Shown: piece after piece, positions 1 to 64,000 of the stretch
How the letters are laid out: the number at the start of each line of letters is the position of its first letter
How positions within the stretch are numbered: the stretch's first letter is position 1
Assembly: GCF_026151205.1 (NCBI RefSeq)
Contig: NC_087073.1
Location: 4,795,001 to 4,859,000, forward strand
Direction: 5' to 3'
Length of the DNA: 64,000 bases
DNA from: Bolinopsis microptera
Taxonomy: Eukaryota > Ctenophora > Tentaculata > Lobata > Bolinopsidae
Notes under the pieces: generated by a model
Told to the model about the DNA's origin: nothing
Seen by the model: only the letters and a program-made list of their open reading frames with translations
Database searches by the model: none
Position numbers and translations under genes: made by a program

Positions 1-190
1 TCCGTCACCCCCACTTCGACACCCCTCACTCCGTCACCCCCACTCTGACACTCCTCACTCCGTCACCCCTCACTCCGTCACTCCACACTCCGACACCCCT
101 CAACTTGTCACCCCTTACTCCCCACTTCGTCACCCCTAGCCTTACTCTCTCATCTCCTCATTATCTTACCCCCTCCGGGCCCTCACCCCT
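1..190. repeat. 15-bp minisatellite, left-edge tract
   Basis: Tandem copies of a C-rich 15-mer close to CACCCCTCACTCCGT with point variants. It lies just beyond exon C of the broken C2 unit, in the same position as the minisatellite of the other units. The window cuts the tract, so its length is unknown. Confidence 0.9.
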
Positions 191-286
191 CAATATCCCA
201 CTGCCTCGAATCAGCTAAATGAGGGAAATGTATTAATAAACTATTGCCGTCCAGTCTTTAGAAGATAACAACGAAATAACTGTAAC

Positions 287-704
287 CTTGATGGAGCTTT
301 TCTTATCAGATGGAGGAACTTTCTTTCTCGTCCGATCTTTCTTACTGGCTTGTGTTGGAGGTGGACTAAGTTTCCTAGTTTCTATCTGAAAATTAAAGGT
401 AGCAAACTATAACCTTTAAAGGTTGTACAAATAAGGTACAGTCGATGCCTAGTTTTGTCAAGTCAATAAATTCGCACATGTGTCTGAGCACCTGCATCAT
501 ATAAACTGAAAATAGTGGTAACTAACGAAGCAAACATAACTGATAAGACAGTGATAATGCTTACAAAAATCTTTCCATAGTCAGAGCCTTTATATCTGAG
601 TGCTTTATAAAACTTGGACCCAGAATCTACCAACTCCCCAAGTGTGCATGCTATTTCACCAAGAAATCTGCTTTGCTTATGTCATTTTCGTAGTCATCTA
701 TGTC
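287..704 (-). pseudogene. C2 array unit 0, truncated copine-type C2 exons
   Basis: The exon C homologue (287-385, 33 codons, intact frame, acceptor TTTCAG and donor AAG/GTTACA) is followed upstream on the minus strand by an exon B homologue starting at 565. Exon B homology stops abruptly near 704, about 140 of the usual 249 bases in. The 5' half of exon B and all of exon A are missing and unrelated sequence takes their place. A one-base deletion near 658 also shifts the frame. The unit cannot encode a C2 domain as it stands. It may be a real rearrangement or an assembly join. Confidence 0.7.
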
Positions 705-1115
705 TTCCCAACTTGAGATCCCTATTCTCAAGGCTAATCCAAACCTCATTTTCTTTGAAAGAGTTAACCCCCATGTCAACATCTTCGACCATCTAATCTA
801 GTTTCACACTCCTCTCAGCGGGGCTTTTCTTATATTCATCCCCATTTCTTCTACCCTCAGAGACATTTCTAAATACTCTGTAACCACAATCCATTACATT
901 AGACAACTCATCATCCGTTTAAAATATTACATCATCCTCGTTGAATCTCGAACCTGCAGGATCGATAAAAAATCACACTCTCACCCCAACCAGGTAGAGG
1001 CCATTGTATCTGGCCTCGGCCCTAACTTCGAATTTCTAGTTCTACCCCTCATCGCATCTCACATTTGTTTCTCTCAAGTTGGCAGCTTAAACTCTTATTC
1101 GATTGCACTTCCTTG
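705..1115. other. Foreign-looking segment replacing part of C2 unit 0
   Basis: This stretch has no counterpart in the other units but sits where exon B 5' half and exon A should be. Homology to the array resumes near 1110 (CTTGTACTTTTGT). On the plus strand, around 980-1060, it reads QVEAIVSGLGPNFEF, which resembles the conserved GLGPE/DF block of Ty1/copia gag (UBN2-type) proteins. There is no LTR or target duplication and the open stretch is short. The copia reading is tentative; a chimeric read or contaminant is an alternative. Confidence 0.3.
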
Positions 1116-1139
1116 TACTTTTGTCATCTCCTCATAATC

Positions 1140-1905
1140 TTCCCCCCCTCCGCTACCTCACCGACCCTCCCACTCCGCCTCACACCGAATCGCACTGTTA
1201 CCTTGCCCCCACTCCGACACTCCTCACTCCGACACCCCTCACTCCGTCACCCCCTCCACTCCGTCACCCCCCTCACTCCGTCACCCCTCACTCCGTCACC
1301 CCTCACTCCGTCACCCCTCACTCCGTCACCCCTCACTCCGTCACTCCTCACTCCGACCCACCCCTCACTCCGTCACCCCTCACTCCGTCACCCCTTACTC
1401 TCTCACTCCTCACTCCGACACCCCTAACTCCCATCACTCCTCACTCCGACACCCCTCACTCCGACACCCCCACTCCGTCACCCCCTCACTCCATCTCCCC
1501 TCACTACATCACCCCTCACTCCTCACTCCGACACCCCCTCATTCCATCACCCCCACTTCGTCACCCCTCACTCCATCACCCCCTCACTCCGTCACCCCTC
1601 ACTCCGACACCCCCCCACTCCGTCCCCCCCTCACTCCATCTCCCCTCACTCCATCACCCCTCACTACCGTCACTCCTCACTCCGACACCCCTCACTCCAT
1701 CACCCCCACTTCGTCACCCCCACCTCTCCGTCACCCCCACTTCGACACCCCCCTCACTCCGTCACCCCCACTCTGACACTCCTCACTCCGTCACCCCTCA
1801 CTCCGTCACTCCACACTCGACACCCCTCAACTGTCACCCCCTTACTCCCCACTTTCGTCACCCCTAGCCCTTACTCTCTCATCTCCTCATTATCTTACCC
1901 CCTCC
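1140..1905. repeat. 15-bp minisatellite, longest tract
   Basis: About 700 bp of variant copies of the CACCCCTCACTCCGT type, best preserved near 1265-1400. It lies between exon C of unit 1 and the segment to its left, in an intron or spacer position. Since 15 is a multiple of three, all frames stay open and give artificial SVTPH, RHPSL or TPSPL repeat peptides. Confidence 0.92.
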
Positions 1906-2016
1906 GGGCCCTCTCCCCTCAATATATCACTGCCTCGAATCAGCCCTAAATGAGGGAAAGTATTAATAAACTATTGCCCGTCAGTCTTTAGAAGATAACA
2001 ACGAAATAACTGTAAC

Positions 2017-2956
2017 CTTGATGGAGCTTTTCTATCAGATGGAGGAACCTTTCTTTCTCGTCCGATCTTTCTTACTGGCTTGTGTTGGAGGTGGACTAAG
2101 TTTCCTAGTTTCTATCTGAAAATTAAGGTAGCAAACTATAACCTTTAAAGGTGTACAAATAAGGTACAGTCGATGCCTAGTTTTGTCAAGTCAATAAATT
2201 CGCAACATGTGTCTGAGCACCTGCATCATATAAACTGAAAATAGTGGTAACTAACGAAGCAAACATAACTGATAAGACAGTGATAATGCTTACAAAAATC
2301 TTTCCATAGTCAGAGCCTTTATATCTGAGTGATTTATAAAACTTGGACCCAGAATCTACCAACTCCCCAAGTGTGCATGCTATTTCACCCAAGAAATCTG
2401 CTTTGCTTATGTCATTTTCGTAGTCATCTATGTCCCAAACTTTGATGATTAAATTTTGTTCTTCAGAGGGGACGTAGTCGAGAAAGATCTTTTCTTTGAA
2501 AGTAGGGTTTAACTCATTGTCAATACATTCTGTGCGACCTAGCTGAAGGTTTTATGTGTTCAATGTCCATAGCAAAGGGGGGGCTTTATCATTATAGTTG
2601 ATTATTCTTTTCTACATTTGCCAGGGAGGAAGATTTCGTTTAAAAATAGCAGTTCTGATAAACTAACAATTTAGTTACAAATATAGGTAAAAACTAGCAC
2701 TACATATTACGTATTTAAAATATAATGATTTTCAAACATACCTCGTTGTTGAATTCGTCGAATACCGTGACAAGAGGATCAGATTTAGAGAATAAATCAG
2801 CATCTCTCAGACCAGTACAGGATATGGTTAGTTGGACAGTCTGTTTATTGCTGGGGACCTGGCCCTAAGTTACAGGTAAGTTTATTTCTAGATTCTTACC
2901 TCCTTGCAAGTACGCAGTCCATGCAATTTAGTTTTCTTCATGCAGAGTTGAGACAT
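2017..2956 (-). CDS. C2 array unit 1 (copine-type C2 exons)
   Basis: Minus-strand exons are start exon 2900-2956 (19 codons), A 2742-2864 (41 codons, SCTGLRDAD...SKSDPLVTV), B 2294-2542 (83 codons, LGRTECIDNELNP...DFLGEIACTLGELVDSG) and C 2017-2115 (Lys-rich linker). A plus B match the calcium-binding C2A type of copines, which dock on membrane phospholipids; SKSDP and WDIDD carry candidate Ca2+ ligands. All junctions are phase 0. In this unit exon C has a one-base gain and a one-base loss that cancel in length but put TGA-TAG in frame between them, so either the linker ends early or these are read errors. It may be an exon set of a larger gene rather than a gene of its own. Confidence 0.55.
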
Positions 2957-3039
2957 AGTTTTAAAACTCTTGAGGTGTAACGATATGCAGCATTCTCTTT
3001 GTACTTTTGTAACACATCCTCAACAACCAACTTCCCCCC

Positions 3040-3335
3040 ACTCCGCTACCCTCACTCCATCACTCCCACTCCGTCACCCCTCACTCCGTCCCCCCTCACT
3101 CTGTCCCCCACTCCGACACTCCTCACTCCGACACCCCTCACTCCGTCACCCCTCACTCCGTCACCCCTCACTCCGTCACCCCTCACTCCGTCACCCCTCA
3201 CTCCGTCACCCCTCACTCCGTCACCCCTCACTCCGTCACTCCTCACTCCGACACCCCTCACTCCGTCACCCCTCACTCCGTCACCCCTCACTCCGTCACC
3301 CCTTACTCTCTCACTCCTTATTATCTTACCCCGTC
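3040..3335. repeat. 15-bp minisatellite between C2 units 1 and 2
   Basis: About 18 close copies of CACCCCTCACTCCGT, the most uniform tract in the array. Overlapping open frames on both strands here (plus TPSPL/RHPSL, minus VRGDG) follow from the 15-bp period and are not genes. Confidence 0.92.
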
Positions 3336-3370
3336 CAGTCTTTAGAAGATAACAACGAAATAACTGTAAC

Positions 3371-4313
3371 CTTGATGGAGCTTTTCTTATCAGAGACAGA
3401 AGGAGGAACTTTCTTTCTCGTCCGATCTTTCTTACTGGCTTGTGGTGGAGGTGGACTAAGTTTCCTAGTTTCTATCTGAAAATTAAGGTAGCCAACTATA
3501 ACCTTTAAAGGTGTACAAATAAGGTACAGTCCATGCCTAGTTTTGTCAAACTGTCAATAAATTCGCAACATGTGTCTGAGCACCTACATCATAACTGAAA
3601 ATAGTGGTAACTAACGAATAAAACATAACTGATAAGACAGTGATAATGCTTACAAAAATCTTTCCATAGTCAGAGCCTTTATATCTGAGAGCTTTATAAA
3701 ACTTGGACCCAGAATCTACCAACTCCCCAAGCGTGCATGCTGTTTCACCCAAGAAATCTGCTTTGCTTATGTCATTTTCGTAGTCATCTATGTCCCAAAC
3801 TTTGATGATTAAATTTTGTTCTTCAGAGGGGACGTAGTCGAGAAAGATCTTTTCATTGAAAGTAGGGTTTAACTCATTGTCAATACATTCTGTGCGACCT
3901 AGCTGAAGGTTTCATGTGTTCAATGTCCATAGTGAGGGAGGGGCTTTATCATTATAGTGAATGTATTCTTTTGTACATTTGCCAGGGATGCAGATTTCGT
4001 TAAAAAATAGCAGTTCTGATAAACTAACAATATAGTTACAAATATAGGTAAAAACTAGCACTACATATTATTTGAAATGTAATGATTTTCAAACATACCT
4101 CGTTGTTGAATTCGTCGAATACCGTGACAAGAGGATCAGATTTAGAGAATAAATCAGCATCTCTCAGACCAGTACAGGATATGGTTAGTTGGACAGTCTG
4201 TTTATTGCTGGGGACCTGGCCCTAAGTTACAGGTAAGTTTATTTCTAGGTTCTTACCTCCTTGCAAGTACGCAGTCCATGCAATTTAGTTTTCGTCATGC
4301 AGAGTTGAGACAT
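3371..4313 (-). CDS. C2 array unit 2 (copine-type C2 exons)
   Basis: Same order as the other units: start exon 4257-4313, A 4099-4221, B 3654-3902, C 3371-3475. All joins are phase 0 with GT/AG ends and all frames are open. Exon C is two codons longer than in its sisters (105 against 99 bases), an in-frame expansion in the PPSDKK region. Exon B has a Thr for Ile in the GEIACTLGE motif. A plus B encode a full copine-type C2 sandwich. No own promoter or poly(A) signal was recognised, so it is open whether this is a separate small gene or a cassette of a long multi-C2 gene. Confidence 0.6.
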
Positions 4314-4399
4314 AGTTTTAAAACTCTTGAGGTGTAAGGATATGCAGCATTCTCTTTGTACTTATGTAACACATCCTAAACAACCAATTTCCTCAATAG

Positions 4400-4830
4400 T
4401 TCACTCCCTTGTTCCCTCACTATCTCATCCCATTAATATCTCAACCCTCACCCCCACTCCGTCACCCCTCACTGAATCACCCCTCACTCCGTCATCCCTC
4501 ACTCCGTCACCCCTTACCCCGTCACTCGACCCCCACTCCATCACCCCTCACTCAATCACCCCCACTCCGACACCCCTCACTCCATCACCCCTCACTCCGT
4601 CATCCCTCACTCCGTCACCCCCACTCCGTCACCCCTTACCCCGTCACTCGACCCCCACTCCATCACCCCTCACTCCATCACCCCTCACTCCATCACCCCT
4701 CACTCCGTCACCCCTCACCCCTCAACATGTCACCCCTTACTCCCCACTTCGTCACCCCTGTCCCCTTACTTTCTCACCTCCTCATTATCTTACCCCCTCC
4801 GGGCCCTCACCCCTCAATATCCCACTGCCT
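4400..4830. repeat. 15-bp minisatellite between C2 units 2 and 3
   Basis: Degenerate CACCCCTCACTCC(G/A)T copies with TCATCC and CCCTTACCCCG variants. A larger block near 4500-4560 recurs near 4615-4670, a higher-order repeat. The tract ends in the TTATCTTACCCCCTCCGG block shared by most units. Confidence 0.9.
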
Positions 4831-4913
4831 CGAATCAGCTAAATGAGGGAAATTATGTATTAATAAACTATTGGGGTCCAGTCTTTAGAAGATAACAACG
4901 AAATAACTGTTAC

Positions 4914-5847
4914 CTTGATGGAGCTTTTCTTATCAGAAGGAGGAACTTTCTTTCTCGTCCGATCTTTCTTACTGGCTTGTGGTGGAGGTGGACTAAGTTT
5001 CCTAGTTTCTATCTGAAAATTAAGGTAGCCAACTATAACCTTTAAAGGTGTACAAATAAGGTACAGTCGATGCTTAGTTTTGTCAAGTCAATAAATTCGC
5101 AACATGTGTCTGAGCACCTACATCATAACTGAAAATAGTGGTAACTAACGAAGCAAACATAACTGATAAGACAGTGATAATGCTTACAAAAATCTTTCCA
5201 TAGTCAGAGCCTTTATATCTGAGAGCTTTATAAAACTTGGACCCAGAATTTACCAACTCCCCAAGCGTGCATGCTATTTCACCCAAGAAATCTGCTTTGC
5301 TTATGTCATTTTCGTAGTCATCTATGTCCCAAACTTTGATGATTAAATTTTGTTCTTCAGAGGGGACGTAGTCGAGAAAGATCTTTTCATTGAAAGTAGG
5401 GTTTAACTCATTGTCAATACATTCTGTGCGACCTAGCTGAAGGTTTCATGTGTTCAATGTCCATAGTGAGGGAGGGGCTTTATCATTATAGTGAATGTAT
5501 TCTTTTGTACATTTGCCAGGGATGCAGATTTCGTTAAAAAATAGCAGTTCTGATAAACTAACAATATAGTTACAAATATAGGTAAAAACTAGCACTACAT
5601 ATTATTTGAAATGTAATGATTTTCAAACATACCTCGTTGTTGAATTCGTCGAATACCGTGACAAGAGGATCAGATTTAGAGAATAAATCAGCATCTCTCA
5701 GACCAGTGCAGGATATGGTTAGTTGGACAGTCTGTTTATTGCTGGGGACCTGGCCCTAAATTACAGGTTAGTTTATTTATAGATTCTTACCTCCTTGCAA
5801 GTACGCAGTCCATGCAATTTAGTTTTCTTCATGCAGAGTTGAGACAT
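4914..5847 (-). CDS. C2 array unit 3 (copine-type C2 exons)
   Basis: Exons on the minus strand: start exon 5791-5847, A 5633-5755, B 5188-5436, C 4914-5012. All are intact, phase 0, and almost identical to unit 4, which points to recent duplication or gene conversion. The C2 domain runs from SNKQTVQLTISC in exon A to YGKIF at the end of exon B; exon C adds the PPPPQASKKDRTRKK linker. Upstream intron sequence (AAATAGCAGTTCTGATAAAC) is shared with all units. Function by family: Ca2+-dependent phospholipid binding. Confidence 0.62.
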
Positions 5848-5964
5848 AGTTTTAAAACTCTCGAGGTGTAACGATATAATGCATCATTCTCTTTGTACTT
5901 TTGTAACACATCCTCAACAACCAACTTCCCCAATAGTTCACTCCCTTAGTCCCTTGTTCTCTCA

Positions 5965-6310
5965 CTATCTCATCCCATTAATATCTCAACCCTCACCCCC
6001 ACTCCGTCACCCCTGCCTCTATCACCCCCACTCCGACAGTCGACACCCCTCACTCCATCACCCCCACTCCGTCAACCCTCACTCTGACACCCCTCACTCC
6101 GTCACCCCTCACTCAATCACCCCTCACTCCGTCACTCCTCACTCTGACACCCCTCACTCCCACTCCGTCACCCCTTACTCCATCACCCCCCACTCCATCA
6201 CCCCTCAACTTGTCACCCCTTACTCCCCACTTCGTCACCCCTGTCCCCTTACTTTCTCACCTCCTCATTATCTTACCCCCTCCGGACCCTCACCCCTCAA
6301 TATCTCACTG
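5965..6310. repeat. 15-bp minisatellite between C2 units 3 and 4
   Basis: Short and degenerate tract of the same 15-mer family, ending in the same TATCTTACCCCCTCCGG block as its sisters. Confidence 0.88.
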
Positions 6311-6396
6311 CCTCGAATCAGCTAAATGAGGGAAATTATGTATTAATAAACTATTGGGGTCCAGTCTTTAGAAGATAACAACGAAATAACTGTTAC

Positions 6397-7330
6397 CTTG
6401 ATGGAGCTTTTCTTATCAGAAGGAGGAACTTTCTTTCTCGTCCGATCTTTCTTACTGGCTTGTGGTGGAGGTGGACTAAGTTTCCTAGTTTCTATCTGAA
6501 AATTAAGGTAGCCAACTATAACCTTTAAAGATGTACAAATAAGGTACAGTCGATGCCTAGTTTTGTCAAGTCAGTAAAGTCGCAATAAGTTTCTGAGCAC
6601 CTACATCATAACTGAAAATAGTGGTAAGTAATGAAGCAAACATAACTGATAAGACACTGATAATACTTACAAAAATCTTTCCATAGTCAGAGCCTTTATA
6701 TCTGAGAGCTTTATAAAACTTGGACCCAGAATCTACCAACTCCCCAAGTGTGCATGCTATTTCACCCAAGAAATCTGCTTTGCTTATGTCATTTTCGTAG
6801 TCATCTATGTCCCAAACTTTGATGATTAAATTTTGTTCTTCAGAGGGGACGTAGTCGAGAAAGATCTTTTCTTTGAAAGTAGGGTTTAACTCATTGTCAA
6901 TACATTCTGTGCGACCTAGCTGAAGGTTTCATGTGTTCAATGTCTATAGTGAGGGAAGGGCTTTATCATTATAATGGATGTATTTTTTTCTACATTTGCC
7001 AGGGAGGAAGATTTCGTTTAAAAATAACAGTTCTGATAAACTAACAATATAGTTAAAAATATAGGTAAAAACTAGCACTACATATTATTTGAAATGTAAT
7101 GATTTTCAAACATACCTCGTTGTTGAATTCGTCGAATACCGTGACAAGAGGATCAGATTTAGAGAATAAATCAGCATCTCTCAGACCAGTGCAGGATATG
7201 GTTAGTTGGACAGTCTGTTTATTGCTGGGGACCTGGCCCTAAATTACAGGTTAGTTTATTTATAGATTCTTACCTCCTTGCAAGTACGCAGTCCATGCAA
7301 TTTAGTTTTCTTCATGCAGAGTTGAGACAT
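6397..7330 (-). CDS. C2 array unit 4 (copine-type C2 exons)
   Basis: This is the first unit downstream of the parent gene on the minus strand. Exons: start exon 7274-7330 (Met-Ser-Gln-Leu-Cys, donor GAG/GTAAGAATC), A 7116-7238, B 6671-6919, C 6397-6495. Frames and phases are intact. The gap between start exon and exon A is only 35 bp, very short for an animal intron, so the start exon is doubtful. Exon A (acceptor ATTTAG) would equally accept splicing from exon G of the parent gene (8351-8508), which also ends in phase 0. Confidence 0.6.
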
Positions 7331-7384
7331 AGTTTTAAAACTCTTGAGGTGTAACGATATGCAGCATTCTCTTTGCATAACAAA

Positions 7385-7615
7385 GCACATCCTCATTCCT
7401 CAAATCCTTCCCTCTAACTCCCTCACTTCTTCAATCCCTCATTCTTTCCCTCTAATTCCATCTCTCTTTCAATTTCTCACTCCCTCCCTCTAACTCCCTC
7501 ACTCCTTCAATCCCTCATTCTTTCCCTCTAATTCCATCTCTCTTTTAATCTCTCACTCCCTCCCTCTAATTCCCTCACTCCTTCAATCCCTCGCTTGTTC
7601 ATTCCCTCTTTCATC
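7385..7615. repeat. CT-rich minisatellite, second type
   Basis: Tandem copies of roughly 60 bp built from TCCCTC(A/T)CTCCTTCAA and CTCTAATTCCATCTCTCTTT. It occupies the position of the 15-bp minisatellite at the upstream end of unit 4 but has a different unit, so it arose or diverged separately. Confidence 0.85.
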
Positions 7616-7619
7616 ACCC

Positions 7620-8036
7620 TAGGACCCCAATGGTGCATAGCTAAACAATAAACAAAATAAGCCTTGTTTACCAGATCGTAGAGTGCACTATTAGTAGCAA
7701 AATATGTGTATACCTCCTTCTTTACATGATCAGTATTATACAGCTATACAGGCATTACAACTGCCTTTTCGGTATCAGTCCATCACTCGTGAAGCAAAAT
7801 CCTCAGCTACATTCAATATTTCATGCTATAATTACAGTTTTCTGCATGCAGAATATTTAAAAGTTGTTTTTGAAGTTAGAATTTGTGGATTTACTCTACA
7901 TCGAAAGTACCAGGAAACGCATGAACCCAAAGTGTGAAATCGCATTACTGAGGGTAATTATAATGATCATTTTGTGTACTTAAATGATGGTAGACCATAC
8001 GCTTGACGCTATATGTTCCAAAAATTTCCGACAATT
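7620..8036 (-). other. Spacer with a possible decayed C2-unit leader
   Basis: On the minus strand near 7840-7855 the sequence CTGCATGCAGAAAACT resembles the start-exon segment of the array (CTGCATGAAGAAAACT). A donor-like GGAG/GTATAC follows at about 7717. No C2 exon is recognisable. It may be a relic of another unit; otherwise I see nothing coding. Confidence 0.3.
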
Positions 8037-11000
8037 TCATGAGGTTTGATGATGTTCATGCCATTTAGCAAATCCTGGAGACATGGCGATGGTTAGTCTC
8101 ATGTCATTACATGCTTCGTGAGCAAAAAAACAGAGTAAATTAGCAAGTAAGTTAGCAAAGATCCCATCATGCCAAGCCAACTTCAGCTGAAAAGTGTAAT
8201 GAAGGTGCAGGGAATCTTTAGGAGTTCTCGAAATTCCGAGAACCCCCATGCTAACCCACACCGCACCCCTACTCATTGAAAACAATAAGTACTTAAAAGA
8301 ATGAATATTGAGTAGTGAGTAATTATTTTTGATCACGGTACGGTACATACATTTCTCCAAATGGGCGAGGTAGCAGTGCTGACAGTAGCCTTATGATTCG
8401 CTGGAGTCATGGCAGTTCCAGTGTTCATGAGTCCTGCTCCTGATAAACTGGGGTAGACAGGTTTGTAGCCTGTCTTCAGCTCTTCGTAGGTATCTTCTTC
8501 TTGTATCACTATGTTATGGTGGCAGTAAGTCTACAACAAGAAAGATATCAGGTAGAGTTAAAGAAAACAAAGCGAAAATAAAGTGAAATAAAGTGAAATA
8601 AAGCGAAAATAAAGTGAAAAAAGATGAAAATAAGGTCACTAACGGTATTCCCCAGTCAGATGACTGAAAGTATCAGATTCACGTTGCTGCTTCAGAGTGT
8701 TCGGTTCTGTTGAGTGAGGGGTGATGCAGGAAATTTCGTCGAGGGGAGTTAGGGACATGTCGTATAAACTCTGGGAATTTTGGGGCAAGTGAGCTTTGTG
8801 GGGCAAGTGGGGATTGTGGGACAATCGAGGAGCGTCGATTTGAAGTTTAACCACCACTTTGGTAACCTTATTGCGCCGAGAAAACATCTGCTCTACTACG
8901 AGAACTATAAGGTTTGCAACTGACAATGAGAAAATGCAAGAAGATTTAAAGGGAAGTGGAAATTATGACAATGAACTCACGCTCTTCGTGGGAATGAAGT
9001 GGAATGGTTTAGAGTTAGACCCGTTAGCTGATTTGAATTGCTCGTCTGAGTCGTTTATGCCGGGGTCTGAGAGATAGCCTCCACTTCCTGTAATATTTTC
9101 TGAAACAATAACATCAATACAAAGAAAAGCGGTATTACCAATTACTACCAATCTACTCATGTAAAAAATAGAGTTAGTAAGCTATTATATGAGGAAATGT
9201 GACCCCCCCCCCCCTTGTTACTACTTAGATTCCTCAGTCTCACAACTGATTTCTGAACTGTACCTGCAGCTTGACGGATGGGGTGCTCAACGGGAGTAAA
9301 CTTGGACTCCTGTTCGTCAGTTGGAGTGTACCTCTCTGCACTGGGTATAAAACCTTGCGTCATCATCGTATCTGAAGGACCCATCGCTAAAGATTCCTCT
9401 ATTTCTTCATCCCTAGTTTCATCCTCTTCCGACTTAACGGATTTAAACGTATCGTCCACTTCTGCCATCTCACTTTTTACTTCTGTCACCTCACTTTTTA
9501 TCCAGGTATCATTTTTGATCTAAAAATAGATCTAATTGTGGATGGTTTTTATGACTCATAACGTACCTAGGAAACTTAATTTATAGTAGTGGCACTTTAA
9601 AAGAGGGGTTTATAAAATTTCGACTCATAATATTATTATGGTGACTGCAATTTAGCAGTATTGGTAAGTTGAACAGCTTTATCTTGCTATCTTATCCAAT
9701 AGAAACTGCAACATCGGTCATTTGATACTATCAATTTACAAAACATACGGATCAGAGCAAAAGGTTGGACACAAAAGAAATCAAAACGATGAAAATGACA
9801 ATGATGATGATGTAAAAAACCGTCCAGATTTCGAAGTTTAACTTCAAGTTCTGTACCATGATAAACCAAATATTCTTGAAATGAGTGTGTTCGTACAGAG
9901 AGCATCATTTTTTAGCTCTAATAGATGTGATAACACAGTTGATTGATCCAGGAATGGCCACCAATAAGAGACAATCTGATTGAGTGAATGTTGAAGGATT
10001 GGTGTGGAGTCTTTACAGAAGGAAAGTAGTAGTAATTAAAAAAATTGTAACCTCTTTGGAATTTTTCTTTTGAGAAGCAGTTATTTCTTCCCCTTTCTCC
10101 CCTTTCTTCCCTTTCTTCCCCTTCTTGCCTTTCTTAGCAGCTTTTTGAGGAGGTGGATTAAGCTTTTCAGTTTTTATCTGAAAAGTCAAGGAATTAACAA
10201 CTTGAAGCACATAAGATACACAAATCAGTTAAACAAAAATTCAGTTAAACAAAAATTCAATTTTATGCCATTTATTACAGAGTAAACAAGTTTACAATAA
10301 ATCAATTTGATATTTAAAGGAATCCTAATTCAATGTGTAGTATGGTTGTCACTCTTTAAATAGATTAGATATAGGTTGACGGGGCAAAGGAGTGTGCGTG
10401 CTGTTCGCTATTGCTCACACCAAACGGCAACCTAGTAAATGTTTTGTATGGACACCGGTCTCCATCACGATACAAAATTAGGATTGTAGAATTTATTGTA
10501 TAACTTTTAGTGCAGTGGAGGAAGCGGTGTGGTGCATTAATAGAGTGACAGCCTACTGATTTAGAGTTGTTTTTAAGTGAGCATAATGGGTATATTTTTG
10601 GACCTAAAGGCTTTACTATGGCAACTTTAAAATTGGTTCTTTTAATCATTTATTAAATATCACTTTAAAAATATATAAATCTGGAATCTGTTCACACTGT
10701 GAACCAGTCCTATAAAAAAAACCTCTTAAATCAAATATTTAAAACGTCTCAATAATGGAAATAGTCATACAATTAAGAAATTTACCAAATTCTTAATATC
10801 TACCTTAAGAGAAAAATACCTACCTAAGTCAATGTCTACCTGTAATACACTAAATATTAGGTTAAATACATAGGTGGTGGAGTCAGCACACATTTACCAA
10901 AATCAAAAATTTTTTAATAGGAGGAACCTGTGGGCCGAGAACACTGGATTAAATTTGTTGAAGGGGATTGTTTTCAAATGACAGCTGCATTATGTCATAA

Positions 11001-13853
11001 TCGCTTGAAGTCCATGCTGAATCATTATAAGCCTTTTTCAGGCGACTTTTAGCAAGGCTAATCTTGTAGGAGTAGTCAAAAAGCTTAAGTTTAGGTGCAA
11101 TTGTGCTCCAAATTTTTGTGGATCTTGATATGAAGTCATTAGATGGGAGTTGTGAAATGAGAGTGGTTTCCTTTCTAGAAGATGGCTGATAATGCTGTTG
11201 CAGTGATGCTGGGCACCTTAATTTCAGTATTTTAAAAACTTCCATAAAAGTGTGATATGTATATAAATTTTTGAAAGCCAGGATGTTTTGTTGCTTGAAA
11301 AGTGGTTTACAGTGCTCTAGTTGGAAGAATGTATGGTCAAGTGCCTGGTTGTCAAACTCTCTTGTTCTTGCACATGTTAGGAACTTGTTTAGGTATGCCT
11401 CTTTATCACCAAAGAGGACCCGTATGCAGTGCTTCTGAGACAGCCAGATACTTGCTGTCCTAAAGAGTGCTGCATCACCCCAAACTGAGATACAATATGT
11501 AAGGTGGGATTCAAATAGTGTGTGGTAGAGGTCTTTATGGAGTTCCTTCGGTACAGAGTCCCTAATTCTATTTAAGGTGGCAGAGGCATAGTTTAACTTT
11601 CGTTTAAGTGCTGTTATATGAGGCCCCCAGGAAAGCTGTTCGTCAATAACAACTCCAAGAAACTTTGTTGCTTTGGTTTTTTTAATTGGAAAGCCATCAA
11701 TATGGAGTTGAAGCGAATCTGGAAATTCTACTGGTTTACTAGCCTTTGGTTTAAAATGCATATAACAGCACTTTGACATGTTGATGTGTAGTTTGTTAAG
11801 GATCATATACTTTTTTATACAGCTAAGCAATTTGTTGCCTTTCTCATAAGCTTCTTCTACAGTTTTGCCATTAATAAAAATGTTGGTGTCGTCGGCAAAT
11901 AGTATGAAAGTTCCTAATTCTGAGGAATTGGCAATATCATTTACATGTATAGAAGAAAAAGGAGCGGTCCCAAAACAGAGCCTTGTGGAACACCATATTT
12001 AATGATAAGGTTTTCGGATTTTTCATTAAGGACTTCTGTGTACTGTGTTCTATTTGATAAGTAGCTTTTAATGAGACAGTTTGCATTGCCTCTTATTCCA
12101 TACCTATCTAGTTTTGTTAGGAGTGTACTATGGTCGATTGTATCAAATGCTTTACTCAAATCTATAAATATTCCTAGAACATGGTTTCGTTTTTTTATGC
12201 TCTCTTCAATAATTCTAACAGAGTAGTTAACAGCATTGCTAGTAGAATGGGACTTGCGGAAGCCAAATTGGTTTTCATCAAGGATATTTTGTGACACAGC
12301 GAAACTATATATACGGCTGTATATCACTTTTTCAAATATCTTACCAAATATGGGCAGAGTAGAGACAGGTCTGTAGTTTCCTACATCCTCTTCGTTTCCT
12401 TTCTTAAATATAGGAGTAACTTTCCACAAATGCGGTTAACAGTAGTCCTTAACAGTAGTCCTTGTGTGTAAATACTAGGTACAAGGAGAACAGTTATCGG
12501 CAGAACCACCCGAGAAGTCTGGGCTCTGGCAAAGCGCCATTTAAAAAAAATCTATTCGGTAAAATCTATTCTAAGTCAAAAACTTACACAATATTAGATA
12601 TTGTTGAAACTATTAAAAATTATTAAAATATAGCTATTGAACAAGCATAGCTGAGCACAGTTATAATTGCCTTTAGGATTGTAAAGTTAAAATTATCATA
12701 TTAATGCACTTTCTGAGTTGTAAGAGTGGAAACAGGCGCATAGCTAGGCTCAAGCTAGCTAGCTATTTCAAAATTTTGTATTTACGACTGTTATCAGTCG
12801 CATAGCATCATGCCGTTGTTGCAGGTGAATTGTTGACAGTGTAACTGAGATGGTATGCTATCGTGGGCTATCATGGCTTAAAAATCTCTTCTTTTTTTCA
12901 AATGATTGAATCACTTTCTTGTATGTGCACTGTTCAGCGCTAAACAGGACAAAAAATGGCTCATTAGAATTTGCATAGTTCAAGTTGGAACATGTTATAT
13001 TGAACGCTGTGATTTGGAAAATTGAACAGCCTCATTTCTTGTTTCAACAAAAATAAACTGAAAATGCTTACGAAGATCTTTCCGTAGTCAGTGCCTTCGT
13101 ATCTGAGAGCTTTGGAAAACTTTGCTCCGGAATCTACTAGCTCTTCAAGTGTGCATGCGATTTCACCCAAAAAATCTGCTTTGGTAATGTCATTTTCGTA
13201 GTCATCAATGTCCCAAACTTTGATGATTAACTTTTGTTCTTCATAAGGGTCGTAATCAAGAGTAATCTTTTCTTTAAAAACAGGATTCAACTCATTGTCA
13301 ATACATTCTGTGCGTCCCAACTGAGAGTGTTATCTTTTCAAAAGTCATGATAAGCAGGATTAATTTTAGGATGAAAATGCTTACTAATGTAACGTTTATT
13401 TGGGTTATTTTCCTAAATTTATTGTTTAAATGCCTTAAATTTTAAAGACATTTTATTTCCACATATAATAGCGCTAGCATTTGATAATATTCCTAATATT
13501 TGTCCATAATGTCTGAACTGATAAAAAAGTGCATAATCTTGATATTTCCACACTAAGTCTTGCTTGAATGACTTAAATGTACATCTTTGTTGGTAATATT
13601 TTAATGTCGAAGCGTGTAATTAATGTTAAATATTTAATTATTTAAATTGGCACAGGATGAAAATTAATCATTAATTACCAAATTGATATTTGATTACGAA
13701 ATAGCAGCAAAAATTAGATTTGACTTGAAATCATGTTGAACTTACCTCATTGTTGAATTCATCAAATATAGTGACAAGAGGGTCAGACTTAGAAAAGAAA
13801 TCAGCATCTCTCAAACCAGTGCAGGAGAGGGTAAGCTGGACTTTCTGTTTCAT
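8037..13853 (-). CDS. Copine-like single-C2 protein, likely parent of the array
   Basis: Eight exons join in frame to 469 codons: 13746-13853 (Met-Lys-Gln-Lys-Val start), 13072-13320, 10052-10177, 9264-9519, 8981-9099, 8644-8887, 8351-8508 and 8037-8186 (stop). Residues 1-119 form a copine-type C2 domain (SCTGLRDADFFSKSDP, LGRTECIDNELNP, DFLGEIACTLEEL). Then come a Lys/Gly-rich block (KKGKKGKKGKKGEKGEE), an acidic Ser/Thr-rich stretch and a Pro/His-rich tail with no recognised domain. The copine second C2 and vWA domains are not seen. The C2 exons have the same lengths and phases as those of the array downstream. The last exon is the weakest call; the transcript could instead run on into array exon A. 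A LINE sits between exons 2 and 3. Ca2+/lipid binding is inferred from the family. Confidence 0.6.
10930..12430 (-). mobile_element. 5'-truncated CR1/Jockey-type LINE in an intron
   Basis: The reverse transcriptase runs from 12429 (IFKKG...NYRPVS, FIDLSKAFDTIDH, GVPQGSVLGPLLF) and, after a frame break near 11940, continues with FADDTNIF and the thumb and C-terminal region down to 10949. YRPVS, the first Asp in DLSKAFD, and FADD mark an RT of the Jockey/CR1 supergroup. The endonuclease half is missing, as expected of a 5'-truncated insertion. The frame break makes it inactive. It lies in the intron between exons 2 and 3 of the copine-like gene, on the same strand. Confidence 0.85.
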
Positions 13854-15289
13854 CTCACCATTATATCTATCATTTCAGTGAGTAGTCAGTCCATTGCTAT
13901 GAAGTCATGAATTATTATTATTTTAACAGGGGGGGGGGGATCATGAGTATTTTTGAGTATTTTTGAGTATTTTTGCCGGGAATACTCAAAAATGTATCAA
14001 AAATTATTTTTGAATCTGAGAAATTCAGCATGGATTAAGATCTGGGGGATACGCTATCTCGGCATTTAATCAGTGATTTCGCCGGCCGATCAGTGATCCC
14101 ATCAGGAACTATTTGCTAGCATGCAACTAGCAGGTTGGTTGTGGGGTTTAAATTAACTTACAATTTTTCTGAGAATTCTTTGATCTATTTCAAACGCAAG
14201 GATATGTTTTGGATGCATAATATACTGCTGAAACATTCATACAGTACAGTGATTCAGCTTCTCAGTAAAAATAGTTCAAGACTTCAAAACTTTCTGTTCA
14301 CATTAGTTCAAAGTCTGGTACGCTGCATACAAAGTCAAAAAAGCTTCAAATTTGAATTGATAATTTGTTAATGAGTCTTAAGATGTGAAGCTAATTAAAG
14401 CCAGACCACACGTCTTTTGCCAATTGAAGTACTTCATGGCTCGACTCATGGCTCCAGTTCATAACGACAAGATAATGAAGAAAATTGAAAATACAGTTCT
14501 AAAGGACCGCTCCATATTTACACTAGTTCTCCAGACAAAATGATTGTATGAGCATATCCTGGGAATTAAAAGTTAGCAGGTCATTATAGTCCAGGATAAT
14601 GACCTGTAGCTACAATATTTTCTGTACTGTCTAAGTTAGACTGTACAGAAAAGTAAGGTCAGAGGCAACGTTTTGCTGCAGAATGGCACTTTTTAAGCCA
14701 ACTATTTGTCAAAAACTGAGCGACTCACAATAGACTGTACACTGTACAGGAGGAACGTAATGCCAGGGGTAATTTGCTGACTGGCCAACTGTGGCTAGAT
14801 ACCCGTCGTCTAGACAACTGTATGCCAAGGACCCTGGAGCTGGCTTTGTTAACATTCAATTGGTCTCGCTTGCTTGTTAGGTGCAACTCTGGCAATAATT
14901 GAAAACAATCAAGACCAAAATATGAATTACCATGAAAAGTTGGCTTCTTCAAAAGGCCAATGAGCAAGTTAATAGTTTATAGTTAATAGTTAATAGTACT
15001 ACGTTTTTGCACAACAACCCAAGGAACATCTGTGCCAAGTTTCAGCTTCTGGGTGTGGCCAGTCTTTTACCGTTAAGGAGTTTTCTATGAAAAAAAACAG
15101 TTTCGAGTAAAACGAGTTTTTTAGTGTTTTTATTGTTTATTTCACTGCCAAAATCTCAAATTGTGCATTGTTTTCCGTATTTAGTAGCGTCTCCATACAA
15201 TTTTTGCCTTAAGGTGAGAAGATATTTATTGAGATCAATATCTTAAAAAAGATCAATATCTTAAACCATAATTTGTCTAAAAATGAGGT
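13854..15289. other. Spacer upstream of the copine-like gene
   Basis: No gene is recognised. The region just upstream of the ATG (13855-13930) is similar to the start-exon region of the array units (GCAATGGACTGACTACT against GCATGGACTGCGTACT), which supports common origin. A G-run lies at 13930, three TTTTGAGTAT copies at 13945-13975, and short inverted CTGTACAG words at 14620-14750. Confidence 0.5.
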
Positions 15290-15446
15290 TAACTATCATG
15301 ATATGTTGTGGTGTTAGTAAAAATATGATTGTTTAACCTCGCTATAGACCATATTACACTGGGATTGGTTTATCAATATATTATTATTATATTGTTATAC
15401 ATGTAATGAAACATTTGCCAAGTGTAACGATTAAGTTTTTGAGGTT
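15290..15446. repeat. Fragment of the GGTTAACCTC repeat family
   Basis: Closely similar to 26640-26765 in the dynein gene intron, including TAGACCATAT(T/A)ACACTGGGATTGG and GTGTAACGATTAAG. The motif GAGGTTAAC appears at both ends. A dispersed repeat fragment. Confidence 0.75.
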
Positions 15447-15455
15447 AACATTGAC

Positions 15456-16148
15456 TTGTAGGTTTACAACCTACCAGGACGCGCGCCGAGTTGGACTCGT
15501 CGACGGTCCAATATATGGAACAGATATTTTACGAGTATCACCCGTTAAACATTGACTAGATGTACATATTGTGTAATATTAAAAAGCCTGCGATCACAGG
15601 GAGGAAGCTAATAGTATTATTTGATAGTCAGCTTTTATTGCATCAAAAAATTTTCATCCAAAGTACAGTCCGAACCAAAGTTGACGGATGTTACTCGTCT
15701 AAGTTTCTTCGAAGTAGCGCGCGCCGCTTTCTTCTCGAAACGTTGCCCGATGGCAAGAGCTACGAAGTAGCGCGCGCCGGGCCAGATCATTAACAATGGT
15801 CAAAACCAAAGATACAGCGGATTTCAATGGAAAGTACTTTGAACACACCGTTATTGATCACGTACCTTATATACCCGCTTTATTTACATTATCTGTACTT
15901 ACTGGGCGGCGCTCAGCCTGTCATTCCGCCAAATCTTTATTTATGAACATAATAGCCTGGGGTCCTTAAGTAAGCCATTATGCGATGTATAATTGAATTA
16001 CATATATTCGTATGCAGTATAATGTGAAGCTTGTTTTTAATAATGCAGCGATTTCATTAAGGGGTGATACTCTTAAAATATTTGTTTCATATATTGACCG
16101 TCGACGAGTCCAATTCGGCGCGCGTCCTGATAGGTTGTAAACCTACAA
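15456..16148. mobile_element. MITE-like element with ~90-bp terminal inverted repeats
   Basis: The left arm (15456-15550) and right arm (about 16055-16148) are near-perfect reverse complements: TTGTAGGTTTACAACCTA, then CAGGACGCGCGCCGA, CTCGTCGACGGTC and a shared AGTATCACCC stretch. The core holds GTAGCGCGCGCC boxes and a smaller nested element at 15897-15976. No transposase frame is present, so it is non-autonomous. A target duplication was not identified. Confidence 0.75.
15897..15976 (-). mobile_element. Short MITE (TTACCTGGGG family) nested in a larger element
   Basis: Runs from ACTTACTGGGCGGCG to CCTGGGGTCCTTAAGTAA, in the opposite orientation to the copies at 29412, 41258 and 41566. The family core TGTCATTCCGCC is present. 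Its position inside the long-TIR element shows it inserted later. Confidence 0.6.
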
Positions 16149-16261
16149 CGATTTCACTGGTCGAAAACAACTGTTGGCGACCTAGTTGACTACAAATGGC
16201 ATGGCAATTGCAATGTTTGATCGAAAACCTGCATATTACCTGGTTTCAGCTCCCCCTGTGA

Positions 16262-16480
16262 GTAGCGCGCGCCGCTTTCTTCTCGGAAATGGCCCGAGGC
16301 CGAGCACCGAAGCAAGTGCTACGAAGTAGCGCGCTCCGGGCTAGTCCATTAACAATGGACAAAGATTATGAGGACGTTTCGAAAAAGAAAGCAAAGAACT
16401 TAACGGGTGATACTCGTAAAATATCTGTTCCAACTCGGCGCGCGTCCTGGTAGGTTGTAAACCTACAACAAAGGACAAGT
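16262..16480. repeat. Partial copies of the long-TIR element
   Basis: GTAGCGCGCGCCGCTTTCTTCTCG (16264 on) repeats the core of the element at 15705, and 16395-16472 repeats its terminus (GGGTGATACTCGTAAAATAT...GGTTGTAAACCTACAAC). It looks like a second, internally deleted copy beside the first. Confidence 0.65.
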
Positions 16481-17625
16481 CAGTGCATGGCGCATTGTAA
16501 GACTAAATCATAAATGGAAATTATTTCGTCTACCTCCGCGTCCGGTCAAAATTTAAATTCGATTTCAATAATATATTTGGTCACTTTACACAGAATTTTC
16601 GGTAATATCAATTTTTATAAAGGATTGTTTACATATTACGTTAAACCAACATATTAGGAGGCGGATGATTGTAATTTCTTCACATAATTTCGGCCAACAT
16701 CTGGTTCATGTAATATTGGTTATACATGATGTGTGTAAACATTAAACAATCCCTAATAGAGTAAAAAAGAGAAGTGAAAGAAGCGTATCGTGTTCCAATT
16801 GTACAAATATAATCAACATTGTAAGATGTTTCAATGCCTCTTCATAAATTAACTATTGCGTACAGTTTAAATAACCGAGATCCAAGAACGACCGCACCTT
16901 GAATGCGATTATTAAGTTTTGCAATATGCAGGTAAACTTGTTGCGCAGGTTGCAGCCTAACATAATTTTGCTAAAGCATAAAGGAAGTAGATGGAATAAA
17001 AGCTTACAGAAGTTGATGACTCATTGGTGTGTTTTGGAGGGTCAAAACAGCAATCAAGAGAAATTTGTTAAAACGTAAAACCCCGCAGAGAGTACACACA
17101 CTTAATATTTATCAATGTTTTCACAAAAAGGGTATTTTGATTGTCACGTTACGTTTGAAAATTGCATTATTAAATAGTCACATACAGTTAATAATCACCA
17201 TAGTATTAACAAAAGCTAAAAATAGTGGCTTTTAATCAAAAAAGCTCCGTAAATAGAAAATTCCCTATGTGTAATAAACTGTAATCCCGGTTACTAAAAG
17301 GTCAAAATCCCGAAGCGATCAAGAAAACTAAAAGCAGTATTTGACAGAGGAAACAAATACAAACAAAATTCTCCACCACGAGCTGGAACCAACAAACTTT
17401 CAGGGGGCAAGGAATAATCATTTTCCGATGGTAGCCCAAGTACCAAATGTTGTACGTACAGTCTGATTTTTTAACAAATCGATCGAGCAACGACTGAAGG
17501 TAAAGTAACACTTCCCAAAACAGAAAGACCTTCGAGTAGACGCCTCGCGTAGATAGTTTGCAATCCATGCAACCTACTTCACATCTCTACAAAATATATA
17601 CAAGATACCATATCCTTGTGTCTGT
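16481..17625. other. Spacer downstream of the dynein gene
   Basis: AT-rich, no gene or repeat recognised. It includes the 3' untranslated region of DYNC1I, whose end could not be set. Confidence 0.5.
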
Positions 17626-20600
17626 CTATACAGCTAAGGGGACTTCTGTTACTCGCTGCTGCATCTCGTTCAAGGTGTCGTTTAGTCTCTTCCACTCTTC
17701 GTTGTGTGGCACGGCCAATTTCTGAAAATTATTATGGAATTAAAATTACCATAATAAATAGCAGTATGAATAATACCTACAACCTCATAATTAGCACTCT
17801 GACCGTCGGAAATCACCCAAACAAATTGTGGTGGACAGTATTCTAGAGAACTCGCTCTTTAATTCTTAAACACTTCTCACCTCCTTTAACTCATACATGT
17901 AGACTTTTCCATCACAGTCGCCTATGTGAAGCTCCTTCCCGTTGGAGGACCACTGCATACGATTTAGCGCAGTGCGAGTGTTTGTTTGCAGGGAAACCAC
18001 TGGCACCTGGAAACATAGCGTTTATTAGACATTTGTTTATTAGATATTCCTGGGGTTTTCTATTTACAATGCTTTGTGACAATTGATGTGAACTTAGTTG
18101 AACTATACTAACTTAATTAAACTATACTACCTACATCTAACTGCATCTACATTAAATATGTATAGAAATGTGAACCTCAGTGTCAGTATTGATGTTCCAA
18201 ATGTCCACTTTGCCCATGGCGTCCACCGAGGCAAAGACAGCAGGATGGATCGGGGACCATTTTACGTCGAACACGTAATCGTTGGCGTTCTCGAACGAGT
18301 ATAATGGTTTACTGAGCTGAAAGACAGTAATATCTTTGAACATTTTTGTTATTGTATCGTGAAGTCCCAGATATACCAGATGTTTTATTTCCCCCGAACT
18401 CCGCAGTAAATCGGGGTTTTACTGTACAAGAAAGAGTAGAAATGTTGTCATAATTCTTTTCCAAAATTCTGAGACGAAAGAATTCTATAAACCTTCAGAT
18501 AAAATGACTACAAAGCCCCGTTGAGCTACCATTGCTTTGCAACTTCCGTCGAGAAACTAACCTTGTTGTTCCAGAGCTTTACAGTCCAATCAGTGGAAGA
18601 TGATATGAAAAGGTGAGAGAAATCTCCCTGACCTACAGCCTTGTTATAGTCCAGGCCGGTAACGGGCCCGTGATGGCCCTCAAAAGCCTCGTTTATCCCA
18701 GCTTTGTTCCCGTGCCGGGAGGAAGAGTACAGGGTCCCTTCCTCACTTCCAACTAGGAAACTGTTAACCTGAGAATATTTAAGTAATTACACGATCATCG
18801 GTGGTAAGAGTAATAACAAGAGAATGAGCGTACTTGATTTTGTGACTGATAGCTGCAGTGAATTTGACCGTTACAGGATAATAACCACTGATATTGTTCC
18901 TGATATCATTTAATTATAAAACAATTCTCACCTCGCCCAGAGCAAATGACATGGTGGTAACGGCCACCGTCTTAGTTTTCTGCTGCAACTCTAGCGTATC
19001 TTGGGGTTGGGACAACATATCCAAACTCCAGGAACAGAGTTTACCATCAGTTGCTATTGATATCAAATTGTGTGCGTTTTGTGTGCCCACCACTTGTAAA
19101 CAGTAGACTGGATGCTGTGAAGTTGGGTGATGTTAGCACTAAGATGTTTTTTAGTATACCAGACAGTGCGATACTAAGCATACTACAAGTTTAACACATG
19201 GTGCCTTAATCTGCATGTATACATTCCAGAAACTTGACACTTTGAGTACAAGCGACCAACATCACCCGAACACATACATGTAACCGCATAATATTGTAAT
19301 ATTATGACATTATGCGTGTTAACTATGATTTACCGTGTGAGCGGATGCAGATAAGGGTGAGCGTTGGATAGGCGTCCGTTTTCCGGCCCTCATGTCCCAT
19401 GCCACAATCTGGCCACTGTAAGTTCCACCGAGAATGAGATGGGGTTGGAATCGGGCGAAACACGCTGCCATCACGGGAGACTGAAATATTGAATGGTGTT
19501 ATAAGGGACACTGTCTCATATTTAATACATGTTTCATCCAAGTTAATGACGGATTTGGGTGGATGTACGTGACCTCAAGGTAAAATAACACCCGTTCCAG
19601 TGTAATAATTTCGCAACATTCATTATGTTTTCAACGAATTATAAACGACCGTTCCAGTATGATATTAAAGGATGGGTCACAACTCACATCTACTTTTCAA
19701 CGGATTTGGGGCTTCACTTCATGACTTCTTAAGTGACCTCAGATGTCGCGCGTGAAATCAGAAATGGTAAAATGCGAACGTTTGTGCGCGTCGCACTTTC
19801 GTTCTTAGTTTGTCTTCGCGCGTAACCATTATGCCCAAAATTAGCTACAAATTCCATCGGCAAGGCCGCAGCAGCACAAGCAATGGGCCAGGCCAATGTT
19901 TGTGTACGTCAAATGTGTCATAATATGTACTTGCAAAATCAAATTAAAGGGAATGTAACTTCTCTTCAAAAAATTATTGCGGTTCAGAAATTGTAATTTG
20001 AATATTCAGCCGGACCTTATTCAAGAAAAGTGACGGATATTCGCCATTTCTCTAATACAAAAGTTCAATAGGTATGCGTAATGCATGTTAAGAAGACAAG
20101 TAGCGTGTTGATATGCTAAATATTTACACAATGTATTATGTATGAAAACTTGACACTGGGTTTTGTGAAGATTGTTCAAACACCGTGTTTATCAAGAGAT
20201 TCATTACTGAGAAATGTATATGTTTTGATTATTTCGTTTCAGATTTAAGCGGGCTCAATAAAACCACTAACCACAATCCTAATATACCTGGCAATGGAAG
20301 ATGTATTCAGGAGAGGTTTTAGAGAACTTTTTGTTCCACACCAGGACCACGCCCTCCGGCTCATTTGGGGCCTCTTCGTTGTTGTTGTAACTAACTAGAA
20401 TTAGTTCAGGGTACTTAGAGTTGAAGTCGAAAGAAGTGACGCTACGGTTGCGCGTCCAACGCTCGTCCTCGAATACTCGGTTTTGTCGGAGCAGTTCATC
20501 CGCATTATCTCCACTAAGAAAAAAGAGGAGGTTAAGCGAAACTTTCTAGCTATACATGTGATATAGAACCATCACAATTAATAATTATAAGTACTTGCAA

Positions 20601-23600
20601 TGTCAATGTTCGAGCAGTGAGAAAATACAGCCCTTGGTAACGTTCAGTTTTGAAATAAAAACCTATTTCGGGTTTAAAAGCGTTTCTATTATATGTATAT
20701 CTATATCTATTTGTGCGTGGAATAGCAGCTATTATCAACAGATGGACTTCTTTAAGGTTCGAAATCGAATCGTCCATCTTTAGCCATAATAATTCGAGAA
20801 CAGATCGGTTGATTCACTTACGAACCCGCTTTAAATATAAGAAAGGATCCTAATTGGCTACCTCACAAACCAATACTGAATGAACTATAGTATGTGCTAT
20901 AGATATGAATACTTTGAGTGCTCCACATAACAACTCATGACTTAACGACTTATGACTTAATGGTTAAATGATTATCTTAGTTTAGAGTATATACCGTAAT
21001 GACGGCACGGTAATACACGCGTGAGCTTGTAACCAAGTACAAGAAGTCCGTTTTGCACACATCAGTGCACAATACTGCCCACGTGCACAATAGTGCCCAC
21101 GTGTGTTGGCACCATCTTGTATACCACACCACGTGACACAACAGTTACATGATTGCAAAACCCTTTCACCATATTTATATAGTGCATCATGGTGCGATGT
21201 TACACTATCCCAACATGCCCTATAATAGCATCTAATAATAGCATATTATTATAATTCATACAGGAGAATCAATAGCGGGGCTAGTAAAGTAATCTTATTG
21301 GTTGCATACACGGTCAGAGTATGTGCGGAGAATTGGCAGATGACATTAGTTGTCGAGGGAGAGTAGTGGGTAAAAATGTCGTTAAGATGGTTGTTGCCAT
21401 GGTGACGGAGTGTGTATAAGATTAGAGGGTGTATGTGTGGAAGTGTATAGTGGTGTACTGTGACACATGTGTATACACTGTCAGATAAAGTGTCACCCTG
21501 TAAAGCACTGTACTAATGTACTACTGTACTGTGTTCTTATCATTTGTATATATAGTACTTCAGCTTTGCAGAAGAATTACTGTGAATTAGTACAGTTCAA
21601 AGAATATGGCGGATGGGTGGTTTGAGCTAAGGGAGATTTCTGATTTAATTTAGTTGTAGAAAATTAGATAGAATAAATCCCAACCAGGGTTGCAACAAAC
21701 TCGTCTATTTGAATCAGTTAGATTACATGTTCTGAAGATACATCGTGGCCTATAGTGCAGTTTGCAGAGGTTATTATGCGTAACCTCTTTAAGAAGCTTA
21801 TCAACAGGCTCTTTTAAACAGGATCATAACAATATCTTAATGAGTTCAAGATAGTAGAACTGAAGAAGATAGTTTCAGGAGTCACCTGTCTAAAAGGCCC
21901 TCTCCACTGTACAGGAACCCCACATCTATCTCTTCACAAAGCGCCTTCTCAACGATACGAGCTGCGCTGTCAAAGAAAGATCTGAAGTCCTGTGACGTCA
22001 TAATTTGCTGTTTCTGCTCGTCGGACAGTTCTTGTAACACTACTTCTGAAACAGGGTGAGGTGAGGGCCAGGGATGGTATTTTAACAATCACTCAGGTAT
22101 GACATATATAACGGCTACACTAACTTCTTCTGTACTTCTGTAACATTTGGAATGTTAAGGTAAGAACAATGTGATGCCCCAAATCATGTCTTAAATCATG
22201 CACCACAGTTTAAATGTACAGCTGTACACTGCAAACTGTACATTGTGCTACGTATTATAAATATTATTTAGAAACAACAAAGAACACAAAGTGAACTGTG
22301 AACAAACCTTCCTCTTCCTTCTCTTTGTTTTCATCAGTAACTGCGTCGTTTATCTTCTCCAACTCATCTTCTTTCTTCTTACGCTCTTCTTCCTCTGTCC
22401 GCAACTGCTCCTCTTTCTCTGTATTAAGCGGGGTTAATATTAACATATGTTTTTCAGGATGACTCCATTACTTATATAAATTATTCTTTTTTAACTAATT
22501 AATCATATCAATACAATACATAGATTGTATACATAGATACAATACATAAATACAATACATAGATACAATACATAGATTGTACTTCATAAGATACATCAGA
22601 TTGTACCTAAATATTAATACTTATTACAATTCGTACACACTACACACAGTGTCATGTTATGAAGATAATTGTGAGTGGTATTGTAAAGACAGTTGACACG
22701 GGAAGTTTCAATATTAGCTTACATAATATGTGATTTATGCCTTTTAAAATTCACAAATACTAATATGCAGAACTTATTTCGGCACGAGTGATTTTTCCAT
22801 CAACTACTTTTATGTCGAGGGGAAGATGAGAGAGAGATTTTATATGTATGTACAGTGTACACTGAACTTTGTTTGGGGCATGTTTTCCCACACAATATGA
22901 ATTTACGATTTCTATCGCAATTTCATGTTCTAATCAAAACTATTCCTGTTTTTATCAAATTTAAATTCAATATTATTCCAAATTTAAATTCAATATTATT
23001 CCGTCTATCACATCTGGAGTGGATAATATGAGTTGAGCAGACCTGAAGATAAGAAGATAACAACACATATTACACCTCTAGTATACACACTCGTTACTAG
23101 TATACACTTCTTACTACTTGGTAAACGTGGTAAAGATGATACCCCTGTGCACGGTGTACACTATATAATACACTGGCAAGATAGCAACCATTTCATACAT
23201 TTGGGTATGTGTATAGTATAGTGGTCAGGAGATGACATAAGACTGACTCTGCAGGGTGAAAGCGTGATGATTTTAGCAACGCGTGTAGTAGGTATATTAT
23301 AGTAGTGTGTGTATTATAGTATTATAGTAGTGACTAGTGTAACCCGTGCCTACGGCCGGGACTTCACTATCGCAGTTGAATTGCAAAAGTATAAACAGTG
23401 CAAAAGTTGAAATTGAGCAAAAGTATAAACTCGCTCAGTTGAAACCGACCGCATTAGAGTAAATTTAATTCTGAGCGCCCATCAATTGTGTAAAAAACAG
23501 TAATTAGGGGAGCTGTAAATGGGGAGAGAGAGAGTGAGAGAGAGTGTGAGAGAGGGACAAAAAGTGAGTCACTTTAATATCACATTTGTAGTACAAAACC

Positions 23601-26600
23601 ATCAATTAAACCAGTTTTACCACCGGCCGATTTTTTAAAAATTTGCACATTGGCTTCGTCAGAGTTTTGTCGAAACTATACCGGAAAAACCAGTCCCATA
23701 ACTCTTACTGTTTTCTTGATTAAACCGTTTGGAAATTTCCCACACACACACACACAGACAGACAGACACACATTTTGGGATTATTAGTATTGATTACAAA
23801 TCATAATACTGAAATACAATCCCAGTGTTGTAATGGTCCCTGTTTTAATAGGACTTGTAACCCAAACAATATACCGTCATTACATAAGCTACTGTGTCTA
23901 ACTTGTTACAGGACATTTGGTGTTACAGGCTGTTTCATATTACTGTTACAACGTGCATAATCAATGTAACAGCTGCTGTATTCATTACAATTGAGCACAA
24001 ATTGGGTTCGCATTGTTTCAGCGCTCAGCCCTATCTCAGAAGTCAGAATAGTTAATTAGATTTAGCCTTTAGGTTTGAAAGGTTTCCGCAGTTTAGTAAG
24101 AACTATACTCCACTAAGTCCACAAGTCTTGTATCCAATAAAGATATAATTGATAGATAATAAAGGGGATGATAATTATAATTAGAAGGACCGGATGGTGC
24201 AGGATACGTTTGGGTGTTAATAACAAAACACATTCCATACATTCCACATGTTGGACCAAAAGTAACCAAGATTAATTAGTAATTAGGTGGGACCAGGTGT
24301 ATTGTACAATGTACACGCGCTGTGCACAGCGTATCCTAAAATACCGACATGTTTGTGTATATACGTGTATTATGTATAAATCGTTATTACTTATTTGAAT
24401 TTTATCGTAATGTCTTAATTTCAAAATTACTGATCTACACAGTAAAATATATGAGGATTGCGTAAGCGTGGGACACAGAGACCAAATGTTTCAAAATTAA
24501 AGTGGTCCCTGTACTGTTTTTAATTAAGAATATGAGTCCGAATCGTGTTACACAATCTATCAAACACATTACACAATATGTTACCCTAATATTGAGGCAA
24601 TAAATCACGAACCTTTAATTATTTGCTGTAAATGTGATTCATCAGTTTGGGTGCACTTCGGATACTCTATATGTTCAGCAGGTTGGATATCCACATTCTT
24701 TACTTTAGTTTGAGATAACTTTGGTAATCGGTATCTGAAAATACTAGTTATCACCGTTTAGTTCTAAAGAAGTGCTACAAAACTCAAAACTCGTGCTTCA
24801 AGTTCAAATCTTCACAAAAACAATGATCAAAGAGCTGCAGTTCACACTGAGGGAGCTGCAGTTCACACTGAGTAGAGGGAGTAGAGGGAGATAATACGTT
24901 ATGTAATGTGCTATCACGATGAAATAGCAGAAGGATCAGAACACTTAACATCCTTAAAATAAATTTAAATCAGTAAAATAGCTGGGATACAAGGATATAC
25001 TCATTGATCATAACGCAGTTTGGATGTAAAAATAGAAGTTTAATAGTTTTAAGTCTTTTAACATAAAAACAAGACCTCTTGACCCACAACTGTTACCTGA
25101 CGTTATTATTATTAGCAGCATTTGCTGTAGCATTTGGCTGCGGTGATAACGCAGTTTCTTTGTTATCATTGGCTACTGGGCTGTTGGAGTTGTTGGCAAC
25201 CCTTGGATCTGTAATGGTAAATACCATCATCAAGGGAATTTTATTTTACTCATTAAATCCTAGAATTGCAGACTGAGAGATTTATACTAATTTATGTTTC
25301 AATTGTTACATTCACCTCAAATATCATGAGTTTAGAATCTGATTTTCAGTGAAAATGCCTAAGATTGCCACTTCCCAACCTTTAAGGGGCATAAAGATAT
25401 CAGTTAGCTCTGTTTACCATAGACTTTTAATTAATCGTAAATCACAGTAATGTTGGTTATCTAGTAGAGCATCGCTAGATAACATTCACAATGTATACAT
25501 GTCAGTGTAAAATATCGAATATTGATTTGTATCAATTACCATTAAAGCGACAAAAAATAAGGTTTAAAAAAACCTGGGATGTCAGATATCAAAGAGTCGA
25601 CATTGATGTGTTGTGTTGCTGCAACTTCCTTCACTGGGGTCTGAGATTAAAAATGTCAATGATAGATTAAACAAAAATGTCTATGTTATTTTCTTACAGT
25701 TGATATTTTGATCTAAGCAAATTGTTTAGACAATTTTAACCATGCAATCTGGTTATAATTATCTAGAGCTTGGTGGTGCTCCGCTCTGCCTTGATTAATG
25801 AAAATGATACTGTTAAGTTCACAGTGTGAACCCCTGTAGACGATTTTTAAGTGAGCTCTGATAAATCACGTGTCTAGCAAAAACTGACCAAACATGGCTA
25901 CAGTTAAGGCCAGAGGGGGGGGTAAATGGCACTTTTCTAGTTTTCACATATTTGATAATAGCTGCTGGAGACAAACAAGAAGAAAAAAACCGGATCAAAA
26001 TCTGACCTTGCGTTCCTGAGATATCGCGCGCTAAATTTTGAGGTTTACCTGTAATTACATGTTAAACTGGATCTTTAAACGGCTGTAACTTTTTTGACCT
26101 TTCGAATCCTTAGTTGAGAAAACCGGCCACTCCCTGATCTTGAGGTTTGGTACAGTGGTTCCTTGGACAATTATCCTCATTTATGATGCAGCGATTTTTT
26201 TTATTTGCCTCGGTTATCGAATTATGAGGTTAACCATGTCAAAAATTCGGAAAATTTAGCTGGTTAACCTCATAATTCGAGAACCGAGTCAAATTAAAAA
26301 AATCGCTGCATCTAATGTCTAGATATTTGTCCAAGGAACCACTGTACCAAATCTCAATATCAGGGGGTGGCTGGTTTTCTCAACTAAGGAACTGAAAGTC
26401 ACAAAATGTGTTTTGAGATAGATGCAACTTAGTGTTTTCAAAATTTTGAATATTCACTGGAATGTATCACAGTTCGTTAGTTAAGACTTTCTATACACTT
26501 AACAACGTTTGCTTGATCAGACCTAGCAATCCCCTAAATGATTTTAGCCACTTTCAGTATTTAATGTCCTTGTATTGTAAAAAATGAGGTTAACCAAGAC

Positions 26601-27685
26601 TTCCTGTAAACACTTACTGCTTAAAGGTAGTAAAAAATTGGTTGTTAACCTCGCTTTAGACCATATAACACTGGGATTGGTTTATTAATATGTTATTATA
26701 TATAATGTAGTAAAACATTTCCACAGTGTAACGATTAAGTTTTTGAGGTTAACATGTATTTGACTGGTCAGATATTCAAAAAATGAGAGGTTAACCTCAT
26801 TTTTTAGCCATTTACGGATAAAATCTTCTACTAAAATATGGTCAGTTCAAATCACCTTTGTCACGTGATTATAGTTGTAGGCATTGTGATACCAATAGAT
26901 ACCTCACTGCGATATTGTGGTACATTACATAAGTAAGAATCGTATGTTATATTCCCTACGGTACCAAAATTTGATGGTTAACCTCATTTTTTCATTTAAC
27001 CAAGATAAAAGAAAGTCAATCAACACGTCATCTATTTAGAAATGTGTTTACCGTAAACTAACGATGAAAATAATAGCTCTATCATTTGATCTATTCTCGC
27101 TATATCTAAAAAAAGAGGTTAACCTCATTTAATCACGTTTGGATATTACTTTTTCTGACAATTATGAACCTAAAATTTAGAGTTATCATTTGCTGACCGA
27201 AATAACAAAAAATTATGGAGTGTAATAAAATATTAACCTCAATTTTATTAACCTCAATGTTGTATAGTCAATTTTGTGAAAATCGGTTAACCTCAATTAT
27301 TAAAATAAGTTAAGCAGCTACAAATATGTAAATAGCAGCAATGTTTTTGTCATCAAAAATTATATTGATTTAGAAAATAATATTTTGGTCGATGTTTTTG
27401 ACCCCTTACCCCCCCCCCCCCCCTCTGGCCTTAAAGGGAAGTCTTTGATCTGTAGCTATGTTTGACCAGCTTTTGCAAGAAATGTGATTCATCAGAGCTT
27501 ACATGACAAGAGGTCTTACAGTATCTAGCTTTTAATATTTACTCCAAGAACTACAGTAAGTAATCACAATTAAAACAAATTTGGCTGACCGGAGTAGGCT
27601 TTTGGCGATTGATTCGAGCTTTCTTTAACTCTTCGAGCCTCTTCTTTTTAGCTTCTAGCTTGGACTTCACGTCATTATCAGCCAT
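17626..27685 (-). CDS. DYNC1I: Cytoplasmic dynein 1 intermediate chain, complete
   Basis: Thirteen exons join to 597 codons with matching phases: 27590-27685, 25574-25640, 25097-25208, 24613-24734, 22308-22418, 21886-22045, 20288-20513, 19334-19480, 18932-19114, 18562-18768, 18176-18316, 17881-18006, 17626-17721. The protein is the cargo-side scaffold of the dynein motor. Residues 1-32 are the charged N-terminal helix that meets dynactin p150. An Asn-rich linker follows. TQT at ~120-122 (PKCTQTD) is the LC8 (DYNLL) site, and ~132-170 is a Lys/Glu coiled stretch. [17 protein letters not shown] (~175-190) matches the roadblock (LC7) binding helix. From ~235 a WD40 propeller contacts the heavy chain ([51 protein letters not shown]). 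Length is slightly below the ~640 residues of mammals. Introns hold a Helitron (23334) and a palindrome-rich element (25834). Confidence 0.95.
22505..22612. repeat. AT-rich microsatellite in a dynein intron
   Basis: Irregular copies of ATACAATACATAGAT lie in the intron between exons 4 and 5 of DYNC1I. No function is suggested. Confidence 0.8.
23334..23793 (-). mobile_element. Non-autonomous Helitron in a dynein intron
   Basis: On the minus strand the element begins TCAATACTAATAATCC and ends GGGTTACACTAG, the 5'-TC...CTRR-3' form of Helitrons. A GC hairpin (CCCG-GCC-GTA-GGC-A-CGGG) precedes the CTAG terminus by about 7 bases. The flanks give an A/T target (GTAA before, TCACT after) with no duplication. 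CA/CAGA tracts near the 5' end and a GA tract in the middle are common in such elements. No Rep/helicase frame is present. It lies in the intron between exons 4 and 5 of DYNC1I. Confidence 0.75.
25834..27521. mobile_element. 1.7-kb element with inverted termini, in dynein intron 1
   Basis: Left end 25834-25922 and right end 27405-27521 are inverted copies: GAGCTCTGATAAATCAC / AGCTCTGATGAATCAC, GACCAAACATGGCTACAG / GGTCAAACATAGCTACAG and TTTAAGGCCAGAGGGGGG, the last continuing into G/C runs. The interior is non-coding and packed with GGTTAACCTC words, and contains the large hairpin at 26110-26388. The exact ends and target duplication are not settled. It fills most of intron 1 of DYNC1I. Confidence 0.65.
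26110..26388. repeat. Large hairpin (about 120-bp arms)
   Basis: The left arm (TTAGTTGAGAAAACCGGCCA ... TCGAATTATGAGGTTAACCA) and right arm are near-complementary with a loop of about 25 bases around 26245. Mismatches are scattered. It is the centre of an inverted duplication inside the element that spans 25834-27521. Confidence 0.85.
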
Positions 27686-28144
27686 ACTAATCAAAAATAA
27701 ATAAAAGTTAAATACAAATCATTTTGTTAGTTCTGATCTAATGGAAGATACAATGAAATGGCAAACAATTGCTTTATTTGATCTTGTTAAAAAGTATTTT
27801 TTGGAGAAAACTTTTTTAGGGATTAATTTTTCTATTTTCATATCTATCATGCTCTTTGTTACTAAAATGCTCATTGTAGCCTATATTAATTAGATTTTCA
27901 TCATCACCATAATATAATCCCGGCACTTAAATACCCAGAAATTTTGAATAACTTAACTCGGTTAAATTGTGAATAACCAACTTGAAATTTTGGGAAAGCA
28001 CTTCAATTATCACAACATAACATAACATAATAATTTATAATTATAATTTACAAATAATGCCTCTCTGGGCATCTCAACAAGACATTCACAGAAAATGAAC
28101 AATTTACGTTTAAAACCATATAATAATTACAATTATTTAAAAAA

Positions 28145-28625
28145 ATTCAATTAAATACCTTTGATATTAACCTTCTTCCTCTTAGCTATCATTCGATTCT
28201 CTTTCATATAACTTATATAACTATTCCTATTAGACACAGACTCATCTATCCTATCAAAGATGTCATATGACAGTTCCCAGTAGTAGCCAAGCTTATTAGC
28301 CTGATATCCATCAAGCCGAAAGGCATCTAATCCACTTTTGAATCCAGTAACCGACTCACTAGTTTTCACAAGTGGTGGTAGACTGTTCCAGTAGCGCAAG
28401 ACCCTTTGGGCAAAGAAGTCAGTCTCATTCGTGGTAAATCTGTGTGGCTTCGACCTAGCAGAGACAGTCTTACCAGTACGACCAAATAAATCAGACCCAT
28501 AATCCACAAAAGCACAAAGCCTTCCTGGATCTTGAACATCTCAATGAGATCCCCACGGACCCTACGTTCAAGCAAGGTCGTAAGCTTCAAGTTATCCAGT
28601 CTCTCTCTGTAGGTCATCAAGTTAA
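28145..28625 (-). mobile_element. LINE relic, C-terminal part only
   Basis: Two overlapping minus-strand frames (28366-28620 and 28151-28507) together read YRERLDNLKL..RRVRGDLIEMFKI, a frame break, then FFAQRVLRYWNSLPPLV..SVTGFKSGLD. This is the usual end of cnidarian-type LINE reverse transcriptase proteins. The polymerase core is absent. It lies about 460 bp upstream of the dynein start codon. Confidence 0.75.
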
Positions 28626-30395
28626 ATGTGTCATTGGATTATACATTACATTACCTGGGGACCTCAGACTATTATGTTCATAACCATAAAAGCCGCGCAT
28701 CGGCTGATTGCTTCAACTTGGATTAATAGCAATTTCAGTCGACAGAAGCTGATGGACAGCAGCTCAAAAGGCCCAGTGCATTCACCATCGGCAAGATCAA
28801 GGACTTGAATGCCAATAATGGCTTTTCCGAACCAATTTTCGCCGATTTGCTCAGTGGTCCCACTCCCAGTGAGCAGCGTCTGGGACGCTTAACGGCTGCT
28901 TAACGGCACATGATGATTTTTGTTTTGATTCACGATGTCAATCCTTCGCAGCTCGGTGAGGCACAGTGGTGCATTTCACCGATCTACCGAAGTGGTTGCG
29001 AGAAGAATTATTTGATGCGCGGCGCAACCCAGTAGTGCATCGCCCTACAAGTTTTTGTTTTAATACTTATTTAGATTTAAGCGACGCGATAATTTAGTTG
29101 ATTGTTTATAAATTATAAATCATGTTTCTTTTTCGTTTAATAATTGATAATGATCACGGCTTGACAATTCAGTCAAATTGCTAGGCAGTGCACCATCGAC
29201 AGTAAGACGCGCGCGCTGACCATTGAATGGTTTTTTAGCTCTTATTTCGGCCAGCACATTATTTTGGAAACAATCGAAAAGTTATAATACTTCCCGTTTA
29301 ACAATTGTATTGATGGTCAGAATTTGAGTTATCAACGAATTTATACCTATTTTGTCATTTTTATACCTCTTTTTCAAGGTCAATCTCTCCCAACTAAATT
29401 AGGTTCGGTAGTTACCTGGGGACCTCAGGCTAATAGAGATTCGGCGGAATGACAGGCTGAGCGCGGCCCAGTAAGTTCGGTAGTTAAGTATGATTGGAAG
29501 GTTCTGACAAATTTTTAGCATGATTCATGTTCAGGAACCGAAGATATGACAGAATAATACGACAAAAATCAGCGAATTTCGTCAAATTACGCGACTTTTA
29601 CACCTAATTTTGCTCCAAAAGCCGCGCACCATCAAATATGGCACCTAGGAGAAACTCACTAATCATTCCAAAAAGTTATAATTAATTTGGTACTGTGAAA
29701 ATTGTCACAGTCTCTATAAGAAAACGATGGTACAAAAATTTTGAAAATCCGAGCAAGTTTATTTTTTATTTTATTTTCATATTATCGTGCACCGCCTAAT
29801 ATTGCATATAACAGTCAACAGTTTTGAGACAACCAGCATCCGGAGTTCAATAATTGGAGACCGGACCAAATAAATATAAATTGATCGAAATTTACAATTT
29901 ATCGTCTTAAAATATGATTAATAAGGCCCCGGTGTGTATTTGGTCTTGTAGCGCGATATATGCGTTAGTGGGCCGCGCCGTGCGTCCAATAATGCTGCTC
30001 GCAAGTACAAAGTACCACTTCGTTAGATCGGCAAAATGCGTTGTAGCGCGATGGGCTCTTTCTAAATCGCTCGCCCAAACCGTACCAACAATTTCAACTT
30101 TTGCGCGTCTCCTAAATGCGCGTTAGTTATCTGTGATAATTTAGCACCGGCGAACCACATGGTCTGCCTACTAGCAAAGTTCACTCAAAACGTTCCGCGC
30201 CCGCGGATAAGTCAATATTTGTGGTTTTCAGAGACCAGATATTGCCATCTTGGATCATTAAAAAGGCCACCTGATAAGTCTATACAGACATCAAAACTCT
30301 TTTTATCAGTAGTCAGAGTGGTTCGTTGTCATTTTAGTAGTAGCACTTCCTTATTGCTAATATATAATTGGGAAAGCAAAATAATAGACTTCAAA
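28626..30395. other. Repeat-rich spacer upstream of the dynein gene
   Basis: No gene is recognised. At 28652-28690 there is half of the TTACCTGGGG MITE, at 28900-29070 and 29930-30110 pieces of a GC-rich family (GCGATGCGTT..GGGCCGCGCC, TAGATCGGC) also seen at 40865-41045 and 41405-41530. The dynein promoter should lie in or next to this region but no clear element is seen. Confidence 0.5.
29412..29474 (+). mobile_element. 63-bp MITE with a 9-bp target duplication
   Basis: The element TTACCTGGGG...GGCCCAGTAA is flanked on both sides by GTTCGGTAG (29403-29411 and 29475-29483). Terminal repeats TTAC(C)TGGG are inverted. The 9-bp duplication fits Mutator-type (MULE) transposition; the element has no coding capacity. 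Confidence 0.8.
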
Positions 30396-30399
30396 TATG

Positions 30400-32110
30400 C
30401 TTTCCACATTGGAAAATACAATTCACTTTATATCTCCAATATTATTGGAAAATACAGTACACTTATCTCTAGTATTATTGGAAAATACAGTACACTTATC
30501 TCCAGTATTAATGGAAAATACAGTACAATTATTCCCAGTATTAATGGAAAATACAGTACACTTATCTCAAGTATTATTGGGAAATACAGTACACTTATCT
30601 CCAGTTTTATTGGAAATACAGTACACTTATCTCCAGTATTATTTGAAAATACAGTACATTTATCTTTAGTATTATTGGAAAATACAGTACACTTATCCCC
30701 AGTATTATTGGAAAATACAGTACACTTATCTCTAGTATTATTGGAAAATACAGTACACTTATCTCTAGTATTATTGGAAAAAACTGTACACTATCTCTAG
30801 TATTATTGGAAAATACAGTTCACTTATCTCCAGTACTATTGGAAAATACAGTATTATTGGAAAATACAGTACAATTATCTCTAGTATTATTGGAAAATAC
30901 AGTACATTTATCTCCAATATTAATGGAAAATACAGTACACTTATCTCTAGTATTATTGAAAAATACAGTACACTTATCCCCAGTATTATTGGAAAATACA
31001 GTACAAGCTTATCTCTAGTATTAATGGAAAATACAGTACACTTATCTCTAGTATTATTGGAAAATACAGTACACTTATCTCCAGTATTATTGGAAATACA
31101 GTACACTTATCTCCAGTATTATTTGAAAATACAGTACACTAACCTACAATATAATTAATGGAAAATACAGTACAGTTATCTCCCGTATTATTTGAAAATA
31201 CAGTACACTTATCTCTAGTATTAATGGAAAATACAGTACACTTATCTCCAGTATTATTGGAAAATACAGTACACCTATCTCTAGTATTATTGGAAAATAC
31301 AGTACACTTATCCCCAGTATTATTGGAAAATACAGTACACTTATCTCCAGTATTATTGGAAAATACAGTTCACTTATCTCCAGTACTATTGGAAAATACA
31401 GTATTATTGGAAAATACAGTACAATTATCCCCAGTATTAATGGAAAATACAGTACACTTATCTCCAATTTTATTGGAAATACAGTACACTTATCTCCAGT
31501 ATTATTTGAAAATACAGTACATTTATCTCCAGTATTATTGGAAAATACAGTACACTTATCCCCAGTATTATTGGAAATACAGTACACTTATCTCCAGTAT
31601 TATTGGAAAATACAGTACACTTATCTCTAGTATTATTGGAAAATACAGTACATTTATCTCCAGTATTATTGGAAAATACAGTACACTTATCACCAGTATT
31701 CTTGGAAAATACAGTACACTTATCTCTAGTATTATTGGAAAATACAGTTCACTTATCTCCAGTATTATTGGAAAATATAGTACACTTATCTCCAGTATTA
31801 ATGGAAAATACAGTACACTTATCCCCAGAATTAATGAAAAATACAGTACACTTATCTCTAGTAATATTGGAAAATACAGTACACTTATCTCCAGTAATAT
31901 TGGAAAATACAGTACACTTATCTCCAGTATTATTGGAAAATACAGTACACTTATCTCCAGTATTATTGGAAAATACAGTACGCTAATCTTCAGTATTAAT
32001 GGAAAGTACAGTACACTTATCTCCAGTATTATTTGAAAATACAGTACACTTATCTCCAGTATTATTGGGAAATACAGTTCACTATACCCAGTATTATTTG
32101 AAATTATAGC
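30400..32110. repeat. 33-bp satellite, about 50 copies
   Basis: Tandem units close to TATTATTGGAAAATACAGTA + CACTTATCTCCAG, with ATTAATGG, TCTCTAG and CCCAG variants and some units one base short. As 33 is a multiple of three, long false open frames arise in several frames (ENTVHLSPVLL, KYSTLISSIIG, and VLYFPIILEIS on the minus strand). There are no unique spacers between units. It lies between the SWIM gene and the dynein gene. Confidence 0.95.
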
Positions 32111-32542
32111 ATACTATCAGCGTGGTTCGCTGTAAGTGTACTCTCAATAGCATACAGCATTTGTGTATTAATAATCTATCAATTTGTTTGAGGTTGCTTT
32201 AACAACAATCCCAATAATGCTCGCTTGCTGTTTTTCTGAATATAATATTTGGGTAAGAAACTAATCCATTTAATGACCTACTTGAACAATGAACAGATAC
32301 ATTTTTCCTCTTTTAAGCGATCGGAGACTCATAATAAGTGTTACGTAGAACAGAGAATCAAGAGGAGATGGTTTCATTCATTATACTGTATTAAAATGAA
32401 AACAACTTGTTTTGTAAAAAAGAAAAAATTAATGAAGCAATAAATGATGCAATAAAATAAAACAAAAATCAGATTTAAATTGATAAAATTCGACCAAATC
32501 ATACATCATTCTCGAAATCAGAGTCTCATCCGAAACCATAAT
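32111..32542. other. Spacer between satellite and SWIM gene 3' end
   Basis: AT-rich. AATAAA-like words lie near 32441-32455 on the plus strand. No gene is recognised; the 3' untranslated part of the SWIM gene lies here. Confidence 0.45.
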
Positions 32543-35500
32543 TCAGTTTCCTTTCGGGAAACTTCTTTCGCTTTTTTTTGCTCGCTTTGGGAGCGAATCT
32601 GCGAAGTCCGTCCGCTTTTCTGCCCGAGAAGTCGTTGACAACAATGACAAATCGTCCCGAGTTGCTGTTACCGTCATGTCAATCTTTGTCATCTCCGAAA
32701 GCCTGGATGTTAAATGTTTTGATACATCGTCGAAAAAATATATGTTCATTGCAATACACATATTTGAACAGCAAGATAGTAACATATACAATGTATATTT
32801 GCTCGCATTTGTGTAGAAATTGGAAAAATGAATGAACCTTAATGTAAACATTAAGGTTCCTAAACATGGAATTCGTTAATTATAGTTTAGTAGATCTGCT
32901 GTATAACGATCTGAGTGATCGCCAGACAGTGCTGGCAAATCGAAATTTTGACCTAACTTTCAAATGGGCGATCCCTAATATACATAACATTAGCAGCGGT
33001 CATTAGCAACGGTCATTGTCCAGCTATAAAATACAAATAATATTTTTCAGCTTCACATAGAAACTGTATCACATGACAGTTGACACGTAAAGAACTGATT
33101 TTCACAATTTCACCTTTTCACAAATTCATAAATTGTTCGTTTACATGTTTACATATATAATAACATCTATAAACAAAAGAGCACCTAAAGAGGCTCAGCA
33201 AAGTGCTGGCCTATTTACGCTTACGAAGACTCATTCGTTCAATATGTCTCAAAGTAAATAAACTCCTCCATCCTACTCTATCTCTTGCTAAGTTCACTAA
33301 GTTGGTAAAATCATCTTCGTTTTTCAAATAAATTTGTCTCTTAAATAGGTCCTTTTTCACAATAATATCATACAAATTAGTCCTATGTCTACCCACTCGT
33401 CCCTTTAGCGTTTGACATCCTAGTGCAGCAAATAACAGAGACTGGTAGGCAGGCGTGTCGTTGTCACTGCGTAGAACATGACCTAGCATTGTCCACCGTG
33501 CCTTTTCCACTCTCTCGGAAAGGGGCCTGGTCTGGGTACGAGCGTAGAGGGCCTTGTTAGATATTGAGCTAGGCCAATAGATGTGTAGGATGCGCTTGAG
33601 GTGCTTCCTCTGAAAAACATCTACAGACTCTAGAACATGCTGAGGTACGGCCCAGCAGCAGCAGTTGTACAGGAGCACTGATACTACTAGTGAGTCGTAG
33701 AGTTTGATCTTTCTCTTCTCAGTTATCTGACTCCTCTCTGATCCCTGGCACCACAGCTTGTCAAATGACCAGAAGGCGGTGTTAGCTTTATTTATTCTAT
33801 TAGTAACATCCTGCTCTGATCAAAGCTTAGTACCAAGAAGCGTCTCGTTTCTCCACTCCTCTTTTCCTCTTAGCTCATTATCCCACTCGTCGCAGGCACC
33901 AACTTCTTCTAAATACACTCTGGTAAACTTTGTCTTTGTGTCATTGACAAAGAGACTCCATTCACTGGGAATATTCTTGGAGATCTGAAAGATATCCTGT
34001 AACTCCTCCATATCTTCACCAATCTTCTTTACATCGTCTGAATAGCCGGACTCAAGAGGCATGTGGTTATCGTCTATCGGAGGGTCGGGTCTTGAGGGGA
34101 GGACTGCTCTTATGTGCACTACAGCTCCAGCTAGATTGAGGGTAAACAATTTACCAGCTGTGCTGTCTCCTTGGGAGGCTCCTATGTTGAAAGAGAACAT
34201 CTCTGAGTCAGTAGAACACACTCTGACTACTAGAGTGGTGTTAGCCATGAGGTATTGTACAAGCCTCAGGTCGTCTCTGGAGCATCCTGCAGCTTCTAGT
34301 AGTCTGATTGTTGTACCTCTGCGGATGGTATTGAAGGCAGCTGACATGTCAATACTCACTTTGTTCCATTCAAACTCCTTCTTCATTACTACAGATATAT
34401 GAGCATGCTCTGTGCCCAAACTAGGTCGGCACAGCTCCTGCCAGCTTTGTAGGCAGCTTGGAACGGTCCGGTGAAGTTGTCCACAGCTCTCTCTATTCTG
34501 TTTAGCACTATCAGTGACAGGATCTTTCTAGAAACATTCAGCAGGGTCGATGGTCATATCGACTTAACTGGGCCGCGAGTTTTACCAGGCTTAGCCAGTG
34601 GTGTAAGGATGCCTGCTCCTATTGCTTCAATGTGAATGTTTTTCTCGAAAGACTCGTTGAACACTTTAGCTAGCTCTTCATGAAGGAGGGGGTTGTACAG
34701 GGCTTTCATGACCTCGCATGTTTACATGGTGATTGTTAATTTTATCAATTAACCTTTGTGTTAAAGTGTTAACTTGTTAAATATTCACTTTATCTATCTA
34801 CTTTTGTTATTTAGTTTATTTTACTTACCGTGGAAGAAGCATCCCATCAATAACACTTGAGACAAGGTCTCTCATCTCACGTCTATTTTTAGGAGCAACA
34901 CTGAAAAAATTATGAGTAAATATACAGATAGTCGTAAATTTTGTTGTTTGTGTCACGGTATTGTTCATCAGGTTTGTGATTCGCACACTAGTAATGATTT
35001 GCAAGCCGCTTTGAACAATATTATTTTAAGGTTTCTTGAAAGTTTGGATTTCCAGATGTTATTCTAGGTCACCCAATACTTCTACCTTTTACCCTATCTA
35101 CCTATCTGTCCTTTCAATTTAGGAGCCTAACCATCGACATTTTTTATAACACTCGAATAACACCTTTTCAACTTAATACAAGATATCTAAACTATAGCGT
35201 AATGAAAACGAACTTATAGATCATGCTCCTAAGATCTGCAAGCTTTCCGAATGTTGCATTTAGGTCTCCCTCAGTGTTTTTATCTGTTTTCTTCGGGCTC
35301 TGGTCTTGTGGAAGACTGTCGTGTACTGTTAGTGGAAGACTAACTTCTTGAGTCGAACAGCTAGCACCAGGATCCGTGCATAGGTGAGGATTGTGCCTGA
35401 GATACAGTCTCAATGAAATTAATTGTTATAGAATCCGTATCAAAATAGGCATAGCGTTCTTATCAGATACAAGAGGATGCAATGATCAAACGACTAGTTT

Positions 35501-35686
35501 TACGCTGAAATAGGTTATTCATAATTACTTAAATGAAGCAAGATCCGTTTCTTACCTGAATGAAAGCGGAAGATCGGTCCATTCAACGTTCGACTCACGA
35601 ATAACCGCCAATAAATGTTTGCACGGTAATTCTGGGTAAGACCTGAAGTTCAGGCAATCACAATGGACACTCGGACTGACGGTGAC
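32543..35686 (-). CDS. SWIM zinc-finger protein, 3' part of gene
   Basis: Four exons join in phase to the last 181 codons: 35556-35686, 35214-35396, 34829-34900 and 32543-32702 (stop). The first holds a SWIM signature, CDC..., then PCKHLLAVIRE, i.e. CxC and CxH zinc ligands in the known order. SWIM fingers bind DNA or protein and occur in ZSWIM and FAR1/MULE-derived proteins. The rest is a Ser/Thr/Lys-rich tail ending in a basic KRAKKSERS stretch that could act as a nuclear signal. The second exon's donor (GTTCGT) is weak. The 5' exons were not found: the SWIM exon opens in phase 0 and repeats begin upstream. A LINE sits in the last intron. The SWIM motif is clear; the gene could be a domesticated transposase, which cannot be judged here. 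Confidence 0.65.
33211..34735 (-). mobile_element. Broken LINE in the last intron of the SWIM gene
   Basis: Minus-strand frames read, in order, LTPLAKPGKTRGPVKS, then after an in-frame TGA near 34560 the fingers region, IDMSAAFNTIRR, GASQGDSTAG, YSDDV (the FADD-box equivalent) and, in the frame 33211-33678, a C-terminal region with RWTMLGHVLRS. The stop and at least one frame shift make it inactive. The YSDD box and GASQGD differ from the CR1-like copy at 10.9-12.4 kb, so it is another LINE clade. Confidence 0.8.
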
Positions 35687-35699
35687 CTGGAAATGTGGG

Positions 35700-36428
35700 T
35701 AATTAGTTATTGATTAATCTGATTGTTATTTAATACTCAATTAATTGATAGTAAAGTAAATGTCCAAAATACAAGTACAGGGAGTGTCGACGAGTGTTGT
35801 TAAGTAGGGGCGATTGTGCTCGTTATGGGACTACCAGTTATGTGCTAGTACTGAGCGTAAGGAACGCTGGTATGGCTAGGAACCTGGTATGGCTAGAACA
35901 GAGAAGGTACTTAGACTGGGTGGTGTAGCCGGTGACTGAAACGGTTTAAGAAAACATGTGAAGAATGTTTAGGGCACCCTGGCCCTGATAAGCAATGCTG
36001 AGTAGCGTAGGTTTATTTGATGGCCTAGAAGTGCTAGGAATTGTTATTATATCATAATAGTCGTAAGGAATTAAAACACAGAAGGCACAAACAAGTTTAC
36101 TTTGTCGCATAATCTTGATGATATCTGAACATGTGTGAAATTGAACAAATAATGATATACCAGCTTAAACCCCTTATATTATGTACTATTAGAAAACCCG
36201 TGGTCACAGTGAGCAAGCTAATATTTATAGATGGATCAAACAACACTGCTAGTACCACGCACCAGTCACATAAATCATTATCGGGTGGTAATATGTTAAC
36301 AGTTTCACAATTAAACTACCGCAACATGGTCAAAAATAGGGTTATTTCGTCACAAAAAAGTATTATAACTCTGTTAGCTCCTTGCTGGCAAAATAACTAG
36401 TTCATTGATGATAAAGTTACATAGTATT
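35700..36428. other. Spacer upstream of the SWIM exons
   Basis: No exon could be supported. The tract around 36080-36120 (CAAACAAGTTTACTTTGTCGCAT) is a diverged edge of the ~300-bp tandem repeat that follows. Confidence 0.4.
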
Positions 36429-37500
36429 CTAATAGAGGTATAGCTCTTCAAAATTGGGGCAAGACATGTTTACTTTGTCACATCAGTAATTATTATAAGA
36501 GTTAGGTAATCGTTTATCGTCATCAGATTAACAGATCTTGTTCGTAGTTTGGATCGATTAATATAGGCAATAAAGCATCCTATGCCAATTTTAACACACT
36601 ATCTTGATATTGTTGGGGCAGGGAAAGTTAATTTTGTCACATTTTCAGCGTCTTTGACAAATTAATCTAAAATTGTTAAACTTGAGCTCTGATGTTCTGG
36701 ATAATATTCTACCAATCGTTTCTGAAAGAATGTTGAATTCTAATAGAGTTATAGATCTTCAAAATAGGGGCAAGACATGTTTACTTTGTCACATCAGTTA
36801 TTATAAGAGTTAGGTAATCGTCATCAGATTAACAGATCTTTTTTTGTAGTTTGGATCGATTAATATAGGCAATAAAGCATCATATGTCAATTTTAACACA
36901 CTATCTTGATATTGTTGGGGCAGGAAAAGTTAATTTTGTCACATTTTTATGGCTTTGACAAATTTAACCTAAAATTGTTAAACTTGAGCTCTGATGTTCT
37001 CGACAATATTCTACCAATCGTTTCTGAAAGAATGCTGAATTCTAATAGAGTTATAGATCTTCAAAATAGGGCAAGACATGTTTACTTTGTCACATCAGTT
37101 ATTATCAGACTTAGGTAATTGTCATCAGATTAACAGATCTTGTTCGTAGTTTGTATCGATTAATATAGGCAATAAAGCATCATATGTCAATTTTAACACA
37201 CTATCTTGATATTGTTGGGGCAGGAAAGTTAATTTTGTTACATTTTCAGTGTCTTTGACAAATCAATCTAAAATTGTTAAACTTGAGCTCTGATGTTCTA
37301 GACAATATTCTACCAATCGTTTCTGAAAGAATGCTGAATTCTAATAGAGTTATAGATCTTCAAAATAGGGCAAAACATGTTTACTTTGTCACATCAGTTA
37401 TTATCAGACTTAGGTAATCGTCATCAGACTAACAGATATTTTTCGTAGTTTGGATTGATTTATATAGGCAATATAGGGGCAAGACATGTTTACTTTGTCA
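36429..37500. repeat. ~300-bp tandem repeat, about 3.5 copies
   Basis: Units begin with TCTAATAGAGTTATAGATCT-like sequence at about 36429, 36740, 37042 and 37341 (periods near 311, 302 and 299). Each contains GGGGCAAGACATGTTTACTT, GATCGATTAATATAGGCAAT and CTTGAGCTCTGATGTTCT. Open frames in it are short and not conserved between units, so it is non-coding. Confidence 0.93.
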
Positions 37501-37979
37501 CATCGCATCAGTTATTATAAGAGTTATTATAAGAGACTATTTCATTCTATAATCATTGTTTTTAACCTATTTACGATTTCGTATCATTTTTTGTGACAAT
37601 GTAAACATCAATTGATCTTAACTTGCATCAACTACATTGTCATCATATGATAAAGTTTTCCCGCCTTTCAAACCAAAATCAGATATAAATAATTCGCCCA
37701 AAATTTAAAATTCCATATATTGTGCGACAGAATTATCCTCATTTCCCAATAACCAAGTGCCTGTATTAGCTAACTATTCGAAACAAAATATTTTAGGGCT
37801 ATGATTGGTAGATCAACCATCAAATAATGAGTTAAAAGGTTTTTGAGGACACCTCACAGTAGAATAGAGGTATGGTATTCTGAGTGTGACAAAGTTACCC
37901 AAATATTGCCTTGTAACCGTTCGATGTAAATGAGCTTTTGTCATCATTAAAGTCTTATATGAGAGCGAATAAGTTACAT

Positions 37980-38690
37980 ATAAACATGTCCAAGTGCTGC
38001 TACATACACTTCAAACCCACCATGGCAGGTTCTAAGTTAGAGACTTTATCACACCCTGAAGTTGTATTAACTATATAGACGACTTTCCAATCAAAAAGGT
38101 TTCATCCGCAAAATTTCTGGGTGTTATAATTGACGAGAACCTATCATGGGAAGATCACATCAAAGCACTTAAGCGAACTCTAAATCATTCCACATCCACT
38201 TTATGTAGACTTCGCTGCTCCCTTCCAGAATTTCTACACCAACAATTATGTTATACCGGCCCTGTTCGAATCACATCTTTCCTACTGTATATCTGTATGG
38301 GGTGGGGCAGCGAAACAACGTATAAGCTCATTATTTACTGCTCAGAAGTACTGGATCTCAGAGTACTATTTGGTGACAGGCTGGCATACCTTGATAAGTT
38401 TAAGACTTGTGCACGTACTAGGCCTATAGGACACCAGAAACTTGACCAAAAAGTTTTCATAAAAGAGCACACCAAACCGATATTTAAGCATAATAATATT
38501 CTAGCTATACAAAATCTCTATACATACCACAGTTACCTCGAGCTCTACAAGATAATGAAATTCCGTGCTCCAATATCCTTACATGAGGGTTCCACATGTT
38601 CCTCGAGGAAACCCTGCCTTCTTATCTGTCAGGCAGACCCACCTGACAATCACAACACTAGATCAACCAAAAATTTTAACATTTAACCCC
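37980..38690 (+). mobile_element. Decayed CR1-type LINE fragment
   Basis: Plus-strand pieces in shifting frames match the C-terminal region of the copy at 10.9-12.4 kb: HINMSKC, then FLGVIIDENLSW-like DNA, then VLFGDRLAYLDKFKTCARTR and NNILAIQNLYTYHSYLELYK. Stops and frame shifts separate them. The same words (VLFGDKEAYLNKFLTCARTR) stand in the 11-kb copy, so the two belong to one family. Confidence 0.8.
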
Positions 38691-39869
38691 AAAATTCAGA
38701 ATGACTGACTTTACTACTAGTGTAATGTGCTTGCGAGGTAAGCTAAAACGTGCGCTATTAACGAATCAACATAATCAGTTCACGCCCTGCTTGATTGGAC
38801 TGTCAAAGATTTTGACTGCGCAAATCTTATTTCCCAAACATTATAACTGGCTGGTCACACACATCTCAATTAAAATTACCCTAGGCTACTGTTTTCCAAG
38901 TCTTGTCCTGTGAGTAAAGTATGTGTGAGGTGTGAGAAAGTTTTAATAAAATTATTGTATATTTACTTTTGAATTTTTAATATCTAATTTGAGGATGAAG
39001 TTTAAAGAAATCTTAATTAGCACTGTATAGTTTAAGATATTTATAGCTTATTATAACCATTGATACAAAGGCCATAATCTTTCGCCAGCTCTCCAATATC
39101 CACCTTGAAAGCTTGAAGCTGCATTTTATATCCTTGAACTACACAATATAAACTAAAGAATGTTTTAGTGTAGACTTTTTGTCACAACAAGACTGCAACC
39201 TATAATAACAACTATAAACAGAACCCCTAATGTCTGCTTACAATTTTTCTTCTAGTCCTAATCTGAGCCTTGTCTCTATAAACTTAACTGAACTAGCGTT
39301 TCGGTGTGTGCAAAAGCTTCCAGGCACGCGCATTCCTTGCCCCGTTAGTTACCTGTCCTTCCAAAACCAAACTAGCAGTCAAGGACAAAAAGTCATACAC
39401 CAAATGGGCATTATATTTTATGAATTGTTTTACATCTTTTTATTCTGTAAAAATGTGCTAAAATTAAATTTCTTGTTTCATTGAATTTCTTGTTTCATTG
39501 ATCCGTGCCCTTTAACCAATGTTGTATCATAATTGTTAGATTGACCTAATCTACTATATTTCAGACCAAGGAATGATAATTAGACAACTGCAGTTAACTA
39601 AGTCACACAAAATGTGACATTTGAACCATTATAGTGAATACATTATAGTGCCTAACAACAATAGATTTTCTATCTGAGCAGTGCATATGGGAGTATGGGT
39701 TACGTGGCTAATGTTCAGAACTTCTGAACGTGCTAGGTTAATATATGTCAGAATTAAGCCACTATCGTCGAAAACGCTATCATTTTCGTTTACCAATATC
39801 CTCAAACTCAAATGAACGTGTCCATATACATTGTTTGTAGTATATTATTTGTAATTGTAGCGAGTTATC
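38691..39869. other. AT-rich spacer
   Basis: No gene is recognised. The duplicated AATTTCTTGTTTCATTGA near 39468-39500 is a short local repeat. Confidence 0.45.
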
Positions 39870-40095
39870 GGATGTTTTATCTTTGAGCGAGGCTATCTTT
39901 ATAGGAGTAGTCAAGAAGCTTGAGTTTTGGCGCTATGACGTGCTCCAGATTTTAGAAGATCTAAATATAAAATCTTTTAATATAATGGGAATTGAGCAGT
40001 GAGATCGGTTTCCTTTCTACATGATAACTCATATTGCTGGTGCAGTGATGTTAGGCGTCTGAGTTTGGGTATTTTAGGAGCACTCTCTTTGGGAG
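39870..40095 (-). mobile_element. Small CR1-type LINE fragment
   Basis: On the minus strand PKLRRLTSLHQQYELSCRKE followed by TDLTAQFPLY matches the C-terminal block CPASLQQHYQPSSRKETTLI of the 11-kb copy. It is a short 3' relic in opposite orientation to the fragment at 38 kb. Confidence 0.7.
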
Positions 40096-40859
40096 ACCAC
40101 TGTCCAATTATGATTTCAAATGATATTATGTTAAAACAAGCTGCGGGGAAGGTTTTGATAGTCAGCTTAAATAAATTGCGACTACATAAAATCACTGAGA
40201 CAAGAACAACCATAAATAAGGAGTGACAACAAATAATTTGAGTGTTCACTAACATTTACATTATTTACATTGCTGTCAATCGATATTATTACGTAAGCCA
40301 CCTAATTTTACATACCAGCAAATTCATGGAAAAAACGACACTTCAAACCTCAAAAATATGATTAACAATCGAAACCAGAAACAGCTGCTTATAATGAAGT
40401 TGCACTGCTGAAAGATGTATGAAACAGTGATAGTGAAAAATCGTGATTGATAGAAGCTGGAGTAGAGTTGAATGGTGAAGGTGTTCTAAGTGTACGTATA
40501 TGTACCTTGTTTTTGATGAAGCTTTAGTGGGAAACGAATGGATGGAGATATCCTGATCCGGTAGATTTCCCCAAAATGGTCAACCCAAAAAAAACTCGGC
40601 AGTAAACCTGAAATTGTTAACGAAAGCACAAATTGACCATTGGCGATGAACTTTAAGTTTTAATCACTCGAAATTAACATGCTATACCTTTAATCATGAA
40701 TCACAGACTTATAATCGAGTAAATAGTGTAGTCAAATATGAAGTATAGAATAACTGAATAACGTTAACTGACCTTGAAGCAAACTACTGAGGATATAGAA
40801 CCAGCGCAGCACTCCTGATAGCAAAACCAATTTTGCAATTTATCCAATGCGAAAATACG
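40096..40859. other. Spacer with one weak exon candidate
   Basis: A minus-strand stretch at 40509-40609 has an acceptor (ATTTCAG), a donor (CAAG/GTACAT) and one open frame. Its phase does not fit the SWIM exon directly and no family is recognised, so it is not called as a gene. Confidence 0.3.
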
Positions 40860-41050
40860 CATTAACAGTTAAATGAAAAAAGTTTGGGCGAGCGATTTAG
40901 TGAGAGCGAGCGCGATGCGTTACTGTGCCGCGCCACGCACTCAATGAGGCTTCTTACAGCTCTAGATCGGCGAGATGCGCTATTGTGCCGCGCCGAGCTG
41001 AGATGAATTGACATCGTCAATTAACAAAATGCGCTACTGGGCCTCGCCGA
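40860..41050. repeat. GC-rich dispersed repeat
   Basis: GGGCGAGCGATTTAG, GCGATGCGTTACTG, GCCGCGCC and TAGATCGGCGAGATGCGC(T) recur at 41400-41530 and, inverted, near 29930-30110. A half copy of the GGGCGAGCGATTTA word is at 42176. This is a dispersed family of unknown type. Confidence 0.65.
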
Positions 41051-41257
41051 GCTTTACCTGGGGACCTCAGGCTATCATGTTCATAAACATATAGAGATTA
41101 GGCGGAATGACAGGCCGAGCTGCGAAGAATTGACATCCGACATCGTCAATTAAGGGCCTGTGTCCGAATTATCAAAACCATCCCCCTCTATTCCCCCGGA
41201 CGTCCGGATTTCCAGCTACTTTTAAAAGTACAAATAAAACCAACTCAAATGTATTCA

Positions 41258-41355
41258 TTACCTGGGGACCTCAGGCTATTTATGTGCACGTTCATAAACA
41301 ATAAACATATAGAATAGAGATTCGGCGGAATGACAGGCTGAGCGCGGCCTAGTAA
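41258..41355 (+). mobile_element. 98-bp MITE with a 9-bp target duplication
   Basis: TTACCTGGGGACCTCAGGCT to GCGCGGCCTAGTAA, flanked by ATGTATTCA at 41249-41257 and 41356-41364. It is longer than the 29412 copy because of an internal ATGTTCATAAACA-like stretch. A truncated sister is at 41054-41125. Confidence 0.8.
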
Positions 41356-41565
41356 ATGTATTCATTGTTAATCAAACATCAAATGTGTAGTTACTGAAAA
41401 CAGAAAACTTGTAGTGCGATGCATTACTGGGCCGCGCCGGCCACTCAATTATTCTTCTCGCAACCTCTAGATCGGCGAGATGCACTACTCATGGGCCTCG
41501 CCGAGCTACGATAAATTGACATCGTCAATTAACTTAAATTATACAATAATACGGCTCTTACTTAC

Positions 41566-41640
41566 ATGGGGACCTCAGGCTATAATGTTCATAAACATAG
41601 AATAGAGATTCGGCGGAATGACAGGCTGAGCGCGAGTAAG
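41566..41640 (+). mobile_element. MITE of the TTACCTGGGG family, third copy
   Basis: TTACATGGGGACCTCAGGCT to GCTGAGCGCGAGTAA with the family core TCGGCGGAATGACAGG. No clear 9-bp duplication remains around this copy. Confidence 0.65.
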
Positions 41641-41704
41641 TGCTTTGCGATTATTTCATTCATTAATCCGGTGTGATAGCCTTTTAATAAATAAATGGCT
41701 TAAC

Positions 41705-41718
41705 AATGGCTTGATTAC

Positions 41719-41750
<32 letters not shown>

Positions 41751-41880
41751 ACTTAAACCTTGATTACGTAATATAATTATAGGGGGGGGGGGGGGGGTTC
41801 GGTCTTGATTACGGTTGATTACTAGAGGGGGGGAGGGTAAAAATTGCCAAAATATTGATTACGTAATATGTGAACGACCC
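41705..41880. repeat. Poly-G runs with TTGATTACG repeats
   Basis: Two long G runs (about 28 bases from 41719 and about 16 from 41783) and a shorter one near 41826 are spaced by TTGATTACG(TAATAT) copies. It is probably the low-complexity end of a dispersed repeat. Homopolymer length is unreliable in most assemblies. Confidence 0.8.
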
Positions 41881-41965
41881 CTAACCCTAACAGTAACAGT
41901 AACCATAAACCCAAAGCTACCCATAACCCTAACCACAACCCTAAACAACCAAATTCAACCCCTAA
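41877..41965. repeat. Degenerate telomere-like CCCTAA tract
   Basis: CCCCTAACCCTAACAG, ATAACCCTAACCACAACCCT and variants form about 80 bp of imperfect CCCTAA copies, the complement of the animal telomere unit TTAGGG. It adjoins the G-run/TTGATTACG block. It may be an interstitial telomere scar or simply the end of a repeat element. Confidence 0.6.
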
Positions 41966-42262
41966 AGGCCTAAATAATCAAATTCGTGTTTTACTAGCGT
42001 GTCACGTGACCAAAACAGTTTTTTGCCCATAAATTTCCAGGGAAGCATTTTTGCCTTACGTCATGATAAGGCATGATATGAGGGGTGATTCGGAATCAGC
42101 GTCCAAAAATACACCGGGACAGATTTTATCTATAGTACCTTCAGGGCCTTTTCACAAGAATTTTCTTAAAATTTGGGCGAGCGATTTATAGTGGGAGCGC
42201 AATAATACATTTACTGTCTAGTCAGTGCAGTGTCACTGTCTGCTGTCACGAACATGTAATTA

Positions 42263-43025
42263 CCTTAGTACAGAATATTTGTACGTCACGAGTTTTGTAC
42301 GGATATTTTTTAATCGGCATTAATTTTATACGATTGCATCAATCTCCCAAAGAACAGAAAAAAATCCGTTTAGTGACTAGAGAATAGAAATATAGAAATT
42401 AATCAATCAGTGTAAGACGAGAAAACGGATCCACTAAGCCATTAGTGTCCATTATGTTCTGTGCGTCTCTTAATGATTTTACTGCTTTCCAAATTCCTGC
42501 AGCTTTCCACCCTTGCAGAATGTTTTGTTTGCCTTCTGGTCCCTGAAAGTAAGCAAACGCTTTCGTGATAGTCTTTGCGTGCAAATTTCGTAGAATAGGC
42601 TTTCCTGTGTTAACTTTAATGTCATCTATTCGCGGAGAAATCTGAAGACATCTAATAATCTCAGCACTGATATATTCTGCACTGTCATCTTGCTCGATTC
42701 GTTTCAATGTACGGTTTACCGTCAGATCAAGAGGAGAAAGCAAATGGGTGAGGTTCTTAGGTACATCACTAGCAACTATATTCAATGATGGCAATAGGTT
42801 CTGTACTTTAGATGCAGTATGACCACGGAAATCATCCCATATTAAGAGTGCCTTTTGATTTTCTAGGAGTCCTAGTTTCTTGATAACTTGATCAACATAC
42901 GGCTTGAGAATGGAAAATTTATACGACACAAAATTTATAACCCATAAATTTTATACGACATAAATTTTATACGAAAAATCGGAATTCGTATAAATATTGT
43001 GATGTATAAATATTGTGTACTAAGG
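42263..43025 (-). mobile_element. 763-bp pogo/Tigger-like DNA transposon, internally deleted
   Basis: The ends are inverted copies: CCTTAGTACAGAATATTTGT on the left, CCTTAGTACACAATATTTAT read inward from the right. A TA dinucleotide flanks each end (42261-42262 and 43026-43027), the target duplication of the Tc1/mariner/pogo group. The body holds the 3' half of a transposase. The 5' half, with the DNA-binding domain and first catalytic Asp, is gone, so the copy is non-autonomous. Confidence 0.85.
42399..42929 (-). pseudogene. Truncated DDE transposase (pogo/Tigger, DDE_1)
   Basis: A 176-codon open frame carries KALLIWDDFRGH (second catalytic Asp region) and HLLSPLDLTVN (the PLD/N block near the third acidic residue), typical of pogo, Tigger and jerky transposases. 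The CENP-B-type helix-turn-helix and the first catalytic Asp are missing, so it is a fragment about a third of the usual length. The Met at its start is only the first one in the surviving piece. It lies fully inside the TIR-bounded element. Confidence 0.8.
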
Positions 43026-43027
43026 TA

Positions 43028-45593
43028 GGTCGGTCCGACATAATTTCATGTCCATGATATAAAGCTATAACTCACAGAGAATATGTAGTTTAGGCTTACC
43101 TTTCATATATTTATAACGTTAGTCTCATTCAAAAACATATTGATATTTGACCAATTTATTGGCCAAAATTTATCACATGCCCAAATATGGACATATAGGT
43201 TTTGGCTCATAACTCAGTCATTTTTAGTATAATCTGGATGAAAATTCATATACGAGTTCAGGAGACCACTAGTATAGCTACAAATAGTTAAATAGAACAC
43301 CTAAAACATAGCTTTTGGACATGTTATGTCCCGTTCGACCTATAAGGTTCGATCAAGTTACATATTCTTGACAAGTTTAGCACAGTCTAGTTACATTTAA
43401 GTACTTGTTCCCAGGAAATCTTACTGGCTGGGGCTTAACTTCAAAAGTAAAAGAGATAGCGACTTCCGGTTTTTAAATGTTCGTTTTGTAAAAGTAACGT
43501 TTCCTCCCCAGGAGGAAAATTAGGGAAATTGTAGATTTTGAGTTATCTCAAAATCTCCAGAAAAGTCTCATTTTGGGCTGATCTTGACATACGTTGCATG
43601 CCACTTTTCTCGCGCGAAGCGCGCGCCGCCGAAGGCATACAAAACATGTATCAAGGCTGATCAAAAGTTTGCAACTTTAACTTTGCGGATTTCTGTACTC
43701 TGATTGGCTGAATTGTGTCACGTGCTAGCTGCTTGAACATTGGAATGTGCCACGCGTGCAAATAACTTAATGTCACGTGCGAGCTCAAACCGTCTGTTTA
43801 AATTAGACCACCTCTAGTAGTAGTAACACGGCCAGCCAGTAAGGTTTGCTAGGATAACCTGCGCCTATGGTGTTTGAGGTGTTCGCACTAGTAATGATCC
43901 CGATATACAGCTTCTTGAATCCTGTATTTTACAGTCAGCTTTACAAGAAGGTGGTACTGATAATCTGGATAAAGTGGAGAGTCGTTGTAAGCTTCTGACA
44001 CCATTCAGACCACCCAATAATATAATGGTAACTACCCAGAGAACAAATATCCCAGCTTACCCGGAGTACTGCGAATGAAGAAGATAAACAGAAAGCAAAG
44101 AAAAGGACAAACGTGTTAGGGATTGCAGTGACGTTATAATTTTATAAATATAACATAGGTACCCGCTGACGTTATTTTGCTAAGCTATACGCACGTTTTG
44201 CTCTAGAAACACATATTTTTTCACAAATTTTATTACTCCGAAGCTCTTCAAATATGCTATTGTCAAACTTTGAAAATGATACCAGTCGCTTTAGTGGCTT
44301 GTTGGCAGTTAACCTACAATTTGTAGGTTCAAATATGACACGTGTCAAAGAGTTGAGGACAGTTCGGCTTCTGCTGAAAATTAACTCAAGAATGTGGCTT
44401 GTGGACAGTGGACACACGTAATGGCTAGAGTTATAGTTATACATATACTATTAAATTATTGATTGCAGTTTATTCGCTTGTTACCCATTTTGTGTTGAAA
44501 TATACTTTTCGAAAAACTAAAATACATCTTTTTGAAAACTCTTTAGTCATGTTACAAACTAAATGAACAATAATTCATTTCACAATAAAGTCGACCACAA
44601 ACAATTGATTGATATCCTGTTGACACAAACATTCTATCCTTATTTGTTCCTTCCTAGTTTTGACTGCATTAGAAAGGAACCCGGAGCATGTCTGTAATTT
44701 GTTGAGGCTCACCTAGGAGTCCAGTTTTCTCTCTCTATCTCTCTGGTCTCTAATTCTAGTCATGCCAACTGTAGTCTGGTGACTGGTTTGAAGGCAGATA
44801 GTGGCTCAAGGTGATCCAATCTTTCATCGTCTTATCACAAACGATACACTACTTAACATCTGAAATGGTAAACAAGTCAGAGAATGTCAGCTACAACTAA
44901 GATACGTTTGGAATTTGGTCAGATTATTGACCTAATTATTGGTAAAGTTATTAATATTGGTAATTAACATTGGAAAAAATATTTCGGACGTAAACTAAAT
45001 CATCATAAATTAGCTCCACGACCACATTTTCCGAGCCCTGAAAAAGGCACCGTTCCTCATCCATTATAACTGAATTCCTACTTTCAGAGCCTAATAGTCG
45101 AGGATTAAAGTGCGGAGGCGGTGCAAGTGTAAATGTAACGCCGCAAAGTTCACTTGCCATACTCTTTAATATACAGCTGCTGCTTTATATTGCCCATTGA
45201 AATCTCTTCTCTTTCTGCCTACGTGTAATCTGGCAGCGCAGTGGGGCTCACGCTGCAACGAATTTCTATGCGAAGGTGACCCTAACAGACACCCGCTTTG
45301 TGGCTACTGGCTACCTTGGTAGTACTATTAACGTAATAAGGTGGGTTCCTTAACACGAGCAAGCCCTCTCAGACAAATACAATGCATTTCTCTCTCTTCG
45401 TGCCTCACACACTCTCGATAAAACTACAATAGCCAGGTAGTACTTGACATGTGAGGTGCTTATCTTCTGAGAGATGGACAGAGAGCAGCTCAAGCTGCAA
45501 TGAATATACATACGAGTGGGACCTTAACACCATTACCCACTTTGTGACAGGGTGATAATTTCAGCAGGAACAATAGATGTGGATACTGGCGGG
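43028..45593. other. Spacer, no gene recognised
   Basis: No gene could be supported. A palindromic GC patch (CGCGCGAAGCGCGCG) lies near 43612. A minus-strand frame at 44951-45160 has a Met start and 69 codons but no recognised motif or convincing splice partners. CACGTG-type words recur at 43715-43785. Confidence 0.4.
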
Positions 45594-45708
45594 GAGGTGA
45601 TCATTGTTTGTTTACATTAATAGGGAACACATGTTCAGGAGGCTGAGGAGGTGATCATTGTTTGTTTACATTTTAGGTGGAACACATGTTCAGGAGGCTG
45701 AGGAGGTG
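45594..45708. repeat. 54-bp tandem duplication
   Basis: GAGGTGATCATTGTTTGTTT through GGAACACATGTTCAGGAGGC occurs twice in a row with small changes (TTAATAGG against TTTTAGGTGG). Confidence 0.9.
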
Positions 45709-46701
45709 TTACATATTTTGTATTATAGAAGGCTTGTAACACATGTAACGCCTTCTTGTTACCCCCCTTTGAGGACCCCGAATTATTTTCTGAACGAAAG
45801 CTCAAAAATAACCGAGAAATCGACCTTCTTATTAACTCATTTTGATGACCGTTTCTAACCTAAAATTGCACGAAAAATCGATTTAGCTAGGTTTCAGAAC
45901 CTATAAACACTTCCTTATCCCTCAAAATCGATGTTTTATAGGTTAGAATGCAAGCAACAAGCAACATATATTTTGATCCTTCGGTTCTACAGCTCTTGAC
46001 CTAGGGCTGAAACCGAAAGATCGAGGCAATCCTAACCTTAACTGATCGAACTTGAGCGAAGAGCAGAGTACGACAAAACACAGCAGGTAAGCATCTCATT
46101 TTATAATGAGAGACATGCTCTACGCTTCTACGGGCTCGTACCTCGTACAACTACATATATTTCTCTCTCAGTCTCTCCTGCCTCATTACAAGTGTATGAG
46201 CTATAATGTGCCTCACGCGCAAGGATTCTCTCGGTTAACCAACGATTAAGCTGCGATTAACAATGGGACATTTGTAAACCACTGAAAGCTAAAAGGAGAA
46301 CGGCAAATCCAGAGATTGTCGCTCTCCTATTGTTTTCTCTGCCTAGCTCTCTCAGATTTTCTAGTTTCCTGTTGGTTTGTGTTATTAATAACCAGTAAAT
46401 AATATTAAGAAGGGTTTATAGCCTTTATTTTCTATACTGAGGAACACTTCTTAGCCGTTATACTTATATTATACCTGTTACAGCAGGAACACTATATTAT
46501 ATAATTTCTTACCATCCGACTGAGTACTGTGTTTTAATTTATAGTTGTTAGGGATCGTCCCCGGAATCGTTCACATATTAGGGGAGAGAGTTTTTAATTC
46601 CAACACAACAGACATTTGGGGGTGGGGGATTAAAATGGCCAAAATCTGTCTCTTTAATTTAATGAACTGTTCAATTCAAAATCGTTTCTTATCCAGGCAC
46701 A
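45709..46701. other. Upstream region of the lectin gene
   Basis: No coding feature was found. Several CT-rich stretches and an AT-rich part (46380-46520) precede the ATG at 46702. A promoter cannot be set from sequence alone. Confidence 0.4.
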
Positions 46702-48680
46702 ATGACGAAGTTAATGTCCCGATTATTGGTTCTTCTTTTTATGGAACAGTCTCTCTGTGGTAAGTTTTAATGGGAGTTTGGGATGCTGTGATGATTTAAC
46801 AAATAGTTCTATTAGTATTAGTATATGAAAGGAACTCCTGACCAGGACATGACTAACGAACCTTAAGTAGTGTATAAAAAGTGTTAAACATTGTACCCCT
46901 ATCCTTTGATAAATCAATAATAGAAGATTGGTAAATCATACTGATAGAAAATGTGCTATTTTACCATTCGTATCTATCTAATGGAAATTCAAACTGTAAA
47001 TTGAAGAAAACTTAAAACACAGATTACTCCTTTTAGATCTGAAGAACATCGCTCGTGAAGGTACTGCAGAGCAAATCGATAGCTACCAAGTTTGGTCTAC
47101 CAAGTTCTTAGCTTCAAGAGCAATTGATGGAATCTCAAATGGACTGTAAGCTGTTAATATTAGTACTTAAAAATCATCGAAATTTGTTTTGATGTCACCT
47201 ACTGACTTCTTTAGTATTATATGTCGTGTCCTAATTCCTATAACAGCGTATATATTTCATGTCATTTCATGATGCTTTTTTAGAGACGCGCCAGCTTGGG
47301 ACTTCAGTAGAACGGCCACAGCAGGAAAAGCTGCGTGGTGGCTTCTTACACTTCCAAGAATCATCGTTATTCGTGAAATTAAGGTAAAATATACAACCAA
47401 ATCCGTTTTATACTTAATTCATATCAAATCTACGTCATAGCCCTTCAAAAAATCGCACCGAATGAATTATGATCTAACAATAAAACAAAACGTTCAAATA
47501 AGGTATACAACAGAGTGAAACCGGAATATGCCCATAAAATCGAAGGAGTGACGGTTTGGGTTGGTGTCGGTATGACCGGAGGAGACTACGAGGAAGCGGT
47601 TAAAGTCGGCACTATTCAATACGTGGCAGGAACAAATATCTATATACTCGCCAATCTGGAAGAAGAAGGATCGAGCGTTCAGATTCAGGGAGGCAGCGAA
47701 GTTCTACAACTTGCAGAGGTTAAAGTCTATCGAGAAATAGGTGAGCTAGAAGCCTTAGTCCTTACAGTTTACTGGCAAACAATATATATTTCGACCTCGG
47801 ACCTACCTGTAGACTTACATTTATTTTTTAGTCGTTTGTAAAAAGCTACTTGCGTTGTCAAGAATCCCCACAATCTCAAACCGGTGCGGTGGAGATATAA
47901 AACACAAAGTGCTATACGGCTATAAGGCTCTATTCCCGACCTCCCGGGCATGTGATTGATTTTTAGACACTTCACTCATCCAAATTTCAGACGTTTGTCC
48001 TGTAGGATACTCCCTAGAAGTGGGGGATATTAAAGGCTGGGGCACAGCAGAACTGGGAAGTATGTTGGTGATCGGTTTGAGAGAGGAATGTGCTAACAGA
48101 TGTGACGCTCTGCCTCTCTGTCTCTCTTTTGAACATAGCAACACTGCAAAACTCTGTAATCTCAACAAAATAGCGATGCCTAGTAAATCCCAAAATTACG
48201 AAGACTACGCTTTTTGCAGAAAAACCACCGGTACACGTAGTAATATTTTAAAAGCTGTTGCTGACTTTTGAGAATAATCTTAGACCTAATCGGCGCAAGT
48301 TTGTCTCCAAAACTGTGAATGATAACAAATTGTTAACAGCAAAAATAGCAATAAAATTATCACATTTAAAGTACAGGTGATAAAATAATATAATTCGAAT
48401 GAAACATCTTTTTTCTTTAAATACAAAAAGTGCAAGGTTAACAGTGATTATGTTAAACTCTGTATTTTCAGAGTGTACTCCTGGGAATTATATGGATTCT
48501 GAAACAGAACAATGCAAAGAATGTCCGCCAGGAACTTTCAACGCAAAAATGGGACGAAAAGCTGAGTGTTCTGAATGCGAAGCAGGGAAATTCAGTGCTG
48601 CTGGTTCCTCATCTTGCTCTAAAATAGGTAGGGATAGCAAGAACTTAGTGAATGAAATTAGGTACAAATCAACTAACTGA
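46702..48680 (+). CDS. Secreted lectin mosaic: fucolectin-like, PAN/apple, GCC2-GCC3
   Basis: Six exons join to 317 codons: 46702-46759, 47037-47145, 47284-47383, 47503-47740, 47991-48230 and 48472-48680. Residues 1-19 (MSRLLVLLFMEQSLC core) form a signal peptide, so the protein is secreted. Residues ~20-168 (NIAREGTAEQ, ASRAIDG, AAWWLLTLPR, AEVKVYRE) resemble an FTP (fucolectin/tachylectin-4/pentraxin) carbohydrate-binding fold. Residues ~169-248 (DVCPVGYSL, CANRCDALPLCLSFEHS) resemble a PAN/apple domain. Residues ~249-300 (CTPGNYMDSETEQCKECPPG, CEAGKFSAAGSSSC) are ephrin-receptor-like GCC2/GCC3 repeats. Nearly all introns lie at domain borders in phase 1, as in shuffled modules. A GT donor-like GGTAGGG at 48628 leaves open that more exons follow. 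Reading through gives a stop at 48680 with AATAAA at 48777. The exon 4 acceptor (CAAATAAG) is weak. Confidence 0.72.
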
Positions 48681-48711
48681 CTGATTGACTTAAGTCCTAA
48701 CATTTGAGATA

Positions 48712-48759
48712 TGCAATAATTGTTCCTTCCCATGGGGCTGGGTTGGGACAATTATTGCA
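48712..48759. other. 3' hairpin after the lectin gene
   Basis: TGCAATAATTGTTCC and GGGACAATTATTGCA form a stem of about 13 bp with a loop near 18 bases, 30 bp past the stop codon of the lectin gene. It may be a 3' UTR structure or a tiny inverted-repeat insertion. Confidence 0.6.
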
Positions 48760-48776
48760 TTTTGCAAATTACATAC

Positions 48777-48782
48777 AATAAA
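48777..48782 (+). promoter_or_regulatory. Candidate poly(A) signal AATAAA of the lectin gene
   Basis: It lies 97 bases past the stop at 48680, a normal distance. It supports the reading in which the lectin gene ends here. Confidence 0.5.
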
Positions 48783-49265
48783 AGAGCTAAGATTTATATT
48801 ATCTTAATATCTTCTCTTATACTTATAATTCAAAGAATCGTCTTTGTATGTATGTATAGATTGTTTCACAACTCTCAATTCATCTGTCGTCAAGATATTT
48901 GCATATTTTAACATATTGTGAGATATTATGATTGATATAGATGAATACATTGATAATATGTTCATCTTATCTAAACACCCAAGCTTAACCAAACATCCAA
49001 GCTGTTTTAAGACTTAAGTCTTACAAATACGCAAAATATAGTGAAAAGTGAAAGCCCAAGAAGTCCTCTCACTTCTCAGTGCTGCATGATGACATCACAA
49101 CTTTATATAACCAAGTTTCTCACCTTCACCAAGATAGCCCACGAGAGGAGAGCATTGAGATGCTCTGCCTACCTCTGGGGTGTGGCAACCCTGGGGAAGG
49201 TTGCCGGTGAAATCAGAGTGAATGGTGCTGTGGAGGATGGTGTAAAAAGTGTCAAAATGAAGTTT
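48783..49265. other. Spacer between convergent lectin and MALSU1 genes
   Basis: No further lectin exon was found. The two genes converge here, and the 3' untranslated region of MALSU1 lies at its right side. Confidence 0.45.
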
Positions 49266-52200
49266 CTAACCTCTGCTGTCCCTGATAAGCTCGAAAGGTT
49301 TGCCAAGTCTGGTGAAGTCCTCATCAGGAAAGAGTCCCTCTAAAAGGTCTGACGTGTAGCGGTCCTCTTCCTGCTCTGCGTCTTCGTACTCAGCGTCCTG
49401 GGATATGAGCAACTTGTACTGGAGAAACGCTAATATGAACTTTACAACTTATTAAAGCTTACATTATGTTAGGGGAAAGTTTCGGGAAAAGTTGACCATC
49501 GGATTCCAGCTCAACAACAACGTTAAATTTAGATTAAGTAGGATTGATCATTGAGCACAGTGAAGAACAGTTTACCGTAGATCAGATAATACAAAATAAC
49601 TCAATAAAATCAACATCATCACTGATAATTTAAATACTATTGTCGCCTGCTTTTATGCAGCGTGGATAGTAAAGAAAGTAGGGGACATACGGTTATTAGC
49701 AAGATTCTGATTTTATATATTCCCAACGAGGACACCAGTGCATACTCTGAAGGCCATTTAGAAGACATATATTCACAGTCATACAATAGAAGCAAAAATA
49801 TTAACAGGATGACCAAATAGATAGTTGTTTTTACTATTATATCTTTTGAATCTGAAAATTCGCAGTGTCTTGGCGAAAAGGGCAGCGGCGGCGTCATGAC
49901 AGAAATTTTCACTATTTTTGCGACCTTGCTTAGCGCATTTGCAATTTGACTTCTGTCTCATCTACAGCTATCTCGCTGCTCATCCTTGACCCACTCCTGA
50001 TCTCAGAAACATGGAACTACAAACTTGACCTAGCACGCCTTACCGCAGTACTTGCCAGTATCACAAAACTGTGGTTCCAGCGTAACACCTCCACCTGGTA
50101 CCGGGGCATCCTCAACATGTACAAACAAGGGTTCAGAGCAGCATTTAGGATGACAGGAAGATAGGTTAGGAGCAACTCTCCGTAACCAGCCAGCCTCACG
50201 TATATAACACTACCCACTTTGTTATTAAACGATGGGATGTAGTAACTGAGGACTCGTATCGAGTACTCGACGAAGACTGGGATGTTGCAGACGAGGAAGA
50301 GGGCGCTGAAGATGGAGATCGTGTTGGAAACCTGGCGAAATCTAGACCTTTTTTTCTTGTCAATGTCCTTGCTCGACAAGAGGGAATGTCTCTTTCTTAA
50401 AAGAGTTAAAGTTCCAGCGAGGAAGCTGACAAGAACTATAACTGAGGGTACGAATATTTGGATTTGAACTGAGATTGAATCAAACACTTGAGCCCAAACT
50501 GGCATTTCTTCTGAGTAAATGTAGTTGCAACTTGATATGTCCGTTCGGTATCGAGGTAGGAGCCATCCCAAAACCAGAAAAATACCTTCACTTACCAGTA
50601 ACCAAGCAGCATATCCTGCAGTCACAATCACAACTCTGGATGTCCGGATATTCTTACTGATATGGGGCCAGACAATGGCTACACTTCTGGTAACACTCAA
50701 TATAACAACCAGAAACATAGACATACGTAGGGAGAAGTTAGCAATGACAGTCCATGACCCGCAGGTTAATAAACTTGAGAACAACACAGCATCTCGTCCG
50801 TGGAACAGGGACACTAACACGGGGATCGTTGTGGCACAAGTCACAGCATCCAGGGAGACAATGGTGATGTAGAGTTTGTCGGGCAGTGATTTGCGTCGGT
50901 TGGGCCAGAAGTAGAGAAAAGCTAGAATATTCCCTATAGTTCCCAGAGTGAAGAGGATTATGAAAATGCTTCCTAAAACCCGATCATTTCTGGGGTTTGG
51001 TTCAAAATGAGTGTCGTTTGTCATCTCTTATCGCCTCCCTAACACAAAGGTACGAAAGCCGCAAATCAGCAGCAGGGAAACTCAACATGGCACACACAGA
51101 ACATAGGACCCTAAATCAAGCCTCATTTGCGTAATCGTGCTTTCTTGAACCAGAACATGTAATTTATTACACTCTAGAAGTATAGCCCGTTTAGATAATT
51201 TCTTAATTCCTCTGAAGGTCAGGAGCATTTAGAGGTACTCCTAGTAGCTGCTGGCATGGAGGACAAGTTTTTAGGACACTTGAACAAATTGGTAACTGTA
51301 CTTTTTTCTTGTATGTAAAAAACGTAAATCTATTAAATTGTAAACCTCAGACTAACCTGTCCCAGCCAGAAAGACTCCAAGTTAAACTTAGCGCGCTGAA
51401 CGGGTAGAAAGAAGTGGAGCATGGTGTGGCCCACATCATATGCTTTCCACGTGTGTCCGGTGTTATCTTTCTCATTGTGCTGGTTCATGGCCATGTCGTA
51501 GTCGTCACGACACTGTTAGGGTTATTTTTGAAAAAATAAATAAATATTGCTGTCTCTTGACACCACTTTAGGGTTAGACGGGTTGCTGCTAGTTAGTATC
51601 AAGTAGATTCAGTTTTCAGAGCGAATTCGGGTGATAATTTAACCCTACATATTTCCCAATAATATAAGTGAGTACTGAGTAACCATAGTAACAAACCATC
51701 TTGAAGAAGGATCTTGATGCATCCTTCAGGTGCTTCGTATTGTGTACTGATGTTATGATCACGTGCTCCACATACATTCCCTTCCTTGCCTGAAACATGT
51801 TATTTAGGGGCTGGGCTGGGTGTTATTGTTATTATTATATAATCTACTTAAAACACGGTGTAAATATTTAACGATTATTTATTTTAAGTGGACTGAAATG
51901 TCGAAGCGAGGATATACTGGTGAGATGTACAGGGTGTTTCAAATGTAATACCTGGATGACTTCAGTATCGAAGCACTTGTAATCCCTGACGAACTGTACC
52001 ACGTGGTCAAGAGGAATGCCGCTGTCCAGGTCCCGTAAACCTAGCGCTTTCTCCTCCATCACCTGCCTGTCACCCTCTACTGTGTTGTAGTAGATATTGT
52101 AATCCACCTCACTTCCTAGAGACTCCACGACCCCTTCCTGCGAAAGTAGAGCCACGTTATAATTTTACAGAACTTTCAGGCTTCTCAGTCGTGAACATTG

Positions 52201-53505
52201 GACTATTGGAGGTTTAATGGGTATCGGCCTGCACGAATATTTAGTGACAGTTTCATTTTATTCCGTTGATCGCCTAATACGCCGAAGATTTTATAATCTT
52301 GAAGTTCATTTACTATTTAATTATTTAACGTATAATTTTCAAACTAGAGAACTGCAATTCCCAAATTCTTAAATCGTCAAAGTTTCAAAAAAATTGGTTA
52401 ACTTTCAGGCTTAAATGCTTGGTCTTCGTAAAAACCAGACATCTCGAATATTTGCAAAATATAAATTCAACATAACCAGAGTATTAAATTAGGAATAAGC
52501 GAACCGTTTCTAGCATGGGAATTTATCCTGGAAGATGTTTGTCACTTTATAATATTAATATGTAGATGGACGATTAAAGGGTAGCCAGCAAAAGATCGAG
52601 GTTCGACCGGGTTTTGAACCCGGGACCTTCTGCGTGTTAAGCAGATGTGATAACCACTACACCACCAAACCGACCGACATCTATAAAAATATTTCCCCTG
52701 TCGAGAAATCACATGCAAATTCGCAATCTTTGCATTTTTTGTACACATTTAATCACAAGTACCATCTTATACAATGGAAGAGACTCACAATATAATACGA
52801 CTCGTAATACAGTATGTAACATAAATCGTGATGTCAAGTTGTATAACAATGATTTAAATTTGAGAAGAAAGATTATACCCATTTCTGCTCAAATCAGGTC
52901 TTACAATTACTAATCCTCCTCCTCTCCCGTTCAGTATACAAAATAAGCTGAAATCTTTTAAGGTAAACTAGCAGAGTTACAAATCTCTAGAATCTTATCT
53001 ACCACTGACTGACCTGTTCGGGTACCACAGGTTCGGGAGGAGCAACATCCGAGAAGAGGGACTCCAGATCTCCCATGATGTTAACTGGGACTCCGTCAGA
53101 ATGTTCCTCCACAGAGCTGACCGCTGATTCACTATGTATCTGAGCTTCAGATTCAGAGTGACTGAGGTCAGACTCGCTCAGATCTAGTTCTACTAGAGCA
53201 GACAGTTCTAGTGGTTGAGATTGTTCCTCCTCCTCAACTGTACCCTCATCACGTGACCTCATATCTTGCTCCTCCATTGGAACCTTATCAAAGTCCAGTT
53301 TCCCTTTCCCGCTCCCTAACAGTTCATCCCTCTTCATCTGTTGTTGCAGCTCCTCAGCGAACCTTTTCCTTTGTGGCCCTGACACTTTGAACACAGCAGG
53401 GGTGGTGTGAAGTAGCCTGGAAGTGAGGGAGGTACTGGAGGTGTGGTGCACACATCTCTCCACCAATCTAGCTCGTAGTCGGAGGAGAAGGGTTATGCGG
53501 GACAT
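49266..53505 (-). CDS. MALSU1: Mitochondrial ribosomal large-subunit assembly factor (RsfS/Iojap)
   Basis: Five exons join to 359 codons, all in phase 0: 53014-53505, 51952-52137, 51697-51789, 51357-51512 and 49266-49418. The N-terminus (MSRITLLLRLRARLVERC, then Arg/Ser/Thr-rich LLHTTP) is a mitochondrial import signal. Residues ~60-165 are acidic and low complexity. The conserved RsfS fold lies at ~205-315: IPLDHVVQFVRD, YVEHVIITSVHNTKHLKDAS, WKAYDVGHTMLHFFLP, ESFWLG. By family it binds the uL14 site of the mitochondrial large subunit and blocks premature subunit joining. It is longer than human MALSU1 (about 234 residues) because of the acidic insert and a Glu/Asp-rich tail. Intron 1 holds a tRNA-Val gene, the last intron a whole GPCR gene. 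Confidence 0.88.
50017..51024 (-). CDS. Class A (rhodopsin-like) GPCR, intronless, nested gene
   Basis: A single open frame of 335 codons gives a seven-helix receptor: TM1 ~17-40 with GN (N32), TM2 ~50-74 with the conserved Asp (D59), Cys88 at the TM3 start, TM4 with W141, Cys166 in the second outer loop (disulfide partner), TM5 with P193, TM6 ~235-258 with CNIP, and TM7 ending NPCLY (~298-302). An N-glycosylation site (NDT) lies at residue 3. The DRY box at the end of TM3 is TRS (T112-R113-S114), keeping only the Arg. The ligand is unknown. The gene lies within the last intron of the MALSU1 gene and on the same strand; being intronless, it probably arrived by retroposition or belongs to an intronless receptor family. 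Confidence 0.92.
   Translation of the reverse strand: MTNDTHFEPNPRNDRVLGSIFIILFTLGTIGNILAFLYFWPNRRKSLPDKLYITIVSLDAVTCATTIPVLVSLFHGRDAVLFSSLLTCGSWTVIANFSLRMSMFLVVILSVTRSVAIVWPHISKNIRTSRVVIVTAGYAAWLLVSEGIFLVLGWLLPRYRTDISSCNYIYSEEMPVWAQVFDSISVQIQIFVPSVIVLVSFLAGTLTLLRKRHSLLSSKDIDKKKRSRFRQVSNTISIFSALFLVCNIPVFVEYSIRVLSYYIPSFNNKVGSVIYVRLAGYGELLLTYLPVILNAALNPCLYMLRMPRYQVEVLRWNHSFVILASTAVRRARSSL
52599..52671 (-). tRNA. tRNA-Val (AAC)
   Basis: 73 nt on the minus strand with a full cloverleaf: acceptor stem 5' GGTTTGG with 3' TCGAACC (two G-U pairs), D-arm A-box TGGTGTAGTGG, anticodon arm TCTGC-TTAACAC-GCAGA (anticodon AAC), T-arm CCGGG-TTCAAAA-CCCGG, discriminator T. It differs from the other three copies by one base in the acceptor stem. 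It lies in intron 1 of MALSU1, on the same strand. Confidence 0.93.
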
Positions 53506-54264
53506 TTTCCTGGCTGTAATGGGAAGTGAAGGGTTAGGTAGAAACAGTGGAGTTGGTTACGGGTGCCAACTGTCAAGTAAAAACAATTCACGTGTTTGAA
53601 GAGTAGAACCAGCTAACTAATTGGTATAGATGATTACAAATTTGGATGGGTGTACAGTAAAATGAAACTCGGTAACTAATTTTATCAAACTTTCATGTAT
53701 ACACTATACATCTTTGTACAATAGGATCTGTGGTCAAATATGATAATTATTTAATGTTATTATAAAATATGATAATACATTTATTTGTTTGCTTAAATCA
53801 TAAAATGTGTTAACAATATACATATATTATAATATGGTGAATATAAACTGCAATATAATACAATAGTCTGAAATATGCTGAAATATAAACTTCCTAAGTA
53901 TCATCTGACACTTAATTCTGATTTTATACTATTTTTCATTTTTTAAAGGTTTAATGATTACGGACAGTAGGCTGGAATGTACAATAAATTTGAATTGATC
54001 AAAGCTAACATCAAAACTTTCGTTACAGAGATGAATTTGGTCACGAGCTACTACTGCACTGCAGAATTTAAATTTTAAATTTTAAAGATCCCCTCACAGA
54101 CATGTGACACAACCAACATTACACTTTACACACAGTTATTTTTAACTATTAGAGAGAACAAAACTGAAACTAATATCTGAATTAAAAATATGAAGGTTAT
54201 CTGGAACTATCTAATATCTGATGCCTTATTCCTCACTAAAGCCTGCTTCACTGTTCCTTGTCAT
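53506..54264. other. Spacer between MALSU1 and CFAP410
   Basis: AT-rich, no gene or repeat family recognised. It contains the 5' region of MALSU1 and the 3' end of CFAP410, both on the minus strand. Confidence 0.5.
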
Positions 54265-56372
54265 TTAACTGGCGGAAACTGAATCTGGTTCCGATCGTTC
54301 TGCGTTCCGAATCTTCCTGTCAATGACACCCCGTACCACGTACAAGCCCTCCACATCTAGACTCGGTAGAAGAGCCGTTATAGCGTTAATAATGGGGGTC
54401 TCCACCGATTTTCTTATAATGGACTCAGCTGAAATAAAGGATGTTTAATTAACAAAATTTCGAGGTTCGACCGGGTTTTGAACCCGGGACCTTCTGCGTG
54501 TTAAGCAGATGTGATAACCACTACACCACCGAACCGACATCGAAACTTTGTTTAGTTTCTCCAAAAATCGCCGGAACTGACAAAACATTCAGTATATATT
54601 CATAAATGATATGAATGAGTACATTTACATTAGAAATTAATACTGAATGTTTTGACAATCCCGGCAGATTTGTCAGAAAATAAACGAGCATTGGATGTCG
54701 GTTCGGTGGTGTAGTGGTTATCACATCTGCTTAACACGCAGAAGGTCCCGGGTTCAAAACCCGGTCGAACCTCGTAATTTTGTATAAATAATCCAAACGC
54801 GTTTGGTTGTTTGATTAGTTTTTTTTGTGGAGTAGAAGATCTAAAATTAACATCAATGCTGCAACTTAATTGCAAAAGGTCACAGCAAGACAAACAAAAT
54901 TTCGAGGTTCGACCGGGTTTTGAACCCGGGACCTTCTGCGTGTTAAGCAGATGTGATAACCACTACACCACCGAACCGACATACAAATAACAATTTGCTC
55001 ATTCCAAAATTTCATGCAAATTTATTGACTGTATTTTTGTGAACCTAAGTAGACTTCAAGATTATTTGGTAATCCAATTCCAATTGATAACATAGCATCC
55101 AGCTGAAAATCAAACGGCAAATTTCCGGCACGATCTTACCATCACTAAAAGAGGAATCCACGGAGGCAGCAGATTTCGGTCTTTGCGATTTCTGAAGAGA
55201 ATGTATCATTAAGTAATTGACATGCATCTATCTGAAAGTAACAACGGATTGTAAACTATCCATACTTGATACAGGTTCATGTTAAGAAAATTAAAATTTC
55301 AAAAGTCGAATGTGACAGTCAACCGAAGCCAACGGTGCAGAGCGCCTCAGAAGCGCGGGGACAATCTGGTCGCAAATTTAATGATAAAAACGTATGTGGC
55401 AAGAAAAATGCTGTTCGGCGTCCGCGCGGGCAGTATGGCGGTTGACCTAACGCGTGGGAAAATCTCGACAAAGCTCTCTTATCTTTATCATATCATAGTG
55501 AATACTGGTAGAAATAAATTAGTATGAAAGCACTTGATACGACTTATGACCCTCACCTTCTTTCTCCTCTGCTCCAGGGAAGCTTGACTGTTGAGATTAG
55601 GGGAAATCGCTAGAATTTAAGGTTTTCATTAGAACGTTGAACAAGATCGACAATGGAGTTGGTTGTTGTTCTAAATCAGTGACTAAATTAGCTCCAATAT
55701 CGTTGCAATCATTAAACCGACCACGTTGGCAGAACGATATCAAAGAAAAATGGGTTACAATCTTACAATCAAGAAAGCAACAAACTGGCACTTACCAACA
55801 TTATCTAGCTTAACAATGCCTGGCAACAAATCCAGTACCAACTGACGATAATTGTCAGTACAGAGCGGGTTTTCTGTTAACCACAATATCCGTAAGTTAG
55901 GAAGTTGTTGCAAGCACTTTAACTCGTCGAGAGATTGTAAGTCATTCTTTCGGATGTACAGTTCGGTGAGTTTAGGGCAGAACGAGAGGAATTTGAGGGT
56001 ACTAATCTTGTTCACACTGAAGGGGAATAAGATTCAGTTAAATACATTTCATGACCTAACTTCATGAGTGGTATTGTAAGTGTTGGGATTATCAACACAA
56101 TAAATGGGGCATAATGAACAGTCAGAGACATTTCTAGAAGGACTCAGCATGAACAAACCAAGTAGTTAAACAGCGATTAAAATAAAATCAAATGGGATGA
56201 GTTTTCAGTAAGGATATAAGGATCACCTGAAAGTAGCAACTTCTAAGTTAGTCATATACTGGACAATGGAGATATCACTCAGTCCCATTCCCCAGCAATT
56301 AATGTGTTTTATAGTGTCCAGAGAAGTTGCTCTACATCGGGACAGTACAAGTTCTTCTGTTAAAACACACAT
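54265..56372 (-). CDS. CFAP410: CFAP410 (C21orf2) leucine-rich-repeat ciliary protein
   Basis: Five exons join to 202 codons: 56227-56372, 55796-56016, 55557-55582, 55140-55191 and 54265-54428. The N-terminus (LVLSRCRATSLDTIKHINCW, then GLSDISIVQYMTNLEV) and the repeats (LTELYIRKNDLQSLDELKCL, LPNLRILWLTENPLC) match the LRR fold and cap of CFAP410. The last exon (INAITALLPSLDVEGLYVV) matches its C-terminal helical oligomerisation segment. CFAP410 acts at the ciliary base and in the NEK1 pathway in vertebrates. The 26-bp third exon is the weakest join; another acceptor 5 bp upstream is possible but breaks the phase of exon 4. Shorter than human (about 256) in the linker. Three tRNA-Val genes lie in the last intron. 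Confidence 0.85.
54463..54535 (-). tRNA. tRNA-Val (AAC)
   Basis: 73 nt with acceptor GGTTCGG/TCGAACC, A-box TGGTGTAGTGG, anticodon loop TTAACAC, T-arm CCGGG-TTCAAAA-CCCGG. It lies in the last intron of CFAP410, same strand. It is the left half of an inverted pair with 54700-54772. Confidence 0.95.
54536..54699. repeat. Inverted-repeat flanks between head-to-head tRNA genes
   Basis: ACAAAACATTCAGTA near 54580-54594 and TACTGAATGTTTTG near 54641-54654 are reverse complements. Weaker homology runs outward on both sides (GACATC..GTTTA..TTTCT..AAAT..GCCGG) up to the tRNA 5' ends. The two tRNA genes and these flanks form one inverted duplication. Confidence 0.85.
54700..54772 (+). tRNA. tRNA-Val (AAC)
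   Basis: Identical in sequence to the copy at 54463-54535 but on the plus strand, antisense to CFAP410. The full cloverleaf has anticodon AAC. The two copies face away from a shared centre. Confidence 0.95.
54905..54977 (-). tRNA. tRNA-Val (AAC)
   Basis: Third copy in the last CFAP410 intron, same 73-nt sequence, minus strand. Its flank shares ACAAAATTTCGAGG with the copy at 54463, so the flank was duplicated with the gene. Confidence 0.95.
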
Positions 56373-57014
56373 CTCTAGATATTATAATTAGTAGAGTTGT
56401 TAGTTTGTGATATAAGAGTTAGGGTTGAAGCAATGGGAAATACTTGAGTGATAAGAGCTTTGCTCAGATTAATGAAGTCACTGTAATCTTAATCGAAATC
56501 ATCATGGAAATACTTGAGAGGAAAATTTTTCGCTTGTCATGATCGTGGTGCCACATTTTACTTCGATTGACATCATCTTCATAATAGAACAATTGGGGAC
56601 CTACATCTCATTAAAACTGATCAGACTGAGCACAAAATTTTCAAAGAATTTAGTATAATACATATTTAAAGAATAATCACACTATAAAAAATTAAGAAAT
56701 CACACTATAAAAAATAAGAAATCACAAAAAATAGAAGCTAATACAATATCAAAAATAACTTTAAAAAGAGTGAACAAGTTTAAAAACGACTTAATTTTAA
56801 CGGACATTAATTGGACGCTGGAGGCCCTATCATTCATTTTAATGTCCGTCCAAATAATGTCCGTTCAAAATAATGTCCGTTCAAATAACGTCCGAAAAGG
56901 TAGTTTATATTGCCTTATACATCAACAGAGGTAATAAAAGATTTCTCTTGTCATCTATCATCGACGTGTCTCTTTTTTACTCAAGTCAAATTGATATGAC
57001 ATGTTCTTAAAAAT
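56373..57014. other. Spacer between BTB copy 1 and CFAP410
   Basis: At 56796-56895 several copies of TAATGTCCGTTCA and an inverted TAACGGACATTAA form a small palindromic repeat. The rest is AT-rich with an internal ATCACACTATAAAAAATAAG duplication near 56680-56720. No gene is seen. Confidence 0.5.
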
Positions 57015-57118
57015 TTAAGAATACAAAATAATTTTTAGCCTGGAATTTTGTGTTATTATTTTGTCCTCGTGACCACGTATTATCCAAGAATCGTCATCGC
57101 CAGACAAATTCGGACGCT

Positions 57119-58672
57119 TTACCAATTCAGAAATGCTTGCTTTTCTCGATAAGTGGTAACAACACTATAAGTTAGAATTGGAATATCAGATGATGTTGTG
57201 GGTTTTTCTAATGATGCTTTGATCTCATGATCCTGAATAGCAGAGATACTCAAGTGGTACAATTTCCGCGCATTTTCAATTTGTTCATCAAGGTAATTAT
57301 CCCAGGCTCTTTTTACGCCGTAGTTTATTTGTGTGCATTTAAAATCTTTTTCCAGGGGCAAAGTTTCGATGCTAGTTGTTGAATAAACAGGCCGCTTTTT
57401 AGGGTTCCTTCCGATACGTTTCGAGAAAATGTGACTTCCTTTACAACTCAAGGTTATATTCTTTATACTGAAGGAATAGTCACCAGAGTTAAAATGTTTC
57501 TCTTTGTCAACTATCTCGGGGCAAGAACACAGACTATCTTGAAGAAGATCCAGTATTTCCTCGGGGAGTCCCCACGATTGTATGTATTCACCAGACACAG
57601 CATTCCAGACACGAGCTACAGCTAATTGGCTGATTGACCTCGTCCAACTTTCTGACCAGGCATCAATGTAAACTTGATAAGTCTCTAACCAAGTGAAGAG
57701 GTAATCAATATAGATGTACAAATTCTTTACCGATGCTTTATTGGATAATTGAGCATGAAGATCAAAAAAGTTATCGGCCTCAATCGATTCAAGAGGGCGA
57801 AACAGATATGATCCAATAGTGCCAAATTCTTGTAATTCCTGGCTACCCTGACTAATTTGAGCCACCTGAAATTCTTGGCTTGATCTCAAAGTGTCCATTT
57901 GCAACTTTGATATCATCTTCAGATCTTCATGTGTCAATTCTTCTAATTCATTAAGGTTACTGAACAAATCTAAATATAAGTTCTTGTCAGTATGCATGCA
58001 CTGCACTAAGTCCAATCTTTGCAGCAAATATTTGGCATTGCTAGAAATGGTTTGAGAGTCAGTTAAACTTTTCAGAAGTAACCTTAATAGAGTCGAATTA
58101 CGATTGCCAGCAAGTGAAATGATCATATCCAGTGTCGAGAGTAGAATGGTGTTGAAATCTACGGTATAATTCAAAATTACCTTGTCGAACAGTCCAACGT
58201 AGTAAACGATTTCTCTGATGAGAATCCAAAACTTGTCCTTATTTAAGCCTTTTTTAAAATACCATGATTCATCCACGAATAAGAGCATCTCATCTAGGTC
58301 TAAACTCTCGTATCTTGATAAACCCTGGGTGAAGTAGCCCTCACATCTTCCCACAAGCCACTCTACTTCAAACACATAAGCCATCTTATGAACGTCCCTA
58401 AAAACCCTCATTCCTAACAAGTCAATACCACCAGAGTAAACACAATCTACAAAACACCTAACTGCTAATTCTTCAAAATCATCAACGTCCAGACTAGTTA
58501 TTTCCAGGGTAGAAATGAGTTGCTCAATCACAGGACTATTGAAAGAAAGAATGAGTGAACTGACTTTCATCTCTCCACCACCCTTCATGTTGAGAGTCAT
58601 GTTACTGTGGGTTCTAGAGCCGATGTGGTGTCGTCCAAAATCCATCGGGACCTGCACCAGTGGTGCTGCCAT
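57119..58672 (-). CDS. BTB/POZ protein, array copy 1, shortened C-terminus
   Basis: A 517-codon open frame starting MAAPLVQVPMDFGRHH. Residues ~22-115 are a BTB/POZ domain (NMTLNMKGGGEMKVSSLILS, FEELAVRCFVDCVYSGG, VFEVEWLVGRCEGYF), which mediates dimerisation and often recruits CUL3. A helical BACK-like region follows. The remainder has no recognised domain. Compared with copies 2 and 3, a frame shift near 57145-57165 ends the protein early. The expected C-terminal residues (SELVKRPNLSGDDDSW...) survive in another frame down to a stop at 57015. A 5' non-coding exon is likely: acceptor TTCCGTAG 12 bases before the ATG and a donor CAG/GTACTC near 58778. It is the most diverged of the three. Confidence 0.82.
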   Translation of the reverse strand: MAAPLVQVPMDFGRHHIGSRTHSNMTLNMKGGGEMKVSSLILSFNSPVIEQLISTLEITSLDVDDFEELAVRCFVDCVYSGGIDLLGMRVFRDVHKMAYVFEVEWLVGRCEGYFTQGLSRYESLDLDEMLLFVDESWYFKKGLNKDKFWILIREIVYYVGLFDKVILNYTVDFNTILLSTLDMIISLAGNRNSTLLRLLLKSLTDSQTISSNAKYLLQRLDLVQCMHTDKNLYLDLFSNLNELEELTHEDLKMISKLQMDTLRSSQEFQVAQISQGSQELQEFGTIGSYLFRPLESIEADNFFDLHAQLSNKASVKNLYIYIDYLFTWLETYQVYIDAWSESWTRSISQLAVARVWNAVSGEYIQSWGLPEEILDLLQDSLCSCPEIVDKEKHFNSGDYSFSIKNITLSCKGSHIFSKRIGRNPKKRPVYSTTSIETLPLEKDFKCTQINYGVKRAWDNYLDEQIENARKLYHLSISAIQDHEIKASLEKPTTSSDIPILTYSVVTTYREKQAFLNW

Positions 58673-59498
58673 AATTACGTTACCTACGGAAGAAGATTAT
58701 TTAATTGCAATATTATTGTTTCTTTGATTGATTCATTATCTATAATATTATCTATAATATGATAAAATGTATGAGTACCTGTATGGTATATTATCGTCAT
58801 TAAAACTGATAAGACTGAGCAGATAATTGTCACAAAATTGGTATAACATTTTTTCAATAATCCCGGTTTTTTCATCATTAAGTCAAAAATAAAGTTATTT
58901 TGCCAGATAAAAAGTTCTAAAAATTATCAAATCTACAATCTACATTAATAAATTACATTTACTGTCATGCCAATCTTCAAGCGTGCAATAAGTTGCTATT
59001 ATAATATATCATTTACAATTTATATATTTGGTACTTTTTGTACTAACTGACTTCAAAAAGCTAATATACGATATCTATTATTATTCTATCTTTATATCAT
59101 ACAATAAATAACTGTAAAAACATCGAAAAAGATTAAAAATTAGTCACGAACTACTAAATTAAAGTTGAGGTCTGCAATAGTCGTGAAACTGAGATAAAAT
59201 CTTAAAATCTGAAATTTGCAGCACTTTATCAAAATCAACCAATATGAAAGGCCTTATTTTATATTGGCTTTTACATCAATACAACAGGGATAATTTAAAC
59301 GACTTCATGTCATATAATATTATCTATGTATTTTTCCTTTATTGAAACCAAATTAACATTGATAGGAGTTGAGGAATTGCATGATTTGCTGTTAAAATTA
59401 AGAAAAGTCTAAATTTTCAAGAAACTGGTACATGCTAAAAATACAAATAAATCAGTACCTAACTAAGTAAACCTTTCAGCAGTTCCTTCAATTTCTGA
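58673..59498. other. 5' region of BTB copy 1, part of the tandem unit
   Basis: Homologous to 61122-62268 and to 63892-64000. It holds the likely 5' UTR intron (about 58685-58778), the TTATCTATAATAT words that mark the empty Helitron site, and AT-rich spacer. No other gene is seen. Confidence 0.6.
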
Positions 59499-61121
59499 TC
59501 AAGAATACAAAACAAGATCCAGCCACGAATCTTCAGCTATTATTTTATCTTCGAGACCACGGAGTGTCCAAGAATTACCATCACCAGACAGATCGGGGCA
59601 CTTAATCAATTCACAAAAGCTTGCTCTTCTTGATAATTTGGAAGGTCTGCGAAAAGTGTTAAAGCTAAACGATAAATCTTTGACCTTATGATTCCTAATT
59701 GCAGAGACACACACATGGCACGATTTTTGTGCATTTTCGATTTCTTCATGATCATCATCCCAGGCTTCTTTTACACGGTAGTTTATTTGCGTGCATTTAA
59801 AATCATTTTCAAGAGGCAATGTTTCTATGCTAGTTGTTGAATAAATTGGCTCTTTTTCTGCGTTCTGTCCCAAAACTTTTGTGAAAACATGGGTTGCTTT
59901 ACGACTCAAGACTATGTCTCTTATAACGAAGGCATGTTTACACAATTTACCATTTTTCTCATTGTCAACAATCTCGGGGCATGAGCACAGATCATCTTGA
60001 AGAAGATCCAGTATTTCCTCGGGGAGTCCCCACGACTGTATGTATTCACCAGACACAGCATTCCAGACACGAGCTACAGCTAATTGGCTGATTGACCTCG
60101 TCCAACTTTCTGACCAGGCATCAATGTAAGCTTGATAAGTTTCTAACCAAGTAAATAAGTAGTCTAAATAAATGTATAAATTCTTTACCGAAGCTTTATT
60201 GGATAAATGAGCATGAAGATCATAAAAATTATCCGCCTCAATCGATTCAAGAGGGCGAAACAGATACGATCCAATAGTTCCAAATTCTTGTAATTCCTGA
60301 GTAATGTGAGTTGCCTGAAATTCTTGACTTAATCTCAAAGTTTCCATTTGCAATTTTGATATCATCTTCAGATCTTCATGTGTCAATTCTTCTAATTCAT
60401 TAAGATTACTGAAGAGATCTAAATATAAGGTCTTGTCAGTATGCATGCACTGCACTAAGTCCAATCTTTGCAGCAAATATTTGGCATTGCTAGAAAGGGT
60501 TTGAGAGTCAGTTAAACTTTTCAGAAGTAACTTTAATAGAGAAGAATTGCGATTCCCAGCTAGTGAAATGATCATATCCAGTGTCGATAATAGAATGGTG
60601 TTGAAATCTACGGTATAATTCAAAATGACCATGTCGAACAGTCCAACGTAGTAAACGATTTCTCTGATGAGATTCCAAAACTTGTCCTTTTTCAGGACCT
60701 TTTTCATGTACCATGATTCATCCACGAATAAGAGTATCTCATCTAGGTCTAAACTCTCGTATCTTGATAAACCCTGGGTGAAGTAGCCCTCACATCTTCC
60801 CACAAGCCACTCAACTTCAAACACATGAGCCATCTTATTAACTTCCCTAAAAACTCTCATTCCTAACAAATCAATGCCACCAGAGTAAACACAATCTACA
60901 AAACACCTAACTGCTAATTCTTCAAAGTCATCAACATCAAGACTAGTTATTTCGAGGGTAGAAATGAGTTGCTCAATCACAGGACTATTGAAAGAAAGGA
61001 TGAGTGAACTGACTTTCATCTCTCCACCACCCTTCATATTGAGAGTCATGTTACTGTGGGTTCTAGAGCCGATGTGGTGTCGTCCAAAATCCATCGGGAC
61101 CTGCACCAGTGGTGCTGCCAT
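59499..61121 (-). CDS. BTB/POZ protein, array copy 2
   Basis: 540 codons with the BTB domain at ~22-115 and a helical BACK-like part after it. A C-terminal segment has RRPSKLSRRAS, a basophilic-kinase (PKA-like) site with Ser at ~501, and an LVLYS end. Only about ten residues differ from copy 3, so duplication or conversion was recent. The neighbourhood is a head-to-tail array on one strand with a 2.77-kb period to copy 3. The protein is probably a substrate adaptor by family analogy; partners are unknown. A Helitron sits in its 5' UTR intron. Confidence 0.87.
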   Translation of the reverse strand: MAAPLVQVPMDFGRHHIGSRTHSNMTLNMKGGGEMKVSSLILSFNSPVIEQLISTLEITSLDVDDFEELAVRCFVDCVYSGGIDLLGMRVFREVNKMAHVFEVEWLVGRCEGYFTQGLSRYESLDLDEILLFVDESWYMKKVLKKDKFWNLIREIVYYVGLFDMVILNYTVDFNTILLSTLDMIISLAGNRNSSLLKLLLKSLTDSQTLSSNAKYLLQRLDLVQCMHTDKTLYLDLFSNLNELEELTHEDLKMISKLQMETLRLSQEFQATHITQELQEFGTIGSYLFRPLESIEADNFYDLHAHLSNKASVKNLYIYLDYLFTWLETYQAYIDAWSESWTRSISQLAVARVWNAVSGEYIQSWGLPEEILDLLQDDLCSCPEIVDNEKNGKLCKHAFVIRDIVLSRKATHVFTKVLGQNAEKEPIYSTTSIETLPLENDFKCTQINYRVKEAWDDDHEEIENAQKSCHVCVSAIRNHKVKDLSFSFNTFRRPSKLSRRASFCELIKCPDLSGDGNSWTLRGLEDKIIAEDSWLDLVLYS

Positions 61122-62268
61122 AATAACGTTACCTAAGGAAGAAGGTTATTTCATTGCAATATTATTTTTTCTTTGATTGACGTCATTATCTATAATATCT
61201 CTACTATAATTCAGAGAATTGTTTTTGTTGTATGTACGACCGCCCACGTGCACATTAGATGAAAAATAGGAATTTAGGTAACAACCAAAAGGTTCCATAG
61301 CAAAGGTGTTTTAAAGTTTTAATGCATACATGCACGTGCAAAGATTGTTTTAACGTCATTTTGATCGGTTTTGTGGTAAATACATTGTGTTTAAAGTGTT
61401 TTATATTTAAATCGGCTGTATCTTCGGTTGGGATGGATATTTTTTGATGCGATTAAAACTTTCTTTCAAAAAAGACTACTAGCTTCGTCCCTGTTACCAC
61501 GGGCTTTCTAGTTATCTATAATATGATAAAATGTGTGGGAACCTGTACCATGGTATATTATCATCATTAAAACTGGTAAGACTGAGCAGATAATTGTCAC
61601 TAAATTGGTAAAATATGTTTTTTAAATCCCGGTTTTTTTCATCATGAAGTCAAAAATAACGTTATTTTGCCAGATAAAAAGTTCTAAAAATTATCAAATC
61701 TACAATCTACATCAGTACATTTACTGTCATACCAATCATCAAGCGTGCATTAAGTTGCTATTATAATATATCATTTACAATTTACATATTTGGTACTTTT
61801 TGTACTAACTGACTTCAAAAAGCTAATATACGATATCTATTATTATTCTATCTTTATATCATACAATAAATAACTGTAAAAACATCGAAAAAGATTAAAA
61901 ATAAGTCACGAACTACTAAATTAAAGTTGAGTTCTGCAATAGTCGTGAAACTGAGATAAAATCTTAAAATCTGAAATTTGCAGCACTTTATCAAAATCAA
62001 TCAATATGAAAGGCCTTATTTTATATTGGCCTTCACATCATCATATCAATACAACAGGGATGAATAAAACGACTTCATGTCATATAATATTATCTATGTA
62101 TCTTTCCTTTATTGAAACCAAATTAACACTGATATGAGTTGAGGAATTGCATGGTTTGCTGTTAACATTAAGAAAAGTCTAAAGTTTCAAGAAACTGGTA
62201 CATGCTAAAAATACAAATAAATCAGTACCTAACTAAGTAAACCTTTCAGCAGTTCCTTCAATTTCTGA
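61122..62268. other. 5' region of BTB copy 2, part of the tandem unit
   Basis: Same layout as upstream of copy 1 (5' UTR intron, AT-rich spacer), lengthened by the Helitron at 61198-61511. The part from about 61650 on is nearly identical to 58873-59490. Confidence 0.6.
61198..61511 (+). mobile_element. 314-bp non-autonomous Helitron with a paralogous empty site
   Basis: It begins TCTCTACTATAATTC and ends ACCACGGGCTTTCTAG, i.e. 5'-TC...CTAG-3', with a short hairpin (CCCTG/CA-C-GGG) before the end. It is inserted between A and T. Removing it leaves ATTATCTATAATA/TTATCTATAATATG, which is exactly the sequence found uninterrupted upstream of BTB copies 1 and 3. No target duplication was made, as expected of Helitrons. 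It lies in the 5' UTR intron of copy 2. Confidence 0.85.
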
Positions 62269-63891
62269 TCAAGAATACAAAACAAGATCTAGCCACGAAT
62301 CTTCAGCTATTATTTTATCTTCGAGACCACGGAGTGTCCAAGAATTACCATCACCAGACAGATCGGGGCACTTAATCAATTCACAAAAGCTTGCTCTTCT
62401 TGATAATTTGGAAGGTCTGCGAAAAGTGTTAAAGCTAAACGATAAATCTTTGACCTTGTGATTTTTAATCGCAGAGACGCACACATGGCACGATTTTTGT
62501 GCATTTTCGATTTCTTCATGATCATCATCCCAGGCTTTTTTTACACGGTAGTTTATTTGCGTGCATTTAAAATCATTTTCAAGAGGCAATGTTTCTATGC
62601 TAGTTGTTGAATGAATTGGCTCTTTTTCTGCGTTCTCTCCCAAAACTTTTGTGAAAACATGGGTTGCTTTACGACTCAAGACTATGTCTCTTATAACGAA
62701 GGCATGTTTACACAATTTACCATTTTTCTCATTGTCAACAATCTCGGGGCATGAGCACAGATCATCTTGAAGAAGATCCAGTATTTCTTCGGGGAGTCCC
62801 CACGACTGTATGTATTCACCAGACACAGCATTCCAGATACGAGCTACAGCTAATTGGCTGATTGACCTCGTCCAACTTTCTGACCAGGCATCAATGTAAG
62901 CTTGATAAGTTTCTAACCAAGTAAATAAGTAGTCTAAATAAATGTACAAATTCTTTACCGAAGCTTTATTGGATAAATGAACATGAAGATCATAAAAATT
63001 ATCCGCCTCAATCGATTCAAGAGGGCGAAACAGATACGATCCAATAGTTCCAAATTCTTGTAATTCCTGAGTAATGTGAGTTGCCTGAAATTCTTGACTT
63101 AATCTCAAAGTTTCCATTTGCAATTTTGATATCATCTTCAGATCTTCATGTGTCAATTCTTCTAATTCATTAAGGTTACTGAACAAATCTAAATATAAGT
63201 TCTTGTCAGTATGCATGCACTGCACTAAGTCCAATCTTTGCAGCAAATATTTGGCATTGCTAGAAAGGGTTTGAGAGTCAGTTAAACTTTTCAGAAGTAA
63301 CTTTAATAGAGAAGAATTGCGATTTCCAGCAAGTGAAATGATCATATCCAGTGTCGATAATAGAATGGTGTTGAAATCTACGGTATAATTCAAAATGACC
63401 ATGTCGAACAGTCCAACGTAGTAAACGATTTCTCTGATGAGATTCCAAAACTTGTCCTTTTTCAGGACCTTTTTCGTGTACCATGATTCATCCACGAATA
63501 AGAGTATCTCATCTAGGTCTAAACTCTCGTATCTTGATAAACCCTGGGTGAAGTAACCCTCACATCTTCCCACAAGCCATTCTACTTCAAACACATGAGC
63601 CATCTTATTAACTTCCCTAAAAACTCTCATTCCTAACAAGTCAATACCACCAGAGTAAACACAATCTACAAAACACCTAACTGCTAATTCTTCAAAGTCA
63701 TCAACATCAAGACTAGTTATTTCCAGGGTAGAAACGAGTTGTTCAATCACAGGACTATTGAAAGAAAGGATGAGTGAACTGACTTTCATCTCTCCACCAC
63801 CCTTCAAGTTGAGAGTCATGTTACTGTGGGTTCTAGATCCGATGTGGTGTCGTCCAAAATCCATCGGGACCTGCACCAGTGGGGCTGCCAT
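62269..63891 (-). CDS. BTB/POZ protein, array copy 3
   Basis: 540 codons, almost the same as copy 2; substitutions include Leu for Met in the GGG-preceding motif, Ile for Val in ARIW, and Glu for Gln in GENAEK. Domains as in copy 2: BTB ~22-115, BACK-like helices, the RRAS kinase-type site at 498-501. The 5' acceptor and donor motifs are conserved and the donor CAG/GTACTC lies at the window's right edge. More copies may follow beyond 64000. Confidence 0.87.
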   Translation of the reverse strand: MAAPLVQVPMDFGRHHIGSRTHSNMTLNLKGGGEMKVSSLILSFNSPVIEQLVSTLEITSLDVDDFEELAVRCFVDCVYSGGIDLLGMRVFREVNKMAHVFEVEWLVGRCEGYFTQGLSRYESLDLDEILLFVDESWYTKKVLKKDKFWNLIREIVYYVGLFDMVILNYTVDFNTILLSTLDMIISLAGNRNSSLLKLLLKSLTDSQTLSSNAKYLLQRLDLVQCMHTDKNLYLDLFSNLNELEELTHEDLKMISKLQMETLRLSQEFQATHITQELQEFGTIGSYLFRPLESIEADNFYDLHVHLSNKASVKNLYIYLDYLFTWLETYQAYIDAWSESWTRSISQLAVARIWNAVSGEYIQSWGLPEEILDLLQDDLCSCPEIVDNEKNGKLCKHAFVIRDIVLSRKATHVFTKVLGENAEKEPIHSTTSIETLPLENDFKCTQINYRVKKAWDDDHEEIENAQKSCHVCVSAIKNHKVKDLSFSFNTFRRPSKLSRRASFCELIKCPDLSGDGNSWTLRGLEDKIIAEDSWLDLVLYS

Positions 63892-64000
63892 AATTACGTT
63901 ACCTACGGAAGAAGAATATTTTATTGCAATATTATTGTTTCTTTGATTGATTCATTATCTATAATATTATCTATAATATGATAAAATGTGTGAGTACCTG

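What the first reader, a model, noticed from the sequence alone, without database searches (positions are those of the whole stretch)
287..7330. Tandem array of copine-type C2 modules with all-symmetric phase-0 exons
Four complete units and one broken unit each hold exons A, B and C with identical lengths (123, 249 and about 99 bases) and phase 0 at every junction. Any number of modules can therefore be joined, skipped or exchanged without a frame shift. With the parent gene upstream ending an exon in phase 0, one transcript could carry several C2 domains joined by Lys-rich linkers, or the exons could be used alternatively. A multi-C2 protein of copine type made by exon cassettes is not something I know described. 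Array behaviour is inference; exon structure is seen.
Basis: partly seen in the sequence, partly recalled or inferred. Interest (0 to 1): 0.8.

Follow-up and report, generated by a model that had tools for sequence, protein, structure and literature searches.

The report
C2 module array before PARG-WWE gene
In an unnamed animal-like genome, the first exons of one gene (a calcium-sensor-like C2 domain ahead of a domain resembling enzymes that remove ADP-ribose) are repeated seven times in a row, mostly with the reading frame kept, so the gene might make proteins with several C2 domains, but no transcript has been seen and one of the seven copies is broken.

Summary
The exon array is real, but its meaning changes. 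The 123/249/99-base phase-0 exons exist as described, yet the array runs past the window: seven A-B-C units plus a remnant, minus strand, C2:4,788,947-4,802,330. Each unit has an ATG exon, A0 (57 nt, phase 0), before A. One of the four 'complete' units (2956-2017) has a frame-shifted exon C with two stops. The seventh unit runs on into exons matching microbial-type PARG (PF10021) and WWE. Best reading: tandem copies of the 5' end of one C2-PARG-WWE gene, probably by unequal exchange at 15-bp minisatellites (untested). The 'parent' looks like a separate gene; an inverted copy lies about 283 kb away. Exons vary less among units than introns (15/528 versus 55/405 columns, p=8e-10), though gene conversion may contribute. 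C-to-A joining is in frame; units 5-7, outside the window, give an open 3xC2 frame. Transcription and multi-C2 splicing are inference. The C2 is copine-like, but no copine vWA match lies at the locus.

The parts
7274..7330 (-). Unit 1 exon A0 (57 nt, ATG...GAG|gtaaga)
7116..7238 (-). Unit 1 exon A (123 nt)
6671..6919 (-). Unit 1 exon B (249 nt)
6397..6495 (-). Unit 1 exon C (99 nt, Lys/Pro-rich), donor AAG|gtaaca
5791..5847 (-). Unit 2 exon A0
5633..5755 (-). Unit 2 exon A
5188..5436 (-). Unit 2 exon B
4914..5012 (-). Unit 2 exon C
4257..4313 (-). Unit 3 exon A0
4099..4221 (-). Unit 3 exon A
3654..3902 (-). Unit 3 exon B
3371..3475 (-). Unit 3 exon C (105 nt, +6 in frame), donor AAG|gttaca
2900..2956 (-). 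Unit 4 exon A0
2742..2864 (-). Unit 4 exon A
2294..2542 (-). Unit 4 exon B
2017..2115 (-). Unit 4 exon C, frame-shifted (+1/-1) with two in-frame stops
287..704 (-). Broken unit: 3' part of B with a 1-base loss (704-562) and an open exon C (385-287); no A0 or A match
1206..1840 (.). 15-bp minisatellite between unit 4 and the broken unit; similar repeats at 1-121, 3034-3308, 4448-4755, 5996-6242
13746..13853 (-). 'Parent' gene exon A with its own ATG (about 85% to array A)
13072..13320 (-). 'Parent' exon B
10052..10177 (-). 'Parent' exon C (126 nt, Lys-rich)
9264..9519 (-). 'Parent' probable exon D (acidic)
   Evidence: bounds read by eye; frame 97% alike in the copy
8981..9099 (-). 'Parent' probable exon E
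   Evidence: bounds read by eye; frame 97% alike in the copy
8351..8530 (-). 'Parent' probable last exon; reads on to a stop 5 codons past the donor
   Evidence: bounds read by eye; frame 98% alike in the copy

Best explanation
The array is the multiplied 5' end of a single gene that encodes a copine-like C2 domain, a basic linker, a microbial-type PARG-like (ADP-ribosyl hydrolase) domain and WWE domains. Shown: seven A0-A-B-C units plus a remnant, the seventh running on into the PARG and WWE exons. Inferred: unequal exchange at the 15-bp minisatellites multiplied and homogenised the units. Inferred function: transcription starts at the A0 of an intact unit; because A0 has no evident strong acceptor and A has one (both by eye), exon C splices to exon A of the next unit and finally to exon D of the PARG part, giving proteins with one to three (units 5-7) C2 copies ahead of PARG-WWE. 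Extra C2 modules, if they bind membranes in a Ca2+-dependent way as copine C2s do, would raise the avidity of an ADP-ribose hydrolase/reader for membranes. Unit 4's broken exon C separates units 1-4 from the PARG part unless it is skipped.
For: Seven units and terminal continuation. On exons that I joined: C2 53.9 bits (cut-off 22), PARG_cat_microb 37.6 bits (cut-off 23.5), WWE 92.6 bits in two stretches (cut-off 21.1). The terminal gene model joins A0-A-B-C-D in phase 0, with a C donor GAG|gttact like those of the array. Chains of units 1-3 (492 aa with A0) and 5-7 (490 aa with A0) have no stop. Exons A0+A+B+C vary at 15 of 528 columns against 55 of 405 in introns, Fisher p=8e-10 (C compared in units 1, 2, 3, 5, 6; intron 2 in units 1-6; the rest in all 7). 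A0 varies at 3 of 57 against 10 of 40 just upstream, p=0.007. 'Parent' versus the 7 units over A+B: dN 0.065-0.073, dS 0.838-0.928. No AATAAA or ATTAAA in the 4 spacers after units 1-4; the 2 after units 5 and 6 have one of each, the AATAAA lying in a MITE-like insert (my placement on the sequence). The D-E part and the PARG part were each found at this locus only.
Against: No transcript data. Unit 4 C carries stops and the next unit is a remnant, so the seven units cannot all be chained unless C4 is skipped. The A0-A intron would be only 35 nt, short for an animal (general knowledge). Among units, N versus S changes (9 of 340.7 versus 4 of 88.3 sites) do not differ significantly (p=0.31), and synonymous sites too vary less than introns (p=0.018), so exon conservation may partly be gene conversion, not protein selection. 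My terminal gene model loses the frame at one later junction (J-K), so the last WWE exons are tied to it by neighbourhood only. The PARG part is under the TIGR02452 cut-off, has no solved-structure match at E up to 1, and the exon-wise PF10021 genome search gave nothing. Spacers are GC-rich and no chance expectation was computed, so lack of poly(A) hexamers is weak evidence. Array exon C is 71/99 identical to the terminal C with dN 0.271, dS 0.759, so the linker is loosely constrained.
Confidence: 0.42

Rival explanations
1. Passenger duplicates: only the terminal gene (unit 7 + PARG-WWE) and the 'parent' are used; units 1-6 are recent copies multiplied at the minisatellite, kept alike by exchange and already decaying.
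For: Unit 4 C frame-shifted and one remnant; exon divergence of unit 1 from the other units is as low as that between the 'parent' and its copy (dS 0.011-0.023 versus 0.021); minisatellites between units; N versus S not different.
Against: Exons vary about 5-fold less than introns; 6 of 7 units have A, B and C without a stop, and the array-type C, old relative to the terminal C (dS 0.759), is open in 6 of 7 copies, the remnant's C included.
Confidence: 0.33
2. Each unit is a separate short gene (A0-A-B-C plus a read-through tail) with one C2.
For: Every unit has A0 with an ATG; reading past C gives the same 17-residue tail and a stop in units 1, 2 and 6.
Against: The tail differs in units 3, 4, 5 and 7; a GT donor follows C in all 7; no poly(A) hexamer after units 1-4; in my terminal gene model the homologous C is internal.
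Confidence: 0.15
3. One reading: the parent's exon at 8351 splices into the array, giving one parent-derived multi-C2 protein.
For: Phase 0 at both ends; only about 1.1 kb from 8351 to exon A of unit 1.
Against: The parent reads into a stop soon after 8351 (by eye) and its copy about 283 kb away has the gene without array-type units; the array has its own A0.
Confidence: 0.07

Closest known systems
Copines (tandem C2A-C2B + copine vWA)
   Same: C2 sequence is copine-like; plant copine BONZAI 1 is the best solved-structure match, and two loci of the same genome with Copine vWA exons are the nearest others.
   Different: One C2 per module and no PF07002 match at this locus; followed instead by PARG-like and WWE exons.
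Microbial-type PARG (DUF2263/PF10021) and WWE readers
   Same: PF10021 and WWE above their cut-offs on joined exons; EE after PGGEW in the hydrolase motif (by eye, motif recalled).
   Different: Under the NCBIfam TIGR02452 cut-off (26.7 versus 50 bits); placed behind a C2 module.
Multi-C2 proteins (ferlins, MCTPs, E-Syts; recalled)
   Same: Would carry several C2 domains in a row.
   Different: Those have diverged, fixed C2s (recalled); here modules are near-identical copies.
Tandem exon-module arrays and clustered first exons (Dscam-type, protocadherin/UGT1A-type; recalled)
   Same: Repeated exon cassettes ahead of a common 3' part.
   Different: Copies are near-identical, so they would change dose and number, not sequence variety.
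Tandem copine gene clusters (geoduck, PMC10729735, passages read)
   Same: Tandem duplication of copine-type sequence.
   Different: There copine-domain genes; here 5' exon modules of one gene.

Membership tests
Copine | Copine-type C2 domain | tested here: met
Copine | Two different C2 domains followed by a copine vWA domain (PF07002) | tested here: not met
   0 of 20 PF07002 matches lie at C2:4.77-4.81 Mb; exon-by-exon search, could miss weak exons
Copine | Ca2+-dependent membrane binding | not testable with these tools
   Acidic loop residues are present by eye (motif recalled)
Microbial-type PARG (PF10021) | Profile match above the curated cut-off | tested here: met
   37.6 versus 23.5 bits on exons joined by me; the whole-genome exon-wise search gave 0, with no control ringing; no solved-structure match at E up to 1
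Microbial-type PARG (PF10021) | NCBIfam TIGR02452 cut-off | tested here: not met
   26.7 versus 50 bits
WWE proteins | WWE domain above cut-off | tested here: met
   92.6 bits, two stretches, on the last three exons joined by me; single exons also match; the first WWE piece, next to PARG, is under the cut-off (15.7 bits)
Tandem symmetric exon cassette | Repeated exons with the same phase on both sides | tested here: met
   7 of 7 units have A+B+C lengths divisible by 3; 6 of 7 without a stop
Tandem symmetric exon cassette | Cassettes joined or exchanged in mRNA | not testable with these tools
   no transcripts available

The most novel reading that the evidence does not exclude
A living animal gene whose N-terminal C2 copy number is set by minisatellite-driven unequal exchange: transcripts start at any A0 and chain one to several near-identical phase-0 C2 modules in front of a PARG-WWE enzyme, so that individuals or alleles differ in the number of membrane-binding modules on an ADP-ribose hydrolase.
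Probability: 0.22. Interest if true: 0.7.

Novelty: new variant of a known kind. Interest (0 to 1): 0.42.

Why it matters
If chained, it would be a natural and probably recent series of C2 (Ca2+-sensor type) modules on an ADP-ribose hydrolase. I did not find this combination in print, but the search was small: open-access papers only, listings seen of 10 of 35, 10 of 148, 2 of 2, 6 of 6, 3 of 3 and 8 of 24 papers, plus passages of three of them. It would let module number versus membrane avidity be tested with native sequences. If not chained, it is a clear example of the first exons of a gene multiplied next to minisatellites.

Tried and rejected
Rejected: an ordinary copine gene cluster (no vWA match at the locus); chance repeats (99-100% identity over 123 nt and 98.8-100% over 249 nt); a parent-array fusion as the main reading; a chain of all seven units (stops at residues 624-625 of the joined frame). 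Led nowhere: whole-genome PF10021 search exon by exon (0 matches, no control rang; the protein query matches the locus it came from and no other); solved-structure search with the PARG part (0 at E up to 1); similarity beyond the parent's last donor in its copy (65 bases align at 89%, of which 44 lie past the donor). Organism: unnamed. The assembly size (264.65 Mb) fits the 265 Mb that PMC11797021 tabulates for the ctenophore Bolinopsis microptera (passage), and 5 Wnt loci (my grouping of 17 matches) would fit a ctenophore (low Wnt number recalled); this is a guess, and that paper lists 346 scaffolds for that species against 232 contigs here. A frame between parent exons E and G (within 8962-8642) was left out of the model because its phase does not join G (by eye).

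Dropped before counts: exon C of unit 4 (frame-shifted) and of unit 7 (different type) from the C column of the exon test; intron 2 of unit 7 likewise; the broken unit from that test. Without unit 4 altogether the test gives 13/528 versus 47/406, p=2e-8. The 9 N and 4 S changes cover A0, A and B only; I counted them by hand from the codon list (a codon with two base changes counted once) and typed them into. The 35-nt A0-A intron was measured (units 1-6; unit 7); one search took it as given.

Full report
What is there. The window is C2:4,795,001-4,859,000 of an unnamed 264.65-Mb genome. On the minus strand, exons A (123 nt), B (249 nt) and C (99 nt; 105 in unit 3) repeat. Adding 20 kb beyond the window start shows seven units with A, B and C and one remnant, over C2:4,788,947-4,802,330. 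A search of the whole genome with the exon B protein gave 12 matches: the 7 units, the remnant, the 'parent', its copy at C2:4524921, and two weaker ones at 53% and 48%; those two loci also have Copine vWA matches.

(1) Before A, all 7 units have a 57-nt frame that starts with ATG and ends at a GTAAG donor, in phase 0, 35 nt ahead of A (for units 1-6, for unit 7). There is no Met in A, B or C (translations), and a TAG stands directly before A in frame, so A needs such an exon. A0 is better conserved than the bases upstream (3/57 versus 10/40, p=0.007), and a DNA search with A0 and its flanks gave these 7 places only. (2) Unit 4's exon C is frame-shifted, with two stops. (3) The array ends, at unit 7, in exons of another kind.

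The downstream gene. After unit 7 come exons D and E joined in phase, then exons that match PARG_cat_microb (37.6 bits, cut-off 23.5), and further on WWE (92.6 bits, cut-off 21.1), all on exons joined by me. A WWE piece right after the PARG part is under its cut-off (15.7 bits). The D-E part and the PARG part were each found only here. My model loses the frame at one later junction (J-K), so the link to the last WWE exons is by neighbourhood, and the PARG part has no solved-structure match and is under the TIGR02452 cut-off. The array is thus best read as the front of this gene multiplied.

The 'parent'. Window 13853-8351 holds a gene with its own ATG, a C2 (54.8 bits), a Lys-rich exon and low-complexity exons (bounds by eye). 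It has an inverted copy at about C2:4,523-4,528 kb (dS 0.021, dN 0.003 over A+B+C). Good similarity ends about 44 bases after the last donor, and the frame stops 5 codons after it (by eye). It therefore looks complete, though its 3' end is not proved. Against the units, dN/dS is about 0.07-0.09 over A+B, so the two C2 types have long been under constraint.

How the array formed. Spacers hold 15-bp minisatellites. Units 2 and 3 are the closest pair (0.012 over A0 to B). Units 5 and 6 are both followed by a similar roughly 600-bp insert (read). Unit 7 shares A0 to B with the array but has a different intron 2 and C (C 71/99 identical to unit 1), which points to exchange inside units. Unequal exchange at the minisatellite is inference, and an assembly error in unit number was not excluded.

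Is it used? Among units, exons vary at 15 of 528 columns and introns at 55 of 405 (p=8e-10). That speaks for constraint, but N and S changes do not differ significantly (9 of 340.7 versus 4 of 88.3 sites, p=0.31), and S sites too vary less than introns (p=0.018), so gene conversion may contribute. A donor follows C in all 7 units (GTAACA in 4, GTTACA in 2, GTTACT in unit 7), and poly(A) hexamers are absent from the 4 spacers after units 1-4 but present in the 2 after units 5 and 6 (no chance expectation was computed). Units 1-3 chain without a stop (492 aa), as do 5-7 (490 aa); all seven do not.

Conclusion. The exon structure is confirmed with corrections. The best reading is a 5'-module array of a C2-PARG-WWE gene that may give one to three C2 copies; whether any transcript does so is unknown. 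The passenger-duplicate reading is nearly as likely.

Noticed in passing
window about 15155-8307 and about C2:4,523,031-4,527,700 (L003): Inverted segmental duplication of the 'parent' gene with upstream flank, about 283 kb apart.
   Followed up: partly
window about 12450-10930, minus strand: Reverse-transcriptase-like sequence (non-LTR type, by eye) in the parent's B-C intron; the copy in L003 lacks it, so it probably came after the duplication.
   Followed up: no
L002 about 8060-7490 and 5940-5310: MITE-like insert with CCGG-rich inverted ends (by eye) in the spacers after units 5 and 6.
   Followed up: no
L002 about 1-2000: Degenerate repeats ('TATCCTCTCCTGCTGTG'-like motif, by eye) in the 4-kb intron before the PARG exons.
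   Followed up: no
L001 about 3150-1690, plus strand: Cytochrome P450-like gene (by eye) next to the PARG-WWE gene.
   Followed up: no
C1:22546592-22555560 and C1:19098017-19103182: Two loci with both C2 and Copine vWA matches, i.e. ordinary copine candidates.
   Followed up: partly
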